Part shown: positions 1 through 64,000 of the stretch, in pieces | How the letters are laid out: each line of letters starts with the position of its first letter | How positions within the stretch are numbered: position 1 is the stretch's first letter | Source of the DNA: Pseudomonas gingeri | GTDB taxonomy: Bacteria > Pseudomonadota > Gammaproteobacteria > Pseudomonadales > Pseudomonadaceae | Direction: 5' to 3' | Assembly (NCBI RefSeq): GCF_013386115.1 | Contig: NZ_JACAOR010000001.1 | Coordinates: 152,639-216,638 of the forward strand | DNA: 64,000 nucleotides | Made by a program: the position numbers and the translations under genes | Notes under the pieces: generated by a model | The model's input: only the letters and a program-made list of their open reading frames with translations | The model's database searches: none | What the model was told of the DNA's origin: nothing

Positions 1-480
1 GCCATGCTCGAAGGTGTGTGGATGCCGCCGTCCTGAAACCGCAGGTTGGATACCGGTAAACCTTTGCCGTTCGAGGGTATGCAGACAAAATCGCACTGGA
101 TGGGTGCGCTCGTAACAACGCTGTGCATTTTTGGGTAACAACGTAGCGGATGACTGATAAGTGACTGTTTTGTTGAAATGATTGACCATAAAAAGAACTG
201 CCCGAATAGCTTTGATCGAGCGAAACAGCCACAGAAAGGGTGTTCGATGAGTTCGGGTCATCCTGCCTATAAAGGAAGAAATAGTCGAAACAAGTGGTTT
301 TGACCGATTGTTATCACCCCCGATTTTTTCAATGCATGAAGAACCGGCCTCTCCAGTGGCACAGGGATGCCCGAATAAAACCGCCTGCTTTCCACAAAAC
401 CACAAAAAAACGGAGGGTGGCATAGTCACTGCACCTGTTTTGCTCATTGAAGATGCCGCATTACGAGACAGGTCAAGACA
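1..480. other. Non-coding region upstream of the flavin dehydrogenase operon
   Basis: No convincing gene is visible. The first 36 bases stay open to a TGA in frame 1 and could be the last codons of a gene entering from the left, but eleven codons are too few to identify. A nine-base direct repeat, GTAACAACG, occurs at 112-120 and 135-143. The last 150 bases are A-rich and presumably hold the promoter and regulator site of the operon that starts at 481. An AGG eight bases before that ATG is the likely ribosome binding site. Confidence 0.5.
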
Positions 481-1890
481 ATGATTGATGCATTCCCGAG
501 CAAGGCAGATACCTACGACGTCGCGGTGATCGGTGGCGGCGTGGTGGGGTGTGCCATGGCTCGCCGATTCGCCCTGGAGGGGGCCCGGGTACTGTTGCTG
601 GAAAAGGCCAGCGATATTCTGTCGGGGGCCAGCAAAGGTAACAGCGCGATCCTGCACACCGGGTTCGACGCGCCCCGCGACAGCCTCGAACTGGCCTGCA
701 TGCAGGCCGGTTACCACGAGTACCTCGATATCCACCAGCAGATGAACCTGCCTGTGCTCAGGACCGGCGCCATGGTCGTGGCCTGGACCGCGGATGACCT
801 GGGTAAGCTCGACGGCATTGCCCGGCAGGCGCGGGACAATGGCGTCGATGATGTGGAGTTGCTGGAGCCGGCACGGATCCGCCAACTGGAGCCCGAGCTG
901 TCGCACAAGGCGCTCGGTGCCGTGCAGGTGCCGGGGGAGTTCCTCATCGATCCCTGGTCGGCCCCCCTGGGTTACCTGCAACAGGCCCTGTTGCACGGCG
1001 CCAGGGTGGTTCTGGGGACCGAGGTCCAAGGTGGCGACTTCGACGGCCTGGCCTGGCAACTGCAGACCAGTCGCGGGCCTGTGCGGGCAACGTCTGTCAT
1101 CAATTGCGCGGGCCTGTTCGGCGACTGCCTGGAAGAGCGCCTGCTGGGGGAGAGTCATTTCAGCATCCATCCGCGCAAGGGCCAGTTCGTGGTCTTCGAC
1201 AAGGCCGCCGCGCGATTGCTGCAGACCATCGTCCTGCCGGTCCCCAACGAACGGACCAAGGGCATCGTGCTGACCCGCACGGTCTTCGGCAACCTGCTGG
1301 TGGGGCCGACCGCCGAGGAGCAGGACGACCGTATCCATGCCGGCCTCGACGGGCTGATGCTGGCGGAACTGGTCGCGGCGGCGGTCGAGCGGATTCCGGC
1401 GCTGGCCGGCATGCCGGTGACCGCCACTTATGCCGGCCTGCGCCCGGCCAGCGACAAGAAGGAATACCGCATTCGCCAGGTGGCCGAACGCAACTGGATT
1501 ACCGTCGGCGGGATCCGTTCCACCGGCCTGACCGCGGCGCTGGGTATAGCCCGGCATGTCTTCGAACTGTATGGCAGCACGCATTCCCATCGCCCACCGG
1601 CGACCGTGCTCTGGCCGCGGCTGCCGAACCTGGCGGAACACCTGCCGCGGGACTACCAGAGCCCCGGCTATGGCGAGATGGTCTGTCATTGCGAACTGGT
1701 CACCGCCCGGGAAATCACCACGGCCCTGAACAGCCTCCTGCCGCCTGGCGACCTGGGCGGGTTGAAGCGCCGCACGCGGGCCTGCATGGGGCGTTGCCAG
1801 GGATTCTATTGTTCGGCACGGGTGGCGCAATTGAGCGAGGGTCGACTCGCCGTGCCACTGTCCACGGGGAGTTGCATTCATGTTCAGTGA
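481..1890 (+). CDS. GlpA-like FAD-dependent dehydrogenase with BFD-type [2Fe-2S] tail
   Basis: This 469-residue protein is a DAO/GlpA-type flavin dehydrogenase. Residues 13-45 form the FAD-binding Rossmann motif (GGGVVG at 18-23, acidic E41 at the end of strand 2), and the body matches the glycerol-3-phosphate / L-2-hydroxyglutarate oxidase fold. Residues 395-450 form a BFD-like iron-sulfur domain with cysteines C402, C404, C435 and C439, as in anaerobic GlpA. It probably oxidises a hydroxy acid or polyol phosphate and passes electrons through the cluster to a partner. Its stop overlaps the next flavoprotein by 11 bases, so the two are probably translationally coupled subunits. The substrate is not known; glycerol 3-phosphate is the default guess because an FGGY kinase follows. 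Confidence 0.85.
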   Translation: MIDAFPSKADTYDVAVIGGGVVGCAMARRFALEGARVLLLEKASDILSGASKGNSAILHTGFDAPRDSLELACMQAGYHEYLDIHQQMNLPVLRTGAMVVAWTADDLGKLDGIARQARDNGVDDVELLEPARIRQLEPELSHKALGAVQVPGEFLIDPWSAPLGYLQQALLHGARVVLGTEVQGGDFDGLAWQLQTSRGPVRATSVINCAGLFGDCLEERLLGESHFSIHPRKGQFVVFDKAAARLLQTIVLPVPNERTKGIVLTRTVFGNLLVGPTAEEQDDRIHAGLDGLMLAELVAAAVERIPALAGMPVTATYAGLRPASDKKEYRIRQVAERNWITVGGIRSTGLTAALGIARHVFELYGSTHSHRPPATVLWPRLPNLAEHLPRDYQSPGYGEMVCHCELVTAREITTALNSLLPPGDLGGLKRRTRACMGRCQGFYCSARVAQLSEGRLAVPLSTGSCIHVQ

Positions 1891-3118
1891 GACTGAAACG
1901 GTCGATGTCGCGATCATCGGCAGCGGGCCGTCGGGGCTTGCGGCGGCGGTGGCCTTGAAGCGCCGTGGTGTCCAGCGCGTGGTGATCATCGAGCGCGAAG
2001 CCGAGGCCGGGGGCATTCCGCGACACTGCGGGCATCCGCCCTTCGGTCTGCGGGAGTACGGCCGGATCCTGTCCGGACCGGATTACGCCCGGCGCAATAT
2101 CCGCGAGGCACTGACGGCCGGTGTCGAGATCCGTCTCAAGCACACGGTGACGCGGTTGGGACACGGTGGTTTGCTGGAGATCGTCAGCCCGCAGGGTTCC
2201 CTGCGCCTCCAGGCCCGCCGCGTGCTGCTGGCCACCGGCGCCCGGGAGACGCCGCGCTCGGCCCGTCTGCTCGGTGGTGACCGGCCGTTGGGGGTGATCA
2301 ACACCGGCGCCCTGCAGTCCTACCTCTACCTGGAGCAGCTCAAGCCGTTCGAACGTCCGCTGATCATCGGTACCGAACTGGTCAGCCTGTCGGCGGTGCT
2401 CAGTTGTCGCCGCGCCGGGATCCGGCCAGTGGCGATGATCGAGGCCAATAGCCGGGCGACGGCACGCTGGCCGCTGTCGTTGTTCCCTCTGTTGTGCGCT
2501 GTACCGATGCATTTCGGCGCGCGGCTGCTGGATATCCAGGGCACCGGACGCGTGGAGTCGGCGCGGGTGGAACTGGCCGACGGCAGCGTTCGGACCTTTG
2601 CCTGTGACGGTGTCCTGCTGACCGGTGCCTTTGTGCCGGAAGCGAGCCTGGTGCGCCTGAGTCATCTCAAGCTCGATCGCAGCAGCGGCGGGCCGGTGAT
2701 CGACCAGTTTGCCCGCTGTTCCGACCCGGCCTATTTCGCCGCCGGCAACCTGCTGCGTCCGATTGAAACCGCCGGCTGGTCATACCGAGAAGGCCGACGG
2801 GTTGCCGAACTGCTGGCCAGGGATTTGCGGGGCGAGCTACCGGTTCCCGGCGGTTCGGTGGCGATTGTCGTGCACGGCCCGCTCAAGCTCTGCGTGCCGC
2901 AACGCCTGGCGACCGGCACCACCCGCGGCCTCAAGTATTTGCAGTTGCGGGTCAGCCAGGCGGCGCAGGGGCGCTTGCGGGTGCTGGCCGACGGCAAGGA
3001 AATCTGGGCCCGTTCATTGACCAGTTTGCCCGAGCGTCGGGTACTGATTCCGATTGCTCACTTGAAGTGGCCGACGGGCGTCCAGCACCTGGACGTCGAT
3101 GTCGTCGATCATGATTGA
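1880..3118 (+). CDS. NAD(P)/FAD-dependent oxidoreductase, probable partner subunit
   Basis: The 412-residue protein is a pyridine-nucleotide-disulfide-reductase-like flavoprotein. An FAD dinucleotide-binding motif GSGPSG lies at residues 14-19 and the typical ATGARE sequence follows the central region near residues 115-120. Homologous pairs (a BFD-containing DAO-type subunit plus this type) form heteromeric membrane-linked dehydrogenases such as HcnB/HcnC, opine oxidase and GlpA/GlpB. The ATG lies inside the end of the upstream gene, which favours co-translation. The C-terminal 100 residues (from about 320) resemble a small beta domain with unclear role. The physiological electron acceptor, quinone or other, cannot be read from the sequence. 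Confidence 0.8.
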   Translation: MFSETETVDVAIIGSGPSGLAAAVALKRRGVQRVVIIEREAEAGGIPRHCGHPPFGLREYGRILSGPDYARRNIREALTAGVEIRLKHTVTRLGHGGLLEIVSPQGSLRLQARRVLLATGARETPRSARLLGGDRPLGVINTGALQSYLYLEQLKPFERPLIIGTELVSLSAVLSCRRAGIRPVAMIEANSRATARWPLSLFPLLCAVPMHFGARLLDIQGTGRVESARVELADGSVRTFACDGVLLTGAFVPEASLVRLSHLKLDRSSGGPVIDQFARCSDPAYFAAGNLLRPIETAGWSYREGRRVAELLARDLRGELPVPGGSVAIVVHGPLKLCVPQRLATGTTRGLKYLQLRVSQAAQGRLRVLADGKEIWARSLTSLPERRVLIPIAHLKWPTGVQHLDVDVVDHD

Positions 3119-3137
3119 ACGCATTACCGAGGAAAGC

Positions 3138-4559
3138 ATGACAATGCGAATTGCCGCCCTGGACCAGGGAACCACCAGCACCCGCGTGCTGGTGGTCAAC
3201 CAGAATGGTGCCGCCGACATCCTCCTGTCGCTGCGCCACCAGCAACATCATCCGCAACCGGGTTGGGTCGAACATGACCCGCTGGAGTTGCTGGCCAATA
3301 TCGAACGCTGCCTGGAGGCCACCGGTCCGGTGGACGCCATCGGCCTGGCGAACCAGGGCGAAAGCTGCCTGGCCTGGGATGCCCTCAGTGGACAGCCGCT
3401 GTCACCGGTGATCGTCTGGCAGGACAACCGCACCTCGGCGCAGATCGAGCAGTTGCGCCGCGAGGGGGGCGAGGCGTTGACCCTGGAGCGTGCCGGGTTG
3501 CCGCTGGATCCGTATTTTTCCGCGAGCAAGCTGGGCTGGATCCTCACGCACCTGCCGGCCGCCCAGCAGGCGCTGGCGGCCGGGCGTTTGCGCCTGGGCA
3601 CCACGGACGCCTATTTTCTCGACCGTCTGACCGGGGTCTTCGCCACGGATGTCACCACCGCGTCGCGCACCTCGTTGATGAACCTGGCGAGCGGGCAATG
3701 GGACCCGCAGCTCTGTGCCTTGTTCGGCGTGCCCATGGAAACCCTGCCGCCGATCCGCGACACGGTCGGTTCGTTCGGCGAGATCGGCAACACGCCGGTG
3801 ACTGCTTCGGTGGTGGACCAGCAGGCCTCGTTGTACGGGCACGGCTGCCGGCAATCGGGCGACGCGAAAATCACCTTCGGCACCGGGGCGTTCGCCCTGA
3901 CCGTGACCGGTGAACAGATCATTCGCGCGCCGGAAAAAGGCCTGCTGGCGACCATTGCCTGGCAGATCGACGGCAAGCCGGTGTATGCCATGGACGGTGG
4001 CGTCTATGACGCCAGCGCGGCGGTCGAGTGGGCAGGGCGCCTGGGTCTGTTCGAGGACTTTTCCGAGCTGGCGGGCTTTGACCGGCCGCCGGCGATTTCC
4101 CGGCAACTGGCGTTTGTCCCGGCACTGTCCGGCCTGGCCTGCCCGCATTGGGATCGCAGTGCCGCGGCGCAATGGATCGGCATGAACGCCGGGACGTCAC
4201 GCCAGGATATGTGCCAGGCGCTGCTGGAAGGCGTGGCCTTGCGCAGTGTCGAGGTGATCAGCGCGATGGACGGCTTCCTCAATGTCACCGATCGCCTGTC
4301 CATCGACGGCGGCCTGGCCCGCAGCCCCTATTTTGCCCAGTTCCTCGCCGATGCCCTGCAGCGGTGCATCGTCACCCAGCGCTTCGATGAGCTGACCGCG
4401 TTCGGCTGCGCGGCATTGGCGGCCCGTGGCCTCGGCCGCGAATTGGTTGCGCCGCGCAACACCTGTACCGAGTTTCACCCCAGGGTTGGCGTCGACACCG
4501 CGCTGGCCTGGCGCGAGACCTTTGCCGACGCGGTCAGTCGCTGTCGTAACTGGCGCTGA
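3138..4559 (+). CDS. FGGY-family carbohydrate/polyol kinase (glycerol-kinase-like)
   Basis: This is an ATP-dependent FGGY kinase of 473 residues. The N-terminal phosphate-binding motif DQGTTSTR is the glycerol-kinase signature. Further signatures are the DRLTG / DVTTASRT stretch near residue 155-175 and the C-terminal block GMNAGTSRQDMCQALLEG used for nucleotide binding. I chose the ATG at 3138 because an AGGA lies just upstream; an in-frame ATG at 3144 has better spacing, while the longer frame from 3099 adds an overlapping tail unlike the family. The gene follows the two flavoproteins closely, so the operon probably phosphorylates a polyol and oxidises the phosphate ester. It is somewhat shorter than true GlpK (about 500), so the substrate may differ. 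Confidence 0.85.
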   Translation: MTMRIAALDQGTTSTRVLVVNQNGAADILLSLRHQQHHPQPGWVEHDPLELLANIERCLEATGPVDAIGLANQGESCLAWDALSGQPLSPVIVWQDNRTSAQIEQLRREGGEALTLERAGLPLDPYFSASKLGWILTHLPAAQQALAAGRLRLGTTDAYFLDRLTGVFATDVTTASRTSLMNLASGQWDPQLCALFGVPMETLPPIRDTVGSFGEIGNTPVTASVVDQQASLYGHGCRQSGDAKITFGTGAFALTVTGEQIIRAPEKGLLATIAWQIDGKPVYAMDGGVYDASAAVEWAGRLGLFEDFSELAGFDRPPAISRQLAFVPALSGLACPHWDRSAAAQWIGMNAGTSRQDMCQALLEGVALRSVEVISAMDGFLNVTDRLSIDGGLARSPYFAQFLADALQRCIVTQRFDELTAFGCAALAARGLGRELVAPRNTCTEFHPRVGVDTALAWRETFADAVSRCRNWR

Positions 4560-4574
4560 GTGAACCACAAGCCC

Positions 4575-4605
4575 CCTGGCGACCTGCGCAGGCAGGTTGC
4601 CCAGG
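4575..4605. terminator. Possible hairpin after the kinase gene
   Basis: An imperfect inverted repeat (CCTGGCGACCTG pairing with CAGGTTGCCCAGG) begins 15 bases after the kinase stop. No T-run follows, so it may be a weak terminator or an mRNA-stabilising hairpin before the permease, which has its own 250-base leader. Confidence 0.3.
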
Positions 4606-4809
4606 AAAGTGCTGCCCGAACTCATGGAGATCTCCCACAAGTAAGTGACCACATCGTTGTTTTGAAAGAGGCAAAACCACAACAAAAAAGATAATGGCAT
4701 GCGAAGTGCGTCGTCCGTTTCAGCTCCTGTCGAGCAACTGCCGCGTTATACGAACGGCCTGTCGAACAGGGCGAAGTACATCAATAAGACACTTTGAGGA
4801 GACACTCCA

Positions 4810-6285
4810 ATGTCTGACTTTATATCAAGGTCACAGGAAGCTGTGGCCGCTGGGGCGACCCATTCACTGGAATCAGGCGCCGGCTATCAGGCGCAGTTCG
4901 AACGTTCGCTGGGCAAGTTTGAATCCTTTGCCGTGGCGTTCTCGTTTATCTCGATCACCACCGGGTTGTTTTCAACCTATGGCTCGGTCCTGGTTTCCAG
5001 CGGGCCCATCGGCATCTGGACCTGGCCCATCGTGACCCTGGGCACCTTGCTGGTGGCGCTGGTATTCGGCCTGCTGGCGAGCAAGATCCCGCTGTCGGGG
5101 TTCAGTTACCAGTGGGCCAGTCGCCTGGTCAATCCGGTGGTGGGCTGGTGGTTCGGTTGGGCCAGTTTTGCGTTCACCATGATGGTGGCCGTGGCGGTGG
5201 ACTATGGGCTGGCGCAGGTGGCGCTGTTCCCCTTGCTGGGGCTCGATTACACGCCACAGGCCGGAGCCTTGACGGCGGCGGTAGTGTTCCTGATCCAGGG
5301 CGCGCTGATCATCTGGTCGACACCGCTGCTGACCAGGATCAACAACATGGCGGTGGCCGCCGAGGTGATCGCGGTGATCGGCCTGATCGTCGGCATCGGC
5401 GTGGCGGTGAGCTTTTTCGGCAAGGGCAACCTGTCGAATCTGTTCTCCACCGGTATCGTCCATAGCGACCACTATTACGGCTGGCTGGGTCCGTTCATGC
5501 TTTCCGGGCTGCTCGGTGCCTTTACCCTGGTGGGTTGGGAAGCGGCGGCGAACATGGCCGAGGAGACCCACAATCCCAAGCAGGTGGTGCCGCGGGCCAT
5601 GGCCAACGCGGTGCTGATCAGTGGCGTGATGGGCACCTTCTTCCTGATCGTGATCAGCATGGGCCTGGGTGATCAGGTCGCCGAGCTGACCAAGAGCTCG
5701 GCACCGGTGGCGGATGTGATCCGTATCACCCTTGGCGAGACCATGAGCAAGCTGATCCTGGTGGTGGTCTGCGTGGCCATCTTCGCCTGCGGCCTGGTGA
5801 TCATGACCAGCAACAGCCGTCTGGTGCACTCCATGGCCCGCGATGGCCGCCTGCCGTTTTCCGAGCAGTTGAGCCGGGTGCCGCGCGCCACGGGCGGGCC
5901 GTCGTGGGCGACGGTGTTTGTCACGCTGGTCAGCGTGCTGGTGGTCCTGAGCTTCTACAACAGCCCCGATGCCCTGACCGAGATGCTAGGCGCCGCCACC
6001 CTGTTCCCGGCCTTGCTCTACAGCGGGACAGTGATCCTGTATATCGCCACACGGCACAAGCATGTCCATCACGCCGATGATTTCACCCTGGGCAAGTGGG
6101 AGTGGCCGGTGGTGATCGGGGCCTGCGTCTGGCTCGCTGTCGAGTTGTGCGTGTTCATCATTCCGAGCGACTTCCGCGTGGCACAGATGTATGTGCTGGC
6201 GTCGATGGCGGTGGGCGCGGTGATCTTTGCGATTGTATGGATGACCCGTCGCAGACAGTTGGAGCGGATGCCGCCCCTGCATTGA
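4810..6285 (+). CDS. APC-superfamily amino acid/amine permease
   Basis: The 491-residue protein is a twelve-helix inner-membrane permease of the APC superfamily, closest in feel to the GABA/choline/amine branch. A soluble N-terminus of about 40 residues precedes the first helix. The conserved helix-1 region (FSFISITTGLF) and the later PRAMANAVLISG segment fit that family. An AGGAGA seven bases before the ATG is a good ribosome binding site. It lies 250 bases after the kinase on the same strand and before a convergent DeoR gene, so it probably imports the operon's substrate. An APC carrier beside an FGGY kinase is odd, because polyols usually enter by MIP, MFS or ABC routes; this hints at an amino-alcohol or hydroxy-amino substrate. 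Confidence 0.85.
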   Translation: MSDFISRSQEAVAAGATHSLESGAGYQAQFERSLGKFESFAVAFSFISITTGLFSTYGSVLVSSGPIGIWTWPIVTLGTLLVALVFGLLASKIPLSGFSYQWASRLVNPVVGWWFGWASFAFTMMVAVAVDYGLAQVALFPLLGLDYTPQAGALTAAVVFLIQGALIIWSTPLLTRINNMAVAAEVIAVIGLIVGIGVAVSFFGKGNLSNLFSTGIVHSDHYYGWLGPFMLSGLLGAFTLVGWEAAANMAEETHNPKQVVPRAMANAVLISGVMGTFFLIVISMGLGDQVAELTKSSAPVADVIRITLGETMSKLILVVVCVAIFACGLVIMTSNSRLVHSMARDGRLPFSEQLSRVPRATGGPSWATVFVTLVSVLVVLSFYNSPDALTEMLGAATLFPALLYSGTVILYIATRHKHVHHADDFTLGKWEWPVVIGACVWLAVELCVFIIPSDFRVAQMYVLASMAVGAVIFAIVWMTRRRQLERMPPLH

Positions 6286-6407
6286 ACGAGACCAGTCGGA
6301 CTTGCTGTTTCTCGCCCCAGGTTAGTTGAAACCGTCAATACGTGAAGTTGTCATTCCGGGACTGGCATTGTCAGACCCACGGATTCGGCTGACCGCGATA
6401 AAGCTGC

Positions 6408-6455
6408 TCGATCCCTCTTGTGTCCATATACAGGACAGGGGACAAGAGGGATCGA
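6408..6455. terminator. Bidirectional hairpin between convergent permease and DeoR genes
   Basis: Perfect 14-base arms (TCGATCCCTCTTGT at 6408-6421 and its complement at 6442-6455) flank a loop that holds a second small repeat, GTCC/GGAC. It sits between the 3' ends of two convergent genes. There is no clear T-run on either side, so termination would rely on the very stable stem. Confidence 0.65.
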
Positions 6456-6464
6456 TGCAGACTT

Positions 6465-7247
6465 TCAGATCCATTCCGTGCGCTGCAACAGCGGTGCTTC
6501 GTGAACTTCCACCTGGGCCCTGGCCAGGGCTTCGCCCAATTCGCCGACCGGCTTGCGGTCAATGATCAACCGATCGATACGCTCCAGCGGGAACACCTGG
6601 AACAGGGCGCGACGGCCCAGTTTCGACGAGTCGGCAATCACCGTGAGGTAGCGCGCCCGGGCAATCATGGCGCGGGCGATCTCGGCTTCCTCGATGGAAA
6701 AGTCAAAGGCGCCGTCGGCACTCAGGGCGCCGATGGTCACTACCGCATGTTCGGCGTTGAAGCGGGCGATCTGTTCCAGCGCCAGGGAGCCGCTGTTCTG
6801 GTTGGATTCGGGACGGAATTCGCCGCCGATCATGAATACCCGATTACCGCTGACGCCCATGGCCTCGGCGATCAGCAACGAGTTGGTGATCACGGTGATG
6901 CGGTTCAGGCGAGCCAGTTCCCTGGCGAAGAACAGCGTGGTGGTGCCGGTATCGATCAGGATGCTGTCGCCCGGGGCATAGAGCCCGGCGGCGTAGCGGG
7001 CTACCGCGCGCTTCTCCTGGGAGAACTCGTTCATGCGGGTCTGGAAGGCGTTTTCGTGTTCACCGCTGGGGGGCAGGGAAGCGCCGCCATGGAACTTGGT
7101 GACCTGGCCATTTTCCGCCAGTTCGGTGAGGTCACGGCGAATGGTTTCCTGGGAGGTGTGCAGCGTCCTGGCCAGCTCATCCACGGAAATCCGTTCGCGC
7201 TGGCGCAGCAGTTCGAGGATGTGTTGTCGTCTTTCGTTGGGGCGCAT
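6465..7247 (-). CDS. DeoR/GlpR-family transcriptional repressor
   Basis: The 260-residue protein has the standard DeoR layout. The N-terminal winged helix-turn-helix reads RRQHILELLRQRERISVDEL, followed by the family signature SQETIRRDL near residues 31-40. The C-terminal DeoRC sugar-phosphate-binding domain contains the IDTGTTT phosphate-loop motif near residues 95-102. Such proteins repress polyol or sugar operons and are relieved by the phosphorylated intermediate. It converges on the permease gene and most likely controls the dehydrogenase-kinase-permease block. The product of the FGGY kinase would be the natural inducer. GlpR is the nearest well-known relative, but the substrate assignment is open. 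Confidence 0.9.
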   Translation of the reverse strand: MRPNERRQHILELLRQRERISVDELARTLHTSQETIRRDLTELAENGQVTKFHGGASLPPSGEHENAFQTRMNEFSQEKRAVARYAAGLYAPGDSILIDTGTTTLFFARELARLNRITVITNSLLIAEAMGVSGNRVFMIGGEFRPESNQNSGSLALEQIARFNAEHAVVTIGALSADGAFDFSIEEAEIARAMIARARYLTVIADSSKLGRRALFQVFPLERIDRLIIDRKPVGELGEALARAQVEVHEAPLLQRTEWI

Positions 7248-7574
7248 GGCGGGCTCCGGTTGCTACCTGGATGGGCGCGGGTTGTTACCGCTGCACACGT
7301 TGCCGGCCAGCCTCCGGAAAGGCCTTTGGCAAGGGGCGCCGAGCGGCGGCACGGGAACGGGGAAATGCACAATCGTCTCCACGCGACGCTGGCTCCGGCC
7401 AGCGGGTTCGCGCCGACGGGTGTGTCGATGAAAGTGACCAATTTAAGTGGGAGTGTCTTTCAAATCAACATGAAAACCAAGAAATGGCATGGGATGTGAT
7501 GGATATCCGGTCGCTGAAGCCTGTTCTACCGACACCTTGCTTCGGCCATTCATTCATCAGACGAGAGATTTTTC
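7248..7574. other. Intergenic region between the DeoR and DUF1937-like genes
   Basis: These 327 bases separate two divergently read genes and must hold both promoters. No frame looks like a gene. The 3' half (7440-7500) is A-rich. I see no clear operator palindrome or hairpin. GAGAG about ten bases before the ATG at 7575 is the probable ribosome binding site. Confidence 0.4.
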
Positions 7575-7931
7575 ATGCGCAAGATTTTCCTGGCCTGTCC
7601 GTACAGCCATGCCGAGGCCACCGTGGTTCATGAGCGTTTTATCCAGTGCAACCGGGTCGCCGCCCAGATCATCGACGCCGGGCACGCGGTATTCAGCCAG
7701 GTGTCCATGTCCCATCCGATCAACCTGGCGTTTGTCGGCAAGGACAGCCAGGCGATCGGCAAGCTGTGGGCTCCGGTGGATGCGCTGTTCATGGAGATGA
7801 TGGGGGAGTTGATCGTCCTCGACCTGCCGGGCTGGGAACTCAGTTCGGGGATTCAGCGCGAGATCGAGTTCTTCAGGCAGCGTGGGCGCCTGGTCAGCCT
7901 CTGGTCGGAGGTGTCTGTCGAGTTCGCTTGA
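7575..7931 (+). CDS. DUF1937-like protein (nucleoside 2-deoxyribosyltransferase-like fold)
   Basis: The 118-residue protein begins with the pattern FLACPYSH, continues with AAQIIDAGHAVFSQVSMSHPI, and has a LPGWELSSGIQREIEFF segment. These match the DUF1937 family, which shares the nucleoside 2-deoxyribosyltransferase-like fold; the SSG...EIE segment corresponds to that family's nucleoside-binding region. The reaction is unknown. The gene stands alone between a divergent DeoR regulator and a convergent TetR regulator, so context does not help. Similar proteins occur in phages and in bacterial accessory regions, but nothing else here looks phage-derived. Confidence 0.65.
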   Translation: MRKIFLACPYSHAEATVVHERFIQCNRVAAQIIDAGHAVFSQVSMSHPINLAFVGKDSQAIGKLWAPVDALFMEMMGELIVLDLPGWELSSGIQREIEFFRQRGRLVSLWSEVSVEFA

Positions 7932-7969
7932 ACACCACCAGCAATGGGCCACGGTGGGTGAAGTGAAGA

Positions 7970-8677
7970 TCACTCCAGCGCGTCGCGCTCGTGGACCAGC
8001 GCCAGCAACGTCAGGCGATTCTGTGAAAGCATCACCTCGCGCACGGTTTCCATGCGTTGCTGGTCGATGGTGTCCCAACCCAGGGCCCGCAGAATGGGCG
8101 CCCGCTTCACACGAAAGACGATGCTCTGGCTGTTGAAGGCCATCGTCCGGATTATCGTGATTTCGTCATCGACGGGTCGCCCGGTCAGGCGGGCGACGAT
8201 GGAGCGGGTAACGTGCGAGAGGCGCTGGTTGAGGCCTTGCTCCATCAGCGTGGCGGCCGACGGCGGGCCCATGCCGGCCTGCTCGCAGGCCATGAAGCGA
8301 CGCCAGTCGGCGGATTCCGGGGTCTCGAGAATGAACGACAGGAAGACGCCGAGAACATCCAGGTAACGCTCAATCAAGGTGCGGTCATCGGCGTGGGGAT
8401 CTTCCAGCGCTTCCTCGGCGGCCGAAACCTCGTCCGTCAGTTGTGCCCAGAGCTGCGCGAGGATGTGCTCGACGCACGCCAGGTAAACCCCTTCCTTGTT
8501 GTCGAAATAGTATTGCAACGCCGGCGCATTGACCCCCGCAGCCGCTGCGATCTGGCGCGTCGATGCGCTTTCGAAGCCGTGGGTGGCGAACTGGTCCACG
8601 GCGGCCTCGATAATCCGCAGGCGGGTGTCTTCCCCGCGCTGGTAGCCGCCTTCCTTTGCTGGTCGATGTCGTGCCAT
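7970..8677 (-). CDS. TetR-family transcriptional regulator (DUF1956/CerR-type C-terminus)
   Basis: This 235-residue repressor has the TetR helix-turn-helix at about residues 18-65 (TRLRIIEAAVDQFATHGFES, then TRQIAAAAGVNAPALQYYF). The C-terminal ligand domain of about 150 residues resembles the DUF1956/CerR type often paired with efflux pumps. The start is the ATG at 8677; the longer open frame extends into the efflux gene and is spurious. It is transcribed divergently from the emrA-like gene, with an imperfect palindrome over the -35 box between them. It should therefore repress both itself and the efflux operon until a toxic ligand binds. Confidence 0.9.
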   Translation of the reverse strand: MARHRPAKEGGYQRGEDTRLRIIEAAVDQFATHGFESASTRQIAAAAGVNAPALQYYFDNKEGVYLACVEHILAQLWAQLTDEVSAAEEALEDPHADDRTLIERYLDVLGVFLSFILETPESADWRRFMACEQAGMGPPSAATLMEQGLNQRLSHVTRSIVARLTGRPVDDEITIIRTMAFNSQSIVFRVKRAPILRALGWDTIDQQRMETVREVMLSQNRLTLLALVHERDALE

Positions 8678-8709
8678 GGGTAAGCCTGAAAAAAGAATGC
8701 CCGGACAAA

Positions 8710-8727
8710 TTATATCACTTGACATAA
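8710..8727. promoter_or_regulatory. Candidate TetR operator overlapping the efflux promoter
   Basis: An 18-base imperfect palindrome (arms TTATATCA and TGACATAA) lies midway between the divergent TetR and efflux genes. It overlaps a consensus -35 hexamer TTGACA at 8719-8724 on the plus strand, so repressor binding would block polymerase. Position and symmetry are seen directly; the assignment to this TetR is inferred. Confidence 0.6.
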
Positions 8728-8776
8728 ATTCGCCATCGCCGCATTTTTTACCAACTGGAATATTTTGGAGCGCGGC

Positions 8777-9883
8777 ATGTCCGTCGATCAACCTATCGGT
8801 CAGCTTGACCGCCTCGAACCCGTGTCTGAAAACAACCCTCCCGGGCGCCGGGCCAAGCCACCACGGGCCTTGATCGGACTCGCTGTGCTCGCGGTGGCGG
8901 CGCTGCTCGGCTGGGGCGCGCACTGGTGGTTCAGCGGGCGTTTCGTCGAAACCACCGATGACGCTTACCTGCAGGCCGACAGCATGACCGTGGCGCCCAA
9001 GGTCGGCGGTTATGTCGCCCAGGTACTGGTCAGCGACAACGAAACCGTCAGCGTCGGCCAGCCGCTGGTGCGCCTGGACAACCGCAAGTATCAGGCGGCG
9101 CTGGACGAGGCCCAGGCCACCGTGGCCTCGCGCCAGGCCGATGTGGCCAGGGCCGAGGCCGAACTGGTGGAGCAGGCGGCGAGCATTGCCCAGGTCCGTG
9201 CCCAGCTCGAGGGTGCCAACGCCGACCTGCGGCACGCCCAGACCCAGGTCAAGCGCTATGCGCCATTGGCCCGCTCCGGGGCCGAGACCGAAGAGCACCT
9301 GGCCGATCTCAACAATCAACTGGCCCAGGCCAGCACCGGCCTGGTCGCGCACCAGGCCTCGTTGCAGGCGGCCGAAACCCGCATCGGCACACTCAAGGCG
9401 CAGTTGCAGCAGACCCGCGCCCAACTGGCGGTGGCCCAGGCCAGTGCCCGGCAATCGCAGCTGGACCTGGATGACACCACCGTCGTCAGCACCCTGTCCG
9501 GCCGGGTGGCCGACCGCAGTGTGCGGGTCGGTCAGTTCACCCAGCCCGGTACGCGCCTGCTGACCGTGGTGCCGGTGCAGGCGCTGTACCTGACGGCCAA
9601 TTTCAAGGAAACCCAGATTCACCATATGCAACCCGGCCAGGCGGTCACGGTTCACGTTGATGCCCTGGGTGGCGAAGACCTGAGCGGTCATATCGACAGT
9701 CTTTCGCCCGGCACCGGTTCGCAGTTCGCGCTGTTGCCGGCACAGAACGCCACGGGCAACTTCACCAAGATCGTGCAGCGGGTCCCGGTGCGGATCCAGC
9801 TGGATGTCCCGGATTCGGCGCGTGCCGTGCTGATGCCGGGCCTGTCGGTGACCGTCGACGTGGACACCCGCCACCATGGCTGA
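8777..9883 (+). CDS. emrA: EmrA/HlyD-family periplasmic adaptor subunit of a tripartite efflux pump
   Basis: The 368-residue membrane-fusion protein has one N-terminal anchor helix at about residues 31-51. The lipoyl half-motif with DDAYLQAD and APKVGGYV follows, then a long alpha-helical coiled coil rich in Ala, Gln and Arg (about 95-225), then the beta-barrel domain (TANFKETQIHHMQPG). It links the inner-membrane MFS exporter to the outer-membrane channel encoded next. GGAG six bases before the ATG at 8777 supports that start over the TTG at 8765. It overlaps the MFS gene by eight bases. Divergent TetR control is likely. The exported compound is unknown; EmrAB homologues export hydrophobic drugs and acids. 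Confidence 0.9.
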   Translation: MSVDQPIGQLDRLEPVSENNPPGRRAKPPRALIGLAVLAVAALLGWGAHWWFSGRFVETTDDAYLQADSMTVAPKVGGYVAQVLVSDNETVSVGQPLVRLDNRKYQAALDEAQATVASRQADVARAEAELVEQAASIAQVRAQLEGANADLRHAQTQVKRYAPLARSGAETEEHLADLNNQLAQASTGLVAHQASLQAAETRIGTLKAQLQQTRAQLAVAQASARQSQLDLDDTTVVSTLSGRVADRSVRVGQFTQPGTRLLTVVPVQALYLTANFKETQIHHMQPGQAVTVHVDALGGEDLSGHIDSLSPGTGSQFALLPAQNATGNFTKIVQRVPVRIQLDVPDSARAVLMPGLSVTVDVDTRHHG

Positions 9884-11462
9884 CAGCGCGACGGTCGCGG
9901 CTACGCCCGAGCCGGCCCTGGAGGCCAATGCCTCGGTGACCGACTGGATCGCGGTCGCAGCCGGTGCCCTGGGCGCCTTGCTGGCCACGCTGGATATTTC
10001 CATCACCAACTCGGCCCTGCCGCAGATCCAGGGCCAGATCGGTGCCTCGGGCACGGAGGGCACCTGGATCTCCACCGGCTACCTGATGTCGGAGATCGTC
10101 ATGATCCCGCTGGCGGCCTGGTTGACCCGGGTCTTTGGCCTGCGCCGGTTCCTGATGGGCACGGCGATGACCTTCACGCTGTTTTCATTTTTCTGCGGCA
10201 TGTCCACCAGCCTCACGGGCATGATTCTCGCGCGCGTCGGCCAGGGCTTTGCCGGGGGCGCGATGATTCCCACGGCGCAGACCATCATCGGTACGCGACT
10301 GCCCAGGCACCAGATGGCGATCGGCATGTCCATGTTCGGCCTGATCGTACTGCTGGGACCGTTGCTGGGGCCGGTGCTCGGTGGCTGGCTGACCGAGAAC
10401 GCCAGCTGGCGCTGGTGCTTTTTTCTCAACCTGCCCATCAGCCTGGCCCTGGTCACCTTGCTGTGGACCGGCATCCGCCCGGAAAAAGCCGACTTCCAGC
10501 AGTTCATCAAGGCCGACTGGCTGGGTATTCTCGGCCTGGCCCTGGGCTTGAGCGCGCTGACGGTGATCCTCGAGGAGGGCCAGCGTGAACACTGGTTCGA
10601 GTCCTCGTTGATCGTCGGCCTGAGCCTGCTGATGCTGCTGGGCTTTGTCCTGGTCGCCTTCGGCCAGTTCAGTGCGGCCAAGCCGATCGTCAAGCTCGAA
10701 CTGATGCGCAACCCGCGTTATGCCAGCGTGATCCTGATCGTGTCGACGGTGGGGGCGGCGGTCTATGGCGTTTCCTATCTGTTGCCGCAGTTTCTCGGCA
10801 GCATTTCCGGCTACAACGCCCAGCAGTCCGGCTCGATCATGCTGCTGTCCGGCATACCGGCCTTTCTGCTGATGCCGTTCCTGCCCCGGCTGATGCAGCG
10901 GTATGACAGTCGCTGGTTGGTCGGCACCGGCCTGGTGCTGTTCGTGATCAGTTGCATGATGAGCCTGAACCTGACGGCCGACAGCGTCGGTCATGATTTC
11001 GATGCGTCGCAACTGGTACGCGGTTTCGCCCAGATACTGGCGATGATGCCGCTCAACCAGCTCAGCATGGCGGCGGTGCAGGTCAACGAAAAGGGCGAGG
11101 CGGCCGGGCTCTACAACATGTCGCGCAATATCGGCGGCTCCATCGGCCTGGCCCTGACCGGTGTGCTGATCGATCGGCGCAACAGCTATCACGACGCGAT
11201 GATCCGCGAATCGCTGACGGCCAACAGCACCCTGGGCCAGGACCATATGGCGGCACAGGCCGCGGCGTTCATGGGCCAGACCGGTGACCAGGCCCTGGCG
11301 CAAGTGCAGACGGTCGGCCAGTTGAGTCGCGATATTGCCCTGCAAGCCTCGGTGATCACCTTCAGCGACTGTTTCTACCTGCTGGGTATCGCCTTGGCGC
11401 TGTGTATTCCCCTGGCCCTTTTCCTCAAGAAACCACCTCTTCCGGTGAGCCCCGCACGATGA
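9876..11462 (+). CDS. emrB: DHA2-family MFS multidrug exporter (EmrB-like)
   Basis: The 528-residue inner-membrane protein has fourteen predicted helices, typical of the DHA2 drug:H+ antiporters. Visible signatures include LDISITNSALPQIQGQIG in helix 1 (motif D) and GPLLGPVLGGWL in helix 5 (motif C, the antiporter motif). The region between about residues 200 and 240 is the extra helix pair of the 14-helix type. It overlaps the adaptor gene upstream by eight bases and the outer-membrane gene downstream by four (ATGA), so all three pump parts are co-translated. Confidence 0.92.
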   Translation: MADSATVAATPEPALEANASVTDWIAVAAGALGALLATLDISITNSALPQIQGQIGASGTEGTWISTGYLMSEIVMIPLAAWLTRVFGLRRFLMGTAMTFTLFSFFCGMSTSLTGMILARVGQGFAGGAMIPTAQTIIGTRLPRHQMAIGMSMFGLIVLLGPLLGPVLGGWLTENASWRWCFFLNLPISLALVTLLWTGIRPEKADFQQFIKADWLGILGLALGLSALTVILEEGQREHWFESSLIVGLSLLMLLGFVLVAFGQFSAAKPIVKLELMRNPRYASVILIVSTVGAAVYGVSYLLPQFLGSISGYNAQQSGSIMLLSGIPAFLLMPFLPRLMQRYDSRWLVGTGLVLFVISCMMSLNLTADSVGHDFDASQLVRGFAQILAMMPLNQLSMAAVQVNEKGEAAGLYNMSRNIGGSIGLALTGVLIDRRNSYHDAMIRESLTANSTLGQDHMAAQAAAFMGQTGDQALAQVQTVGQLSRDIALQASVITFSDCFYLLGIALALCIPLALFLKKPPLPVSPAR

Positions 11463-12883
11463 TCGACAGAACCCTGATTTCGGCCCTGGTCATGGGCCTG
11501 CTTGCCGGTTGCACCGTCGGCCCCGATTACCACGGTGCGCCCGCGGTGGCGGAAAAGACCCAGACGGCCGGGCGTTTCGCCCATGCGGACCCAGGTGCCG
11601 CCACGGCTCCGGCTGTCGCCCACTGGTGGCGGACCCTGGGGGATGCGCAGTTGGACAGCCTGGTGGAAACCGCGCTCAACGACAGTTCGGATATCCACGT
11701 CGCCCAGGCACGTCTGCGCCAGGCTCGGGCCGGGTTGCACGGCCAGCAGGCGGCCGGGCAACCGAAGCTGAGTGCCAATGCCACCGCGGTCCGCTTGCGT
11801 TCCCCCGATCTGTCCGGCCTGACGGGGCAGGAGAGTGGGGGCGGGCGTGGGCCGCTGTCGTTGTACCTGACGGACTTCGATGCCAGCTGGGAAGTGGACA
11901 TGTTCGGCGGTACGCGTCGCGCCATCGAGGCGGCCTCGGCCAGCGCCGACGCGTCGGCCGAGTCCCTGGCCGATGCCCAGGTGCAACTGGCTGCGGAAGT
12001 CGTGCAGGCCTATGTCGGCCTGCGCGACCAGCAAACCCGCCTGGCCCTGGTCGACGCCTCGGCCAGCCTGGAGGCGCAAGTGGTCGACTTGACCCGGCAG
12101 CGCCGCAGCCGTGGCGTCGCTTCGCAGTTGCAACTGGAGCAAGTCACCACCCAGTGGCAGACCACCCGTGCCCAGCGCCTGCCGTTGCAGGCGCAGATCA
12201 TCGAGTCGCTGGATCAACTGGCGGTGCTCTGTGACCTCGAGCCGGGCGAGCTGGACAGCCGCCTCGGCCAGCCGCGCGGGCTTCCCAGTATCCCCGCGAG
12301 CGTGCCGGTGGCCGATCCGGCGGCGCTGATCAAGTCCCGCCCGGACATCCGCGTCGCCGAGCGGCAACTGGCGTCCAGCAGCGCCCAGGTCGGCGAGAAA
12401 AAGGCCGACTGGTTTCCCAAGCTGTCGCTGACCGGCGATCTGAGCTTCAGCGCCGCCGAGCCTTCGCACCTGATGCGCAAGGACAGCGCCACCTGGCTGC
12501 TGGTCCCGCGATTGACCTGGAATGCCCTGGACTTCGGTCGCGTGGCGGCCAATGTCGACAGTGCCGAAGGTGGCCTCGACGAAGCCCGCGCGCATTACCG
12601 TGGCGTGGTCCTCGGTGCGCTGCGGGACGCCGATGTGGCTTTGGCCCGTTACGGCCATCAGCGTGAAAACGTGGTGCTGCTGCGGGACATCGAAGCATCC
12701 TCCGCCCGTGCGGCCAGCCTGACCCGCGAACGCTACGACGCCGGCACCGCCAGTACCCTGGACTGGCTGAATGCCGAGCGCACGCGCTTCGATGCCGAGC
12801 AGAACCGCGTCAGTGGCGACAGCGAACTGCTCAAGGACTTTGCCTCGTTGCACAAGGCGCTGGGATTGGGCTGGCAGGGCTGA
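11459..12883 (+). CDS. OprM/NodT-family outer-membrane efflux lipoprotein
   Basis: The 474-residue protein starts with a lipoprotein signal (lipobox LLAGC, Cys18), then the family opener TVGPDYHGAP, and two OEP repeats with long coiled helices. Internal RPDIRVAERQLA near residue 300 is the family's conserved repeat-2 motif. It forms the TolC-like trimeric channel for the two preceding subunits. The true start is the ATG at 11459, overlapping the exporter stop as ATGA; the earlier open frame from 11402 is not a signal sequence. Confidence 0.92.
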   Translation: MIDRTLISALVMGLLAGCTVGPDYHGAPAVAEKTQTAGRFAHADPGAATAPAVAHWWRTLGDAQLDSLVETALNDSSDIHVAQARLRQARAGLHGQQAAGQPKLSANATAVRLRSPDLSGLTGQESGGGRGPLSLYLTDFDASWEVDMFGGTRRAIEAASASADASAESLADAQVQLAAEVVQAYVGLRDQQTRLALVDASASLEAQVVDLTRQRRSRGVASQLQLEQVTTQWQTTRAQRLPLQAQIIESLDQLAVLCDLEPGELDSRLGQPRGLPSIPASVPVADPAALIKSRPDIRVAERQLASSSAQVGEKKADWFPKLSLTGDLSFSAAEPSHLMRKDSATWLLVPRLTWNALDFGRVAANVDSAEGGLDEARAHYRGVVLGALRDADVALARYGHQRENVVLLRDIEASSARAASLTRERYDAGTASTLDWLNAERTRFDAEQNRVSGDSELLKDFASLHKALGLGWQG

Positions 12884-12993
12884 AAGGGCGGCATGCTGCC
12901 TGGACAAGGAAATACGCGGCCCAGCCCATTTATTCCCGCTTGATCACCCTTTCCCGTCGTGGATCGTTCAACCACACAAGGCGGGCATGCGCG

Positions 12994-13428
12994 TTACTGG
13001 CTCAGCGCCGCTGCAAATGCCTCTGGCGTGGGGCTGTCGGGCCAACTCGGAATGCCCTCGGGCAGCGTCAGCCAGGCTTGCTTGTGCTGCACCCATATAT
13101 GCGCTACGGGCTGCAGGGCGGGGCTGTTGTCCAGTGTGCCGGCGCGCAATACGTGCAGGCCCGGTGCGGCGCTGGTGGTGTTGTAGAGGCGGGTATGGCA
13201 CACGCCGCAGAGGTAGTGGCGCGAGTGCACGCCGTTGCTGTCATAGGCATATTCGCCGAGTGGGCCGCTGAAGTGCAGGGCATCTCCCGGCAGCAGCGCG
13301 TGCAGGGTAAAGGCACTGCCGCTCCAGGTCTGGCAATCACGGCAATGACAGGCGTAGACCGCCAGTGGAGTATCGGCAGCCAGGGTATAGCTCACGGCGC
13401 GACAGCGGCAATGGCCAGCGAGGGACAT
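12994..13428 (-). CDS. GFA-family zinc protein (CENP-V/GFA domain)
   Basis: The 144-residue protein carries the zinc-binding pattern of the glutathione-dependent formaldehyde-activating (Gfa) family: CRC near residue 8-10, CHCRDC near residue 28-33, and CGVC near residue 92-95. These cysteines bind two zinc ions in the mss4-like fold. Most bacterial members have no proven substrate and are annotated only by fold. The gene is transcribed divergently from the LysR regulator at 13570, so the two might be functionally linked. Confidence 0.85.
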   Translation of the reverse strand: MSLAGHCRCRAVSYTLAADTPLAVYACHCRDCQTWSGSAFTLHALLPGDALHFSGPLGEYAYDSNGVHSRHYLCGVCHTRLYNTTSAAPGLHVLRAGTLDNSPALQPVAHIWVQHKQAWLTLPEGIPSWPDSPTPEAFAAALSQ

Positions 13429-13569
13429 GGGGAAACTCCTTCAGTATTCAGGTTGCGGACGAGGCATGAGCGCTGGGGTATAAGCCCCGTGGGATATGCT
13501 TGACCAGCATGAGGCCGCGCCTCACGAAAGAAAATCAGCCAAAATTGCCCAGCGGCTCACAGGAAATGT

Positions 13570-14517
13570 ATGAACACGCCTCAACTACAGTGGGAAACCC
13601 AGCGGGCCTTTCTGGCGGTATTGCGAACCGGCAGTCTGTCGGGAGCGGCTCGTTTGCTGGGAATCGCGCAGGCCACCGCCCGGCGGCGGATCGAGGCGCT
13701 GGAGCAGAGCGTCGGTGTCAGCCTGTTTATCCGCTCGCCGGCCGGGCTGTTGCCGACGGACATGGCCAAGGACCTGATCGGCCATGTCGAGGCGATGGCC
13801 ATGGCGGCCAACGCCTTCAACCGCGCGGCGTCGGCGGATGCCGACGTGACGGGTGGCACGGTGCGCCTGACCAGCAGCAAGCTGCTGGGCGTCGAGGTCC
13901 TGCCGCCGATGTTGCGCACGCTGCGGCGGGCCCATCCGCAACTGGCCGTTGAGCTCAGCGTGTCGAACCGCTTGCAGGCCCTGTCCCGGCAGGAGGCCGA
14001 TGTGGCGGTGCGTATCCGCCGTCCGACCGAGGCCGCCGTGGTCACGCGCAAGGTCGGCGACCTGCGGGTCGGCCTGTATGCCACAGCCGAACTGCTGGCC
14101 GAGCAGGGCACTCCGCAGAGCGTCGCGCAGCTGGATCACTACCCGCTGATCGGACCGGACCGCAATCTGGTGGAGCTGCAGTTTCTGCGTGAACGTGGCT
14201 TCGACTGCATGCCGGCGCGCACGCTGATTCGCACCGACGACCACCTTGCGCAACTGGCGGCATTGCGTGCGGGACTGGGGATCGGCGTCTGTTCCAGCCA
14301 GCTGGCGCGGCGTCATGGCCTGGTCCGTGTGCTGCCCGCACAGGTGGATTTTTTGGTGGATGTGTGGATCGCCATGCACCAGGACATGCGACGGGTCCAG
14401 CGCATCGCACGGGTGTTCGACGAGCTGGGAGCGTCGCTGACGCAGTTCCTGAATACCCAGGACGTGCCCGATATCGGACAAAAAACTAATGAACCCTCGC
14501 CAGCGCCTCCTACCTAA
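13570..14517 (+). CDS. LysR-family transcriptional regulator
   Basis: The 315-residue protein has an N-terminal LysR winged helix (FLAVLRTGSLSGAARLLG, then ARRRIEALEQSVGVSLFIR, about residues 14-55). The periplasmic-binding-like effector domain is the type that follows the pattern TGGTVRLTSSKLLGVEVLP. It is divergent from the GFA gene (140-base gap) and upstream of a small membrane protein. The target is not evident; the divergent GFA gene is the usual first guess. The C-terminus past about residue 300 is a short low-complexity tail. Confidence 0.88.
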   Translation: MNTPQLQWETQRAFLAVLRTGSLSGAARLLGIAQATARRRIEALEQSVGVSLFIRSPAGLLPTDMAKDLIGHVEAMAMAANAFNRAASADADVTGGTVRLTSSKLLGVEVLPPMLRTLRRAHPQLAVELSVSNRLQALSRQEADVAVRIRRPTEAAVVTRKVGDLRVGLYATAELLAEQGTPQSVAQLDHYPLIGPDRNLVELQFLRERGFDCMPARTLIRTDDHLAQLAALRAGLGIGVCSSQLARRHGLVRVLPAQVDFLVDVWIAMHQDMRRVQRIARVFDELGASLTQFLNTQDVPDIGQKTNEPSPAPPT

Positions 14518-14541
14518 CGCAGGACATACGGGAGGAAAACC

Positions 14542-14763
14542 ATGCAAATCGAATATGTCTGGATCGCCCTGGCGGTGGTGTTGCTGCTGGTCGAGTTGTG
14601 GGCCATCAGGAGTGTCTGGAGAAGTGGGCAGGGGGCAGGCACCAAGGGACTCTGGATCGTCGTGATCATTTATGTGCCGCTGCTGGGCCTGTTGCTCTGG
14701 TGCTTGATCGGTCCCAAGGAGCCGGCTCGGGAGTCGCCGGCTACACAACAGGGCAAGGGGTGA
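14542..14763 (+). CDS. Small PLDc_N-type membrane protein
   Basis: The 73-residue protein has two hydrophobic segments (about residues 5-24 and 37-56) and the end motif YVPLLGLLLWCLIGP. This matches the phospholipase-D nuclease N-terminal domain that also occurs as a free small protein. GGAGG about six bases upstream is a strong ribosome binding site. It follows the LysR gene by 24 bases and ends at a bidirectional hairpin. Its function is not known. Confidence 0.75.
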   Translation: MQIEYVWIALAVVLLLVELWAIRSVWRSGQGAGTKGLWIVVIIYVPLLGLLLWCLIGPKEPARESPATQQGKG

Positions 14764-14765
14764 TC

Positions 14766-14789
14766 GTTCCCGGGCTGCGCTCCGGGAAC
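14766..14789. terminator. Bidirectional terminator hairpin
   Basis: Perfect eight-base arms (GTTCCCGG and CCGGGAAC) lie between the convergent small membrane protein and the amino-acid permease gene. No T-run is visible. Confidence 0.6.
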
Positions 14790-14796
14790 ACTCGAG

Positions 14797-15483
14797 TCAG
14801 CTGCGTTTCACCTGCTGTTTGCGGGTGGCGAAACCGGCCAGCAGATCGAGGCTGGAGCAGATCAGGAAGTAGACCAGCGCCACGAACAGGAAAATCTCCG
14901 TGGGATGGACCATCACCCGGTTGCTGACCTGGGTGGCCACGAAGGACAGTTCCCCCACGCCGATCACATAGGCCAGCGAGGTGTCCTTGATCAGTGAGAT
15001 CCACTGGTTGAGGAACGATGGCAGCATGATCGGCAGGGCCTGGGGCAGGATGATCAGCCGCATGACCTGGACGGGACGCATGCCCAGGGCACGGGCCGCC
15101 GCCCACTGGCCGGCCGGCAGGCTCTGGATACCGGCGTGGACCGAGTACGCCAGGTACGCACCGCCGATCAGCGACAGGGCGCAGACCACGGTGAACAGCG
15201 CCGGTATGTCCACATGGAAGACGATCGGCAGCAGGAAGTAACTCCAGAAGATCAGCATCAGTACCGGGATCGCCCGCAGGAAACCCAGCACGGTGATCAG
15301 TATCCCCCGCGGCCAGCCCTTGAGGGTGCTCAGGGCGATGCCCAGCACCAGGCCGAGGATCGCGGCGGCAGTGCCGGACAGCACGCTCAGCAGCAGGGTC
15401 AGCGCCGCGCCGCCGAGGGGGCCTTCCGGGTAGGCGCCGATCAGGAAGTAGTCGAGGTTGTCGCTGATAACGGAAAAGTCCAT
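14797..15483 (-). CDS. Polar amino acid ABC transporter permease (second permease)
   Basis: The 228-residue inner-membrane permease has the HisM/GlnP-type fold. The EAA loop reads ARALGMRPVQVMRLIILPQALPIMLPSFLNQ in the family (about residues 130-160 here) and is the ATPase docking site. It starts only three bases after the stop of the other permease gene, so the two form a heterodimer pair. No ATPase gene lies beside them, so the importer must borrow one from elsewhere. Substrate is likely a polar amino acid; neighbours suggest a sulfur compound. Confidence 0.9.
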   Translation of the reverse strand: MDFSVISDNLDYFLIGAYPEGPLGGAALTLLLSVLSGTAAAILGLVLGIALSTLKGWPRGILITVLGFLRAIPVLMLIFWSYFLLPIVFHVDIPALFTVVCALSLIGGAYLAYSVHAGIQSLPAGQWAAARALGMRPVQVMRLIILPQALPIMLPSFLNQWISLIKDTSLAYVIGVGELSFVATQVSNRVMVHPTEIFLFVALVYFLICSSLDLLAGFATRKQQVKRS

Positions 15484-15486
15484 GGC

Positions 15487-16215
15487 TCATGCCGCTCCCT
15501 GACGATAGCGCCTGGTCTGGCGGATCCATTGTCCGGCCGTTTCGATCAGCACGATGCCGAGGATGTACAACAGGGTGGCGAAACCAAAGGCCTGGAAGGT
15601 CTTGAAGGTCTCGGTCTCCACCTGGCGTGAGGCATAGGACAGTTCGGCGAGGCCGATGGCCATGGTCAGCGAGGAGTTCTTCAGTGCGTTCATGTATTGT
15701 CCCAGCAAGGGACCGAGCGCCGTGCGCAAGGCTTGCGGCAGTACCACATAACGCCACACCTGGGCCGGCCGCAGACCCAGGGCGATACCCGCTTCGCGCT
15801 GCTGCGGGCGTACCGAGGCGACGCCGGCCCGAAACTCTTCGGCGATGAATGCCGAGGTATACAGGGTCAGTCCCCAGAAACCGGCGATGAATTCAAACGA
15901 CGGCCAGCTGATGTCCACGCCGGCCACGGTCGCTTCGTGGGGCAGGTTCAGCCAGATCATCAGGTCTTCGGGCAACAGGGCGCTGACGCCGAAATACCAG
16001 AAGAACAATTGCACCAGCAGCGGCGTATTGCGAAACAACGCCAGGTAGGCGCGCGCCGGCCAGGCGATCAGCCGCGAGCGGCCGAGACGCGCCAGACAGA
16101 CCAGGAAACCCAGCCCGGTGGCGACCAGGCAGACCACGGCCGACAACGCCACGGTCAGGACAAATCCATCGAACAGCCATTTCAGGTATTGCGGGCCGAG
16201 CAATTCACCAAACAT
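15487..16215 (-). CDS. Polar amino acid ABC transporter permease (first permease)
   Basis: The 242-residue HisQ/GltJ-type permease has a conserved RNTPLLVQLFFWYFG segment (about residues 61-75) and an EAA loop with AGIALGLRPAQVWRYVVLPQ (about 140-160). It is separated from the binding-protein gene by 79 bases containing a strong hairpin, and is followed directly by the second permease. Confidence 0.9.
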   Translation of the reverse strand: MFGELLGPQYLKWLFDGFVLTVALSAVVCLVATGLGFLVCLARLGRSRLIAWPARAYLALFRNTPLLVQLFFWYFGVSALLPEDLMIWLNLPHEATVAGVDISWPSFEFIAGFWGLTLYTSAFIAEEFRAGVASVRPQQREAGIALGLRPAQVWRYVVLPQALRTALGPLLGQYMNALKNSSLTMAIGLAELSYASRQVETETFKTFQAFGFATLLYILGIVLIETAGQWIRQTRRYRQGAA

Positions 16216-16244
16216 CGATCACGGTGTCCATCCAGAATACAAAG

Positions 16245-16270
16245 AGCCCGCGCGGAGAACCGCGCGGGCT
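16245..16270 (-). terminator. Attenuator-type hairpin between binding-protein and permease genes
   Basis: Perfect 11-base arms (AGCCCGCGCGG and CCGCGCGGGCT) enclose a four-base loop. On the minus-strand transcript the stem is followed by CTTTGTATT, a weak U-rich tail. It would let most transcripts end after the abundant binding protein and some read into the permeases, a common arrangement in ABC operons. Confidence 0.7.
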
Positions 16271-16294
16271 GTGGGTGTACGGCGGGGAGGGCGA

Positions 16295-17101
16295 TCAGCT
16301 CTTGTCGCCGATCTTGTACAGGCGGGCCAGCGGGGTCTTGGTATCCGGGCCGAACCAGGCGTCGTAGATCTTCTGGGCCTGACCCTTGCTTTCCAGCTCC
16401 ACCAGCGTCTGGTTGACCAGCTCGGTCAAGGCGGTCTCGCCCTTGGGCAGGCCGACGCCGATCAGGTCATTGGAGATGGTGAAGGGTGGAACTTCGTACT
16501 TGTCCTTGTCCGGTACGTTGGCCAGCAGGCCGATCAGCTTCGGGCCGTCCTGGGTGATCGCCTGGACGTTACCGTTGCGCAGGGCGGTGAAAGCGAACGG
16601 GGTGTCGTCATAGGCGACCACCTTGGCTCCCGGGAATTTCTCGCGCAGCACGCCTTCGTTGACGGTGCCCTTGTCCACGCCCACGCGCCATTTGTTCAGC
16701 TCGTCCTGGGACTTGAGGGTGCCTTTCTTGATGAGGAACTGCTGGCCGGAGCTGAAGTAGGGAATGCTGAAGTTGACCTGCTGGGCGCGCTCCGGGGTGA
16801 TGGTGAAGTTGGCCAGGACCAGGTCGACCTTGTTGGCCACCAGCAGGGGCACGCGGTTGGCCGGGTTGGTCGGTTGCAACTGGAGCTTGACCCCGAGCTT
16901 ATCGGCAATGGCCTTGGCGTAGTCGACATCCAGGCCTTCGATCTGTTTGCTCTTGGCATCGATGAAGCCGAAAGGCGGGTTGCTGTCGAACGAGGCGACG
17001 CGCAGGACGCCGGATTTCTTGATGTCTTCCAGGCGGTCGGCATGGGCCAGGCCCGAGAGAACGGCGAGAGTGAGGGCAGTGAGGGCAGTCAATTTTTTCA
17101 T
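16295..17101 (-). CDS. Periplasmic polar amino acid-binding protein
   Basis: The 268-residue protein has a Sec signal peptide (Lys-Lys start, hydrophobic core, cleavage after HA near residue 21). The mature SBP family-3 domain starts RLEDIKKSGVLRVASFDSNPPFGF, with the usual LDVDYAKAIADKLG and LVLANFTITPER landmarks. The start is the ATG at 17101; the longer frame extends through the AT-rich promoter. It delivers a polar amino acid to the two permeases downstream. The divergent oxygenase and Met-type importer suggest a role in sulfur nutrition, but this is inference. Confidence 0.92.
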   Translation of the reverse strand: MKKLTALTALTLAVLSGLAHADRLEDIKKSGVLRVASFDSNPPFGFIDAKSKQIEGLDVDYAKAIADKLGVKLQLQPTNPANRVPLLVANKVDLVLANFTITPERAQQVNFSIPYFSSGQQFLIKKGTLKSQDELNKWRVGVDKGTVNEGVLREKFPGAKVVAYDDTPFAFTALRNGNVQAITQDGPKLIGLLANVPDKDKYEVPPFTISNDLIGVGLPKGETALTELVNQTLVELESKGQAQKIYDAWFGPDTKTPLARLYKIGDKS

Positions 17102-17459
17102 GGTGATCTCAACACTTGATGGATGATTCTGGCGCCGAGTCTTGCAGCACGATGAATAAACAACAAAAGAATATAAAAGAATGATTTTATTCTTTTTATG
17201 AATAAGTGGTTTTTTCAGGCGCTCTCTACAACCGGCATTCCAGAGCCTTTGGACGCGGTGGTGTCGGTAGTGGCAGGCCGTTTCCGTGCCAGTAACGGGC
17301 AAGTCGGGGTGAACCTAAGCTAATGCGAAAAAGATATTTATTGCGGTTTTTTAAGATCGGATAGTTTTGTCGGCAACGGGATTTCAACGCCTTGCCCAAG
17401 TCTTCGCGGCGGGGTGTCGGATATCAGGACGAATGTTTGCAGACCACAGGGAGTGAACC
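17102..17459. promoter_or_regulatory. AT-rich divergent promoter region with inverted repeat
   Basis: These 358 bases separate the binding-protein gene (minus) from the oxygenase gene (plus). A strikingly AT-rich block at about 17155-17210 contains a perfect inverted repeat, AAAAGAAT / ATTCTTTT (17175-17182 and 17189-17196). It lies about 75 bases upstream of the binding-protein ATG and could be a regulator site. The second half (17300-17459) leads to the oxygenase; GGGAG seven bases before its ATG is the ribosome binding site. No gene is seen. Confidence 0.55.
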
Positions 17460-18512
17460 ATGCCGCAGCCGCTGGATATCACCGCGTTGCCGCTCCTGGA
17501 CCTTTCAGCGCTCGATGGCAGCGCCGGGCAGCGCCAGGATTTTCTCGACGCACTGCGTCACGCCGCACGCGATGTCGGATTTTTCTACCTGACCGGACAC
17601 GGCATCGACAGCGATCTGCTCAAGCAGGTCCAGGAGCATGCCCGGCAGTTCTTTGCCTTGCCCGACGAGGACAAGCAGGCCGTCGGCATGATCCATTCAC
17701 CGCACTTTCGCGGCTACAACCGCGCGGCCTCGGAGATCACCCGCGGTCAACCGGATCTGCGCGAACAGTTCGATATCGGCGCCGAACGCGAAGCCCTGGC
17801 ACTGGATGAACACACGCCGACCTGGGCCCGCCTGCAAGGGCCGAACCTGTGGCCGGCGGCGCTGCCCCAGCTCAAGCCGCTGTTGCTCGACTGGCAGCAG
17901 GCCATGACCCGGATGTCGCTGCGCCTGTTGCGGGCCTTTGCCCAGGCGCTGTCATTGCCGGAAGGGGCGTTCGATCCGCTTTACGGCGACAAGCCCAATG
18001 AACATATCAAGCTGATCCGCTACCCCGGTCGTACCGCGCACGAAAGCAACCAGGGCGTCGGTGCCCACAAGGATTCCGGGTTCCTCAGTTTCCTCCTGCA
18101 GGACCGGCAGGCTGGCCTGCAAGTGGAGATCGAGGAGGGCCGCTGGATCGATGCGCTGCCCCGGGAAAACACCCTGGTGGTGAATATCGGCGAATTGCTC
18201 GAACTGGCCACCAACGGTTATCTGCGGGCCACGGTGCATCGCGTGCAGTCACCGCCGGCCGGAAGCGAGCGCCTGTCGATTGCCTTCTTCCTCGGTGCGC
18301 AACTGGATGCGGTGGTGCCGCTGTATCCCTTGCCGACCGCGCTGCTGCGCGAGGCACGGGGCCCGGCCAGCGATCCCGACAACCCGTTGTTGCGTGATGT
18401 CGGCTGGAACTACCTCAAGGGTCGCCTGCGTTCGCACCCCGATGTCGCCCGGAGTTTCTACGCCGATGCCCCCACGCCCAAGGTGTTGGCCCCCAAGGCC
18501 GTCAGCGCCTGA
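17460..18512 (+). CDS. Isopenicillin-N-synthase-like 2OG/Fe(II)-type oxygenase
   Basis: The 350-residue protein has the DIOX_N region (residues 1-120, with RDVGFFYLTGHGI) and a C-terminal 2OG-Fe(II) oxygenase double-stranded beta-helix. The iron triad is visible as HKDSG (H201 and D203 approximately) and a later TVHRV histidine, followed by RLSIAFF, where the arginine binds 2-oxoglutarate. Members oxidise small molecules; the real substrate is not known. It is directly followed (28 bases) by the MetQNI-like genes. In Pseudomonas this pairing usually belongs to sulfur-source acquisition, so oxidation of an imported organosulfur compound is plausible. Confidence 0.85.
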   Translation: MPQPLDITALPLLDLSALDGSAGQRQDFLDALRHAARDVGFFYLTGHGIDSDLLKQVQEHARQFFALPDEDKQAVGMIHSPHFRGYNRAASEITRGQPDLREQFDIGAEREALALDEHTPTWARLQGPNLWPAALPQLKPLLLDWQQAMTRMSLRLLRAFAQALSLPEGAFDPLYGDKPNEHIKLIRYPGRTAHESNQGVGAHKDSGFLSFLLQDRQAGLQVEIEEGRWIDALPRENTLVVNIGELLELATNGYLRATVHRVQSPPAGSERLSIAFFLGAQLDAVVPLYPLPTALLREARGPASDPDNPLLRDVGWNYLKGRLRSHPDVARSFYADAPTPKVLAPKAVSA

Positions 18513-18540
18513 CCCTGTCATCAGCTCAAGGATTACCAGC

Positions 18541-19356
18541 ATGTTGAAAAAAACCGGATTGACCCTGGCGGTCGTGGCGGGCCTGTTCGCTTCATTCGGC
18601 GCCCTGGCCGCGGAACCGTTGCGAGTGGCGGCCGACCCGGTCCCCCACGCGCAGATCCTCGCTTATGTACAGAAAATCGATCCGCAACTGAACCTCAAGG
18701 TCATCGAGATTCCCAACGGCGTGAACTCCAACGAACTGCTGGCCCATGGCGACGTCGACGCCAACTACTTCCAGCACTTGCCGTATCTCAATTCCCAGGA
18801 ACAGGCCCTCGGCCAGAAGTTCGCGGTGGCGGCGACCGTGCATATCGAGCCGCTGGGAATCTACTCGCACCGACATAAAAGCTTCGACCAGGTGCCGCAA
18901 AAGGGCACCGTCGCGTTGCCGAACAATGTCACCAATCTCAGTCGTGCCCTGTACCTGCTGCAGGATAACGGCCTGATCAAGCTCAAGCCCGGCTTCAACA
19001 ACCCGGCTACCGACCAGGCAACGCCCAGGGACATTGCCGAGAACCCGAAACAGCTGAAGATTCTCGAGATTGAATCGCCGCAATTGCCCCGCGCCCTGGA
19101 CGATGTCGACCTGGCGGTGATCAACGGCAACTACGCGCTGGAGGCGGGCCTGTCGCCGGCCAGGGACGCCCTTGGCCTGGAAAAGGCCGTCGACAATCCC
19201 TACGCGAATATCCTGGTGACGACGCCGAAGTTGCAGGATGACCCACGGATCAGGCAACTGGCCAAGGACCTCAACTCACCCCAGGTGGCGAAATTCATCA
19301 CCGATACCTATTCGGGCTCGGTGATTCCGGTGACCGTCGCGGACCGCAAGCCATGA
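18541..19356 (+). CDS. metQ: MetQ/NlpA-family periplasmic binding protein
   Basis: The 271-residue NlpA-family protein has a Sec signal (cleavage after LAA near residue 24). There is no lipobox cysteine, so unlike many MetQ proteins it should be soluble. Conserved landmarks include [21 protein letters not shown] and [16 protein letters not shown]. It binds methionine or a related compound and feeds the MetNI importer encoded next, with which it overlaps by four bases (ATGA). The ATG at 18541 was chosen because the signal peptide starts there. Confidence 0.88.
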
Positions 19357-20132
19357 TCCGCGTCGAGCAGTTGAGCAAGCGCTATGGCGAAGGGGCGCCG
19401 GTACTGGACCGGGTGTCCCTGGACATCCCCGACGGGGCGATCTACGGCATCGTCGGTCGCAGCGGTGCCGGCAAGTCGACCTTGCTGCGTTGCCTCAATC
19501 TGCTCGAACGCCCCAGCGCCGGGCGCGTGGTGGTCGACGGCCAGGACCTGACGACCCTGTCCGATCGGGACCTGCGCAGCCAGCGCCAACGTATCGGCAT
19601 GATTTTCCAGGGCTTCAACCTGCTGCACTCGCGCAATGTCTTCGACAATATCGCCGTGCCGCTGGAAATCGCCGGCACCGGCAAGGCTGAACGGCAGGCC
19701 CGGGTTTGCGAGCTGCTGGAACTGGTGGGCCTGGCGGACAAGGCCGAGGCCTTTCCCTCGCAACTGTCCGGCGGGCAGAAACAGCGGGTCGGCATTGCCC
19801 GGGCCCTGGCGGCACGCCCGGCCTATCTGCTTTCGGATGAGGCCACCAGTGCCCTCGATCCGGAAACCACGGCGTCGATTCTCGAATTGCTGCGCGATAT
19901 CAATCGCCGGTTGGGGCTGACCATCGTGCTGATCACCCATGAGCTGGATGTCATCCGATCGATCTGCGACCACGCCGCTTCCCTGGCTCAGGGGCGACTG
20001 CTGGAGTCCGGTCCGCTGGCGCGTTTGCTGGCCGACCCGGACTCGGCCCTGGGACGCTCGCTGCTACCGGCCCCGCAGCCGCGCTTCGACGATGAGGTGC
20101 GGATCCCGCGCTTGAGGTTGGCCCAGTTATGA
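19353..20132 (+). CDS. metN: MetN-like ABC transporter ATPase lacking the NIL regulatory domain
   Basis: The 259-residue ATPase has Walker [10 protein letters not shown] at residues 35-43, the signature LSGGQKQR near residue 135, and Walker B with [11 protein letters not shown]. True MetN is about 340 residues and ends with a NIL (ACT-like) domain that binds intracellular methionine and shuts the importer. Here the protein stops soon after the ATPase fold, so that feedback is missing. It overlaps metQ-like and metI-like genes by four bases each. Confidence 0.9.
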
Positions 20133-20800
20133 CCCGGACCATCGATTGGAACGAGATTTTCCAGCTGTTGCTCAACGCCACCGGCGAGACCCTGTACATG
20201 GTGCTGCTGGCGGGGCTCTTCACCTTGTTGATCGGCCTGCCCCTCGGGGTCCTGCTGTTCATCAGCCGTCGCCATGGCCTGTACCCGCTGCCGCGCCTGC
20301 ATGGCGGCCTGAGCGCGCTGGTCAACCTCGGGCGGTCGTTGCCATTCGTGGTGATGCTGATCGCCCTGATCCCGCTGACCCGACTGATTGTCGGCACCAC
20401 CCTGGGTAGCACCGCCGCCGTGGTACCGATCACCATCGGCGCCTTTCCATTCTTCGCCCGTATCGTGGAAAACGCTTTGGATGAGGTCGACAAGGGACGG
20501 ATCGAGGCCATCCTATCCATGGGCGGCGATATCCGCCATGTGATTTTCAAGGTCCTGTTGCCCGAGTCGCTGCCGGCCTTGCTGGCGGGCGTTACCCTGA
20601 CCCTGGTGATGCTGATCGGCTTCTCCTCCATGGCCGGAGTGATCGGCGGGGGCGGCCTGGGGGACCTGGCGATCCGCTATGGCTATCAGCGTTTCAACAA
20701 CGAGGTGATGGTCGCCACGGTGATCGTCCTGGTGATTCTGGTGCAGGGTGTGCAAAGCCTCGGGGATCGACTGGTGCGTTCCCTGGCCCATCGGCGCTGA
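20129..20800 (+). CDS. metI: MetI-like ABC transporter permease
   Basis: The 223-residue MetI-type permease has about five helices and the motif [15 protein letters not shown] in the coupling loop, which docks to the ATPase. The [20 protein letters not shown] segment near the end is highly typical of MetI. Overlap with the ATPase gene (ATGA-like) shows co-translation. It ends the operon; a 285-base gap follows. Confidence 0.92.
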
Positions 20801-21009
20801 GGAAACCGGAAAAGTTCGAGCTGTTTAGATTGATTATTTCCTTCGGCTATTTGAATAGCTCGTACGGGCATATCCAAAGCGGGTAATCCGCCGTTGAAAC
20901 TGCCTGTCTGTCTGCTTTGAAAGCGATATGACCGCCAGGACGGATATCGGCCCGCAAAGGGCAGCATAAAACTCGCTCCGACATCCGTTCCGGCTGCTGG
21001 ATCGCCGTC

Positions 21010-21037
21010 TTGCCGTGCGCCTGGCATTCCCTAGAAT
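21010..21037 (+). promoter_or_regulatory. Candidate sigma-70 promoter of the Met/Cys-rich gene
   Basis: TTGCCG (21010-21015) and TAGAAT (21032-21037), 16 bases apart, lie about 50 bases before the ATG at 21086. AGGGAG at 21073-21078 is a strong ribosome binding site. A heptamer, AACTATC, is repeated just upstream of it. Confidence 0.45.
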
Positions 21038-21085
21038 CCGCCCCATCAGCTTCGTCCAACTATCGAACTATCAGGGAGTTTCACC

Positions 21086-21592
21086 ATGATGAATGCCATG
21101 CAGATGCAAATGCCGATGAACACCATGCCGATGATGCCGGCCATGGGGATGCCGATGATGATGGCGACCATGAGCTGCGAAATGATGGGCGACGGCATGC
21201 TGTGCAAGATGATGCCGGCGGCGGGCATGGACATGGCCATGTTTAAGAACAGCGCGCAAATGATGCAGATGATGATGGACTGCGGCATGCCGATGATGAT
21301 GCATTGCGCCAACATGAGCATGATGTGCATGTCCCAAGCGGCCATGGCCATGCCGATGATGGGCAGCATGATGCCGATGCCGATGATGGGCATGCCGATG
21401 CCGTCGATGAAATGCGTGATGGAATGCTCGATGCTGGCCGACGGCATGCAGTGCAAGATCATGCCGATGGCCGGCATGAACATGGACATGATGAAAAGCT
21501 GCTGCGCCCTGATGATGAAGCTGATGAACGACTGCAGCATGCCGATGATGATGAGCTGCAACGGCATGCCGATGATGTGCTGCACCTGCTGA
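21086..21592 (+). CDS. Extremely methionine/cysteine-rich protein with internal duplication
   Basis: I recognise no family. By hand count 67 of 168 residues are Met and 15 are Cys, about half of the chain; there is one Phe, one His, and no Trp or Tyr. Two similar halves are visible (about 29-82 and 108-168), each with the pattern C..M..DGM.CK.MP.AGM.M, then DC.MPMMM.C and a closing MMC. There is no signal peptide, so it should be cytosolic. A candidate promoter, strong ribosome binding site and bidirectional terminator show it is a real monocistronic gene. The thioether and thiol ligands suit soft metals such as Cu(I); methionine storage or oxidant quenching are alternatives. The MetQNI-like operon lies just upstream. 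Confidence 0.85.
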   Translation: MMNAMQMQMPMNTMPMMPAMGMPMMMATMSCEMMGDGMLCKMMPAAGMDMAMFKNSAQMMQMMMDCGMPMMMHCANMSMMCMSQAAMAMPMMGSMMPMPMMGMPMPSMKCVMECSMLADGMQCKIMPMAGMNMDMMKSCCALMMKLMNDCSMPMMMSCNGMPMMCCTC

Positions 21593-21607
21593 TCGATCCG
21601 GCAGTAA

Positions 21608-21644
21608 AAAAAGCCCGGCTGGAGTGATCCTCGCCGGGCTTTTT
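21608..21644. terminator. Bidirectional intrinsic terminator
   Basis: Perfect 12-base arms (AAAAAGCCCGGC and GCCGGGCTTTTT) around a 13-base loop give a T-run on both strands. It ends the Met-rich gene on the plus strand and the XRE-cupin gene on the minus strand. Confidence 0.92.
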
Positions 21645-21660
21645 CGTGGCTGTCGGTGGG

Positions 21661-22308
21661 TCAGTCGAGGCGTTCGGGGTAGGTCACCACCAGGTACGCC
21701 ACGGCTTCGCTGTCGGCGGGATTGCGATAGCGATGCGGCTGGTCGGCGTAGAACAGGATCGAGTCGCCGGTGGACAGCAGGTAGCGTTGGTCATTGACAC
21801 TGATCTCCAGTACACCCTGGGCCACCACCAGGTTTTCCTGGACTCCGGGGCCATGTCCCTCGGACTCGTCCTCGCCCAGCGGGCTCAGGCGCAGTTCGTA
21901 GAATTCCGATTGGCGCGCCACATCGAACGGGAACAGGGCGCGGCTGACAAAGGCGCCGTTGGCACTGACCAGGCGCTTGCTCTTGTTCGCCGACAGGACC
22001 GCCACACCCTCGAAGGCACGATGTTCGAGAAAGGCCGCGACGGATACTTTCAGGCCCTTGGCAATCTTGCACAGCACCTTGATCGACGGCACACTGCGGC
22101 CGGACTCGATCTGCGCCAGCATCGCCCGGCTGACCCCGCATTGACGGGCGAGGGCATCGAGGGACAGATGATGCTTGCCGCGCAGGCGTTGCAGGTTCTG
22201 GGCGACCCGTGCGCAGATCGGGTCTTCTTCAAGCGCCTGCAGGTTGTTCAGGTCCAGCGGCGGTTCGTCGGCGCTCGCCAGAAACCGCGAGGGCTCCTGC
22301 GCATTCAC
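21661..22308 (-). CDS. XRE-family regulator with C-terminal cupin sensor domain
   Basis: The 215-residue protein has an HTH_3 domain at about residues 35-90 (LSLDALARQCGVSRAMLAQIE) and a C-terminal cupin_2 domain from about 140 (GVQENLVVAQGVLEI, then LSTGDSILFYADQPHRY). This layout matches PuuR/SutR-like regulators of amine or sulfur metabolism. I take GTG at 22308 as the start because its first bases overlap the stop of the 53-codon gene as GTGA; no internal ATG precedes the DNA-binding domain. It ends at the same terminator as the Met-rich gene. Confidence 0.85.
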   Translation of the reverse strand: MNAQEPSRFLASADEPPLDLNNLQALEEDPICARVAQNLQRLRGKHHLSLDALARQCGVSRAMLAQIESGRSVPSIKVLCKIAKGLKVSVAAFLEHRAFEGVAVLSANKSKRLVSANGAFVSRALFPFDVARQSEFYELRLSPLGEDESEGHGPGVQENLVVAQGVLEISVNDQRYLLSTGDSILFYADQPHRYRNPADSEAVAYLVVTYPERLD

Positions 22309-22466
22309 GCGTGACGGGGCTCGGTGGCACGGGCGCTCTGCACCCACTGGAACGCCTGGTAGCCGGCATTGCGTGCATACATTTCCCACAGGGTCCGGGC
22401 CAGTTGCTGCGCCTGCTTGCGTTTGCGATAGCGGGCGAGGTCGATAACGGTATCGGTCGGATGCAT
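22305..22466 (-). CDS. 53-residue conserved-looking small protein coupled to the XRE regulator
   Basis: A short open frame starts at the ATG at 22466 with GGAGAG five bases upstream and ends in a TGA that overlaps the regulator's GTG (GTGA). The product begins MHPTDTVIDLARYRKRKQAQ, is basic in the first half, and has a single amphipathic helix-like centre with two Trp residues. It has no membrane segment. The overlap and good ribosome binding site make it a probable leader gene of the regulator operon. I do not recognise its family. It may simply allow coupled translation or may bind the regulator. Confidence 0.65.
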   Translation of the reverse strand: MHPTDTVIDLARYRKRKQAQQLARTLWEMYARNAGYQAFQWVQSARATEPRHA

Positions 22467-22623
22467 GGGGACTCTCCAGTGTCGGTATGAGGGGAGAGTA
22501 CGTGGTTGTTTTAATAACGATAAATACTGATTTTTTATTTATTAATTCTTTTTGGGTCTTAGTGCGCGGCTCCGTCGAAAGCCTGTCGCCAGGCCCGGGA
22601 GCGGACCTGGCGGGTGGTCGTGA

Positions 22624-23367
22624 TCAGGCGCCCGGGCTGGACTTGAACACGCCGCTGAGGACAAACGCGTAGCGCTCCGGACGAATGAAAAAGGTCGTGC
22701 GGTCACAGCAGCGACCATCGGCGAAATACGAGGTGCGCTCCATCACCAGCAGTGCCGCGCCGCGTTTGACGTGCAGGGCATTGGCCAGGTGCCTGTCGGC
22801 CTCCTGGGCGCGGATCGCCATGTCGGCACGGGTCACCGGCGAGCCGGTGATCGACTCGAGGATCGAGTAGATCGGCCGGTGCTCGACCTCGCTCCAGACC
22901 ACGCTTGCCAGTTCGGCGGGCAGGTGGCTGCGGCCCAGGGCAATGGGTTCGTCGTCGACAAAGTGCAGGCGCTCCAGCAGCAGGCAATCCTGTGCCGCGC
23001 CGAACAGCCCGCGCAACGCCTCGGGAACCGCCTGCAGGTGATGGTCGAGGACCCGCATGCTCGGCTTCAGTCCTTGCAACAGCAGGGCTTCATGAAAGCT
23101 GCGCAGGGCATCGAGGCCATGTCGCACCTGCTTGGCCGCGACAAAAGTGCCCTTGCCCTGTTTGCGCTCCACCACGCCATCGTCGCTGAGTTTGCCCACG
23201 GCCAGGCGGATGGTCACGCGGCTCACCGCGAAGCGCTGGCCCAGTTCGGCCTCCGAGGGCAGCTTGCCGCTGGGTTCGTAGTCGCCGCGCTGGATCTCCC
23301 CGAGTAGCTGGTGGGCGATCTGTTCGTAGAGCGAGGTCGTGCTGTCGCGAAGAATGGACGTAGACAC
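22624..23367 (-). CDS. GntR-family regulator with UTRA domain (HutC subfamily)
   Basis: The 247-residue protein has the GntR winged helix at about residues 10-75 (LYEQIAHQLLGEIQRGDYEPSGKLPSE, RFAVSRVTIRLAVGKL) and a UTRA effector domain from about 95 on. HutC-type members sense small carboxylates, sugars or phosphonates. It is divergent from the ABC-DUF3604 operon, and palindromes fill the short gap at the operon's first codon, so it most likely represses that operon. The ligand is unknown. Confidence 0.9.
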   Translation of the reverse strand: MSTSILRDSTTSLYEQIAHQLLGEIQRGDYEPSGKLPSEAELGQRFAVSRVTIRLAVGKLSDDGVVERKQGKGTFVAAKQVRHGLDALRSFHEALLLQGLKPSMRVLDHHLQAVPEALRGLFGAAQDCLLLERLHFVDDEPIALGRSHLPAELASVVWSEVEHRPIYSILESITGSPVTRADMAIRAQEADRHLANALHVKRGAALLVMERTSYFADGRCCDRTTFFIRPERYAFVLSGVFKSSPGA

Positions 23368-23445
23368 TGAGTGATTCCATGGCCGGAGAAGCGAGGACCG
23401 AGACTTCGCTTCTAAGGTTATAAAAACAGGTTATTGGGATGACTT

Positions 23446-23461
23446 GTATTAATACGTATTA
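23446..23461. promoter_or_regulatory. Overlapping palindromes at the start of the ABC operon
   Basis: Two perfect palindromes overlap: GTATTAATAC (23446-23455) and TAATACGTATTA (23450-23461). The second includes the first base of the annotated ATG at 23461. HutC-type GntR proteins bind short palindromes beginning GT and ending AC, so this is a candidate operator for the divergent GntR. It would block initiation or early elongation. Confidence 0.5.
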
Positions 23462-24354
23462 TGTCAGGCATTCCCATTGTAAACGACCTGACGACACTTG
23501 CCATGCCAGAACTCTTTCCTTGTGCCCCGCGGTCGGCCGCGGCGCTGATGGTCGATGACATCAGTTTCAGCTATCCCAACGGTCATCGGGTGTTTTCCTC
23601 CTTCAGCCTGAGTGCCGCCCCTGGCGAGTTCGTCGCGATCCTCGGGCCTTCCGGCTGCGGCAAGACCACCTTGCTCAACCTGTTGTCGGGTTTTGTCCGG
23701 CCGCAGGCGGGGCAGATCCGCCTGAACCAGACCACGGTGCACCCGGAGCGTTCGGAACTCGGCTATGTGTTCCAGGCGCCGCAACTGTTTCCCTGGCTGA
23801 CCGCCCTGGAGAATGTCCGCTTCGGCTTGCGCATGGCCGGTGATACCAGCGAGGCGCGGCAGCGCGAACAGGCCATGCAGTACCTGCGCCTGGTCGGCCT
23901 GGAGCAGGCCGCCCAGCGCTTGCCCCATCAGTTGTCCGGCGGCATGCAGCAGCGCGTTTCGCTGGCCCGCACCCTGGCGCTGGAGCCGGAGGTCCTGCTG
24001 ATGGACGAACCCTTCGCCGCGCTGGATGCGATCAGTCGCAACAGCATGAACGAGGAAACCCTGCGGATCTGGGCCGAACTGGGCCAGACGGTGTTGTTCA
24101 TTACCCATGATATCGACGAGGCGGTGTTCCTCGCGGACCGGGTGATTGTCCTGAATATCGCCCCCGGCGGCATCCACAGCGAACTGCGGATCGACCTGCC
24201 GCGCCCGCGCTCCAATCGCAACACTCGTCGGCTGCCGGCTTTCCTCGATTACCGCAATGAGCTGATGGAGCGTATTTCCCAGGTCATGGCGCTGTCCGAG
24301 GCCCGTGTTTGCCCCGCTGTTTCCCTCTCCCCTGAAATCGAGTCGATCCAATGA
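23461..24354 (+). CDS. SsuB/TauB-like ABC transporter ATPase
   Basis: The 297-residue ATPase has Walker A GPSGCGKTT at residues 62-70, the signature LSGGMQQR, and Walker B LLMDEPFAALD with the H-loop VLFITHDIDEAVFLADR. This is the sulfonate/nitrate/taurine importer type. No clear ribosome binding site precedes the ATG at 23461, and a palindrome covers it; ATG 23503 is an alternative start that would still keep the whole ATPase fold. It overlaps the binding-protein gene by four bases. Confidence 0.88.
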   Translation: MSGIPIVNDLTTLAMPELFPCAPRSAAALMVDDISFSYPNGHRVFSSFSLSAAPGEFVAILGPSGCGKTTLLNLLSGFVRPQAGQIRLNQTTVHPERSELGYVFQAPQLFPWLTALENVRFGLRMAGDTSEARQREQAMQYLRLVGLEQAAQRLPHQLSGGMQQRVSLARTLALEPEVLLMDEPFAALDAISRNSMNEETLRIWAELGQTVLFITHDIDEAVFLADRVIVLNIAPGGIHSELRIDLPRPRSNRNTRRLPAFLDYRNELMERISQVMALSEARVCPAVSLSPEIESIQ

Positions 24355-25352
24355 TCAAACGTACCCTGCTTGCCCTTTCATTGTCCGTGGTCGCCGTGGC
24401 CGGCAGTCTGTCGGCCGTTGCCGATGAGAGCCGGCCGTTGCGGGTGGGCTATGTGTTTGCCATGGCCAATGCGCCGGCGCTGATCGCGGACAGGCAGGGT
24501 TACTACCGCGAGGAAGGCCTGACGGTGGACCTCAGGGCCCTCGGTGACGGGCCGGTGATCCAGCAGGCCCTGGCGGCCGGTGAGCTGGATGTCGCCTACG
24601 TCGGCACGCCCCCGGTGTACCAGTGGTTCTCCCGCGGCTTGCAGAGCCGCATCCTGGCCAAGGTCAACTACGGCCAGGCGGCGGTGATCGTCGACAGCAA
24701 GAGCCCGATCACCTCCCTGGCCGGACTCAAGGGCAAGAAGCTCGCCGGGGTCAAGAAGGGCAGCGGCATGGACGTGCTGCTCAGGGGCTATGTGCTCAAG
24801 GAAAAGGCCGGCCTGAATCCCGATGCCGACCTGAACATCATCGACATGCCGCCGGGCAACATGAATGCCGCCCTTGAGCGTGGCATCGTCGACGCGGCCT
24901 TTTCCTGGGAGCCCTTCGTCAGCCAGTCGCTGCTGCGCGGTTCGAGCCGGGTGCTGTTCGATGTCAACCAGGCCTTGCCCGAATACCCCTGGTACGTGGT
25001 GATCGCCTTGCCGAAAACCCTGCAGGAACGCCCTGACGATGTGGTCAGGCTGCTACGGGCCCATCGCAAGGCAATTGCCTTTCTCAACGAGCATCCGGCC
25101 GAGTCGAACCGGATCATCGCCGAGGCGTTCAAGCTCGAAGCGGTGCAGGGCCCGGACGGCAGCACCATCGCCCCGGAAACCATCGTTGCCCAGGCCCGCA
25201 GCCGGCTCGGCTGGTCGGCGGATCTGCAGGACGCCGATATCCGCTTTATCCAGCGCCTGATGAACTACTCCCTTGACCTGGGCTTTATCGATGCACCGCT
25301 CAAGACCGAGCAGATCGTCGACACCACCTACCTGGAAAAAGCCTCGCGCTGA
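24351..25352 (+). CDS. SsuA/NrtA-like periplasmic binding protein
   Basis: The 333-residue protein has a Sec signal (cleavage after AVA near residue 24) and an SsuA/THI5-like NMT1 domain: LRVGYVFAMANAPALIADRQ, then GELDVAYVGTPPVYQW. Members bind sulfonates, nitrate, taurine or pyrimidines. The cargo here is unknown; the co-transcribed DUF3604 enzyme does not identify it. No sulfonate monooxygenase gene accompanies it, which argues against simple alkanesulfonate use. Confidence 0.88.
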   Translation: MIKRTLLALSLSVVAVAGSLSAVADESRPLRVGYVFAMANAPALIADRQGYYREEGLTVDLRALGDGPVIQQALAAGELDVAYVGTPPVYQWFSRGLQSRILAKVNYGQAAVIVDSKSPITSLAGLKGKKLAGVKKGSGMDVLLRGYVLKEKAGLNPDADLNIIDMPPGNMNAALERGIVDAAFSWEPFVSQSLLRGSSRVLFDVNQALPEYPWYVVIALPKTLQERPDDVVRLLRAHRKAIAFLNEHPAESNRIIAEAFKLEAVQGPDGSTIAPETIVAQARSRLGWSADLQDADIRFIQRLMNYSLDLGFIDAPLKTEQIVDTTYLEKASR

Positions 25353-25359
25353 GTCTGTC

Positions 25360-26109
25360 ATGTCCTTGCCAAAACCGAATTGGGGCTGGGCTTCGCTGCC
25401 CGTCCTGCTGTTGATCTGGGTGGCCTTGGCCAGCCGTTTTCCCACCTACATCCTGCCGCAGCCCTGGGACGTGGCCCGCGAAACGTTGCGCTGGCTGGGC
25501 GACGGTTCGTTGTGGCAGCACCTGCGGGCCAGTGTGCTCGAAGAGTTGGGCGGGTTCTGTGCCGCGGTGCTGGTCGCGGTCCTGCTGGGTACGGCGGGCG
25601 GTCTGTCTTCGCGTTTTCGCGACTTCATATCGCCGCTCAACAGCCTGTTCATGGCGATCCCGCCCATCGCCTGGGCACCGCTGATCATGATCATTTTCGG
25701 CCTGGGCTATGTGTCCATCGTCCTGGTGATCTTTATCGCCGCGGTGTTTCCCATGGCCGTGACCATCCAGGAGGGCGTGCAGAGCATTCGCGGCGGCGAA
25801 GTCCGCGCGGCACGCACCCTGGGGGCCAATCCCTGGCAACTGCTCGCCCATGTCTACCTGCCGGCGTCGCTGCCGTTTGTCACGGCCGCCCTGCGTATCG
25901 GTTTCAGCCAGGGCTGGCGGGCGCTGGTGGCGGCGGAAATGATCGGCGCCTCCCAGGGGATCGGCTGGATGGTTGCCACCGGCGGGCAGATCGGCAACAG
26001 CAGCCAGGTGCTGCTGGGCATCGTGCTGATCGGCCTGATCGCCTGGCTGATGGAGAGTTTCGTGTTCCGGCGCATCGAGCGTCACTACCAGAAATGGCGC
26101 GTGCAATAG
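25360..26109 (+). CDS. SsuC/TauC-like ABC transporter permease
   Basis: The 249-residue permease has six or so helices and the EAA loop VRAARTLGANPWQLLAHVYLPASLP near residues 145-170. The GMAIPPIAWAPL-like segment (here MAIPPIAWAPL, about 98-108) is typical of the SsuC/TauC type. I chose the ATG at 25360, seven bases after the binding-protein stop; the upstream frame overlaps that gene and is not plausible. Confidence 0.9.
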   Translation: MSLPKPNWGWASLPVLLLIWVALASRFPTYILPQPWDVARETLRWLGDGSLWQHLRASVLEELGGFCAAVLVAVLLGTAGGLSSRFRDFISPLNSLFMAIPPIAWAPLIMIIFGLGYVSIVLVIFIAAVFPMAVTIQEGVQSIRGGEVRAARTLGANPWQLLAHVYLPASLPFVTAALRIGFSQGWRALVAAEMIGASQGIGWMVATGGQIGNSSQVLLGIVLIGLIAWLMESFVFRRIERHYQKWRVQ

Positions 26110-26160
26110 AGCGTGCCAGTCCCTATTGAAGATTCCGCGAAGACCCGTACGAGGTGTCAT

Positions 26161-28530
26161 GTGAACAACGTTTTCGATCCCCGCGAAGCCGGGCATTACA
26201 TTGCCCCGCAAGGCCTGTATGAACGCAATAAGCAGCGCCCGTTCCTGGGTCATGTCAGCTGTGACCGCAACACCCTGGTGGCCGGCCAGTGGGACGAGAT
26301 CACCCTGGTCTACGAGGTCGGCGGCAGCGGCCTGGCCGACGGCGCCTGGCTGAAGCTGGCCTTCAAGTTCTACTCCGACTGGGCCTTGTTCCAGACCTCG
26401 AATCCGACCGGCCCCAACTACGTCAGCGCCGAGTACCAGGCCGGCGAGCTGGTGCCGGGCCAGAGCCGGGCCACGGTGCAGCACCTGAAGGTGCGCTTCG
26501 ACCAGAAGGGCCACGAGCGGCCGTTCCAGAAGGCGATCATCATCGATATCGTCGACGGCTACCTGAACCCCGGCGACCGGGTCATCATCCGCCTCGGCGA
26601 TCGCCGCCAGGGCGGGGCCGGCACGCGGGTGCAGAGCTTCGTCGAGAAGGACTTCCGTTTTCGCCTGTTCATCGACCCGCTGGGCAGTTCGAAGTTTGCC
26701 GAGGTGCCGGGCGACCCGTTGCTGGATATCGTCCCGGGGCCGGCCCATGGCGTACAACTGATCGTGCCGCGGCTGGTCGGTGCCGGTGAGGCGTTCGACG
26801 TGTTGCTGCGGGTCGACGATGCCTGGGGCAATACCTGCCGCGGCTTGCCGCTCGATGGCCTGCTGACCCTGAGCGGTCCGGACGGCGAGCAGCGCCAGCA
26901 AGCGTTCCGCCTGGCGAGCGAAGGCTGGGCGATTGCCCGGTTGCAGGGCGTGGCGTTCGAGGCGGTGGGTGAGTGGCGATTGTCGGCCGCGGTGCATGCC
27001 CCTTTTGTTCGTGGGGCCCAGGCCTTTGTCACGGTCGATCCGGCCGGCAGCGCATTGCGTCCGCTGTATGCCGACCTGCATGTGCATTCCGATGACACCG
27101 TGGGCACCAATGACACGCTCTACAACCTCAGCTACGGCCGCGATGTCGCCGGGCTCGACGTGCTCGGCTACACCGCCAATGACTTCAATATCACCGAGCA
27201 GCGCTGGGACCAGGCAGTGAGGCTGATTCACGAACTCAACGAAACGGGTCGCTTTGTCTGCTATCCGGGAACCGAATGGTGCGGCAACTCCTGCGCCGGA
27301 GGCGACCGCAACGTGGTGTTCCTGCACGATCGAAAGCCTGAATTCCCCTTCGACAACCAGGGGCGGCTGGTGCGCTCCTTCGAATGGAACGAGTTCACCG
27401 CCGGCACCATCAAGCCGGGCGCCTGGCCGGTGGACGAACTCTACGCCGCCTATGCCAAGGACCCCGAAGGCCACCTGATGATGCCCCATGTCGGGGGGCG
27501 CCGCTGCAACCTCGACTGGCACCATCCGGAGCTGGAGCGGCTGATCGAAGTCGGCTCGGCCTGGGGGCAATTCCACTGGGTATATGCCGAGGCGTTGCAG
27601 CGGGGTTATCGGGTCGGTGCGGCGGCCAACAGCGACGAGCATCAGGGGCGCTGCGGTGGCGGGGTCCCGGCCACCGCGGTGTTCGGTTCCCGCGGCGGCC
27701 TGACCGGCGTGCTCGCCGAGCGTTTCGACCGTGCCAGTGTCGGCAAGGCGCTGCGCGCCCGGCGGACCTTTGCCACCACCGGCGAGCGCTCGTTTGCCAG
27801 CCTGCGCCAGGGCGAGAACTTCATGGGCGAGGTGTTCAAGGCGCCGGCCGATGCGCTGCTCGACTACCGCCTGCTGGGTGAGGCGGGCTGGGAGCAGGTC
27901 GACCTGTTCGATGGCGAGCAGTTGATCTGGTCGCGCAACCTGCACCAGGAACTGGGCTTTTCCGACCAGCGCATTCGCCTGCGCCTGGGCGGTGCGCGGA
28001 TCAAGGATCGCTACCGGGGTGCCTACTGGAGCGGCGAAATCCGCATCACCGGGGCGGTCATCAACGGCTTTCGCGCCCTGGGGCTCGATCATCCGGAGCA
28101 GACGGTGTGGCGCAAGGACGCGACGGTCCTGGCCTTTCGCACCGATACCAACGGCGACACCGATAGCCTGGAAATCGACTTGTCGCAACTGGCCGGTGCG
28201 ACCCTGGAGATCCGCAGTCGCATCGACAACTATATCAAGGTCGGCGACCCGTCCGAGCCGCAGCCTTATGTGCACGCGCCTTCGGTACTGATCCAGGTGT
28301 CCGGGGAAACGCTGCTGGCCCAGTCGCAGGTGATCGAGGAGTTGCCGGGGGCCGAACTGAAGGTTTCCCTGGAGCGGACCACCGCCGCGCCGCTGCCCCG
28401 CGAATTGCAAGGGCGTATCGATCTGGCGGAGCTGCAACTGGAACCGGGCCGCGAGCATCCCTTGTTCATCTGTGCGCGGCAGCGCGATCAGTCGCGGGTC
28501 TGGACGTCGGCGTTGTTCCTGACGCTGTAG
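26161..28530 (+). CDS. DUF3604 protein with PHP-type metallohydrolase core
   Basis: The 789-residue protein has an N-terminal beta-rich region (1-290), a PHP-like metal site and a C-terminal beta domain. DLHVHSD at residues 305-311 and NSDEH at 490-494 are the classic PHP ligands, with PHVGG and YPGTEW between them. The family DUF3604 is uncharacterised; a metal-dependent hydrolase or lyase acting on a small ester or phosphate is likely. No signal peptide is seen, so it acts in the cytoplasm on what the ABC importer brings in. I prefer the GTG at 26161, with GAGGT six bases upstream, over the GTG at 26113 that lacks a site. Confidence 0.8.
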   Translation: MNNVFDPREAGHYIAPQGLYERNKQRPFLGHVSCDRNTLVAGQWDEITLVYEVGGSGLADGAWLKLAFKFYSDWALFQTSNPTGPNYVSAEYQAGELVPGQSRATVQHLKVRFDQKGHERPFQKAIIIDIVDGYLNPGDRVIIRLGDRRQGGAGTRVQSFVEKDFRFRLFIDPLGSSKFAEVPGDPLLDIVPGPAHGVQLIVPRLVGAGEAFDVLLRVDDAWGNTCRGLPLDGLLTLSGPDGEQRQQAFRLASEGWAIARLQGVAFEAVGEWRLSAAVHAPFVRGAQAFVTVDPAGSALRPLYADLHVHSDDTVGTNDTLYNLSYGRDVAGLDVLGYTANDFNITEQRWDQAVRLIHELNETGRFVCYPGTEWCGNSCAGGDRNVVFLHDRKPEFPFDNQGRLVRSFEWNEFTAGTIKPGAWPVDELYAAYAKDPEGHLMMPHVGGRRCNLDWHHPELERLIEVGSAWGQFHWVYAEALQRGYRVGAAANSDEHQGRCGGGVPATAVFGSRGGLTGVLAERFDRASVGKALRARRTFATTGERSFASLRQGENFMGEVFKAPADALLDYRLLGEAGWEQVDLFDGEQLIWSRNLHQELGFSDQRIRLRLGGARIKDRYRGAYWSGEIRITGAVINGFRALGLDHPEQTVWRKDATVLAFRTDTNGDTDSLEIDLSQLAGATLEIRSRIDNYIKVGDPSEPQPYVHAPSVLIQVSGETLLAQSQVIEELPGAELKVSLERTTAAPLPRELQGRIDLAELQLEPGREHPLFICARQRDQSRVWTSALFLTL

Positions 28531-28536
28531 GGCGAC

Positions 28537-29505
28537 TCAGGGGCGGGGGAGCTGTTCGCGGCGGAACTGTCGCCCCAGGTCCTGGGCCAGCTCGATGAAG
28601 TTCTGCCGGGTCGGGTCCTGGTCCTCCGTCCGCACGATCAGGGTGATCGGGGCCACCAGCCGTGGACTGGCTTCGCCGATCCGGCAGTAGACGACGCTGT
28701 GGCGATGAAAACTGCGCATGGACGCCGGTACCACCGAGATTCCGGCACCGGCGGCCACCAGGTTGATGTTGGTCAGCATGCGCTCGATTTCGAAGGCGAT
28801 CTTCGGGGTGAAGCCGGCGCGCTCGCAAGCCTCCACCAGTTTGGCGTACATGCCCGGCGCGCCGTGGCGGCGCACCAGGATAAACGACTCGTCGGCCAGG
28901 TCGCCGATGGCAATCACCGGCATGGCGTCGATTTCGTCCGGGCTCAGGCCGTTGACCTGGACGTCCGCCGGCAGCAGGCGATGTCCCACCGGCAGTACCA
29001 GCAGCATTTCTTCGTTGAGCAGCCGGTACAGGGTCACGCCCCGGGGGCGGCTCACCGGTGCGCGCAGGATACCCAGGTCCATGCGCCCCAGGTTCACTTC
29101 GTCGGTCAGTTCCCCGGCATTGCCCTCGCTGAGCAGCAGCTCGACGTTGGGGTAGAGCCCGCGATAGGCGCGGATCATCCCGGGAATCAGCGGGTGGGCG
29201 GCCGCCGAGCTGGTGAAGCCGATCGACAGCTTGCCCTCCAGGCCCTGGGCCGCCCGTGCCGCGCGTTTCGAACCCTCGTCGACCCGATTGAGAATGGCCC
29301 GGGCTTCTTGCAGGAACACCTGCCCGCCGGCGGTCAGGTCGACGCCCTTGGGATGCCGCTTGAACAGGTCGAAGCCCAGTTCCTTTTCCAGCAGGCGGAT
29401 CTGGTTGCTCAGGGGCGGCTGCTGCATGTTCAGGCGTGCGGCGGCACGGGTGAAATGCAGTTCTTCGGCGACCATCAGGAAGTAACGCAGGTGTCGGAGT
29501 TCCAT
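28537..29505 (-). CDS. LysR-family transcriptional regulator
   Basis: The 322-residue protein opens with the textbook LysR domain (MELRHLRYFLMVAEELHFTRAA, then PPLSNQIRLLEKELGFDLF). The effector domain begins near residue 90. It belongs to the CatR/BenM-like group by its opening. The start is ATG at 29505; an upstream extension lacks family similarity. It converges on the DUF3604 gene (six bases between stops) and diverges from the symporter gene, so the symporter is its likeliest target. Confidence 0.9.
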   Translation of the reverse strand: MELRHLRYFLMVAEELHFTRAAARLNMQQPPLSNQIRLLEKELGFDLFKRHPKGVDLTAGGQVFLQEARAILNRVDEGSKRAARAAQGLEGKLSIGFTSSAAAHPLIPGMIRAYRGLYPNVELLLSEGNAGELTDEVNLGRMDLGILRAPVSRPRGVTLYRLLNEEMLLVLPVGHRLLPADVQVNGLSPDEIDAMPVIAIGDLADESFILVRRHGAPGMYAKLVEACERAGFTPKIAFEIERMLTNINLVAAGAGISVVPASMRSFHRHSVVYCRIGEASPRLVAPITLIVRTEDQDPTRQNFIELAQDLGRQFRREQLPRP

Positions 29506-29663
29506 GGGGCTTCTTTTAGTGTGAGGGGCTGTTGTTGCCAGTACCTTCGAACCGCCTCGATTGTAACGGCAGGCCTGTCGCGCGGCCATGTGCGAAATCG
29601 GGCGTGAGTGCTGGCCCGTATGCCAGTACCATGGGCGAGGATCGACAGGCGACGGTGCGGCGG

Positions 29664-30953
29664 ATGGGGTTGGGGTTCTTCAAGCGGGGCGTGGTACAGA
29701 TTCTGATCGCGGTCGCCTGCGGCATCGCCCTCGGGCGTTGGCATCCGGCGCTGGCGGTGGAAATGAAACCCCTCAGCGACGGTTTCGTCCGATTGATCGG
29801 CATGCCCATCAGCCTGCTGGTGTTCGCCCTGGTGGTCTCGGGTATCGCCGGCATGCGCAGCCAGGCCGAAGCGGCCAAGATCGGCGGCAAGGCCTTGCTG
29901 TTTTTCGCCCTGATGACCCTGTTATCGCTGCTGATCGGTGTCGCGGCGGCGTTGTTGCTGCATCCGGGCAACGATCTGGGGCCGGGATTTCCCCTGGATG
30001 AGCTGTCGAGCCTGACCTCGTCGAGCGAGTATTTCCTCGCCCAGTGGCGGCAGTGGCAGTTCTCCGAGGCCACGCTGGCAACCATCCCGGGCAGTTTTTT
30101 CGGCGCCTTCGCCCAGGGCAATATCCAGCAGGTGCTGTTGCTCGCCCTGATGTTCGGCGTCGCCCTGGCCTGGAGCGGCGAGCGCGGGGCACCGGTACGG
30201 CAGATGATCGAGCTGTTGCTCGAACTGTTGTTCAGCCTGATGAACCTGATTCTCAAGCTGGCGCCCCTGGCGGCCTTCGGCGCCATCGCTTTCACCATCG
30301 GCCGGTACGGGGTCGGCTCGATGGTGCCGTTGCTCAAGTTCGTCGCCACCCTGTACCTGGCCAGCGTGGTCTTTATCGTGCTGGTCCTGGGACTGGTCAG
30401 CCAGCTCGCGGGCGTCAGTCTCTGGCGTCTGCTGCTGTATGTGAAGGACGAGCTGGCACTGGTGCTGTTCACCACCTCGTCGATTGCCGCGCTGCCGGGC
30501 CTGATCGCCAGGATGGAGCGCCTGGGCTGTTCGCCGGCGGTGGTGCGACTGGTCATGCCGGCGGGGTATTCGTTCAACCTCAACGGCACCAACCTGTACC
30601 TGGCGGTGGCGGTGATCTTCCTGGCCCAGGTCCAGGAGATTCCCTTGAGCCTGGCCCAACTGGTGATGCTGGTGCTGGTGGCCTCGCTGACTTCCAAGGG
30701 CGCCACCAGCGTGACCGGCTCGGCCTTTGTCGCCCTGACCGCCACCCTCGGTGCGCTGCCGTTCCTGCCCACCGAAGGCGTGGTCCTGCTGCTGGGCGTC
30801 GAGCGGCTGATGAAATGCCGCTCGCTGACCAACGCCATCGGCAACTGCGTGGCCTGCGTGGCCATTGCCCGCTGGGATAACGCCCTTGACCGCGAGGTGC
30901 TGCGGCGTGAACTCAAGGCGCCGTTTTCAGCAGGGCCGACAGCGCCTGACTGA
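29664..30953 (+). CDS. Dicarboxylate/amino acid:cation symporter (DAACS family)
   Basis: The 429-residue membrane protein has the DctA/GltP fold. Typical motifs are MKPLSDGFVRLI near residue 33, the serine-rich hairpin VLFTTSSIAALPGL near 270, and the substrate-binding NLNGTNLYLAVAVIF of helix 7. I use ATG 29664 because the family opener (about 15 residues before the first helix) starts there; ATG 29631 or GTG 29655 are possible. Its 3' end overlaps the convergent glycosyltransferase gene by 41 bases. It probably imports a C4-dicarboxylate or acidic amino acid. Confidence 0.85.
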   Translation: MGLGFFKRGVVQILIAVACGIALGRWHPALAVEMKPLSDGFVRLIGMPISLLVFALVVSGIAGMRSQAEAAKIGGKALLFFALMTLLSLLIGVAAALLLHPGNDLGPGFPLDELSSLTSSSEYFLAQWRQWQFSEATLATIPGSFFGAFAQGNIQQVLLLALMFGVALAWSGERGAPVRQMIELLLELLFSLMNLILKLAPLAAFGAIAFTIGRYGVGSMVPLLKFVATLYLASVVFIVLVLGLVSQLAGVSLWRLLLYVKDELALVLFTTSSIAALPGLIARMERLGCSPAVVRLVMPAGYSFNLNGTNLYLAVAVIFLAQVQEIPLSLAQLVMLVLVASLTSKGATSVTGSAFVALTATLGALPFLPTEGVVLLLGVERLMKCRSLTNAIGNCVACVAIARWDNALDREVLRRELKAPFSAGPTAPD

Positions 30954-32760
30954 GCGCCTGCGGGCGGCCGCTGAACAGCCTCTGCAGCGCTTCGGGGCGC
31001 TCCAGCTGGCGATAGAGCGCCTCGCGCTCGGCAAAGTTGCCGGCCAGACGGCAGGCGGCGCGGATGTACTCTTCCAGGGTATGGGTGATGGTCCAGTCCG
31101 GCAGGCCGACCCGGCGGAACAAGCCCTCGTCGATATGCTCGAACACTTCCGGCCCGGTCTTGCAGATCCCGGGCAGACCCACGGTCAGGGCGTCGATGAT
31201 GCCGTTGGTATTGCCGAAGGGCAGGGGGCTGAGGAACAGGTCGCACTGGTTGAAGATCGCCAGGTAGTCCTGGTACGGCTGGTGGGCATACACCACCGCC
31301 TGCGGCACGTAGCGCTGGATCAGCCGGAGCACCTGCGGATAGAGCAGGCCCTGGGCCTGGCCGATCAGGAAGTGCAGGCGCACTTCGCGACCATGGAGTC
31401 GCGGCGTCAGCTCGACGATCTTCTGGCAGGCCAGGAGAAAGCGCGGGTTGAGCTTCATCGTAGTCGCCGCGATGGCGATATGCACCAGCGGCGAGTCCTG
31501 GCGTTGACGCTTGGGCAGCGGCACCGCATGGGCCGATGGGCGATACGGCTGGCCGTCGGCGGGCAGGCGCAACAGCCGTTCGCTGAAGCAGGCCGGGTCG
31601 CCGATGAAATCTTCTTCGACACTGATGTAGTCGATATGCCGCGAGCGGGTGGTCGCCGGATGCCCGAGGGCGGCGACCTGCAACGGCGCCAGGCGCAGGT
31701 TGCTGGCGAACAGGGTGATCGGGAACATGCCGACGCTGGGCATGTAGAACACCTGCGGCGCCCATGCCTGCGCGACGTTCCTGAGCTGGCGCAGGCAGGC
31801 ATAGAGGTCGTCAGGCTCGTCGAAGGCGACAAAGTGCTCGAAGACCTCGCGGCCGGCATCGTCGACATTGGCCTGGTAGCCGATGGCGACCAGCTGGAAA
31901 TCCGCGCGGGCGGCTTCCAGGGTCCTGGAGTGGGTGCGATAGATCGAGTGTCCGGCGGAAAACCATTCGAGCAGGACCAGCATCACCGGTTTGCCGGAGG
32001 TGGCGGGACGTGGCGCCGCGGTCGGCAGGTCGAGGATATCCGCGGCGGCGAGCTTGCGTTCCACCAGGCGGTTGATCGAGGCCTTGATGTCATGGCGCTG
32101 GGGCAGGTCGGCGTAGCTGCAGTGCATGTAGGCATCGTGCAGGATGCCCACGGGCAGGGTGTCCAGGCTGTCGATTTCCTCCAGCCGGCGCGGCAGCCAG
32201 GCCAGCAGCGCCTCGCGCTTGGAGTGGGCGGCCTGGGTGCCGATCAGTCGGGGGGAGAGCAAGGCCATGAACAACGCCGCGGCGATATCGCGGTTCTGCC
32301 GCCAGAGCAGTTCGACATCCAGCGGCACTTCCGATTCCGCCGAGTAGAGCACGCAGAACTTCACCAGGTCGGTGCTGCTGACCTGGAAGTCCTCGGCCGT
32401 CGGCCCCAGGGTATTCAACGATTGCAGCAGGTGGTCGGCGTTGACGAAGGCGCTGGCGGCGAACAGTGACGACAGCCAGCGCTGGAAATGGATCAGTTGG
32501 CCGAAGCCATCCGGGCTGATGCGAAAGCCGGGATCGGAGAACAGCGCCGAGATGGCGCTGGTCAGGCGGGTCAGGGCGTGGGCCTCCAGTTCCGCGGCGG
32601 GCAGGGCCGGCGATACCGCCAGGGAAAAGGTATTGGACAGTTTGCCGTAGTGGCGATCGATCAACAGCAGCAGGCGCACCAGCTCGCGCGCCGCGGCTTC
32701 ATGGTTGCGGGAGTAGCAGAGGAACTCGAAGTGCTCCAGCGAATAGTTGTCTTCGGGCAT
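30913..32760 (-). CDS. HMW1C-family cytoplasmic N-glycosyltransferase (GT41-like)
   Basis: The 615-residue protein matches HMW1C / A. pleuropneumoniae NGT in length and motifs: an all-alpha N-terminal domain (1-240) and a GT-B fold with SIYRTHS ending in H277 (271-278), MKLNP (K436), and PFGNTNGIIDALT (514-526) followed by CKTGPEVFEHIDEGLFRR. In the studied enzymes these regions carry the catalytic histidine and bind the UDP-hexose. Such enzymes transfer single hexoses from UDP-glucose or -galactose to Asn in NxS/T sequons of a TpsA adhesin before export. The TpsA two genes upstream has over 30 sequons, so it is the obvious substrate. The start at 32760 begins the family domain. Confidence 0.9.
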   Translation of the reverse strand: MPEDNYSLEHFEFLCYSRNHEAAARELVRLLLLIDRHYGKLSNTFSLAVSPALPAAELEAHALTRLTSAISALFSDPGFRISPDGFGQLIHFQRWLSSLFAASAFVNADHLLQSLNTLGPTAEDFQVSSTDLVKFCVLYSAESEVPLDVELLWRQNRDIAAALFMALLSPRLIGTQAAHSKREALLAWLPRRLEEIDSLDTLPVGILHDAYMHCSYADLPQRHDIKASINRLVERKLAAADILDLPTAAPRPATSGKPVMLVLLEWFSAGHSIYRTHSRTLEAARADFQLVAIGYQANVDDAGREVFEHFVAFDEPDDLYACLRQLRNVAQAWAPQVFYMPSVGMFPITLFASNLRLAPLQVAALGHPATTRSRHIDYISVEEDFIGDPACFSERLLRLPADGQPYRPSAHAVPLPKRQRQDSPLVHIAIAATTMKLNPRFLLACQKIVELTPRLHGREVRLHFLIGQAQGLLYPQVLRLIQRYVPQAVVYAHQPYQDYLAIFNQCDLFLSPLPFGNTNGIIDALTVGLPGICKTGPEVFEHIDEGLFRRVGLPDWTITHTLEEYIRAACRLAGNFAEREALYRQLERPEALQRLFSGRPQALSQALSALLKTAP

Positions 32761-32821
32761 CGAATGGGCCTTTGGTGAAAGAGCGTGTATTTGCCGGTGC
32801 TGTGGTGGCTGCCGGGGCCTC

Positions 32822-32962
32822 TTCGCGGGCAAGCCCGCTCCCACGGGATTTATGTGGAGGTACCTGTTGCATGGTCCAGGACTCCTTGGGGGCCCTTCGC
32901 GGGCAAGCCCGCTCCCACAGAGGTACGCAACAATCCTGTGGGAGCGGGCTTGCCCGCGAAGG
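32822..32962. repeat. REP elements, including an inverted pair (REPIN)
   Basis: Three copies of the Pseudomonas extragenic palindrome occur: 32822-32844, 32896-32918, and inverted at 32938-32960. Copies two and three form one large hairpin with perfect 27-base arms (32894-32920 and 32936-32962) and a 15-base loop. They fill the 267-base gap between the lyase and glycosyltransferase genes of the same operon, and could affect mRNA decay or termination between them. Confidence 0.92.
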
Positions 32963-33027
32963 CGGCCTCAAGGGCGCCGGCAAGTTCGAGGATCATCCCC
33001 CGAACCTGCCGGCGCCGCGATCCACCC

Positions 33028-34551
33028 TTAACGGCCCAGCGCAAAAAACGCCTTGTCCAGATTAGCCGAAGCCGTCGCCAGTTTCTGTTTCTGCTCCTTG
33101 ACCCAGTTTTCGTCGACGCCGAGGCTGGCCTGTTCCGCCGCCAGCATCCGATCCACTTCGGCACGCTGCGGGCCGCCGAGTCCCTTGCTCGACTCGATCA
33201 TGTTCTGCGCGGTCAGGGATTTGCGGAACTGCGCCTGGGTCAGCGGGAACTGCACATTCTGCATATCGAAGGCCTTCAGCGCTTCGCCGTAGATCTTCTG
33301 GACCTCGGCGAAGGGGATGTCCGCCGGTTTCATCTTGTTGGTGCGCCCGTAGGTCACCAGGTCCGAGGCGAAGTGATGGCCGACGCGGAACGGCACATTG
33401 GAGTCGCGCTGCAGGACGTCCGCCAGTTCCGTGGTGGTGGAGTAGTCGGCGTCGATTTCCTGGAGGGCCCGATCCTTGTCGATCTGCAGGTTGCTCATCA
33501 GGTCGGCGAGCATCTGGAACGAGCTGGCGGTGAGGTCCAGGGTCTTTTCCACCTGGTCGCGCTTGTAGTCCGGCATGCCCGGGGTCACGTTGTGCGCTTC
33601 GAACTGGTAGGTCATGGCGCCGCCGACCACATCGCTGGCCTGCAGGCGCAGCAGGTTCAGGCCGTAGGGGTTGCGCTTCTGCGGCATGATGCTGCTGGTA
33701 CCGGTCAGGCGGCCTTCGGTGATCATGATCCACGGGTAGGGCTGGTGGTACTGGGTGTGCATGTCCTGCACCAGGCTGCCGATGGTGGTCGCGGCATTGC
33801 TGCAGATGCCGGTCAGCTCCATGCCGGTGTCCAGGGCGCCCAGTTGCGCGGCGTCATAGGAGTTTTCCACGGGACCGTCGAAGCCCAGCAGTTCGGCCAG
33901 TTGCTTGCGGTCGACCGGGAAGCTCGATGTGCCCAGGGCTCCCGAGCCCAGTGGGCTGAGGTTGAGACGGGCATAGGCCTGGCGCAGGCGCTCGGCATCG
34001 CGGTCGAACACGGCGCTGAAGGCCAGCAGGTAGTGGGCGTAGGTGGTCGGCTGGGCCTGGACGCCGTTGGTGTAGGCCGGGACCAGGGTATCGCGGTTCT
34101 CCGCGGCCAGCTTGAGGAACACGGCCTTGGACTTGTTCATCGAGTCCAGCAGGCTCAACACACGCTCGCGCTGCATCAGGCGCCGGGTGGTGGACAGGAT
34201 GTCCTGGCGGCTGCGTCCGGAGTGCATGCGCGAACCGTCGGGACCGGCGATGGCGAGGATCAGCGGCTCGTACTTCAGGTAGTCGGCCGGCCGCTCGGCC
34301 CCCGGCCGGTTGCCTTCATTGATGACCTGCTCGACGGCCGAGACGATCTTCTTGCCCAGGTCGGGCGGGACGATCTTGTTGTCGATCACCATCACGGTCG
34401 AAGCCTTGTTCATTTCCCCCAGGAAATAGAAATAGTCATGGGGCTCCTTGGCGTCGGCGGCATTCGCCGCGCCCATGGCCAGCATCAGCAACGGTCCGAG
34501 GGCCAGCCGGCTGAGACGAAACGGAGGGCAGGTCGGCTTAAGGTTCTTCAT
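33028..34551 (-). CDS. Periplasmic argininosuccinate-lyase/fumarase-superfamily protein
   Basis: The 507-residue protein has a Sec signal peptide (positive start, hydrophobic 17-30, cleavage after ANA near residue 32) followed by a full lyase-superfamily body. Visible signatures are HSGRSRQDI, LSPLGSGALGT and GTSSIMPQKRNP, the last being the mobile catalytic loop with its serine. In ArgH the segment reads THLQRAQP with the catalytic-site histidine; here it reads TNGVQAQP, so that His is Asn. ArgH is normally cytosolic, so export is unusual. It overlaps the TpsA stop by 14 bases and precedes the glycosyltransferase, so it belongs to the adhesin operon. Its reaction is unknown. Confidence 0.85.
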   Translation of the reverse strand: MKNLKPTCPPFRLSRLALGPLLMLAMGAANAADAKEPHDYFYFLGEMNKASTVMVIDNKIVPPDLGKKIVSAVEQVINEGNRPGAERPADYLKYEPLILAIAGPDGSRMHSGRSRQDILSTTRRLMQRERVLSLLDSMNKSKAVFLKLAAENRDTLVPAYTNGVQAQPTTYAHYLLAFSAVFDRDAERLRQAYARLNLSPLGSGALGTSSFPVDRKQLAELLGFDGPVENSYDAAQLGALDTGMELTGICSNAATTIGSLVQDMHTQYHQPYPWIMITEGRLTGTSSIMPQKRNPYGLNLLRLQASDVVGGAMTYQFEAHNVTPGMPDYKRDQVEKTLDLTASSFQMLADLMSNLQIDKDRALQEIDADYSTTTELADVLQRDSNVPFRVGHHFASDLVTYGRTNKMKPADIPFAEVQKIYGEALKAFDMQNVQFPLTQAQFRKSLTAQNMIESSKGLGGPQRAEVDRMLAAEQASLGVDENWVKEQKQKLATASANLDKAFFALGR

Positions 34552-37500
34552 GGTCGTGGGGTCTCTCTACACGGTTGTCGAATGGATTGGAAACAGAGGT
34601 CTGGTCGAAGCTGGCCAGGTCGATGCCGGGCCGGTCACGCAGGCCATCGAGGGGCGTCAGGCGGCTGTTGTCCTGTAGCGGACGGGCCCAGAAGCCATCG
34701 TTCATGGTTCTTTGCATGGCATCGCTGGCGGAGGCGGTCGTCGGGTCGGTCAGGCGGTTGCTGATCGTGCCGCCCTGGCGGAACACCACGGCGCCGCTGC
34801 CGCTGGCGGCAAAGGTGGTGACGTCGGTGGTATGGCTGATAAAGCGTCCGGCGGGTGATTCGGTGCTGACCAGCACGCCGCCGTCGGCGGCCAGCAGGCT
34901 GTTGTTGCCGCCATCGAAGCTCAGGGCGTAGCCGCCGGCGCTGTAGCCGTCGAGGCTCAGTTGGCCGCTGCCTCCGGTCTGCATCAGGGTGTAGGCACTG
35001 TTGCTGTTGCCGACGATGGCAATGCCCGAGTTGCCGCCGTCGGTACGCCCGTTGAGACGCAGGTTGCCGCTGCCCGAGAGCAGGCTCACGCCGTTGGCCG
35101 GACCCGCCGATGCGGCGCGGATGAGGATCCCGGCCTTGCCCGCGGCGCCGCTGGTGCCGGTCAGGGTCAGGTCGCCGCTGACGGTCGACAGGGTCGCCGA
35201 GCTGGCGTTGCCGGAGGGATAGAGGCTGATGCCGTTGCCGTAGGTGGAACTGCCGGTCAGCGCCACCGAGCCGCTGCCGGTGGCCTGGATCCGGTTGATC
35301 CCGGTGGCCATGCCGATGCCGTCGGCGTAGCCGCTGCTGCCGCGCAGGGTCAGTTGGCCGTCGTCGACGCTGACCAGCGCCCGGCCGTTGCCGTAGAAGT
35401 CGATGCCGTTGCCCTGGTCGGCGGCACGGCCGTCGAGGGTGATATTACCGTTGCCGTGGGTCTGGATGATGTTGGTCACGCTGAGGATGGCGATGCCGTG
35501 ATCCAGCTCGCCGCTGTTGGGTGAGTGGAAGTTGCCGAGCAGGCTGATGTTGCCGCTCTGCGAGGTGATGCTGTTGGTCGAGGCGATCCCGCTGCCGCCC
35601 AGCGCGATGGCGTCCGAGGTGCCCACCGAGTCGCCGCGCAGGGTGATATTGCCCGTGGTGGTGGAGACGTTGACGCCCTGGGAAGCGCCTGTGGAGTTGA
35701 AGAAGATCCCGTAGCCGCCAAAGCTGTTGGTGCTGTTGCCGCTGAGCAGCAGATCGCCAGTGGTGGTCGAGAGGTTGACGCTGGCGTTACTGCCTGAGGG
35801 GGCGAGATCGATGCCGCGTCCCGAGGCGCTGGTGCCGTCCAGGGTCAACCGGCCGCTTTGCGTGCTGACGTTGATCGCCCCATAGGCACCGCTGGCATCG
35901 AAGAAGATCGCCCGGAACGAGCCACTGGTGTTGTTGATCACCGTGCTGTTGGCCGACAGCGTGACGTTGCCGGCGCTGCTGCCGATATTGATCCGCGAGC
36001 CCGGCGTCGCGGCACTGCCACTACCGGAGCTGACCAGGGCCAATGCCGGCGTGGTGCCGCCGGACGTGTTGCCCGACAGGCTGATATCGCCGTCGCTCAG
36101 CAGGTTGATCGAAGAGCCGACCCCCGTGGCGTTGAGGATCGTGCCATAGGAGCCGCCGCTGTCACCGCTGACCAGCAGCTTGCCGCCGGCCGTGGCCTGG
36201 AGGTTCACCACGCCGTTGCCGGAGGCCGACAGGTTGACCCCGCGCCCGCTGGTACTGCTGCCATTGACCGTCAGGGTACCGCTGCCGACCCGGACGTTCT
36301 GGGTGGAGCCGGCGGCTGTCGAGCAGATCAGCACGCCCTGGCCGGATGTCGCGCTGCCGTTGAGGGTGACATTGCCCGAGCCGGTGGCGGCGATGGTGTT
36401 GCTGGTGCTGAAGATCCGCGTGCCGTTGCCGCTGCCCAGGTTGCTGCTGTCGATACGGATCGAGCCGGCGCCGCTGGTGACGATCTGGCTACCGCCGGTG
36501 AGCACGAAGGCATCGCCGGTGCCGCTGGTGCTGGCCTGGTTGGCGACGATGGCGATGCTGCCGCCGCCCGCGTCCAGCAGGCTGGCGCCGCCGATCTGTA
36601 CCGCACCGGCGGTGGAACCGCTGGCCAGGGTCGAGGAGGTGGCGCCGCGGATCAGGATGTCGCCGCCGCTGGTGAGCAGTTGGCTGTTGTTCAGCGACAC
36701 ACCGAAGCCATTGCTGACGTTGGTGCTGGCAAAGGACCCGGTGGGCGAGGCCGCGCCGCTGATGGTCAGGTTGCCACCGTTGGTGCGGATGCTGGCGTTG
36801 CTCAGTTGCACCGAGCCGTTGCCGCTGTTGTTGAAGTTCGACAGCAGCGAGACGTTCAGCGTCTTGCCGCTGGCGTTGCTGATGCTGGTGTTGGTCATCA
36901 CGATATTGCGATGGGCCTGCAGGGTCAGGCTCGCGTTGCCGACCGCCTTGACGTTGTCCAGCACGTTGATATCGCCGGACGTGCCGCCCACCGACGTGGT
37001 GTAGACCAGGATGTTCGCGCCTTCCGAGAGCGATGCATTGAGAGTGGCCGAGCTCAGGTTGGAGCTGGCCGAGCCGCTGGAAGTGAACGGGTTGCTGCTG
37101 GTGGCTCCGGAGCTGGCGCCGCTGGTGATATTGATATTGAACGGATCGATCAGCCAGGTGCCGCCGATGCCGGAGGCAGCGCTGAGGTTGACCACGCCAA
37201 AGGCGTCCAGGGCATGCCCCGAGGTTTCCGCCAGGCCACCTTTGCCGGTCTGGCCGGCGCCGGTGACACTGATATTGCCGTAGAAGCGGGTGCTGTCCTT
37301 CGACCAGAGGATCACCTTGCCGCCGTCGCCGCTGTTCAAGGCATCGGCATGAATGCTGGCATTGCCATCCATGTAGGTGGCGTCGGCCTGGTGCAGCGGG
37401 CCGGTGCCCTGGAAATCACCACCGACCAGCACCTGGCCGCCGCCGGCAGCCCCCGAGGCGTCGATACGGGCGCCGTCGTACAGGCCGACATACTGGCCGG

Positions 37501-38431
37501 TCAGGGTCACGTTGCCGCCGGTTTGCCCCGGGTTGCGCCCGGACACGTCGAGGCTGCCGCTGTTGGCCACGACGCCACTGTCGCCACCGTCGAGGATGAT
37601 CGTGCCATTGCGCTGCTGCAGGCTGGTGGCTTCGATGACGCCGCTGTTGTTCACCACCTCGTTGAGCATCGAGTTGCTGGCCCTGGCCGAGAGCATCACC
37701 CGGCCGCCGTTGGCTTGCAGTGCGCCGCTGTTGATCACGCTGGCGTTGAGTGCCGGGTTGTCCACGGCCATGTTGATCAGGCCGTCGCCGTTGAAGTCCA
37801 GGGTGACTTTTTCCCCGGCGCCGAGCATCACCGAACCGAGCCTGGCGACCACCGTGCCTTCGTTGCGTACCTGGGCCCCGAGCAGGGCGACGTAGCCACC
37901 GTCGGCGGCCTTGATCTGGCCCTGGTTGATCACCGTGCCACTGCCGGCGTTACCTTCGAAGAGGTTCTTGCCGGCCATGAAGTTGGCGTCGGACAGGTTC
38001 AGGGTACTGGCCACCAGGCCCCCGACATTCACCGCCGAGCCGGCGCCGAACAACACGCCGGAGGGGTTGATCAGGAACACCTGGCCATTGGCGTTGAGCT
38101 TGCCGAAGATCTGCGAGGCGTCGCTGGACAGCACGCGGTTCAACGCCACCGACGACGCGCCGGGCTGGTAGAAATTGACCTGGGCGGCGCTGCCGATATT
38201 GAAGGTGTCCCAGGTGGTGGACAGGCGATCGCTGCTCTGGTTGACGTTGAGCACATTGCCGCTGCTGCTGATACTGCCACTGCCGGCGGTGATATGACCG
38301 TTGCTCGGCAGCGCGTTGGGGTCCAGCGCCCAGGCCGACAGGGGCACCAGGCTGTAGACGGCGGCGAAGATCGCCCAGCTCAGTGGGTTGAGCACCGGGC
38401 GGGTCATTCCTGGGGTCTTGTGCGTCTTCAT
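34538..38431 (-). CDS. TpsA exoprotein: HMW/FHA-type filamentous adhesin
   Basis: The 1297-residue protein has a signal ending at AWA near residue 35, then the TPS secretion domain with NPSG at 122-125 and INPSGVLFG context. TWLIDPFN near residue 425 is the HMW1-type pro-piece landmark. The remainder is a repetitive beta-helix of roughly 20-residue turns (G-N-V-T-L-x-G type) rich in Ser, Gly, Asn and Thr. More than 30 NxS/T sequons are present, as expected for an HMW1C substrate. There is no C-terminal toxin module, so it is an adhesin rather than a CdiA. GAGGAGG precedes the ATG at 38431, ten bases after the TpsB stop. Confidence 0.92.
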   Translation of the reverse strand: MKTHKTPGMTRPVLNPLSWAIFAAVYSLVPLSAWALDPNALPSNGHITAGSGSISSSGNVLNVNQSSDRLSTTWDTFNIGSAAQVNFYQPGASSVALNRVLSSDASQIFGKLNANGQVFLINPSGVLFGAGSAVNVGGLVASTLNLSDANFMAGKNLFEGNAGSGTVINQGQIKAADGGYVALLGAQVRNEGTVVARLGSVMLGAGEKVTLDFNGDGLINMAVDNPALNASVINSGALQANGGRVMLSARASNSMLNEVVNNSGVIEATSLQQRNGTIILDGGDSGVVANSGSLDVSGRNPGQTGGNVTLTGQYVGLYDGARIDASGAAGGGQVLVGGDFQGTGPLHQADATYMDGNASIHADALNSGDGGKVILWSKDSTRFYGNISVTGAGQTGKGGLAETSGHALDAFGVVNLSAASGIGGTWLIDPFNINITSGASSGATSSNPFTSSGSASSNLSSATLNASLSEGANILVYTTSVGGTSGDINVLDNVKAVGNASLTLQAHRNIVMTNTSISNASGKTLNVSLLSNFNNSGNGSVQLSNASIRTNGGNLTISGAASPTGSFASTNVSNGFGVSLNNSQLLTSGGDILIRGATSSTLASGSTAGAVQIGGASLLDAGGGSIAIVANQASTSGTGDAFVLTGGSQIVTSGAGSIRIDSSNLGSGNGTRIFSTSNTIAATGSGNVTLNGSATSGQGVLICSTAAGSTQNVRVGSGTLTVNGSSTSGRGVNLSASGNGVVNLQATAGGKLLVSGDSGGSYGTILNATGVGSSINLLSDGDISLSGNTSGGTTPALALVSSGSGSAATPGSRINIGSSAGNVTLSANSTVINNTSGSFRAIFFDASGAYGAINVSTQSGRLTLDGTSASGRGIDLAPSGSNASVNLSTTTGDLLLSGNSTNSFGGYGIFFNSTGASQGVNVSTTTGNITLRGDSVGTSDAIALGGSGIASTNSITSQSGNISLLGNFHSPNSGELDHGIAILSVTNIIQTHGNGNITLDGRAADQGNGIDFYGNGRALVSVDDGQLTLRGSSGYADGIGMATGINRIQATGSGSVALTGSSTYGNGISLYPSGNASSATLSTVSGDLTLTGTSGAAGKAGILIRAASAGPANGVSLLSGSGNLRLNGRTDGGNSGIAIVGNSNSAYTLMQTGGSGQLSLDGYSAGGYALSFDGGNNSLLAADGGVLVSTESPAGRFISHTTDVTTFAASGSGAVVFRQGGTISNRLTDPTTASASDAMQRTMNDGFWARPLQDNSRLTPLDGLRDRPGIDLASFDQTSVSNPFDNRVERPHDHEEP

Positions 38432-38441
38432 GGTCGCCTCC

Positions 38442-41400
38442 TCAGAATGAATAGTTGATGCCGGTGCCCAGGGCACTGATCGTGGTCCCGGTACCCGGGG
38501 AATAACCGCTGGCCGCATAGACTCCGGAAATCGCGAAGTTGTAGTTGGCCAGCGAGTTGTTCTGCAGCAGCACGTACTGGCTGAACAGCTCGGTCTGCTT
38601 GTTCAGCTTGTAGGAGAAGCCGACGGCGTACTGGGTGGCGCCCATGCCGGCGGTGGAGCATTCGCGGTTGTTCCCGGAAATCATCGTGCACTCGCCCGGC
38701 AGGGCCTTGGCGTAGCTGGCGCGCAACTGCAGTTGCCGGGTCACGTCGTGGGTCAGGCCCACCATCCAGGCCTGGCGGCGATAGCGCGACACATCGCTGG
38801 AGGTGTTGCTGGTATTGACCACGCCATCCTCGGAGTAGGACAGGTCGTCGGCGATCAGCGAGACCTTGGTCGCCCCGAAGTCGTAGGCCAGGCCATAGCG
38901 CAGGCTGAAGTCGTCGGACGAGGTGTTGGCGGTCACATGGGTATTGCTGCCCACGCCCCGGGCATTGCGTCCGATGCTGGCGATACCGAAGTAGTTGACG
39001 TGTTTTTCATAGGCGGCGATGGCCGTGAAACCGGCGTTCTCGTAGGTCAGGCTGCCGCCGTAGATGTAGCCTTCGTCCACGTCCGGCGCGGCTTTTTCAC
39101 CGTTGTTGGAATACGCCAGTTTCATCTGCAGGCCGTGCCACTGGGGTGTCCAGTAGGCGAATACGCCGGACTGGCGACGGTTGAACGCGGCGTCGTCGTT
39201 GTTCGATTCCGAGGCGGTGCCCACCGGGCCGCTGTTGCGGGTGATGCTGGTGCTGAAGCCGGGCGAACCGATGATGTTGTAGTGAGCGGCACTGGTCCGG
39301 CCGTGAAAGGGGTCGAGGCCGGTCATGCTTTCCTTCATCGGCATGTCCCAGATGCCGTAGAGGAAGGTGCCGCTGTCCGGGTTGGCCAGGGCCACGCCGG
39401 TATTGCGCAACTGGTTGTGGGAAGAACTGTCGTCCGGCACGGACACGTCGCTGTGGTCGGCATAGTTCAGCGACAGGCCGTATTCCAGTTGCCAGAGGAA
39501 GTCCCAGTCGTAGGCCAGGGGAATCCCGCTGTGGGCGCCGATATAGGAGACGTTGTCGCGCACGCGGGTGAAGCTCGCCATGTTGCGACCGTTGGCGGTC
39601 GCCAGTTTGTTCTGGTCGGCCGCAGCCGCCGGGGTGGCGCCATGGCGGTCGACGTATTCGGGCACGAGGCCGACGGAGCCGTAGAGGATGAAGTCGGTCG
39701 AGGGTTCTTCGAAATCCTCGCCCTTGCCGCCGATATCGCTGGCCAGGCCGACAAAGGCCTGGGGCGAACCGGAAATCGACAGCCAGAAACGTCGTGCCTC
39801 ATGCGGGTCGGCGGTGGGCGTGGCACCGGGGGAAAACGCCAGGCTGGCGTTCATCACCAGGTCCTTGTGGTAGACGTTCAGGCCGACACCGTAGCCATAG
39901 CGGCTGAGCTGGTTTTCGCTGTTGTCCCAGGGCTGCTTGTTCACCGTGACCCGGCCGGCGTCGGCGAACAGCGCGGCTTCGACCTGCGAATCGGCGAAGC
40001 GGCCCAGGTACTTGCGCAGTTCCAGGCGGCCGAGCACGCCTTCGTCACCGGCGGCTTCGCCCACCGGGTAGGCGCGTACGCCGTCGGGACCGCCGAGGCT
40101 GAGCTTTTCCGACGCGTCGAGGTTCTTGTCGGCGTATTGCCCGGTGATCGAGCCGAGCAGGGAGAAGCCGTTGCCCAGTTGCTGCAGGCGGCTGAAGGAC
40201 ACATTGGCCTTGGTGTAGTCGCCGGCGGCACGGGCCGTGACCCGGTCGAGGGCGGCGTCGGCGGCGGTGTCCTTGTCCAGGGTCCCGCGGCCGTAGCGCA
40301 GGCTCCACAGGTTGCTGCCCAGCCAGCCGTCGCGCCAGTCGCCGTAGAGGGTGATGCTGCGGAAATTGGCTGATTTGCTGACCTGGGTCGCCGCCGTGCG
40401 GTCTTCGAAGCGCCGCCATTCGTCCGCCAGGGACAGGTTGATATTGCTGTTGCGGCTACGCAGCAACGAGCTGGTCAGGTAGATCGTGTCGATATCCGCC
40501 GAGCCGCTGGCCTGGGCGTCCTTGAGTTCCTTGCCGATCTGGTAGTCCAGGGTGGCATGGTTGAGCCCGAGGGAGACGCCACTGGCCCCCAGCGGTTGCA
40601 GATAACCGATGCTGCGGATGCTCAGGCCTTCCAGGGAGTTCTGGGTATTGAGGGACAGGCTTTCGCCCAGGCCGAGGGCGTCGTTGAGGCTGACGCTGGT
40701 CGAGATCCGGTTCGCGCCGGTGTAGTAGTTGCCGTAGTTGTCGATGCTGGCACGGGTGGTCCAGGCGGTCATCTCGGTGATCTTCAGCACGATGTCGGCG
40801 GCCCCCGGTTGGGCCGATGGGGCGAGGACCGCCCGCACCGAGACCCCGGCGATATCCGACAGGCGCAACAGCACCCGTTCCAGATCGGCTTCACGGATCA
40901 CGGTGCCGGGTACCAGGTCGTCGACAAAGCGTTGCTGCATGCCGGCGCTCAGGCGGACATCGGGCGCCGGTTCGGCGCGGACCCGGCCGATCACGCCTTC
41001 GCGCACGGCGAGAGCTACGCTGCCGGCCTGGATATTCTGTGGCGGCAGGTAGGCGCGGGCCACCAGGTAACCGTTTTCGCGGTACAGGGCGGTGATGCTG
41101 GCGGCAGCGTCGCGCAGGCCGTCGAGGTCCAGTTCCCGGTTCAGGAAGGGTTTCAGTTGCGCCTGCAACTGCGCATCGCTGAATGCCTGGTTGCCGCTCA
41201 GGGTGAAATGGCTGACCTTGACCTTCAGGTTGGAAGCGGCCGCGGCGGGGCGATTCGGCTCCGTGGCCGGCGCCTCGATCTGCACACGCTGCCGGGCCGG
41301 CGCGGGAACGCGCTCGGAAGGGCTGAGCTGCGAGCGGTTGGCATCGAACAGGGTGCCGGACGAGGGCAGCGTCTCGGCCTGGGCATGGAGCGTGAGCAGG

Positions 41401-41474
41401 GTGGCGGCCAGCAGCGTCAGATGACGACCACGGCAGATCGGCTGCGCAGGGGCAGAAGCACGTATCCGTTTCAT
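38442..41474 (-). CDS. TpsB transporter fused to a C-terminal general porin
   Basis: The 1010-residue protein is one uninterrupted frame with two parts. Residues 1-573 are a normal TpsB (FhaC/HMW1B): signal ending near 33, POTRA1 (about 86-158), POTRA2 (162-237), and a 16-strand barrel with the VRAYP motif at 466-470, closing at RFWLSISGS. Residues about 595-1010 look like a complete trimeric-type porin: FILYGSVGLVPEYVD, WQLEYGLSL, LYGIWDMPMK, LDPFHGRTSAAHYN, FSYKLNKQTELFSQYVLLQN, and a terminal GINYSF ending in Phe. A TpsB is usually 550-600 residues. The TpsB part should export the neighbouring adhesin; what the attached porin does is unknown. Confidence 0.9.
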   Translation of the reverse strand: MKRIRASAPAQPICRGRHLTLLAATLLTLHAQAETLPSSGTLFDANRSQLSPSERVPAPARQRVQIEAPATEPNRPAAAASNLKVKVSHFTLSGNQAFSDAQLQAQLKPFLNRELDLDGLRDAAASITALYRENGYLVARAYLPPQNIQAGSVALAVREGVIGRVRAEPAPDVRLSAGMQQRFVDDLVPGTVIREADLERVLLRLSDIAGVSVRAVLAPSAQPGAADIVLKITEMTAWTTRASIDNYGNYYTGANRISTSVSLNDALGLGESLSLNTQNSLEGLSIRSIGYLQPLGASGVSLGLNHATLDYQIGKELKDAQASGSADIDTIYLTSSLLRSRNSNINLSLADEWRRFEDRTAATQVSKSANFRSITLYGDWRDGWLGSNLWSLRYGRGTLDKDTAADAALDRVTARAAGDYTKANVSFSRLQQLGNGFSLLGSITGQYADKNLDASEKLSLGGPDGVRAYPVGEAAGDEGVLGRLELRKYLGRFADSQVEAALFADAGRVTVNKQPWDNSENQLSRYGYGVGLNVYHKDLVMNASLAFSPGATPTADPHEARRFWLSISGSPQAFVGLASDIGGKGEDFEEPSTDFILYGSVGLVPEYVDRHGATPAAAADQNKLATANGRNMASFTRVRDNVSYIGAHSGIPLAYDWDFLWQLEYGLSLNYADHSDVSVPDDSSSHNQLRNTGVALANPDSGTFLYGIWDMPMKESMTGLDPFHGRTSAAHYNIIGSPGFSTSITRNSGPVGTASESNNDDAAFNRRQSGVFAYWTPQWHGLQMKLAYSNNGEKAAPDVDEGYIYGGSLTYENAGFTAIAAYEKHVNYFGIASIGRNARGVGSNTHVTANTSSDDFSLRYGLAYDFGATKVSLIADDLSYSEDGVVNTSNTSSDVSRYRRQAWMVGLTHDVTRQLQLRASYAKALPGECTMISGNNRECSTAGMGATQYAVGFSYKLNKQTELFSQYVLLQNNSLANYNFAISGVYAASGYSPGTGTTISALGTGINYSF

Positions 41475-41537
41475 GATGAGGGTGGTTCCCGGATTTTTTA
41501 ATTGTTTTGGGAGATAACGGGATGTTCAGGGGAACGG

Positions 41538-41554
41538 GGGCGGCCCTGCCGCCC
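41538..41554. terminator. GC hairpin between hydrolase and tpsB genes
   Basis: GGGCGGC / GCCGCCC arms with a three-base loop lie just after the hydrolase stop on the minus strand, extended by imperfect flanking pairs. No T-run follows. It may separate the hydrolase transcript from the adhesin operon, leaving a short leader before tpsB. Confidence 0.45.
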
Positions 41555-41559
41555 GCTCC

Positions 41560-42609
41560 CTAGCGCGCCGGAAACAGTCGCTCGGCGGTCAGGGGCGAGG
41601 TGTACAGGCCGTTGGCGCTGTGACCGATGCCCGGCACCTGGAATTGCGGATGCTGCACGGCGATGTTCCAGTGCTGGCCGAGAAAGCGCTCGTAGGCCAG
41701 GTAGTTGAGTTGCCGCTCGACCCGGGTCGCGCCCTGCATGCCGGCGCCGCAGGATTTGTCCATGATCCGGTTGGCCGGGTCATTGTCCTTCGAGCCCACC
41801 AGGTAGGTGACGTCGCGACCGGCGTAGCGGCGGAACAGCTGCTCGGCGCTCAGGTGCTGGACCTGCAGGTAGGCGGGGGCGGCGTCGATCCCGTAGCGAT
41901 AGCGGTTGTAGCTGGGGCACATGATCGACACGACCGGGGCGAAGCCCTGGGCCTGGGGCCGGTTGGCGTCGAAATAGACATAGGTGGACGGGCTGGAAAT
42001 CACGTAACGGATGGCAATGCCGGATTGGCGCAGGCCTTCGTCCTGGGGATTGAGCACGGCATAGCGCTGCATCAACTGGGCACCGGCGGAGTGGCCGATC
42101 AGGGTGATGCGCTTGAGCGCCGGGAAACGTTGGCGATCGGCCAGGTAGCGCACCACATCGTCCAGCGCCTGGAACGAGCTGACACCGCCGAGGCCGAAGC
42201 CCGAGGGTTCCCCCTGCATCCAGTTGTCCTTGCGCCACAGGGGCAGGTCATTGCTGGCGCGGCGATCGGCTTCGGTGAGGAAGTTGGGGGCCAGCAGCAA
42301 GGTCTGCCGGTTCGGCAGTTGCGCCAGCTTGAGCAGCTTGCGGCCTGTGGCGAAGTAGGTATCGGCGTTGCGCTTGACCCCGTGAAGGATCACCACCGCC
42401 TGTTCGATCTGCGCTTCGGATGCCTGCAGGTCGTGATTGGCAAAGACCACGAACGGATAACGGGCGCCCTGGGGGCCGATCTGGATCGTTTGCTGGGAGC
42501 GGTTGCTCTGCCCGGTCTCCGGGGAGGCGCAACCACCGGTCATCAAGGTGCCGGCAATGGCGACAGCGGGCACGAGGACGCGTAGCAGGGTCGTGAGGCG
42601 AGTGGGCAT
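41560..42609 (-). CDS. Lipoprotein of the alpha/beta-hydrolase fold
   Basis: The 349-residue protein starts with a lipoprotein signal (lipobox LMTGGC, Cys near residue 27). It has the nucleophile elbow GHSAG (near residue 168-172), an oxyanion-type VILHGVKRNAD segment near residue 70, and a terminal IGHSANGLY with a likely catalytic His. It is thus a membrane-anchored esterase-like enzyme. The start is the ATG at 42609, which begins the signal peptide. It lies 85 bases upstream of tpsB on the same strand, separated by a hairpin, so linkage with the adhesin system is possible but unproven. Substrate unknown. Confidence 0.75.
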   Translation of the reverse strand: MPTRLTTLLRVLVPAVAIAGTLMTGGCASPETGQSNRSQQTIQIGPQGARYPFVVFANHDLQASEAQIEQAVVILHGVKRNADTYFATGRKLLKLAQLPNRQTLLLAPNFLTEADRRASNDLPLWRKDNWMQGEPSGFGLGGVSSFQALDDVVRYLADRQRFPALKRITLIGHSAGAQLMQRYAVLNPQDEGLRQSGIAIRYVISSPSTYVYFDANRPQAQGFAPVVSIMCPSYNRYRYGIDAAPAYLQVQHLSAEQLFRRYAGRDVTYLVGSKDNDPANRIMDKSCGAGMQGATRVERQLNYLAYERFLGQHWNIAVQHPQFQVPGIGHSANGLYTSPLTAERLFPAR

Positions 42610-42844
42610 AAGTCTGGCAAACCTTCGCAATGCAGCGGTTCTTTGTTGTTGTGGAACCGATGCTAGCAGGCGGATTTCCATAATAAAAATATCCTGAAAA
42701 GCCAATCCTGATACTTTTTGAATATGCTGTTTTTCTGGCGGTTTGCCGCGGCGTTAATGCCCTGGCTCAGGACGCGCTACAATGCCCGCGTCCGGGCCTC
42801 GACCCTTCCGCCCGGACACGCCTTTGCCCGGAGCCCGATTGTCG

Positions 42845-43525
42845 ATGTACACGCTTACCCGCCTGCAAACCCCGCCGCCCGAATCGATCAAGAGCCAGAT
42901 CCTGCAGATGGTGGTGGATTACTTCACCGATATCAGCATGGTCGCCCTGACGCCGAGCAACCCGCTGTACAACCTGTATCAATACGGGGTCGGCTACGAA
43001 GTGCATCTCTATCTGGAGGCGATGGACGGGTCGAAGGGGATTCCGGCGGAGTTGATCGTGGCGCTGGATGACGAGGATCCGTCGCGGGTGCTCGGTTTCC
43101 TGCTGTACCTGCCGGTCAGGGACGATGCCGAGGCCTGTGCCGTGGCCTACATGGCGGTGCAGGCCGACCGGCGTCGACGCGGTATCGCCCGGGCGATGTT
43201 GCGGCAGATGGTCGGCCATTACCCCCATGCCGAACTGGCCTGCGCCGTGGGCAAGGTGCCGTATTTCGAGGCAATGGGTTTCCAGGTCCTGGCCGCGCGC
43301 GGGCCGCAGGTGGTGATGAACACCCGTGACCACGGCACCGACGGGCTGGTGGCGGTGCTTGATGTGGCCCCGATCTACAACACCCTGGAGGTGCGGCAGA
43401 TCCATGCCTACCTGTTGCAGCAGCACGGCCGGAAGGCGATGGCGGAGGCGGAGAAAAAGCGCGACCGCCACCTCGACCAGATGACACGCCAGGCCCGCGC
43501 CCTGGTGCTGGAGCGTCTTGGCTAG
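42845..43525 (+). CDS. GNAT-family N-acetyltransferase
   Basis: The 226-residue protein has the GNAT core at about residues 30-150, with the acetyl-CoA loop QADRRRRGIARAMLRQMV (about 98-115) and a FEAMGF motif near 140. The C-terminal 60 residues are helical and charged and lie outside the fold. The start is ATG 42845; the frame upstream is proline-rich and not part of the domain. It acetylates an unknown amine or protein. It stands alone between the hydrolase (divergent) and the CAP protein (convergent). Confidence 0.8.
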   Translation: MYTLTRLQTPPPESIKSQILQMVVDYFTDISMVALTPSNPLYNLYQYGVGYEVHLYLEAMDGSKGIPAELIVALDDEDPSRVLGFLLYLPVRDDAEACAVAYMAVQADRRRRGIARAMLRQMVGHYPHAELACAVGKVPYFEAMGFQVLAARGPQVVMNTRDHGTDGLVAVLDVAPIYNTLEVRQIHAYLLQQHGRKAMAEAEKKRDRHLDQMTRQARALVLERLG

Positions 43526-43534
43526 GCCGCGGGC

Positions 43535-44410
43535 CTACTGGCTGCCGAACAGGCTGGTCCAGTAGATCCCCGAGTCACTCTTCGGGTCGACCGCGTAGGC
43601 GGCGCCCAGGTCGTGGAATTGCGGATTCATCAGGTTGGCGCAGTGGCCGGGACTGGCGAGCCAGCCGTCGACCACCTTGCGCCCGCTGTCCTGTCCGGCG
43701 GCGATGTTCTCGCCGATCCGCTGGGCGATATAGCCCGCCAGTTCGGCCCGGTCGCCCGGGGTATGGCCGTCGCGATCCTGGTGATCGAAGAAGTTGTTGT
43801 TGGCCATGTTGCGGCTATGGCTTTCGGCGGCCGTCGCCAGCAGTGCATTCCACACCAGCGGCGTGGTCGCGGCGAAGGCCTGGGCGCCACATTGGCGCGG
43901 CTGGGCGCGGGCACTGTTGATCAGCTCCAGCAGCTTCTGGCCTTCGGCCTGGGTATCGCCGAGGCGGGCGGTCAGCAGCGGGCGGGCGAGGACGATCCGC
44001 CACTCGTTGCCCTGGCGACTGACACCGATATCGACGAATTGCGGGTCCAGTACCACCCGGCAGAAGCTTTCCTGCACCGCCTTCATGGCCGCGCTGGCAT
44101 CGCGGGGCCCGGACAGGCTGATTGCCTGTACATTGACCATCGGGTACGCGGCACGCGCCAGCGCCTGTTGCAGGTCGCCGGCGCTGTCGGGCGGCAGGAT
44201 CAGGCGCGGGTCGGCGGCCAGCGGGGGCAACTCCAGGGAGGCCTGGTTGCCGCAGCGTTGTACCTGGCCACGGTAGCTGTTGATCGACTGCAGCAGTTGC
44301 GTTTCTTCGCTGGCCAGGGCGCTGTTGCTCAGCGTCAGGCCCAGGGTCAGGCCAAGCACCAGGCCGGCAGGCGGTACGGCAGAACGCAGGGTGGAAAACA
44401 GGACGCGCAT
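43535..44410 (-). CDS. Secreted CAP/SCP-domain protein
   Basis: The 291-residue protein has a Sec signal (cleavage after ALA near residue 33), a middle region of about 110 residues without clear family, and a C-terminal CAP (SCP/PR1) domain. CAP landmarks are LLELINSARAQPRQCG, AESHSRNMANNNFFDH, GENIAAGQ, and WLASPGHCANLMNPQFHDLGAAY. The two histidines in SHSRNM and GHCANLM are typical CAP cleft residues. Function of bacterial CAP proteins is mostly unknown; cell-wall or lipid roles are suspected. It is divergent from the cell-wall hydrolase gene. Confidence 0.85.
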   Translation of the reverse strand: MRVLFSTLRSAVPPAGLVLGLTLGLTLSNSALASEETQLLQSINSYRGQVQRCGNQASLELPPLAADPRLILPPDSAGDLQQALARAAYPMVNVQAISLSGPRDASAAMKAVQESFCRVVLDPQFVDIGVSRQGNEWRIVLARPLLTARLGDTQAEGQKLLELINSARAQPRQCGAQAFAATTPLVWNALLATAAESHSRNMANNNFFDHQDRDGHTPGDRAELAGYIAQRIGENIAAGQDSGRKVVDGWLASPGHCANLMNPQFHDLGAAYAVDPKSDSGIYWTSLFGSQ

Positions 44411-44603
44411 GGATATTTCCCTCGAACGGACTGCGCACATGATGCGCGATAGTGCCCCATGGCAGGCAAGGCCTTTTATCTCGGGCGGAGCGGGGAATGA
44501 TTTGTCCGCGCCGAGGTCAAATCGGCCAGCCAGCCTCGGATAATCTGCCCGGCCGCGGCGCGGCGACACTCCTTGGGCAGGGTTCATTCAACAGGATCGG
44601 ACC

Positions 44604-45224
44604 ATGCGCCCTATCTGGATTGCCGGCTGTCTCGCGACGGCTCTTGCCACGGGATCGGTCATCGCGGCCGAGCCGGAACCGAAACCGGAAGTCGCCATCG
44701 ACAAGGCGCAGGTCCTGGAGCAGAAAGCTGCCGACAAGGAGAGCCCGGCGGCGGAGCCCAAGGCGCCGACCCTGACCAAGGTCGAGGCGCAAGTCGTGGA
44801 CCCGGCGGGCGACGCGGCGGTGGCCGACACCATTACCTGCCTGTCGCGGACCATCTACTGGGAAGCCAAGGGCGGTCAGCCGGCCGATATGGAAGCAGTC
44901 GCCAGCGTGGTGTTGAACCGCCTGGGCCATGAAGGCTTTCCCGGGACGATCTGCGAGGTGGTCAAGCAGGGTTCCGAGAAGAAAGCCTGCCAGTTTTCCT
45001 GGTGGTGCGACGGGCGTTCGGACGAGGTGCAGGAGGAGGACCGCTACACGGTCGCCAAGGAAATCGCGCGCAAGGCCCTCAATCAGCAACTCAAGGATCG
45101 CACCCACGGCGCCATGTACTTTCATGACCGCAGCGTGACCCCGGACTGGGTCAAGCAGTACATCAAGACCGCCGAGACCGACAAGTTCCTGTTCTACAAA
45201 CCCCGGGACGACAAGGCGAAATGA
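44604..45224 (+). CDS. SleB-like cell wall hydrolase
   Basis: The 206-residue protein has a Sec signal (cleavage after IAA near residue 22), a Glu/Lys/Pro-rich linker (about 23-70) and a Hydrolase_2 (SleB) domain. TIYWEAKGGQPADMEAVASVVLNR (starting near residue 85) contains the catalytic glutamate of the lytic-transglycosylase-type site. CQFSWWCDG and HGAMYFH are further family landmarks. In Gram-negatives such proteins trim peptidoglycan rather than act on spores. Confidence 0.88.
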   Translation: MRPIWIAGCLATALATGSVIAAEPEPKPEVAIDKAQVLEQKAADKESPAAEPKAPTLTKVEAQVVDPAGDAAVADTITCLSRTIYWEAKGGQPADMEAVASVVLNRLGHEGFPGTICEVVKQGSEKKACQFSWWCDGRSDEVQEEDRYTVAKEIARKALNQQLKDRTHGAMYFHDRSVTPDWVKQYIKTAETDKFLFYKPRDDKAK

Positions 45225-45355
45225 CTTCCGCCGCCTCGATAACGGCGGCCAATCCGTGGAAATAGGCTTAAATAAGCGACAGGCGGGGCCGATAACCTTT
45301 TCACGCAGGTAGTCGGCGACCGTCGCTGGTGGGTTGCCTCACGGAGAGTTTTACC

Positions 45356-46969
45356 ATGTCCATAAAATTGCGCTTGTTCCTGCTGATCGGCACCAGCCTG
45401 CTCACCGTGCTGGTCATGAGCCTGGCCAGCTACCTGGGCAATGTGCGGATGGCGAGCGCGACGGATGACAGCCAGGTCAGCATGACGGCCCTGCGCAATC
45501 ACCTCGAAGGCGACATGATGCATGACGCCCTGCGTGCCGATGTCCTGTCGGCGATGCTCGTCGGATTGGAAAAAAGCACCAGTAGCAAGGCCGAGGTGCG
45601 CAGTTCCATCGCCGAGCACGCCACGCATTTTCGCGAAGTGCTCGACGAAAACCTCAAGCTGCCGGTCAACGACAGCCTCAAGGCGGCTCTGAACAAGATC
45701 AAGCCGAGCCTTGAAACCTATATCAATGCCGCCGAGCATATCGTCGGGCTGGCGCTCGACAACCCGCAGAGCGCCCAGCAGCAACTGGCTTCGTTCAACG
45801 CGGCGTTCAGCCAGCTGGAGGACGAGATGTCCAGCCTCAGCGGCCTGATCGAGTCGAATGCGCAATCGACCGGGGAGGGCACCCAGCGGACGATCAGCCA
45901 CGCCAACCTCACCCTCGCCGGTGTCCTGGTCGCTGGTTTGCTGTTGCTGCTTGTCCAGGGTTACTGGGTCATTCGCAGCATCATGGGGCCGTTGCAGTCC
46001 GCCAGCCGGATTGCCGAGCGGATTGCCCATGGCGACCTCAGCGAAGCCATTGTCGAACCCCAGCAACGGGACGAAGCCAGCCTGCTGATTCGCAGCCTGG
46101 CGACCATGCAGCGGGACCTGCGCAGCATGATCGAGGTGGTCCGCGGCAACGCCCATGGCGTCAGCGGCATGAGCCAGCAACTGAGTAATGGCTGCCACCA
46201 GGTGGCGGGCAGCAGCCAGCAGCAAAGCGATGCGGCCAGCACCATGGCGGCGGCGGCCAGTGAAATGACCGCGAGTATCGAGGAGATTACCCGCCATGCC
46301 GAGCGGGCCCTGGGCATGGCCAACCAGGCCGAGGCGCTGGCCAAGGACGGTGGCCGGGTGATTCACCAGGTGGTCAGCGACATGGACGAGATCGCCCGTT
46401 CGGCGCAGCAGTCGGCCCAGGTGATCCGTACGTTGGACAAGGAGTCCGAGGGGATTTTCAGCATCATCCAGGTGATCAAGGGCATTGCCGACCAGACCAA
46501 CCTGCTGGCGCTCAACGCCGCCATCGAGGCCGCCCGGGCCGGTGAACAGGGTCGCGGCTTCGCCGTGGTCGCCGACGAGGTGCGCAGCCTGGCCGGGCGC
46601 ACCAGCGCTTCGACCCAGGAAATCGCCAGCATGGTCGCGCGCATCCAGCAAAGCACGCGCGAGGCGGTCACCAGCATGGAGGCGGGTGTTGCCCAGGTCG
46701 ACCGGGGCATGGCCGTGACCGCCGATGTCGAACGCGCCATCCGCGAGATCCTCGACGCCACGCTCAATACCAGCCAACTGGTCAACGATATCTCCCGCAC
46801 GATTGGCGAGCAGAGCCTGGCCAGCAATGAAATTGCCCATCAGGTGGAAATGATTGCCGATATGTCGGTGGGCAACAGCCGGGTGATCGGCGAGACCGCC
46901 GCGACCACCGATCAGCTGTCCGCCCTGGCCGGGCAGCTTTCGCAATCGGTGGATCGCTTTCGTCTTTGA
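45356..46969 (+). CDS. Methyl-accepting chemotaxis protein
   Basis: The 537-residue receptor has a first helix (about 7-27), a periplasmic four-helix sensor (28-183), a second helix (about 184-205), HAMP and the cytoplasmic coiled coil. The signalling tip reads [20 protein letters not shown] (near 379) and is followed by [15 protein letters not shown]. The sensor is a short 4HB type without a known ligand motif. GGAGAG precedes the ATG at 45356; the GTG at 45329 only adds nine residues. No CheB/CheR-binding pentapeptide is seen at the end. Confidence 0.92.
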
Positions 46970-46977
46970 TCAGGCGC

Positions 46978-46999
46978 GCGCCGGCTGAGCGGCCGGCGC
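46978..46999. terminator. Hairpin between convergent chemoreceptor and hydrolase genes
   Basis: Perfect eight-base GC arms (GCGCCGGC and GCCGGCGC) around a six-base loop fill the 31-base gap between two convergent genes. No T-run is present. Confidence 0.5.
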
Positions 47000-47000
47000 C

Positions 47001-47888
47001 TCAAGCCAGGTAGCGACGGAACCACGCCACTGTCCTGTCCCACGCGAGCTTGGCCGCCGCTTCGTCGTAGCGGGGGGTCGAGTCGTTGTGGAAACCGTGA
47101 TTGACTCCCTGGTAGATATGCACTTCATAGGTCTTGCCGGCGGCCTTCAGGGCCTGTTCGTAGGCCGGCCAGCCGTCGGTGATGCCCTTGTCCAATTCGG
47201 CGTAGTGCAGCAACAGCGGCGCCTTGATCCTGGGCACGTCCTCGGCCTTGGGCTGACGGCCATAGAAGGGCACCGCCGCACTCAGCTCGGGATAGGCCAC
47301 GGCCGCCGCATTGGCAACCCCGCCGCCGTAGCAGAACCCGGTGATCCCGACTTTGCCGGTGGTCGCGCCATGGCTCATCAACCACTCGATGGCGGCGAAG
47401 AAGTCGTTCATGAGTTTCTCGGGGTCGACACTCTTTTGCAGGGCCACGCCTTTCTCGTCGTTGCCGGGATAGCCACCGACCGATGACAGGCCATCGGGCG
47501 CCAGGGCGACGAAGCCGGCCTTGGCGACACGCCGGGCGACGTCCTCGATATAGGGGTTGAGTCCGCGATTCTCATGCACCACCACCACCGCCGGTACCTT
47601 GCCCGTGGCCTTGGCCGGCCGGACCATATAGGCGCGGACCTGCTGGTGGCCCTTGGGCGACGGGTAGGTGATGTATTCGGCGACGATATCCGGATCGGTA
47701 AACGGCACCTGCTCGGCCAGCGCATAGTCCGGGCTCAGCGCCGCCAGCACACTGGCGGCCGCCATGCCGCCAAGGGTGAATTTTGCCGCGCGGTCGAGAA
47801 ACTCCCGGCGATTGATCCTGCCGTGGACGTAGTAATCGTAGAGTTCGAGCAGTTCAGGGGCAAAGTCCTTCGCGGTGAGACGTGCCAT
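47001..47888 (-). CDS. Tat-exported dienelactone hydrolase family protein
   Basis: The 295-residue protein has a Tat signal: NRREFLDRAAKF with the twin arginine near residue 27, then a hydrophobic stretch ending at ALA near residue 58. It is preceded by a 25-residue extension. The mature part is a dienelactone hydrolase with the nucleophile elbow GFCYGGG (catalytic Cys), the acidic residue in LLHYAELDKGI and the final histidine in NHGFHND. It should act in the periplasm on a lactone or ester; substrate unknown. It starts at ATG 47888 with AAGG upstream. Confidence 0.88.
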   Translation of the reverse strand: MARLTAKDFAPELLELYDYYVHGRINRREFLDRAAKFTLGGMAAASVLAALSPDYALAEQVPFTDPDIVAEYITYPSPKGHQQVRAYMVRPAKATGKVPAVVVVHENRGLNPYIEDVARRVAKAGFVALAPDGLSSVGGYPGNDEKGVALQKSVDPEKLMNDFFAAIEWLMSHGATTGKVGITGFCYGGGVANAAAVAYPELSAAVPFYGRQPKAEDVPRIKAPLLLHYAELDKGITDGWPAYEQALKAAGKTYEVHIYQGVNHGFHNDSTPRYDEAAAKLAWDRTVAWFRRYLA

Positions 47889-48222
47889 CGGTGCGCTACC
47901 TTTCGAGTGGATCGAGGAACCGATCCGCGCCGCCTCGCGGCGCGAATCGACTGGGCCTGGAATGGACTCATTAAAGCAGCCTTTGGCCGTTGCGAACATG
48001 CGAGTGTTGAGCAACTTTTAAAGTTTCCACTTATACAGACCTGTCATTTCTGACAGTAGTCACCCTGGTATTTATGGCATAGCCTCAATACAGGTGCCCC
48101 TCTCAAGATACTTGGAAATGCGAAAGTGGATTGATATCTGGCCAGTTGCTATGAACTGGATCGGTGGCATCGTGCTGAGCAACAGAAAGTCGAATTTTAA
48201 AAAAACAATGGAGATTCATGTC
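47889..48222. other. Intergenic region with an inverted repeat and AT-rich leader
   Basis: These 334 bases hold the divergent promoters of the hydrolase and the small plus-strand protein. From about 47990 the sequence becomes AT-rich, unlike its surroundings. CTGTCA / TGACAG arms with a four-base spacer lie at 48041-48056. Each arm resembles half of a Pho box, but they are inverted rather than direct. No gene is seen. Confidence 0.45.
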
Positions 48223-48486
48223 ATGAGTAAATCAGAACAAATCGCTCCAACACTAACCTTTGATCCACCAAGACCTGCCGCCGGCAGTCGAGCCAAAGTC
48301 AGCAGTCCGCATCTTCGCGGCCTCACTGGGTTGAGGTTTCAAGCGAACGACAAGTATGAAACTGTACCCGTTGTCCCTCTAGGCAACGGCGAATATGAGT
48401 TTACAGCGCCTCAGTACGCCGGAGGCTTTCTGATCCTGGCTGTGTTCGAGTCAACAACCCCAATTGCCAATCTGATGGTTACATAG
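48223..48486 (+). CDS. Orphan 87-residue protein of unknown function
   Basis: I recognise no family. The protein is soluble with no signal peptide. It is rich in Pro, Thr, Ala and beta-forming residues (YETVPVVPLGNGEYEFTAPQ), suggesting a small beta-sandwich. Codon use and base composition are visibly more AT-rich than the neighbours. GGAG nine bases before the ATG at 48223 supports the start; the frame continues upstream but lacks a good site there. A strong bidirectional hairpin follows. It may be a recent arrival. Convergent with the pst operon. Confidence 0.6.
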   Translation: MSKSEQIAPTLTFDPPRPAAGSRAKVSSPHLRGLTGLRFQANDKYETVPVVPLGNGEYEFTAPQYAGGFLILAVFESTTPIANLMVT

Positions 48487-48518
48487 ATTATTCATATGTT
48501 TGATTTTACTCAGATGCA

Positions 48519-48543
48519 ACCATTGCCCTCAGAGGGCAATGGT
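48519..48543. terminator. Bidirectional hairpin between the orphan gene and pstB
   Basis: Perfect 11-base arms (ACCATTGCCCT and AGGGCAATGGT) with a three-base loop lie between the convergent orphan gene and pstB. No T-run is evident. Confidence 0.7.
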
Positions 48544-48613
48544 CTGGAGTTGTCGGTGGCCGAATTATTCTTTATCCATGTGCCATTTTTATTTCGAATG
48601 TGAGAATGACCGA

Positions 48614-49393
48614 TTATCCGAACCGACCGGTGATGTAGTCCTCGGTCTGTTTCATTTTCGGGTGGGTGAAGATCGAATCGGTCTCGTCATGCTCGATCAG
48701 TTCGCCCATGAACATGAACGCCGTGTAGTCCGATACCCGGGCTGCCTGCTGCATGTTGTGGGTGACGATGATCACCGTGTACTGCTCTTTCAACTCGGTG
48801 ATCAGTTGCTCGATGCGCCCGGTGGAAATCGGGTCGAGGGCCGAGGTCGGTTCGTCCAGCAGCAGCACCTGCGGGCGCAGGGCGATGGTGCGGGCGATGC
48901 ACAGGCGCTGTTGCTGGCCGCCGGAGAGACCTTGCGCGCTCTGCTTGAGCTTGTCCTTGACCTCGTTCCACAGCGCCGCGCCGTGCAGGGCCTGTTCGAC
49001 CCGCTCATCCATTTCGTGGCGCGACAGCTTTTCGTGGTGGCGCACGGCGTAGGCGATGTTTTCGTAGATCGACATCGGAAACGGCACCGGCTTCTGGAAC
49101 ACCATGCCGACATGGCTGCGCAGGCGGTTCATCGAATAGCCGGGGGCGAGGATGTTCTCGCCGTTGAGCAACACTTCGCCACGCGCTTCCTGCTTCGGGT
49201 ACATCGCGTAGATACGGTTGAACACCCGCAGCAGGGTCGATTTGCCACAACCGGAAGGCCCGATGATCGCCGTGATGCGTTTCTCCGGGATATCCATGTC
49301 GATGGACTTCAGCGACCGCTGGTTGTTGTAGAAAAACTCCAGGCCACGAACACGGATCTTGGTGTTCTCGCTGGCAAGGTCACGGGTCTTCAT
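48614..49393 (-). CDS. pstB: Phosphate ABC transporter ATPase PstB
   Basis: The 259-residue ATPase has Walker [10 protein letters not shown] (about residues 45-53), the PstB-specific FNRIYAMYP and [16 protein letters not shown] segments, the signature LSGGQQQR, Walker [13 protein letters not shown] and the H-loop [13 protein letters not shown]. It energises phosphate import. It overlaps pstA by one base and is the last gene; no phoU follows, since a convergent orphan gene comes next. Confidence 0.96.
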
Positions 49394-50265
49394 CAGGTCA
49401 GCCTATTGCGCAAAAGGATCAATCGGGAAAGCAAACTGAGCAGCAGTACGAACAGGGTCAGCACCAGGGCGCCGGCCCAGGCGAGGGAGTGCCAGTCTTC
49501 GAACGGGCTCATGGCGTACTGGAAGATCACCACCGGCACGCTGGCGATCGGCTTGAGCAGGTTGCTGCTCCAGAACTGGTTGCCGAAGGCGGTGAACAGC
49601 AGCGGGGCGGTTTCGCCGGTGATGCGCGCCAGGGCCAGCAGCACCCCGGTGACGACGCCGGCCTTGGCCGCGCGCAGGACGATCTGCAGGGTCAGTTTCC
49701 ACTGCGGTACGCCCAGGGCCAGGGCCGCCTCGCGCATGGTCGAGGGTTGCAGCTGGAGCATTTCGTCGGTGGTCCGCACCACGACCGGAATCACCAGCAG
49801 GGCGAGGGTCAGGGCCCCGGCAATGGCGGAGAAACCGACCTGGTGGTTGGTCAGCAGGTTCAACGGCAGGATCACCGCGGTGTAGACGAACAGGCCGAGT
49901 ACGATCGACGGCGCCGAGAGCAGGATGTCGTTGATGAAACGCACGATGCTGCCCAGGCGCGAGTGCCGGGCGAACTCGGCCAGCCAGACCCCGGCCATCA
50001 GGCCGATCGGGGTGCCGATCAGCAGGGCGATCGCCGACATCAGGGCACTGCCGTAGAAGGCATTCGCCAGGCCGCCTTCGCTGCCCGGCGGGGGTGTCAT
50101 ATCGGTGAACAGACGCAGGTTGAGGGCCTGGAAGCCGTTGATGATGGTGGTCAGCAGGATCCACACCAGCCAGGTCAGGCCGAACAGCGTGGCGCCGCAG
50201 CTCAGGACCATCGCCAGACGGTTCTTGAAGGCGCGGGCCCGGTAAAGACGCTCATTGCCCGTCAT
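49393..50265 (-). CDS. pstA: Phosphate ABC transporter permease PstA
   Basis: The 290-residue six-helix permease shows the PstA landmarks [17 protein letters not shown] loop, [12 protein letters not shown] and the EAA loop [21 protein letters not shown]. The GLANAFYGS segment is also typical. It pairs with PstC and overlaps it by four bases. Confidence 0.95.
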
Positions 50266-51257
50266 AGACCTTCCTTGCGTGAGAGTCGCATGAGCATCAG
50301 TCGCGCCAATGCCAGGACGATAAAAGTGACGATGAACAGCAGGAAGCCCAGGGCGATCAGCGCCGAGCGATGCAGGTCGGTATAGGCTTCGCTGAATTCG
50401 TTGGCGATGATCGATGCGATGGAGCTGCTCGGCATCAGCAGCGAGGCCGAGAACTGCTGGGCATTGCCCAGTACGAAGGTCACCGCCATGGTTTCGCCCA
50501 GGGCCCGGCCGAGGCCGAGGAACACCCCGCCGACCACCGCCGAACGGGTGTACGGCAGGACGATGTCCCAGACCACTTCCCAGGTGGTGCCGCCCAGGGC
50601 ATAAGCGGACTCCTTGAGGGTGGTGGGAACGCTGCGAAACACCTCATGCATCACCGAGGTGATGAAGGGCATGATCATGATCGCCAGGACGATGCCGGCG
50701 GTCAGCATGCCGATGCCCAGGGGCGGGCCCTGGAACAGCGGGCCGATGCCCGGCAAGGCGCCGAGGTAGTCGTTGATCCACGGTGACAGGTGATCGGCCA
50801 TGAACGGGCCGAACACGAACAGACCCCACATGCCGTAGATGATCGAGGGAATCCCGGCCAGCAGCTCGACGGCGGAGGCCACGGGCATGCGCAGCCAGGG
50901 CGGCGCGACTTCGGTGAGGAATATCGCGATGCCGAAGCTGACGGGCACCGCGATCAGCAAGGCCAGGAAAGAGGTCACGAGGGTGCCGTAGATCGGCACC
51001 AGCGCGCCAAAGTGATTGTTGACCGCATCCCATTCGGTGCTGGTCAGGAAGTCGAGACCAAAGGTCTTGAAGGCGAGGCTGCCGCCCCACAGGGTCGAAG
51101 CCGCGATGCTTGCCAGGAGTACCAGCACCAGCATGGCGGCGCCGAACATGGTTCGCTTGAACCACAGGTCATGACGCTGGTCGCGGGCGGCCCGGCCATC
51201 ACTGGCCGTATCGCTGCTGTAGGTGGACAGGGCCAGGGGCTGGACGGTGTCGTTCAT
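50262..51257 (-). CDS. pstC: Phosphate ABC transporter permease PstC
   Basis: The 331-residue permease has an N-terminal soluble stretch of about 35 residues, then six helices. Conserved segments include FGALVPIYGTLVTS, AGIPSIIYGMWGLFVFGP and the EAA loop LKESAYALGGTTWEVVWDIVLPY. I take the ATG at 51257; a TTG five codons upstream is less likely. A hairpin lies between it and pstS. Confidence 0.94.
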   Translation of the reverse strand: MNDTVQPLALSTYSSDTASDGRAARDQRHDLWFKRTMFGAAMLVLVLLASIAASTLWGGSLAFKTFGLDFLTSTEWDAVNNHFGALVPIYGTLVTSFLALLIAVPVSFGIAIFLTEVAPPWLRMPVASAVELLAGIPSIIYGMWGLFVFGPFMADHLSPWINDYLGALPGIGPLFQGPPLGIGMLTAGIVLAIMIMPFITSVMHEVFRSVPTTLKESAYALGGTTWEVVWDIVLPYTRSAVVGGVFLGLGRALGETMAVTFVLGNAQQFSASLLMPSSSIASIIANEFSEAYTDLHRSALIALGFLLFIVTFIVLALARLMLMRLSRKEGL

Positions 51258-51277
51258 TATTACTCTGCTCAAGTCCC

Positions 51278-51305
51278 GTCATCCGACCGCTGGCGGCCGG
51301 ACGAC
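51278..51305 (-). terminator. Attenuator-type hairpin between pstS and pstC
   Basis: GTCGTCCGGCCGC can pair with GCGGTCGGATGAC on the minus-strand RNA, using two G-U pairs, with a tiny loop. It lies directly after the pstS stop and probably limits read-through so that the binding protein is made in excess. Confidence 0.55.
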
Positions 51306-51327
51306 GAGAGGTTTCAGGCGGGCTGGA

Positions 51328-52347
51328 TCAATGGGTGAAGTCGGATTTCCAGTAGCCTTCGATGCGCTTGACCAGCGAATCGGGCAGGGCTACGTAGTCC
51401 AGCGAGGCCGCTTGTTGCTGGCCGTTTTCCAGGGACCACTTGAAGAAGTTGAAGGCGGCCGCGCTCTGCTCGGCATTCTTCGGCTGCTTGTACATGATGA
51501 TCCAGGTGGTCGCGGTGATCGGCCATGCGGCGTCGCCCGGAGCGTTGGTCATGATCAGGTTGAAGTCCTTGGCGCTGGACCAGTCGGCGGTATCGGCGGC
51601 GGCCTGGAAGGCCTTGGCGTTAGGCTGGACGAATTTGCCGGAGGCGTTCTTCAGCTGCGCGTGGGTCATCTTGTTCTGCAGGGCGTAGGCGTATTCGACG
51701 TAGCCGATCGAGTTCTTGATCTGCTTCACGTAGGCCGAGACACCCTCGTTGCCCTTGCCACCCACACCGACCGGCCAAGGCACGGTGGTGCCGAAGCCGA
51801 TCTTGGCTTTCCAGTCGGCGCTGGCCTTGTCCAGGTAGTTGGTGAAGTTGAACGAAGTGCCCGAGCCATCGGAGCGGTGCACGACGGTGATCTTCGCGTC
51901 AGGCAGTTTCAGGCCCGGGTTGAGGGCGACGATGGCCGGGTCGTTCCAGGAACTGATGGTGCCCAGGAAGATCTTCGCCAGGGTTTCGCCGTCGAGCTTG
52001 AGTTGGCCGGCAGCGACGCCTTCGATGTTCATCACCGGCACGATGCCGCCGATCACGCTGGGGAACTGGCCCAGGCCACCGGCCTTGAGTTCGTCAGCCG
52101 ACAGTGGGGCGTCGGAAGCGCCGAAGTCCACGGTCGCGGCCTTGATCTGGGCGATACCGCCACCGGAGCCGATGGACTGGTAGTTGATGCGGTTGCTGGA
52201 GGTCTTGCTGTAGTCCTGGGACCATTTGGACAGCACCGGAAAGACGAAGCTGGAGCCGGCACCGGTCACGTCGGTGGCATGAGCAACGCCGCTCAGGCAG
52301 AGAGAAGCCAGCAGGACCGACAGGCGTTTTTTTGTCAGCAAAATCAC
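51328..52347 (-). CDS. pstS: Periplasmic phosphate-binding protein PstS
   Basis: The 339-residue protein has a Sec signal of 24 residues ending VAHA, and the mature start DVTGAGSSFVFPVLSKW. Phosphate-contacting segments typical of PstS are visible: GSGGGIAQI, DFGASDAPL, and HRSDGSGTSFNFT. I prefer the GTG at 52347, because AGGT lies six bases upstream, over the GTG at 52365 that would lengthen the signal's charged end. It feeds PstCAB. As phoU is absent here, this could be a second Pst system of the genome. Confidence 0.94.
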   Translation of the reverse strand: MILLTKKRLSVLLASLCLSGVAHATDVTGAGSSFVFPVLSKWSQDYSKTSSNRINYQSIGSGGGIAQIKAATVDFGASDAPLSADELKAGGLGQFPSVIGGIVPVMNIEGVAAGQLKLDGETLAKIFLGTISSWNDPAIVALNPGLKLPDAKITVVHRSDGSGTSFNFTNYLDKASADWKAKIGFGTTVPWPVGVGGKGNEGVSAYVKQIKNSIGYVEYAYALQNKMTHAQLKNASGKFVQPNAKAFQAAADTADWSSAKDFNLIMTNAPGDAAWPITATTWIIMYKQPKNAEQSAAAFNFFKWSLENGQQQAASLDYVALPDSLVKRIEGYWKSDFTH

Positions 52348-52416
52348 GGCAATACCTCGATGCACAGGGTTGGGTGAAAGGGTTCATAAGTCAGACTGAT
52401 AGCGATTTAATGCCTG

Positions 52417-52450
52417 AAATATTTCTTTCTGATGACATGAAGAAATATTT
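52417..52450. promoter_or_regulatory. Long inverted repeat upstream of pstS
   Basis: Perfect 11-base AT-rich arms (AAATATTTCTT and AAGAAATATTT) flank a 12-base spacer, about 70 bases upstream of the pstS start. It could be a regulator site. I do not see a convincing direct-repeat Pho box here. Confidence 0.5.
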
Positions 52451-52594
52451 AGTAATGGTGGGATTGTTGCGATCTACGTGGTTTTGATATTTGGAAATGG
52501 CGCAGCAAGGCATTCCACAGGTGGCGTGGCGCCATGACGATTGTCGGTAGCGTATGATGGGCGTTTTGATGTCGTTCGCCACAAGGATTCATCG

Positions 52595-52726
52595 ATGCTG
52601 CCGAGTAAACGCGACCAGGCCCGTACCGAGGGGCTGCTGGTCGCCACCCTGACTGCAGCCTGCCCGCGCGACAATGCCGGAAGCTGGCGGCCGCGCCTGG
52701 CGCGCAAGCGTCCCGGGCGAGGCTAA
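52595..52726 (+). CDS. Possible 43-residue small protein upstream of the DUF1289 gene
   Basis: An open frame begins at ATG 52595 with AAGGA seven bases upstream and ends three bases before the DUF1289 start. The product is basic (Arg/Lys-rich ends) and resembles no family I know. The ribosome binding site and tight spacing make a small gene or a coupling leader possible, but the composition could be chance. Confidence 0.35.
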   Translation: MLPSKRDQARTEGLLVATLTAACPRDNAGSWRPRLARKRPGRG

Positions 52727-52729
52727 GGC

Positions 52730-52912
52730 ATGGCCAAGGAGATCGATAATCCCTGTATTTCAGTGTGCCAGCTCAGCGGCGAGCTGTGCGTCAGCTGTGG
52801 CCGCACCAAGGACGACATCCGCAAATGGAAGCGCATGAAGCGGCCGGAGAAGATGGCCGCCGTTCAGAGGGCGAAACTGCAAATGAGAAGCCTGCAGAAA
52901 AAGAATGCCTGA
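52730..52912 (+). CDS. DUF1289 small cysteine protein
   Basis: The 60-residue protein starts with NPCISVCQLSGELCVSCGRT, the four-cysteine pattern of DUF1289, followed by the ARTxxEI-like DDIRKWKRM segment and a basic tail. The cysteines probably bind zinc or an iron-sulfur cluster. Role unknown; family members are common and short in Proteobacteria. Confidence 0.88.
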   Translation: MAKEIDNPCISVCQLSGELCVSCGRTKDDIRKWKRMKRPEKMAAVQRAKLQMRSLQKKNA

Positions 52913-52932
52913 GGGCACCTGCAGGCTGTTCG

Positions 52933-52947
52933 CTGGCCGGCGGCCAG
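52933..52947. terminator. Small hairpin between convergent DUF1289 and YecA genes
   Basis: CTGGCC / GGCCAG arms with a three-base loop lie 20 bases after the DUF1289 stop. Weak; no T-run. Confidence 0.35.
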
Positions 52948-52966
52948 TATGGGTGAGGAAATCTGC

Positions 52967-53521
52967 TCAGCGCCGCCCGGCCCAGTAGTCATGCAGTCCG
53001 CGTGCTGCCGGTTCGATCGCGGCAACGCGCTGGCGGTGCAGCGGCACATCGAAGTTGGCCGGCAGTTCGAAATTATCCTGTTCCGCGCAGAAACTGATCG
53101 CGTCCAGCCACTGTGCCTGGGCGGCCGGCAATTCGGGCCATTGGCTGACCCCGATGCCGCGCAGGTAGCCGAAGCACCACTCTTCGGCCAGGACCAGCGG
53201 TTGCCCCTGGTGTTCGGTTTCTTCGAAGCGGGCCTTGAAGGCTGCGGCATCTGTCGCCAGTTGGGTGGCCCGGGCATTCATGTGGCGCACGCTCAGGTCG
53301 ATGAACTGCTTGCACTCCTGTGGACTCTCCCAGGCCGGGTTCTGCCCACCCCAGATGGCCGGGAACCATTCGGCGATATCCACCCGGGTCGGGCCGGAGA
53401 CCAGCGCGGTGAGGTAGCCGTCGAGCTCGGAAGGATTGAGTACGCTGTGATCGTCGCCGTACTTGAGCAGGGTGTCCTCGATAAATTCGAAGTCGGCGTC
53501 GTTCAGTGGCAGGTCGTGCAT
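52967..53521 (-). CDS. YecA/UPF0149-family protein
   Basis: The 184-residue helical protein matches UPF0149: LDGYLTALVSGP near residue 33-44, EWFPAIWGG, and WCFGYLRGI near residue 115. The SEC-C metal tail found in longer members is absent. The function is unknown. It is convergent with the DUF1289 gene. Confidence 0.85.
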   Translation of the reverse strand: MHDLPLNDADFEFIEDTLLKYGDDHSVLNPSELDGYLTALVSGPTRVDIAEWFPAIWGGQNPAWESPQECKQFIDLSVRHMNARATQLATDAAAFKARFEETEHQGQPLVLAEEWCFGYLRGIGVSQWPELPAAQAQWLDAISFCAEQDNFELPANFDVPLHRQRVAAIEPAARGLHDYWAGRR

Positions 53522-53652
53522 GGGGCGTGTCCTTGGCGTGTCGGGCGCGGTAAAGCCGGCGCCGCGCTGGAAAAAGGCGCGCAGGATGGCGCTTTCGGCA
53601 GAATTTATCCAGCACCGCAGACCGGGACTTTACCGCTGAGGAGCGCCGCGGG

Positions 53653-54681
53653 TCAGCCGTAGGCTGTGCGGTAGGCGAAAATGCCCGGTATGCCGCCGGT
53701 CATGATGAATAGGATATTGCTGCCCGGCGAATGCTCGCCGTCGGCGACCGATTGCAGCAGTCCGGCCAATGCCTTGCCGCCATAAACCGGATCGACCAGC
53801 AAGCCTTCCCGGGTCGCCAGGGTCCGGGTTGCTGCCTGCATCGCCTGGGTCGGGGCGCCGTATGAGGCGCCTCTTTGCGAGTCATCGATATGAATCGCGT
53901 TGCGGGGCAGATCGGCATCGCTGTCGAGCAGTTCGAGCACCTGGCGGGTTTTCTCCAGGGTCGTCTCGCGCGATTGTTCCGCGGTACCCAGCACCGAGTA
54001 TCCCTTCACGCGGATCGGCGAAGCGGCGACGACAAGACCCGCCAGCAGACCGGCATGGGTGCCGCTGCTGCCGTTGGGGACAACGATCTGGTCAAACTCG
54101 ACCCCGAATGCATGGCTCTGCGCGAGCAGTTCGGCCGCGCCTGCGGCGTAGCCGAGACAGCCCACGGGGCTGGAGCCGCCGAGGGGCATGAGGAAGGGCT
54201 TTCTGCCTTGGCGCCGGAGTTGTTCGGCGAGTTCCCGGGCATGGGTTGCAGGTGTCGCTCCTGCGGGCAGAGGCTGGACAGTCGCGCCAAAGAGATCGTT
54301 CAGCAGCACGTTTCCATTGAGTTGGTAATCGTCGTCCCCGCGAACCTGGGAGGGGCTCAGGATCAGTACGCAATGCAGCCCATGGCGGGCGGCGACCGCC
54401 GCGGTGAGCCTGGCGTTATTGGATTGCGCTCCGCCCCAGGTGATCAGCGTGTCGGCGTCTTGCGCAAGCGCCTGTCCCAGCAGGAATTCGAGTTTGCGCA
54501 GCTTGTTGCCGCCACCGCCGAGGCCCATCAGGTCATCGCGTTTTACATAGAGATTGCAGCCCTTGAGCGCCGGCATCGCACTCAGCCGTGAAAGCTTCTG
54601 AATCGGGGTGGGGCCATCGAGCAGCGTCACGCGGGGGAAGGCGGACAAGGCCGATTGCAGAATATCGAGGGTACGCGCCAT
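53653..54681 (-). CDS. D-cysteine desulfhydrase / ACC-deaminase family PLP enzyme
   Basis: The 342-residue PLP enzyme of fold type II has the lysine in GGGGNKLRKLEFLL (K60 approximately), which forms the Schiff base, then GGAQSNNARLTAA and the phosphate-cup region NGSSGTHAG. The opening GPTPIQKLSRLS is typical of D-cysteine desulfhydrase (DcyD) and 1-aminocyclopropane-1-carboxylate deaminase. The family reaction is release of sulfide and ammonia with pyruvate, or ring opening to 2-oxobutyrate; residues that discriminate the two cannot be judged safely by eye. It is divergent from the symporter operon. Confidence 0.85.
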   Translation of the reverse strand: MARTLDILQSALSAFPRVTLLDGPTPIQKLSRLSAMPALKGCNLYVKRDDLMGLGGGGNKLRKLEFLLGQALAQDADTLITWGGAQSNNARLTAAVAARHGLHCVLILSPSQVRGDDDYQLNGNVLLNDLFGATVQPLPAGATPATHARELAEQLRRQGRKPFLMPLGGSSPVGCLGYAAGAAELLAQSHAFGVEFDQIVVPNGSSGTHAGLLAGLVVAASPIRVKGYSVLGTAEQSRETTLEKTRQVLELLDSDADLPRNAIHIDDSQRGASYGAPTQAMQAATRTLATREGLLVDPVYGGKALAGLLQSVADGEHSPGSNILFIMTGGIPGIFAYRTAYG

Positions 54682-54989
54682 GCAGATCTACCTCATGAAT
54701 AAAACGGTCACCGCAACAGCGCAGGCGTTTTCATGGGCAAATTATATTGATGGCTGGAATCTGGATAAATGTTGGTACTGAAACATGAGTTGATACTTGG
54801 TGTAAGCAATCACGGAACTTTAAAGTTCTGTTTCACTGAAAACGATCAAAGCCATCATGAATAATCATTTTACATGATTTGCCGCCGGGTCCTATGTTGA
54901 GCGGGCAGATAAACCGTAGCCAGTGGCGGATCGAGTCATCGAGTCCGAGGCTGCGGAACAATAACTTCCCACAGCACCCCGGAGTCAAC
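54682..54989. promoter_or_regulatory. Divergent promoter region with perfect 14-base palindrome
   Basis: These 308 bases separate the PLP enzyme (minus) from the symporter operon (plus). A perfect palindrome GAACTTTAAAGTTC lies at 54815-54828. The shared operator/promoter block follows at 54863-54898, leaving a leader of about 85 bases before the GTG at 54990. No gene is seen. Confidence 0.6.
54863..54898 (+). promoter_or_regulatory. Operator and promoter block, copy 1 (symporter operon)
   Basis: AATCAT-TTTAC-ATGATT is an inverted repeat (54863-54879) that overlaps a -35 box TTTACA. An 18-base spacer leads to the -10 box TATGTT (54893-54898). An almost identical block precedes the mmsA-like gene at 60257-60290, where the spacer is 17. 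The match strongly suggests a common regulator, perhaps the LysR protein encoded between them. Confidence 0.65.
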
Positions 54990-55304
54990 GTGAATATCCA
55001 GACTGAATCAATAAGAATTCGGAACCACCCTCGTTACAAGGATTTGGTATCACGGCGGCGAAAGTTCCTGGTTTCTCTCACGACGGCCACGCTCGTCCCT
55101 TTTTGTCTGTTCATCCTCGTGGCGGCTTTTATGCCACAACTTCTCGCAAGGAAGATTTCCGCCACCAGCATCATCAACATTGGTTGGCCGCTCGGATTGG
55201 CGTTTATCGTGGGGGCCTGGTTGCTGACAGGCCTCTATATCCTGCGGGCCAATGGCGAGTTCGACGAGCTGACCGCCGAGATTCGCCAGGGAGCCGAGCA
55301 ATGA
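54990..55304 (+). CDS. DUF485 membrane protein (YjcH-like)
   Basis: The 104-residue protein has two transmembrane segments (about 30-52 and 65-87) with the family pattern [18 protein letters not shown] before helix 1. DUF485 genes almost always precede ActP-type symporters and probably encode an accessory subunit. The start is GTG at 54990 with GGAG five bases upstream; the upstream open frame runs into the promoter. Its stop overlaps the symporter ATG. Confidence 0.88.
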
Positions 55305-56971
55305 GCCGCCTCTTGCAGTCTCTGGGCCTGATGAGCTTTCTGTGCGCGGCGGGCAGTGCCCATGCGGCGGACGCGTTGCAGGGCGTCGACAGGCAGCCGG
55401 TCAACCTCACCGCCATTGCGATGTTCCTGGTCTTCGTCGTCGCGACGCTGGGGATCACCTACTGGGCGTCAACCAAGACCCGGTCCATGGATGACTTCTA
55501 TAACGCCGGTGGCGGCATCACCGGGTTCCAGAACGGCCTGGCGCTGGCCGGTGACTACATGTCGGCGGCGGCGTTGCTGGGGGTCACCAGCATGATCTAC
55601 TTCAACGGCTTTGATGGTCTGATCTACTCCATCAGTTTCTTCGTGGCCTGGCCGCTGCTGCTGTTTCTGTTTGCCGAGCGCATCAGGAACCTGGGGCGCA
55701 TCACCATTGCCGACATTGCCTCCTTCCGGCTGGATCAGCGACGCATCCGCACGTTGACGGCCTTTGGTTCGCTGACCGTGGTGTGCTTTTACCTGGTGGT
55801 GCAGATGGTCGGGGCCGGGCAATTGATCCAGTTGCTCTTCGGTCTTCCCTATCACTATGCGGTCATCGCCGTCGGCTTGCTGATGGCGGTGTACGTCACC
55901 TTTGGCGGCATGGTCGCCACCACCTGGGTGCAGATCGTCAAGGCCGGGCTGCTGCTGTTGGGCGGGGTCGTGCTGGCGGGCCTGGCGTTGAGCCGGTTCG
56001 GATTTTCCCTGGAAACGCTGTTCCAGCAAGCTGTTGCCGCTCATCGCGAGGGGGAGCACATCCTGTTGCCCAGCAAACTGGTCGCGGATCCCCTCGCGCT
56101 TGTTTCCCTGGCGGTCGGACTGGTCTTCGGCACCGCCGGCCTGCCGCATATCCTCATGCGTTTCTTCACCGTTCCGGATGCCAAGGAGGCCCGCAAGTCG
56201 GTGTTTGTCGCCACGGGTTTCATCGGTTTCTTCTACGTGATCGTGGCGTTGCTGGGGTTGTCTGCCATCGTGATCGTCGGCCAGGATCCGGCTTTCTTCG
56301 AGAACGGCAACCTGGCCGGGAAACTCATCGGCGGCGGAAACATGCCGGTGATGCACCTGGCCAGGGCGGTGGGGGGCGACCTGCTGCTCGGTTTCATCTC
56401 TGCCGTGGCCTTCGCCACGATCCTGGCGGTGGTGTCCGGGCTCACGATGGCCGGCACTTCGGCGATCTCCCACGACCTGTATGTCATGGTGTTCAAGAAC
56501 AACCGCGCGGATGCCGTCGATGAACGACGCGTTTCGCGGATCGCCTCCGTGTGCATCGGCATCGTTGCGGTGGTGCTGGGCATCGTGTTCAAGGACCAGA
56601 ATATCGCCTTCCTGGTCGCCCTGACCTTTGGGGTGGCGGCGTCGGTCAACTTCCCGATCCTGGTGCTTTCGATGTATTGGCGGGGCCTGACGACGCGTGG
56701 TGCGCTGATGGGCGGATTGGCCGGCCTGGTGAGCGCGGTCGGGCTGGTGATCCTGTCTCCGGCGGTCTGGGTCAAGGTGCTGGGCAATCCCACGGCGATC
56801 TTCCCCTTCGACTATCCCGCGATCATTTCCATGAACGTCGCGTTCTTCTTCACCTGGTTCGGCTCGGTCACCGATCGCAGTGCCGGGGCCGTCATCGAGC
56901 GGGGGCTGTTCGACGATCAGGTGGTTCGCGCCCAGACCGGCATCGGCGCAACCAGGGCAGTCAGCCACTAA
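55301..56971 (+). CDS. ActP-like sodium:solute symporter (monocarboxylate)
   Basis: The 556-residue protein has a signal-like first helix (AHA near residue 22) and about thirteen helices of the SSS family. Typical ActP landmarks are [37 protein letters not shown], and [20 protein letters not shown]. ActP carries acetate and similar short acids. Here the downstream enzymes suggest a C3 nitro or oxo acid, though acetate, glycolate or propionate remain possible. It overlaps the DUF485 gene (ATGA). Confidence 0.9.
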
Positions 56972-57048
56972 GGCACGGACCAGGCGGTTTGTGCCGTTAT
57001 CCGGACCGCCTGTGGGTTATCCATACAACTGACAATAAGGAGTCGGTC

Positions 57049-57603
57049 ATGCAATTGCGCGACAATGGCCTGAGGTTTTCGCCCATTACAATCGTTCTGC
57101 ACTGGGTGGTGGCGGTAGCGCTGCTGTTGATCCTGTGCCTGGGCCTGACTATTTCCCGGGTATCCGACAGTGCGCTGCAAGTGGAACTTGTCCGGGTTCA
57201 GAACCTGCTGGGCCTGGTTCTTTTCCTGGTATCGCTCTATCGCTTCTGGGCCAGAATCACGTCCTATCATCCTCTGCCCACGGGTACACCCAATCCCATC
57301 GAGTTGATCATCAGTCGATCGGTGGCCGTCGCGTTGGCCCTGGCGATGGTGTTGTTGCCGATCGCCGTCTGGGCAAGTCGATCAGCGGCGGGAGAAGTGG
57401 TCGGTTTGCCTGGCGGCTTCTCGATTCCAGCACTTATTCCCGTCAATGAAGAAGTCAGGCATGTCATCGATGTGCTCTTCAATATCGGCGCGTCGGCGTT
57501 TCTTGCGGGCCTGGCATTGCATGTCTTCGGCGCGGTCAAGAATCACATCCAGCTGAAAAACAATACGCTGAAGCGGATGCTTGGAAAAAAGGTGGAGTTG
57601 TGA
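57049..57603 (+). CDS. Cytochrome b561-family membrane protein
   Basis: The 184-residue four-helix protein has the opener RFSPITIVLHWVVAVAL with a heme-ligand histidine (H18), and later histidines in EEVRHVIDV and LALHVFGAVKNH. Bacterial b561 (CybB) oxidises superoxide at the periplasmic face and reduces ubiquinone. AAGGAG lies six bases before the ATG at 57049. It sits between the symporter and nitronate monooxygenase genes; nitronate oxidation can release superoxide, which would fit. Confidence 0.88.
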   Translation: MQLRDNGLRFSPITIVLHWVVAVALLLILCLGLTISRVSDSALQVELVRVQNLLGLVLFLVSLYRFWARITSYHPLPTGTPNPIELIISRSVAVALALAMVLLPIAVWASRSAAGEVVGLPGGFSIPALIPVNEEVRHVIDVLFNIGASAFLAGLALHVFGAVKNHIQLKNNTLKRMLGKKVEL

Positions 57604-57606
57604 ATC

Positions 57607-58584
57607 ATGAATAAAGTCGACTTTGATTTTTCCGGCAATGCAGTCACCCAACTCTGCGGCGTTCGTTATCCGATCTTTCTCGGTGGCATGGCGGCTATTT
57701 CCGGCCCCGAACTGGTTGCCGCGGTGGCGAATGCCGGCGGGATGGGGGTTCTTGGCGGACTCAGGCTGGCGCCATCGGTCCTGCGTCGCTGGATCCATGA
57801 GACACGCGCACTGACCGACCGGCCTTTTGGCGTCAATCTCGTCCCGCAGTTTGGTGGCCCCGACGTATTCGAAGCGCAGTTCCAGGTGCTCCTGCAGGAA
57901 AGGCCCCGGCTGCTGTCGCTGTTTTATGCCGAGGACTACGCTGCCGATATGATCCCCCGGGCGAAGGCCGCCGGCATGCGGGTGATGGTGCAGGTGGGCT
58001 CGATAGCGCTGGCCAGGCAGGCCATCGAGCAAGGGGCTGACATCATCGTGGCACAGGGCAGCGAAAGCGGCGGGCACCTGAATCGGGGCACGGTCGGGAT
58101 CATGTCGCTGTTGCCGGCGCTGGTTGCCGTCGCGCAGGGGCGGCCGGTACTGGCCGCCGGGGGGATCGTCACCGGCGAGGATGTCCGCGCCATGCTCTCG
58201 CTGGGCGCGGCGGGGGTTGTCGTCGGCACGGCTTTTGTCGCCTGTAACGAGTCCAATGCCCATGAGCTCTACAAGCAGAAGATTGTCGAGGCGACCGCGG
58301 ATGATACCGAGTACCGCACCGGCTATTCCTTTGGCTGGACGTACGGGACACCGCACCGGGTCATTGCCAATCGTGACAAATGGAATCCGTTGCGCCTGAT
58401 GGGCGGGGGCGCCCGCAAGATCGATCCGCCACGCATGGCCAGGAAGCTATCGCTGTATGCCGGCCAGGGGGTGGGGAAAATCCATCGTGTCGGGCCGGCG
58501 GCGGATCGCATGGCCGTGCTGGTCGAGGGGCTGGCGCCCGCTGATCAGGCGCCGGTCAGGCTTACTGAATCGTTGGCCGGTTGA
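57607..58584 (+). CDS. Nitronate monooxygenase family flavoprotein
   Basis: The 325-residue FMN TIM-barrel protein matches the nitronate monooxygenase (2-nitropropane dioxygenase) family. Its landmarks are RYPIFLGGMAAISGPELVAAVANAGG, RPFGVNL, and QGSESGGH with the catalytic-type His157, then GGIVTGEDV and GAAGVVVGTAF. Class I members oxidise propionate 3-nitronate to malonate semialdehyde. Some family members are enoyl-ACP reductases (FabK) or other flavoenzymes, so activity needs testing. It starts three bases after the b561 stop. Its 3' end overlaps the convergent LysR gene by 23 bases. Confidence 0.85.
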   Translation: MNKVDFDFSGNAVTQLCGVRYPIFLGGMAAISGPELVAAVANAGGMGVLGGLRLAPSVLRRWIHETRALTDRPFGVNLVPQFGGPDVFEAQFQVLLQERPRLLSLFYAEDYAADMIPRAKAAGMRVMVQVGSIALARQAIEQGADIIVAQGSESGGHLNRGTVGIMSLLPALVAVAQGRPVLAAGGIVTGEDVRAMLSLGAAGVVVGTAFVACNESNAHELYKQKIVEATADDTEYRTGYSFGWTYGTPHRVIANRDKWNPLRLMGGGARKIDPPRMARKLSLYAGQGVGKIHRVGPAADRMAVLVEGLAPADQAPVRLTESLAG

Positions 58585-59449
58585 TGTGCTCCTGCGCCAG
58601 TTCGATAAAGGCGCTCAGGGCAGAGGTGAGCATGGTATCGCTGCGACGGATGAAGACCGTCGAGACGTTGGCGAATTCGGCCGGCAGCGTGTGGCAGTGA
58701 ATGGCATGCCGCACGCTGCAGCTCTCGGCGATGGCCCTGGGCAGGAGGGTCACGCCCATGCCCGCCGCCACGCATGAGAGGATGCCGTCGAGTGTGCCCA
58801 GCTCCATGATCTGGTTGGGCACCAGGCCGACCTGATAGAACCAGTTCTCCAGGGTCGAGCGATAGAAACAGCCGGTGCGGAAAACCAGCACGGTTTGCTG
58901 GGGCATCTGTTCGATCAGCGTTGCCAGCGAGTCGAAGTGGCTGCTACTGACCAGCACCAGTTCCTCTTCGAATGCGACGTCCTGTGCCAGGGCCGAATTC
59001 TGGTGGAACCCGCCAACGAAAGCGCCGTCGAGCCGATGGGTCTCGATGGCCTTGATCAGCTCGGCGGTTGTGCCGGTCAGCAGGGAAAGCCGTACCTCGG
59101 GAAAACGCTCGCGGTAGCGGGTCAGGACTTGCGGCAGGCGGATCGCCGCGGTGGTCTCCATCGATCCCAGTCGCAGCATTCCGCTCGGCACGCCGGTATC
59201 CATCAGGGCGCTGCGACTTTCATCCGTGAGTTGCAATATGCGTCGGGCATAACCGAGGAATGTTTCACCGGCTGAAGTCAGGACTACACCACTTTTCTTG
59301 CGAATGAACAGATCCCGATTAAGTTCGGTTTCAAGTTCTTTCACCCGCATGGTGACATTGGACTGGACGGTATTCACGTTGATTGCCGCCGCGGTAAAAC
59401 TGCCAAGCTCCGCAACCGCACAGAAAATCTTCAGCTGGCGCATTTCCAT
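58562..59449 (-). CDS. LysR-family transcriptional regulator of the nitronate/MOSC region
   Basis: The 295-residue protein has the LysR winged helix (QLKIFCAVAELGSFTAAA, then QSNVTMRVKELETELNRDLFIR). The effector domain starts near residue 90. I take ATG 59449, with AGGTG nine bases upstream. It converges on the nitronate monooxygenase gene (3' overlap) and diverges from the MOSC gene. Two inverted repeats lie in the gap. In P. aeruginosa a LysR regulator next to a nitronate monooxygenase gene (NmoR/NmoA) controls it, which makes the same role plausible here. Confidence 0.9.
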   Translation of the reverse strand: MEMRQLKIFCAVAELGSFTAAAINVNTVQSNVTMRVKELETELNRDLFIRKKSGVVLTSAGETFLGYARRILQLTDESRSALMDTGVPSGMLRLGSMETTAAIRLPQVLTRYRERFPEVRLSLLTGTTAELIKAIETHRLDGAFVGGFHQNSALAQDVAFEEELVLVSSSHFDSLATLIEQMPQQTVLVFRTGCFYRSTLENWFYQVGLVPNQIMELGTLDGILSCVAAGMGVTLLPRAIAESCSVRHAIHCHTLPAEFANVSTVFIRRSDTMLTSALSAFIELAQEHINRPTIQ

Positions 59450-59473
59450 AAGTAATGTCACCTATTATTAGAA

Positions 59474-59516
59474 GTGATGGATGTCATCACTATCCATCAA
59501 TTTACTAGATTGATGG
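59474..59516. promoter_or_regulatory. Two inverted repeats in the LysR-MOSC gap
   Basis: GTGATG / CATCAC (59474-59479 and 59485-59490, spacer five) and CCATCAAT / ATTGATGG (59494-59501 and 59509-59516, spacer seven) lie between the divergent LysR and MOSC genes. The second has the T-N11-A geometry of LysR sites. They are probable binding sites of the adjacent LysR. Confidence 0.6.
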
Positions 59517-59563
59517 TGATTAGTAAAGTGCCGGAAAACAGGGGCGAGGCGGGCAGTTAAAAG

Positions 59564-60238
59564 ATGAAACTGACTTCGAAAATCGAAAGTATCTTTGCCG
59601 GCGGAACAGGGACTTTACAGCCCGAAGGGCAGCGCAGCGGAATCTTCAAACGAAGAGTGACGGGCCCGGTCCGCGTGGATATCCAGGGCATCGTGGGTGA
59701 CGAGCACGCGGATACCCGGGTGCATGGCGGGCCGGAAAAGGCCGTTCATCAATATGCGATGGAAAACTATGCACGATTGGCACTGGCTTATCCGCAAAGT
59801 GTGGAGGAGTTGAATCCCGGCAGTCTGGGAGAAAACATCTGTGCGGTGGAACTGAGCGAAAGAAATGTGCATATCGGCGATGTTTTCCAGATGGGCGGTG
59901 CAGTCTTGCAGGTGTCGCAACCGCGCAGTCCGTGCTGGAAGATCAATCATCGTTTTGGCGTCGAACAGATGTCGATGTTTGTGGCCCATGAGCGAATTAC
60001 CGGCTGGTATTACCGGGTGCTCGAACCCGGGATTATCCGCGAAGGCGACGTGATCGAACTTGTGCAGCGGCAAACGGATCGGTTTTCCATCGACAGGTTC
60101 TGGGAAGTGCAACTGTCTCATCGGCCGCTGATAGAGGAGTTGCTGGCGTTGGCCGCGATTCCCGGGCTGGCCGGGGACTGGCAGCGACGGTTGGCCGAAA
60201 GGGCGAAATGGCTGGGCCAGAGACTTCATGATAAGTGA
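59564..60238 (+). CDS. MOSC-domain protein (YiiM-like)
   Basis: The 224-residue protein has a MOSC domain with the pattern DEHADTRVHGGPEKAVHQYAMENY early and QPRSPCWKINHRFG later; C124 is the conserved cysteine that may bind the molybdenum cofactor. A C-terminal 3-alpha domain follows. E. coli YiiM reduces N-hydroxylated substrates using this cofactor. The location between a LysR regulator of nitronate metabolism and mmsA suggests a role against nitrogenous by-products, but that is inference. Confidence 0.85.
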   Translation: MKLTSKIESIFAGGTGTLQPEGQRSGIFKRRVTGPVRVDIQGIVGDEHADTRVHGGPEKAVHQYAMENYARLALAYPQSVEELNPGSLGENICAVELSERNVHIGDVFQMGGAVLQVSQPRSPCWKINHRFGVEQMSMFVAHERITGWYYRVLEPGIIREGDVIELVQRQTDRFSIDRFWEVQLSHRPLIEELLALAAIPGLAGDWQRRLAERAKWLGQRLHDK

Positions 60239-60256
60239 TCGAATGGATCATTAATC

Positions 60257-60290
60257 ATCATTTTACATGATCTGGCGTGGCTCCTATGTT
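60257..60290 (+). promoter_or_regulatory. Operator and promoter block, copy 2 (mmsA-like gene)
   Basis: ATCAT-TTTAC-ATGAT (60257-60271) overlaps TTTACA, followed 17 bases later by TATGTT (60285-60290). It matches the block in front of the symporter operon at 54863-54898, including the TCC before the -10. The leader to the ATG at 60398 is about 100 bases. Confidence 0.65.
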
Positions 60291-60397
60291 GTCTTCGCGG
60301 GGCACTCCGACGAACCAGGTCGCCATTGACCGGGCGTTTCGCCGGAAGACCGCCTCGCTGTTTCCAACAAGAAACCACCACACAGGGGACTCCCGTC

Positions 60398-61915
<1,518 letters not shown>

Positions 61916-61933
61916 CCGGCTCGCCCGGACAGG

Positions 61934-62947
61934 CTACTGATTCAGCGGCTTGCGTCCGGAAACGAAGTGGCTGACATCGTTGAAGCCCGGCGTCGAGGCA
62001 TGCCCCGGCGTCACCAGCGAATCGATAAAGGCTTCATCCTCGGCGCTGATCTGTACCGCCAGCGCCTTGGTGTAGCTGTCCCACTGTGCTTCGGTGCGCG
62101 GACCGACAATCGCCGAGCTGACCGCCGCGTTGTTCAGGACCCAGGCGATGGCGAATTCGACAATGCCCACGCCGCGGTCCTGGGTGTATTGCTGGATCTG
62201 CTGGGCGATGCGCAGGGACTCCGGTCGCCATTCGGTTTCCAGGATCCGTTTGTCCTGGCGGCCGGCGCGGCTGTTGGCGTCCGGCGCGACATCCGGCGCG
62301 TACTTGCCGCTGAGCACGCCACGGGCCAGCGGGCTGTAGGGCACCACGCCGAGACCGTAGGCCGCGGCGGCGGTGATCTGTTCGGTCTCGGCCTGGCGGT
62401 TGACGATGTTGTACAGCGGCTGGCTGATCACCGGCCGGTCGACCCCGAGCCGTTCGGCCACGCGGATCACTTCGGCGATGCGCCAGCCGCGATAGTTCGA
62501 CAGGCCCCAATGGCGGATCTTGCCCTGGCGCAGCAGGTCGCCAATGGCCGATACGGTGACCTCCAGCGGGGTATTGTGGTCCTCGCGGTGCAGGTAGTAG
62601 ATATCCAGGTAATCGGTGCCGAGGCGGGTGAGGCTGGCCTCGATGGCATTGAAGATGTGCTTGCGGCTCAGGCCGCTGCGGTTCGGTACGCCATCCGCCG
62701 GGCCGATGGCGACCTTGGAGGCGATGATCCAGTCGTGCCGGTGGCGGGCCACCCCTTCACCGACGATTTCCTCCGAACGCCCGGCGTTGTAGACGTCGGC
62801 GGTGTCGATGAAATTGACGCCCTGGTCCCAGGCCTTGTCGATGATCCGCAGGGAGGTTTCGGTATCGGTCTGTTCGCCGAACATCATGCTGCCCAGGGTC
62901 AGCGTGGAAACCTTGAGCCCGGACTGGCCGAGGGTGCGATAACTCAT
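61934..62947 (-). CDS. Aldo/keto reductase
   Basis: The 337-residue TIM-barrel oxidoreductase has the family opening YRTLGQSGLKVSTLTLGSMMFG, the catalytic DTADVY (Asp and Tyr), the lysine in IASKVAIG, and the YYLHREDHNTP segment with His. NADPH-binding SAIVGPRTEAQ lies near the C-terminus. The substrate is unknown. It is convergent with mmsA (18-base gap) and starts at ATG 62947. Confidence 0.9.
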   Translation of the reverse strand: MSYRTLGQSGLKVSTLTLGSMMFGEQTDTETSLRIIDKAWDQGVNFIDTADVYNAGRSEEIVGEGVARHRHDWIIASKVAIGPADGVPNRSGLSRKHIFNAIEASLTRLGTDYLDIYYLHREDHNTPLEVTVSAIGDLLRQGKIRHWGLSNYRGWRIAEVIRVAERLGVDRPVISQPLYNIVNRQAETEQITAAAAYGLGVVPYSPLARGVLSGKYAPDVAPDANSRAGRQDKRILETEWRPESLRIAQQIQQYTQDRGVGIVEFAIAWVLNNAAVSSAIVGPRTEAQWDSYTKALAVQISAEDEAFIDSLVTPGHASTPGFNDVSHFVSGRKPLNQ

Positions 62948-63099
62948 GATTGTCGTCCTTTTGCGCTGACGGAAAAGTCTCAATCAGATACCAGAAGCCC
63001 GTCGCCGGGCAATCCCTCAATTATCTTGCCAATATCTGACGGTGTGTGGACCTGATAACGGGCGATGCCGGTTACCAGGTCCTTTTCATGGCGTGGGGA

Positions 63100-64000
63100 T
63101 TACTGGGCGCGCAGGCCGCGGGTCATGCGCAGGGCCAGCAGGCTGCCGCCGACGATCACGGCCGCCAGCACATACAGCGCGGCGTCGGTGGAGCCGCTGG
63201 CATCCTTGACCCAACCGACCAGGTACGGGCTGAGGAAACCGGCCATCTGGCCCATCGAGTTGATCAAGGCCAGCCCGCCGGCGGCGGCACCGGCACTGAG
63301 CAGGGCGGTCGGCACCGGCCAGAACATCGGCAGGCCGGTGAGGGCGCCCATGGTGGCGATGGTCAGGCCGAGAATGGCGATGGCCGGGTGGGTGGCGAAG
63401 TTGACCGCGATCAGCAGGCCGATGGCGCCCATCAGCATCGGCACCACCAGGTGCCAGCGACGCTCCTTGCGCAGGTCGGCGGAGCGTCCCACCAGCAGCA
63501 TGAACACCGCCGCCAAAAGATAAGGAATCGCGCTGAGCCAGCCGATCACCAGGTTGTCGCTGAAACCGAGGTTCTTGATGATCGACGGCAGCCAGAAGTT
63601 GATAGCGTAGACGCCGCTCTGGATGCAGAAATAGATCAGGCCGAACGCCCAGATGGCCGGGTTCTTGAACACCTCGCCGAGGGAGTCGCTGATGGTTTTC
63701 GGCTTGTTGGCGGCATCGATCGCCTGGTCGGCTTCGAGCACCGCGCGCTCTTCGGCGGTCAGCCACCTGGCGTTGGCGAACTTGTCCGCCAGCAGGAAGA
63801 ACGCCGCGACACCCAGCAGTACGGTGGGGATGCCCTGCAGCAGGAACATCCACTGCCAGCCGGCGAGGCCGCCCTGGCCGGCGGCGAAGTGGTTGAGGAT
63901 CCAGCCGGAAAACGGGCTGCCGAGCAGGCCGGAAACCGGGATCGCCGACATGAACAGGGCCATGATGCGACCGCGCCGGAAGCTCGGGAACCACTGCGAG
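63100..64000 (-). CDS. MFS transporter of the anion:cation symporter family (partial)
   Basis: The frame is open to the right edge of the window, so the N-terminus is missing; about 300 C-terminal residues are visible. The edge encodes QWFPSFRRGRI followed by MALFMSAIPVSGLLGSPFSGWIL, typical of helix 4-5 in the ACS family (phthalate, tartrate, galactonate carriers). Eight or so helices are in view. The substrate is probably an organic anion. The ATG at 63963 is internal, not the real start. Confidence 0.88.
   Translation of the reverse strand, partial: SQWFPSFRRGRIMALFMSAIPVSGLLGSPFSGWILNHFAAGQGGLAGWQWMFLLQGIPTVLLGVAAFFLLADKFANARWLTAEERAVLEADQAIDAANKPKTISDSLGEVFKNPAIWAFGLIYFCIQSGVYAINFWLPSIIKNLGFSDNLVIGWLSAIPYLLAAVFMLLVGRSADLRKERRWHLVVPMLMGAIGLLIAVNFATHPAIAILGLTIATMGALTGLPMFWPVPTALLSAGAAAGGLALINSMGQMAGFLSPYLVGWVKDASGSTDAALYVLAAVIVGGSLLALRMTRGLRAQ

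Follow-up and report, generated by a model that had tools for sequence, protein, structure and literature searches.

A conserved Pseudomonas module of a methionine- and cysteine-rich protein, an XRE-cupin regulator and a microprotein, with a possible role in storing sulfur amino acids

What use might a bacterium have for a protein in which about half of the residues are methionine or cysteine? The question is raised by a gene in the window, the 64,000-nucleotide stretch of Pseudomonas gingeri DNA analysed here, whose features are collected in Table 1. An earlier note on this DNA had counted 67 Met and 15 Cys among the 168 residues of the product, and our recount agrees, giving 82 residues or 48.8%. 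The same note knew of no characterised family like it. This still stands with respect to the collections searched: the protein matched no family in Pfam, NCBIfam, PADLOC or PHROGs, and alignment against PDB sequences matched no chain. Among its relatives, P0029 bears a precomputed PF05065 label and P0012 a DUF5948 match below threshold, neither of which was given weight.

Table 1. Features of the module and its immediate surroundings in the window
Feature	Position	Strand	Remarks
MetQ-like protein	ORF 18280-19356		Upstream of the Met-rich gene; context outside the module
MetN-like and MetI-like genes	19353..20800	+	Context outside the module
Candidate operator: conserved GCTGCTGGATCGCCGTCTTG block that overlaps the -35 box	20993..21012	+	Proposed from conservation
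Predicted sigma-70-type promoter of the Met-rich gene, TTGCCG-16-TAGAAT	21010..21037	+
Ribosome binding site AGGGAG	21073..21078	+	Comparable purine runs seen by eye in other loci
Gene of the Met/Cys-rich protein	21086..21592	+	168 aa
Hairpin with flanking A and T runs	21608..21644	.	Predicted terminator shared by both convergent genes
XRE-cupin transcriptional regulator gene	21661..22308	-	215 aa; GTG start at 22308
Microprotein gene	22305..22466	-	53 aa; stop and regulator start share four bases (GTGA)
A+T-rich element conserved ahead of the microprotein-regulator operon	22509..22553	-	Putative promoter or operator

The Met-rich gene is a real gene on which purifying selection acts. In 79 copies among those listed (78 listed loci plus the window, with L058 left out), pN/pS is 0.25 in the sense frame and 0.62-1.55 in the five others. 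This comparison of all six frames rules out a chance ORF or an antisense artefact; the openness of the sense frame is by construction, since the copies were picked as open frames. Codon replacement and composition were assessed in 79 sequences among those listed, again with the window and without L058. Met codons were found to be replaced in 6.3% of comparisons, against changes at 29.3% of fourfold sites, so that conservation above random drift, which the earlier note had proposed to look for, is seen by both measures. The note had also suggested checking the conservation of Cys and Met positions, and here some Cys positions, like some Gly and Pro positions, prove invariant or almost so. A CC pair lies close to the C-terminus. 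The Met plus Cys content of the 79 proteins is 50.5 +/- 1.4% (range 45.6-52.4%), Trp, Tyr and Arg each account for less than 0.2% of residues and His for 0.47%. In 12 distant relatives with a single domain and other lengths the Met plus Cys content is 45-51%. Bulk sulfur is thus what the family above all conserves, more than its sequence, the length of the tail or the number of domains.

The internal duplication that had been described is borne out in two ways. Residues 25-86 and 106-168 align with a BLOSUM62 score of 173, the best of 500 shuffles reaching 79, and a profile built from single-domain relatives matches each half alone (E 2.7e-15 and 5.0e-14). An AlphaFold2 model made with 48 sequences places two beta-beta-alpha-beta-beta (bbabb) domains at about residues 25-82 and 108-167, with pLDDT mostly 85-90 in ordered parts (overall pLDDT 74, pTM 0.64). 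Residues 1-22 and 89-106 have pLDDT below 50 and are predicted to be disordered; by hand count 21 of their 40 residues are Met, as are 46 of the remaining 128. For a one-domain relative the model has a single bbabb domain (pLDDT 72-85) preceded by a tail that is disordered and Met-rich, with overall pLDDT 64 and pTM 0.38. Comparison of the predicted model with solved structures gave no clear fold match. At the N-terminus of the protein a basic-hydrophobic pattern is absent by eye.

One antisense frame of the Met-rich gene is open in 78 of 79 sequences among those listed. It is a by-product of composition and has misled annotation: at least four public plasmid records list the gene on the wrong strand. 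In these rhizobial records (three from Rhizobium, one from Shinella), found by searching with the XRE-cupin regulator, the listed hypothetical protein is the antisense ORF (L173 6697-7047, L174 6696-7073, L175 6719-7198 and L176 6647-7045), and the true Met-rich gene is absent from the incomplete gene table.

The family is far from an orphan of a single genome. A contig search produced at least 79 distinct loci, all titled Pseudomonas except the gamma proteobacterium L18, and protein searches returned 34 and then 123 relatives, the best 120 of the 123 being listed; among relatives listed are Sorangium, Polyangium, Devosia, Bradyrhizobium and Microvirga. With the window's own genome included, the Met-rich gene is present in 51 of 249 Pseudomonas genomes sampled, while in a sample of the phylum 7 of 398 genomes match profile A1 and 8 of 398 match profile A2. 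In another order of the phylum it occurs in 9 of 397 genomes. Homologues in related genomes, the first thing to be sought according to the earlier note, therefore extend from Pseudomonas to other Pseudomonadota, Sorangium and Polyangium, in a patchy distribution. Pseudomonas forms have two domains, and elsewhere a single domain follows a Met-rich tail. The genome of Pseudomonas sp. QTF5 carries two copies, L024 and L058, one of them intact; the other is N-terminally shortened, accompanied by a shortened regulator and situated, by eye, a few kb from an apparent integrase gene.

The first reading of the Met-rich gene missed that it belongs to a module. Its convergent neighbour is predicted to encode an XRE-cupin-type regulator with both defining domains, HTH_3 at the N-terminus and Cupin_2 at the C-terminus (Pfam, 3.6e-13 and 6.8e-12). 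The start given in Table 1 follows from the overlap with the microprotein gene, and a longer ORF reaching 22389 results from taking the first start codon. By tblastn, the regulator lies convergent within 1.5 kb of the Met-rich gene in 73 of 79 listed Pseudomonas-type loci, at a median gap of 113 bases. Three of the remaining loci are cut off by a contig end, in L036 and L054 the regulator lies at a distance of 2.1 and 6.2 kb, and L034 is the only one of the 79 without it. In the other order of the phylum the regulator is convergent in all nine loci and 41-52% identical to that of the window. We take these nine genomes to be Alphaproteobacteria because one of the regulators (L086) resembles, at 69% identity, that on a Mesorhizobium plasmid.

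The association is equally visible genome by genome. A close regulator, defined by at least 67% identity over at least 190 of 242 residues, occurs in 51 of the 249 Pseudomonas genomes. Fifty carry it together with the Met-rich gene, at a distance of no more than 2 kb in 48; the two exceptions are G893 (6.7 kb apart) and G800 (on separate contigs). G947 has the protein without the regulator, its match lying at the edge of a contig, the assembly being split into 1150. In G925 (L101 3182-4012) an apparently frameshifted regulator stands next to a Met-rich gene of which 16 codons are left, a case of joint decay, and G920 retains a mere regulator remnant containing stops. G939 and G984 have regulator relatives, 54 and 50% identical, without a Met-rich partner. 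Apart from the regulator, no neighbour cluster is found in more than 16 of 80 listed loci, which indicates that the surroundings of the module have been reshuffled repeatedly.

The third member is the microprotein gene. Of 80 listed loci 72 had the regulator within two genes; L022, where the motif was unmatched, was dropped, and the microprotein gene is kept in 70 of the 71 loci examined. At 12 distant loci, and in Mesorhizobium, microprotein genes were spotted by eye or were already annotated as hypothetical proteins; their products share an N-terminal motif resembling TAxVIDLxxYRxxR and differ at the C-terminus. The microprotein has no Pfam match and one insignificant match in NCBIfam, and its 12 database relatives bear no functional name or are hypothetical proteins. 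Together the Met-rich, regulator and microprotein genes form a conserved, undescribed module.

The promoter, strong ribosome binding site and terminator proposed in the first reading are all found again (Table 1), the promoter and the terminator as predictions. Since 0.9 such promoter sites are expected in shuffled sequence, the match by itself says little; what makes it credible is the CTTG in its -35 part: across 48 non-redundant upstream regions, every base of it is conserved in at least 80%. Those regions were anchored on the -10 element, the invariance of which is consequently by construction. L058, L059 and L067, with unassigned starts, had been dropped, as had one of the remaining 77 for its length, before the 48 were retained. 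Within the candidate operator the GCTG and CTTG bases are kept at the same level of at least 80% and the intervening positions less. The stretch between the two convergent genes (21593-21660) has a folding z of -5.7, consistent with the hairpin. A riboswitch in the leader was considered and rejected, an Rfam scan of 20000-23700 giving a single match whose 23.9 bits fall short of the gathering score, 70. That sub-threshold match, to the Burkholderia sRNA Bp2_287, covers the shared terminator (window 21608-21731) and is probably due to chance. On the other side of the module, the A+T-rich element was found in 70 aligned regions, the alignment being anchored on its TATTTA-like core. An operator shared by both promoters was discarded, as no copy of the element occurs at the Met-rich promoter among the matches listed.

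What, then, surrounds the module? Neighbourhoods were compared for 67 of 80 listed loci (79 plus the window), 13 with short flanks being left out, using 13 Tau, Ssu, Met and Cys proteins of E. coli K-12 as queries (E 1e-15, 30% identity, 60% length). Controls were 54 windows of 20 kb at fixed, non-random positions in nine module-carrying Pseudomonas genomes. Sulfur genes lie near 34 of the 67 Pseudomonas-type loci and in 2 of the 54 controls (Fisher p 4e-9), where permease and binding-protein queries may also pick up relatives with other substrates. When loci with common neighbours are merged, 10 of 19 distinct contexts have sulfur genes (p 7e-6). The distant loci give 10 of 13; three of the 13 are one Rhizobium context, and at the Mesorhizobium locus the Met-rich ORF exists only in shortened form. 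Among the annotated neighbours of the distant loci are tauA, msuE, ssuD and cysE. At 33 of the 67 loci none of the 13 tested genes is nearby. In the window itself the Met importer-like genes of Table 1 adjoin the Met-rich gene, although the NCBIfam cut-off is reached by MetI alone, MetN and MetQ falling below. The region downstream (22624-28530) contains a GntR regulator, a sulfonate-type ABC transporter resembling SsuA/TauBC and a protein of 805 residues that weakly matches DUF3604 and the CehA/McbA metallohydrolases; to judge from these similarities, it is possibly an organosulfur or ester uptake locus.

Three functions had been offered for the Met-rich protein, of which the store of sulfur amino acids is favoured by these neighbourhoods and by the partner regulator, while the other two find almost no support in the neighbourhoods. 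One of those is a sacrificial oxidant trap, in which surface methionines would be oxidised and then recycled by methionine sulfoxide reductases. Abundant Met in flexible stretches would suit it, and there is a precedent in the perchlorate reducers, where MrpX, a small, Met-rich and likewise bacterial protein of the periplasm, is partnered by the reductase MsrP (YedY). Yet Msr genes were detected near a single Pseudomonas-type locus of 67 (MsrA at L059), near a single distant locus of 13 (MsrB at L111) and in none of the 54 controls; MsrP and MsrQ were found at none of the 67 or the 13, unlike the MrpX system. The partner regulator also speaks against a trap, its XRE-cupin type not being, to our knowledge, a known oxidant sensor. 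We regard this function as decidedly unlikely.

The other is a cytosolic soft-metal sponge, whose Met and Cys clusters would bind Cu(I), Ag, Hg or Zn under a metal-sensing cupin regulator. Bacteria do handle soft metals with Cys- or Met-rich proteins, among them the Csp copper storage proteins and CusF/SilE, and the composition, the near-invariant Cys and the C-terminal CC pair of the present family would accord with such a use. Csp proteins, however, are four-helix bundles lined with Cys, and the model here is bbabb twice over. Copper genes (queries CopA, CueR, CusA, CusB, CusF and CueO of E. coli) are almost absent nearby, with a hit at one of the 67 loci and none in the 54 controls or at the 13 distant loci, His is scarce, and Met-rich disordered stretches of variable length suit bulk content more than defined sites. 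The best PDB match of the regulator, 1Y9Q (E 1.3e-23, over residues 60-240 of the long ORF), lends the sponge some support: zinc is given for this structure in PMC2684688, so the signal of the regulator may be a metal. Even so, we consider a sponge unlikely.

The cupin pocket of the same structure holds D-methionine according to PMC7901475. This speaks for a sulfur reserve with a methionine-sensing switch, and would also fit a fourth function, in which the protein is a sink or buffer for methionine overflow and not a retrievable store, absorbing excess methionine or related compounds or signalling with the regulator. The Met importer-like genes adjoining it in the window point the same way. 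Taken alone, however, an overflow sink leaves the sulfonate and taurine scavenging neighbours unexplained, and we give it a low probability. A further relative of the regulator also brings sulfur into view. E. coli SutR is 31.6% identical to it over 177 residues (E 1.2e-26), across both domains, a matter of kinship and not of orthology; PMC8464067 cites 2015 work on the role of SutR in sulfur utilisation.

We are left with the module as a likely reserve of sulfur amino acids, the filling of which is predicted to be gated by a regulator that responds to methionine or to some related metabolite of sulfur, a proposal to which we allot roughly an even chance. It is favoured because bulk sulfur stays steady among proteins that differ in sequence, in the length of their tails and in how many domains they have, and because of the sulfur-gene neighbourhoods and the type of the partner regulator. 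With sulfur plentiful, the regulator would free the promoter of the Met-rich gene, and each copy of the protein would store 82 sulfur atoms in a chain nearly free of Trp, Tyr and Arg. When sulfur runs short, synthesis would halt and proteolysis would give back Met and Cys. The microprotein, from its place in the regulator operon, might modulate either the regulator or how the store is released, the least supported step of the scheme.

Several observations weigh against a reserve. Sulfonate genes are typically starvation genes, and such neighbours point to conditions in which a Met-rich protein would be expensive to make. The invariant and near-invariant Cys, Gly and Pro positions exceed the needs of a mere store, the module is present in only 51 of 249 Pseudomonas genomes, half of the loci (33/67) lack a tested sulfur gene, and the zinc of 1Y9Q raises the prospect that the regulator senses a metal. 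On the first of these points, PMC8557817 infers that under sulfur shortage a bacterium limits its Cys- and Met-rich proteins. Synthesis of the Met-rich protein during starvation is therefore unlikely, and a store made in times of plenty, beside starvation genes, makes sense.

How would such a reserve relate to known systems? Bacterial reserves of carbon, nitrogen and phosphorus are known, and some bacteria store elemental sulfur. In plants, the bulk methionine of Met-rich seed storage proteins such as delta-zein is a sulfur store. The present protein, if a store, would resemble them in holding its sulfur reserve as bulk Met; it is bacterial, with about 41% Met, and is likened to these plant proteins by function alone. 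A natural bacterial reserve of sulfur amino acids was not found in the open-licence PMC literature, and in a Paracoccus paper (PMC11578231) Met-rich proteins occur once only, as a reference entry. Sulpeptide 1, a Met- and Cys-rich peptide engineered in Rhodococcus, is likewise linked to sulfur-scavenging genes; in PMC5218467 its authors suggest that it may have a sulfur-reserve role and think it likely to change the total demand for sulfur very little. It is synthetic, designed for secretion and contains 14 Met and Cys in total, whereas the protein here is natural, predicted to be folded, has 82 and comes with its own regulator gene.

The regulatory side has closer parallels in Pseudomonas. 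According to PMC7901475, XRE-cupin regulators of P. aeruginosa act as local, transferable units: they bind beside the gene that encodes them and inhibit its neighbours. The present module is like these local repressor units in architecture, in adjacency to a presumed metabolic target and in likely gene transfer. Targets described there are mostly metabolic genes, unlike the presumed target here, a convergent gene for a Met-rich protein, and here a microprotein gene precedes the regulator gene. A bolder proposal is that the module is the first natural, dedicated bacterial reserve of assimilated sulfur, with a methionine-sensing switch and a microprotein gating deposit or withdrawal in one transferable unit, the counterpart for sulfur of what cyanophycin is for nitrogen. 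We advance this tentatively, as plausible if somewhat doubtful.

If the reserve is real, it provides an explanation, open to testing, of how bacteria in soil or associated with plants survive sulfur scarcity, accounts for an undescribed gene in sulfonate-scavenging loci and supplies a ready-made Met-rich protein for feed or biodesulfurisation work. Whatever its function, a predicted folded family with half its residues Met or Cys, and with a regulator gene dedicated to it, is a curiosity.

Two minor observations concern further non-coding sequences. At eight distant loci (L105, L107, L108, L110 and L173-L176) a GGAGGAAA stretch lies about 100-130 bases upstream of the start of the Met-rich gene. 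An A+T-rich palindrome, GGAATAAATA-N6-TATTTATTCC in L044, is placed about 80 bases before a TOBE-domain gene, with sites near 11462 in L044, 5758 in L045, 7690 in L039 and 11662 in L007; it partly resembles the A+T-rich element ahead of the microprotein operon.
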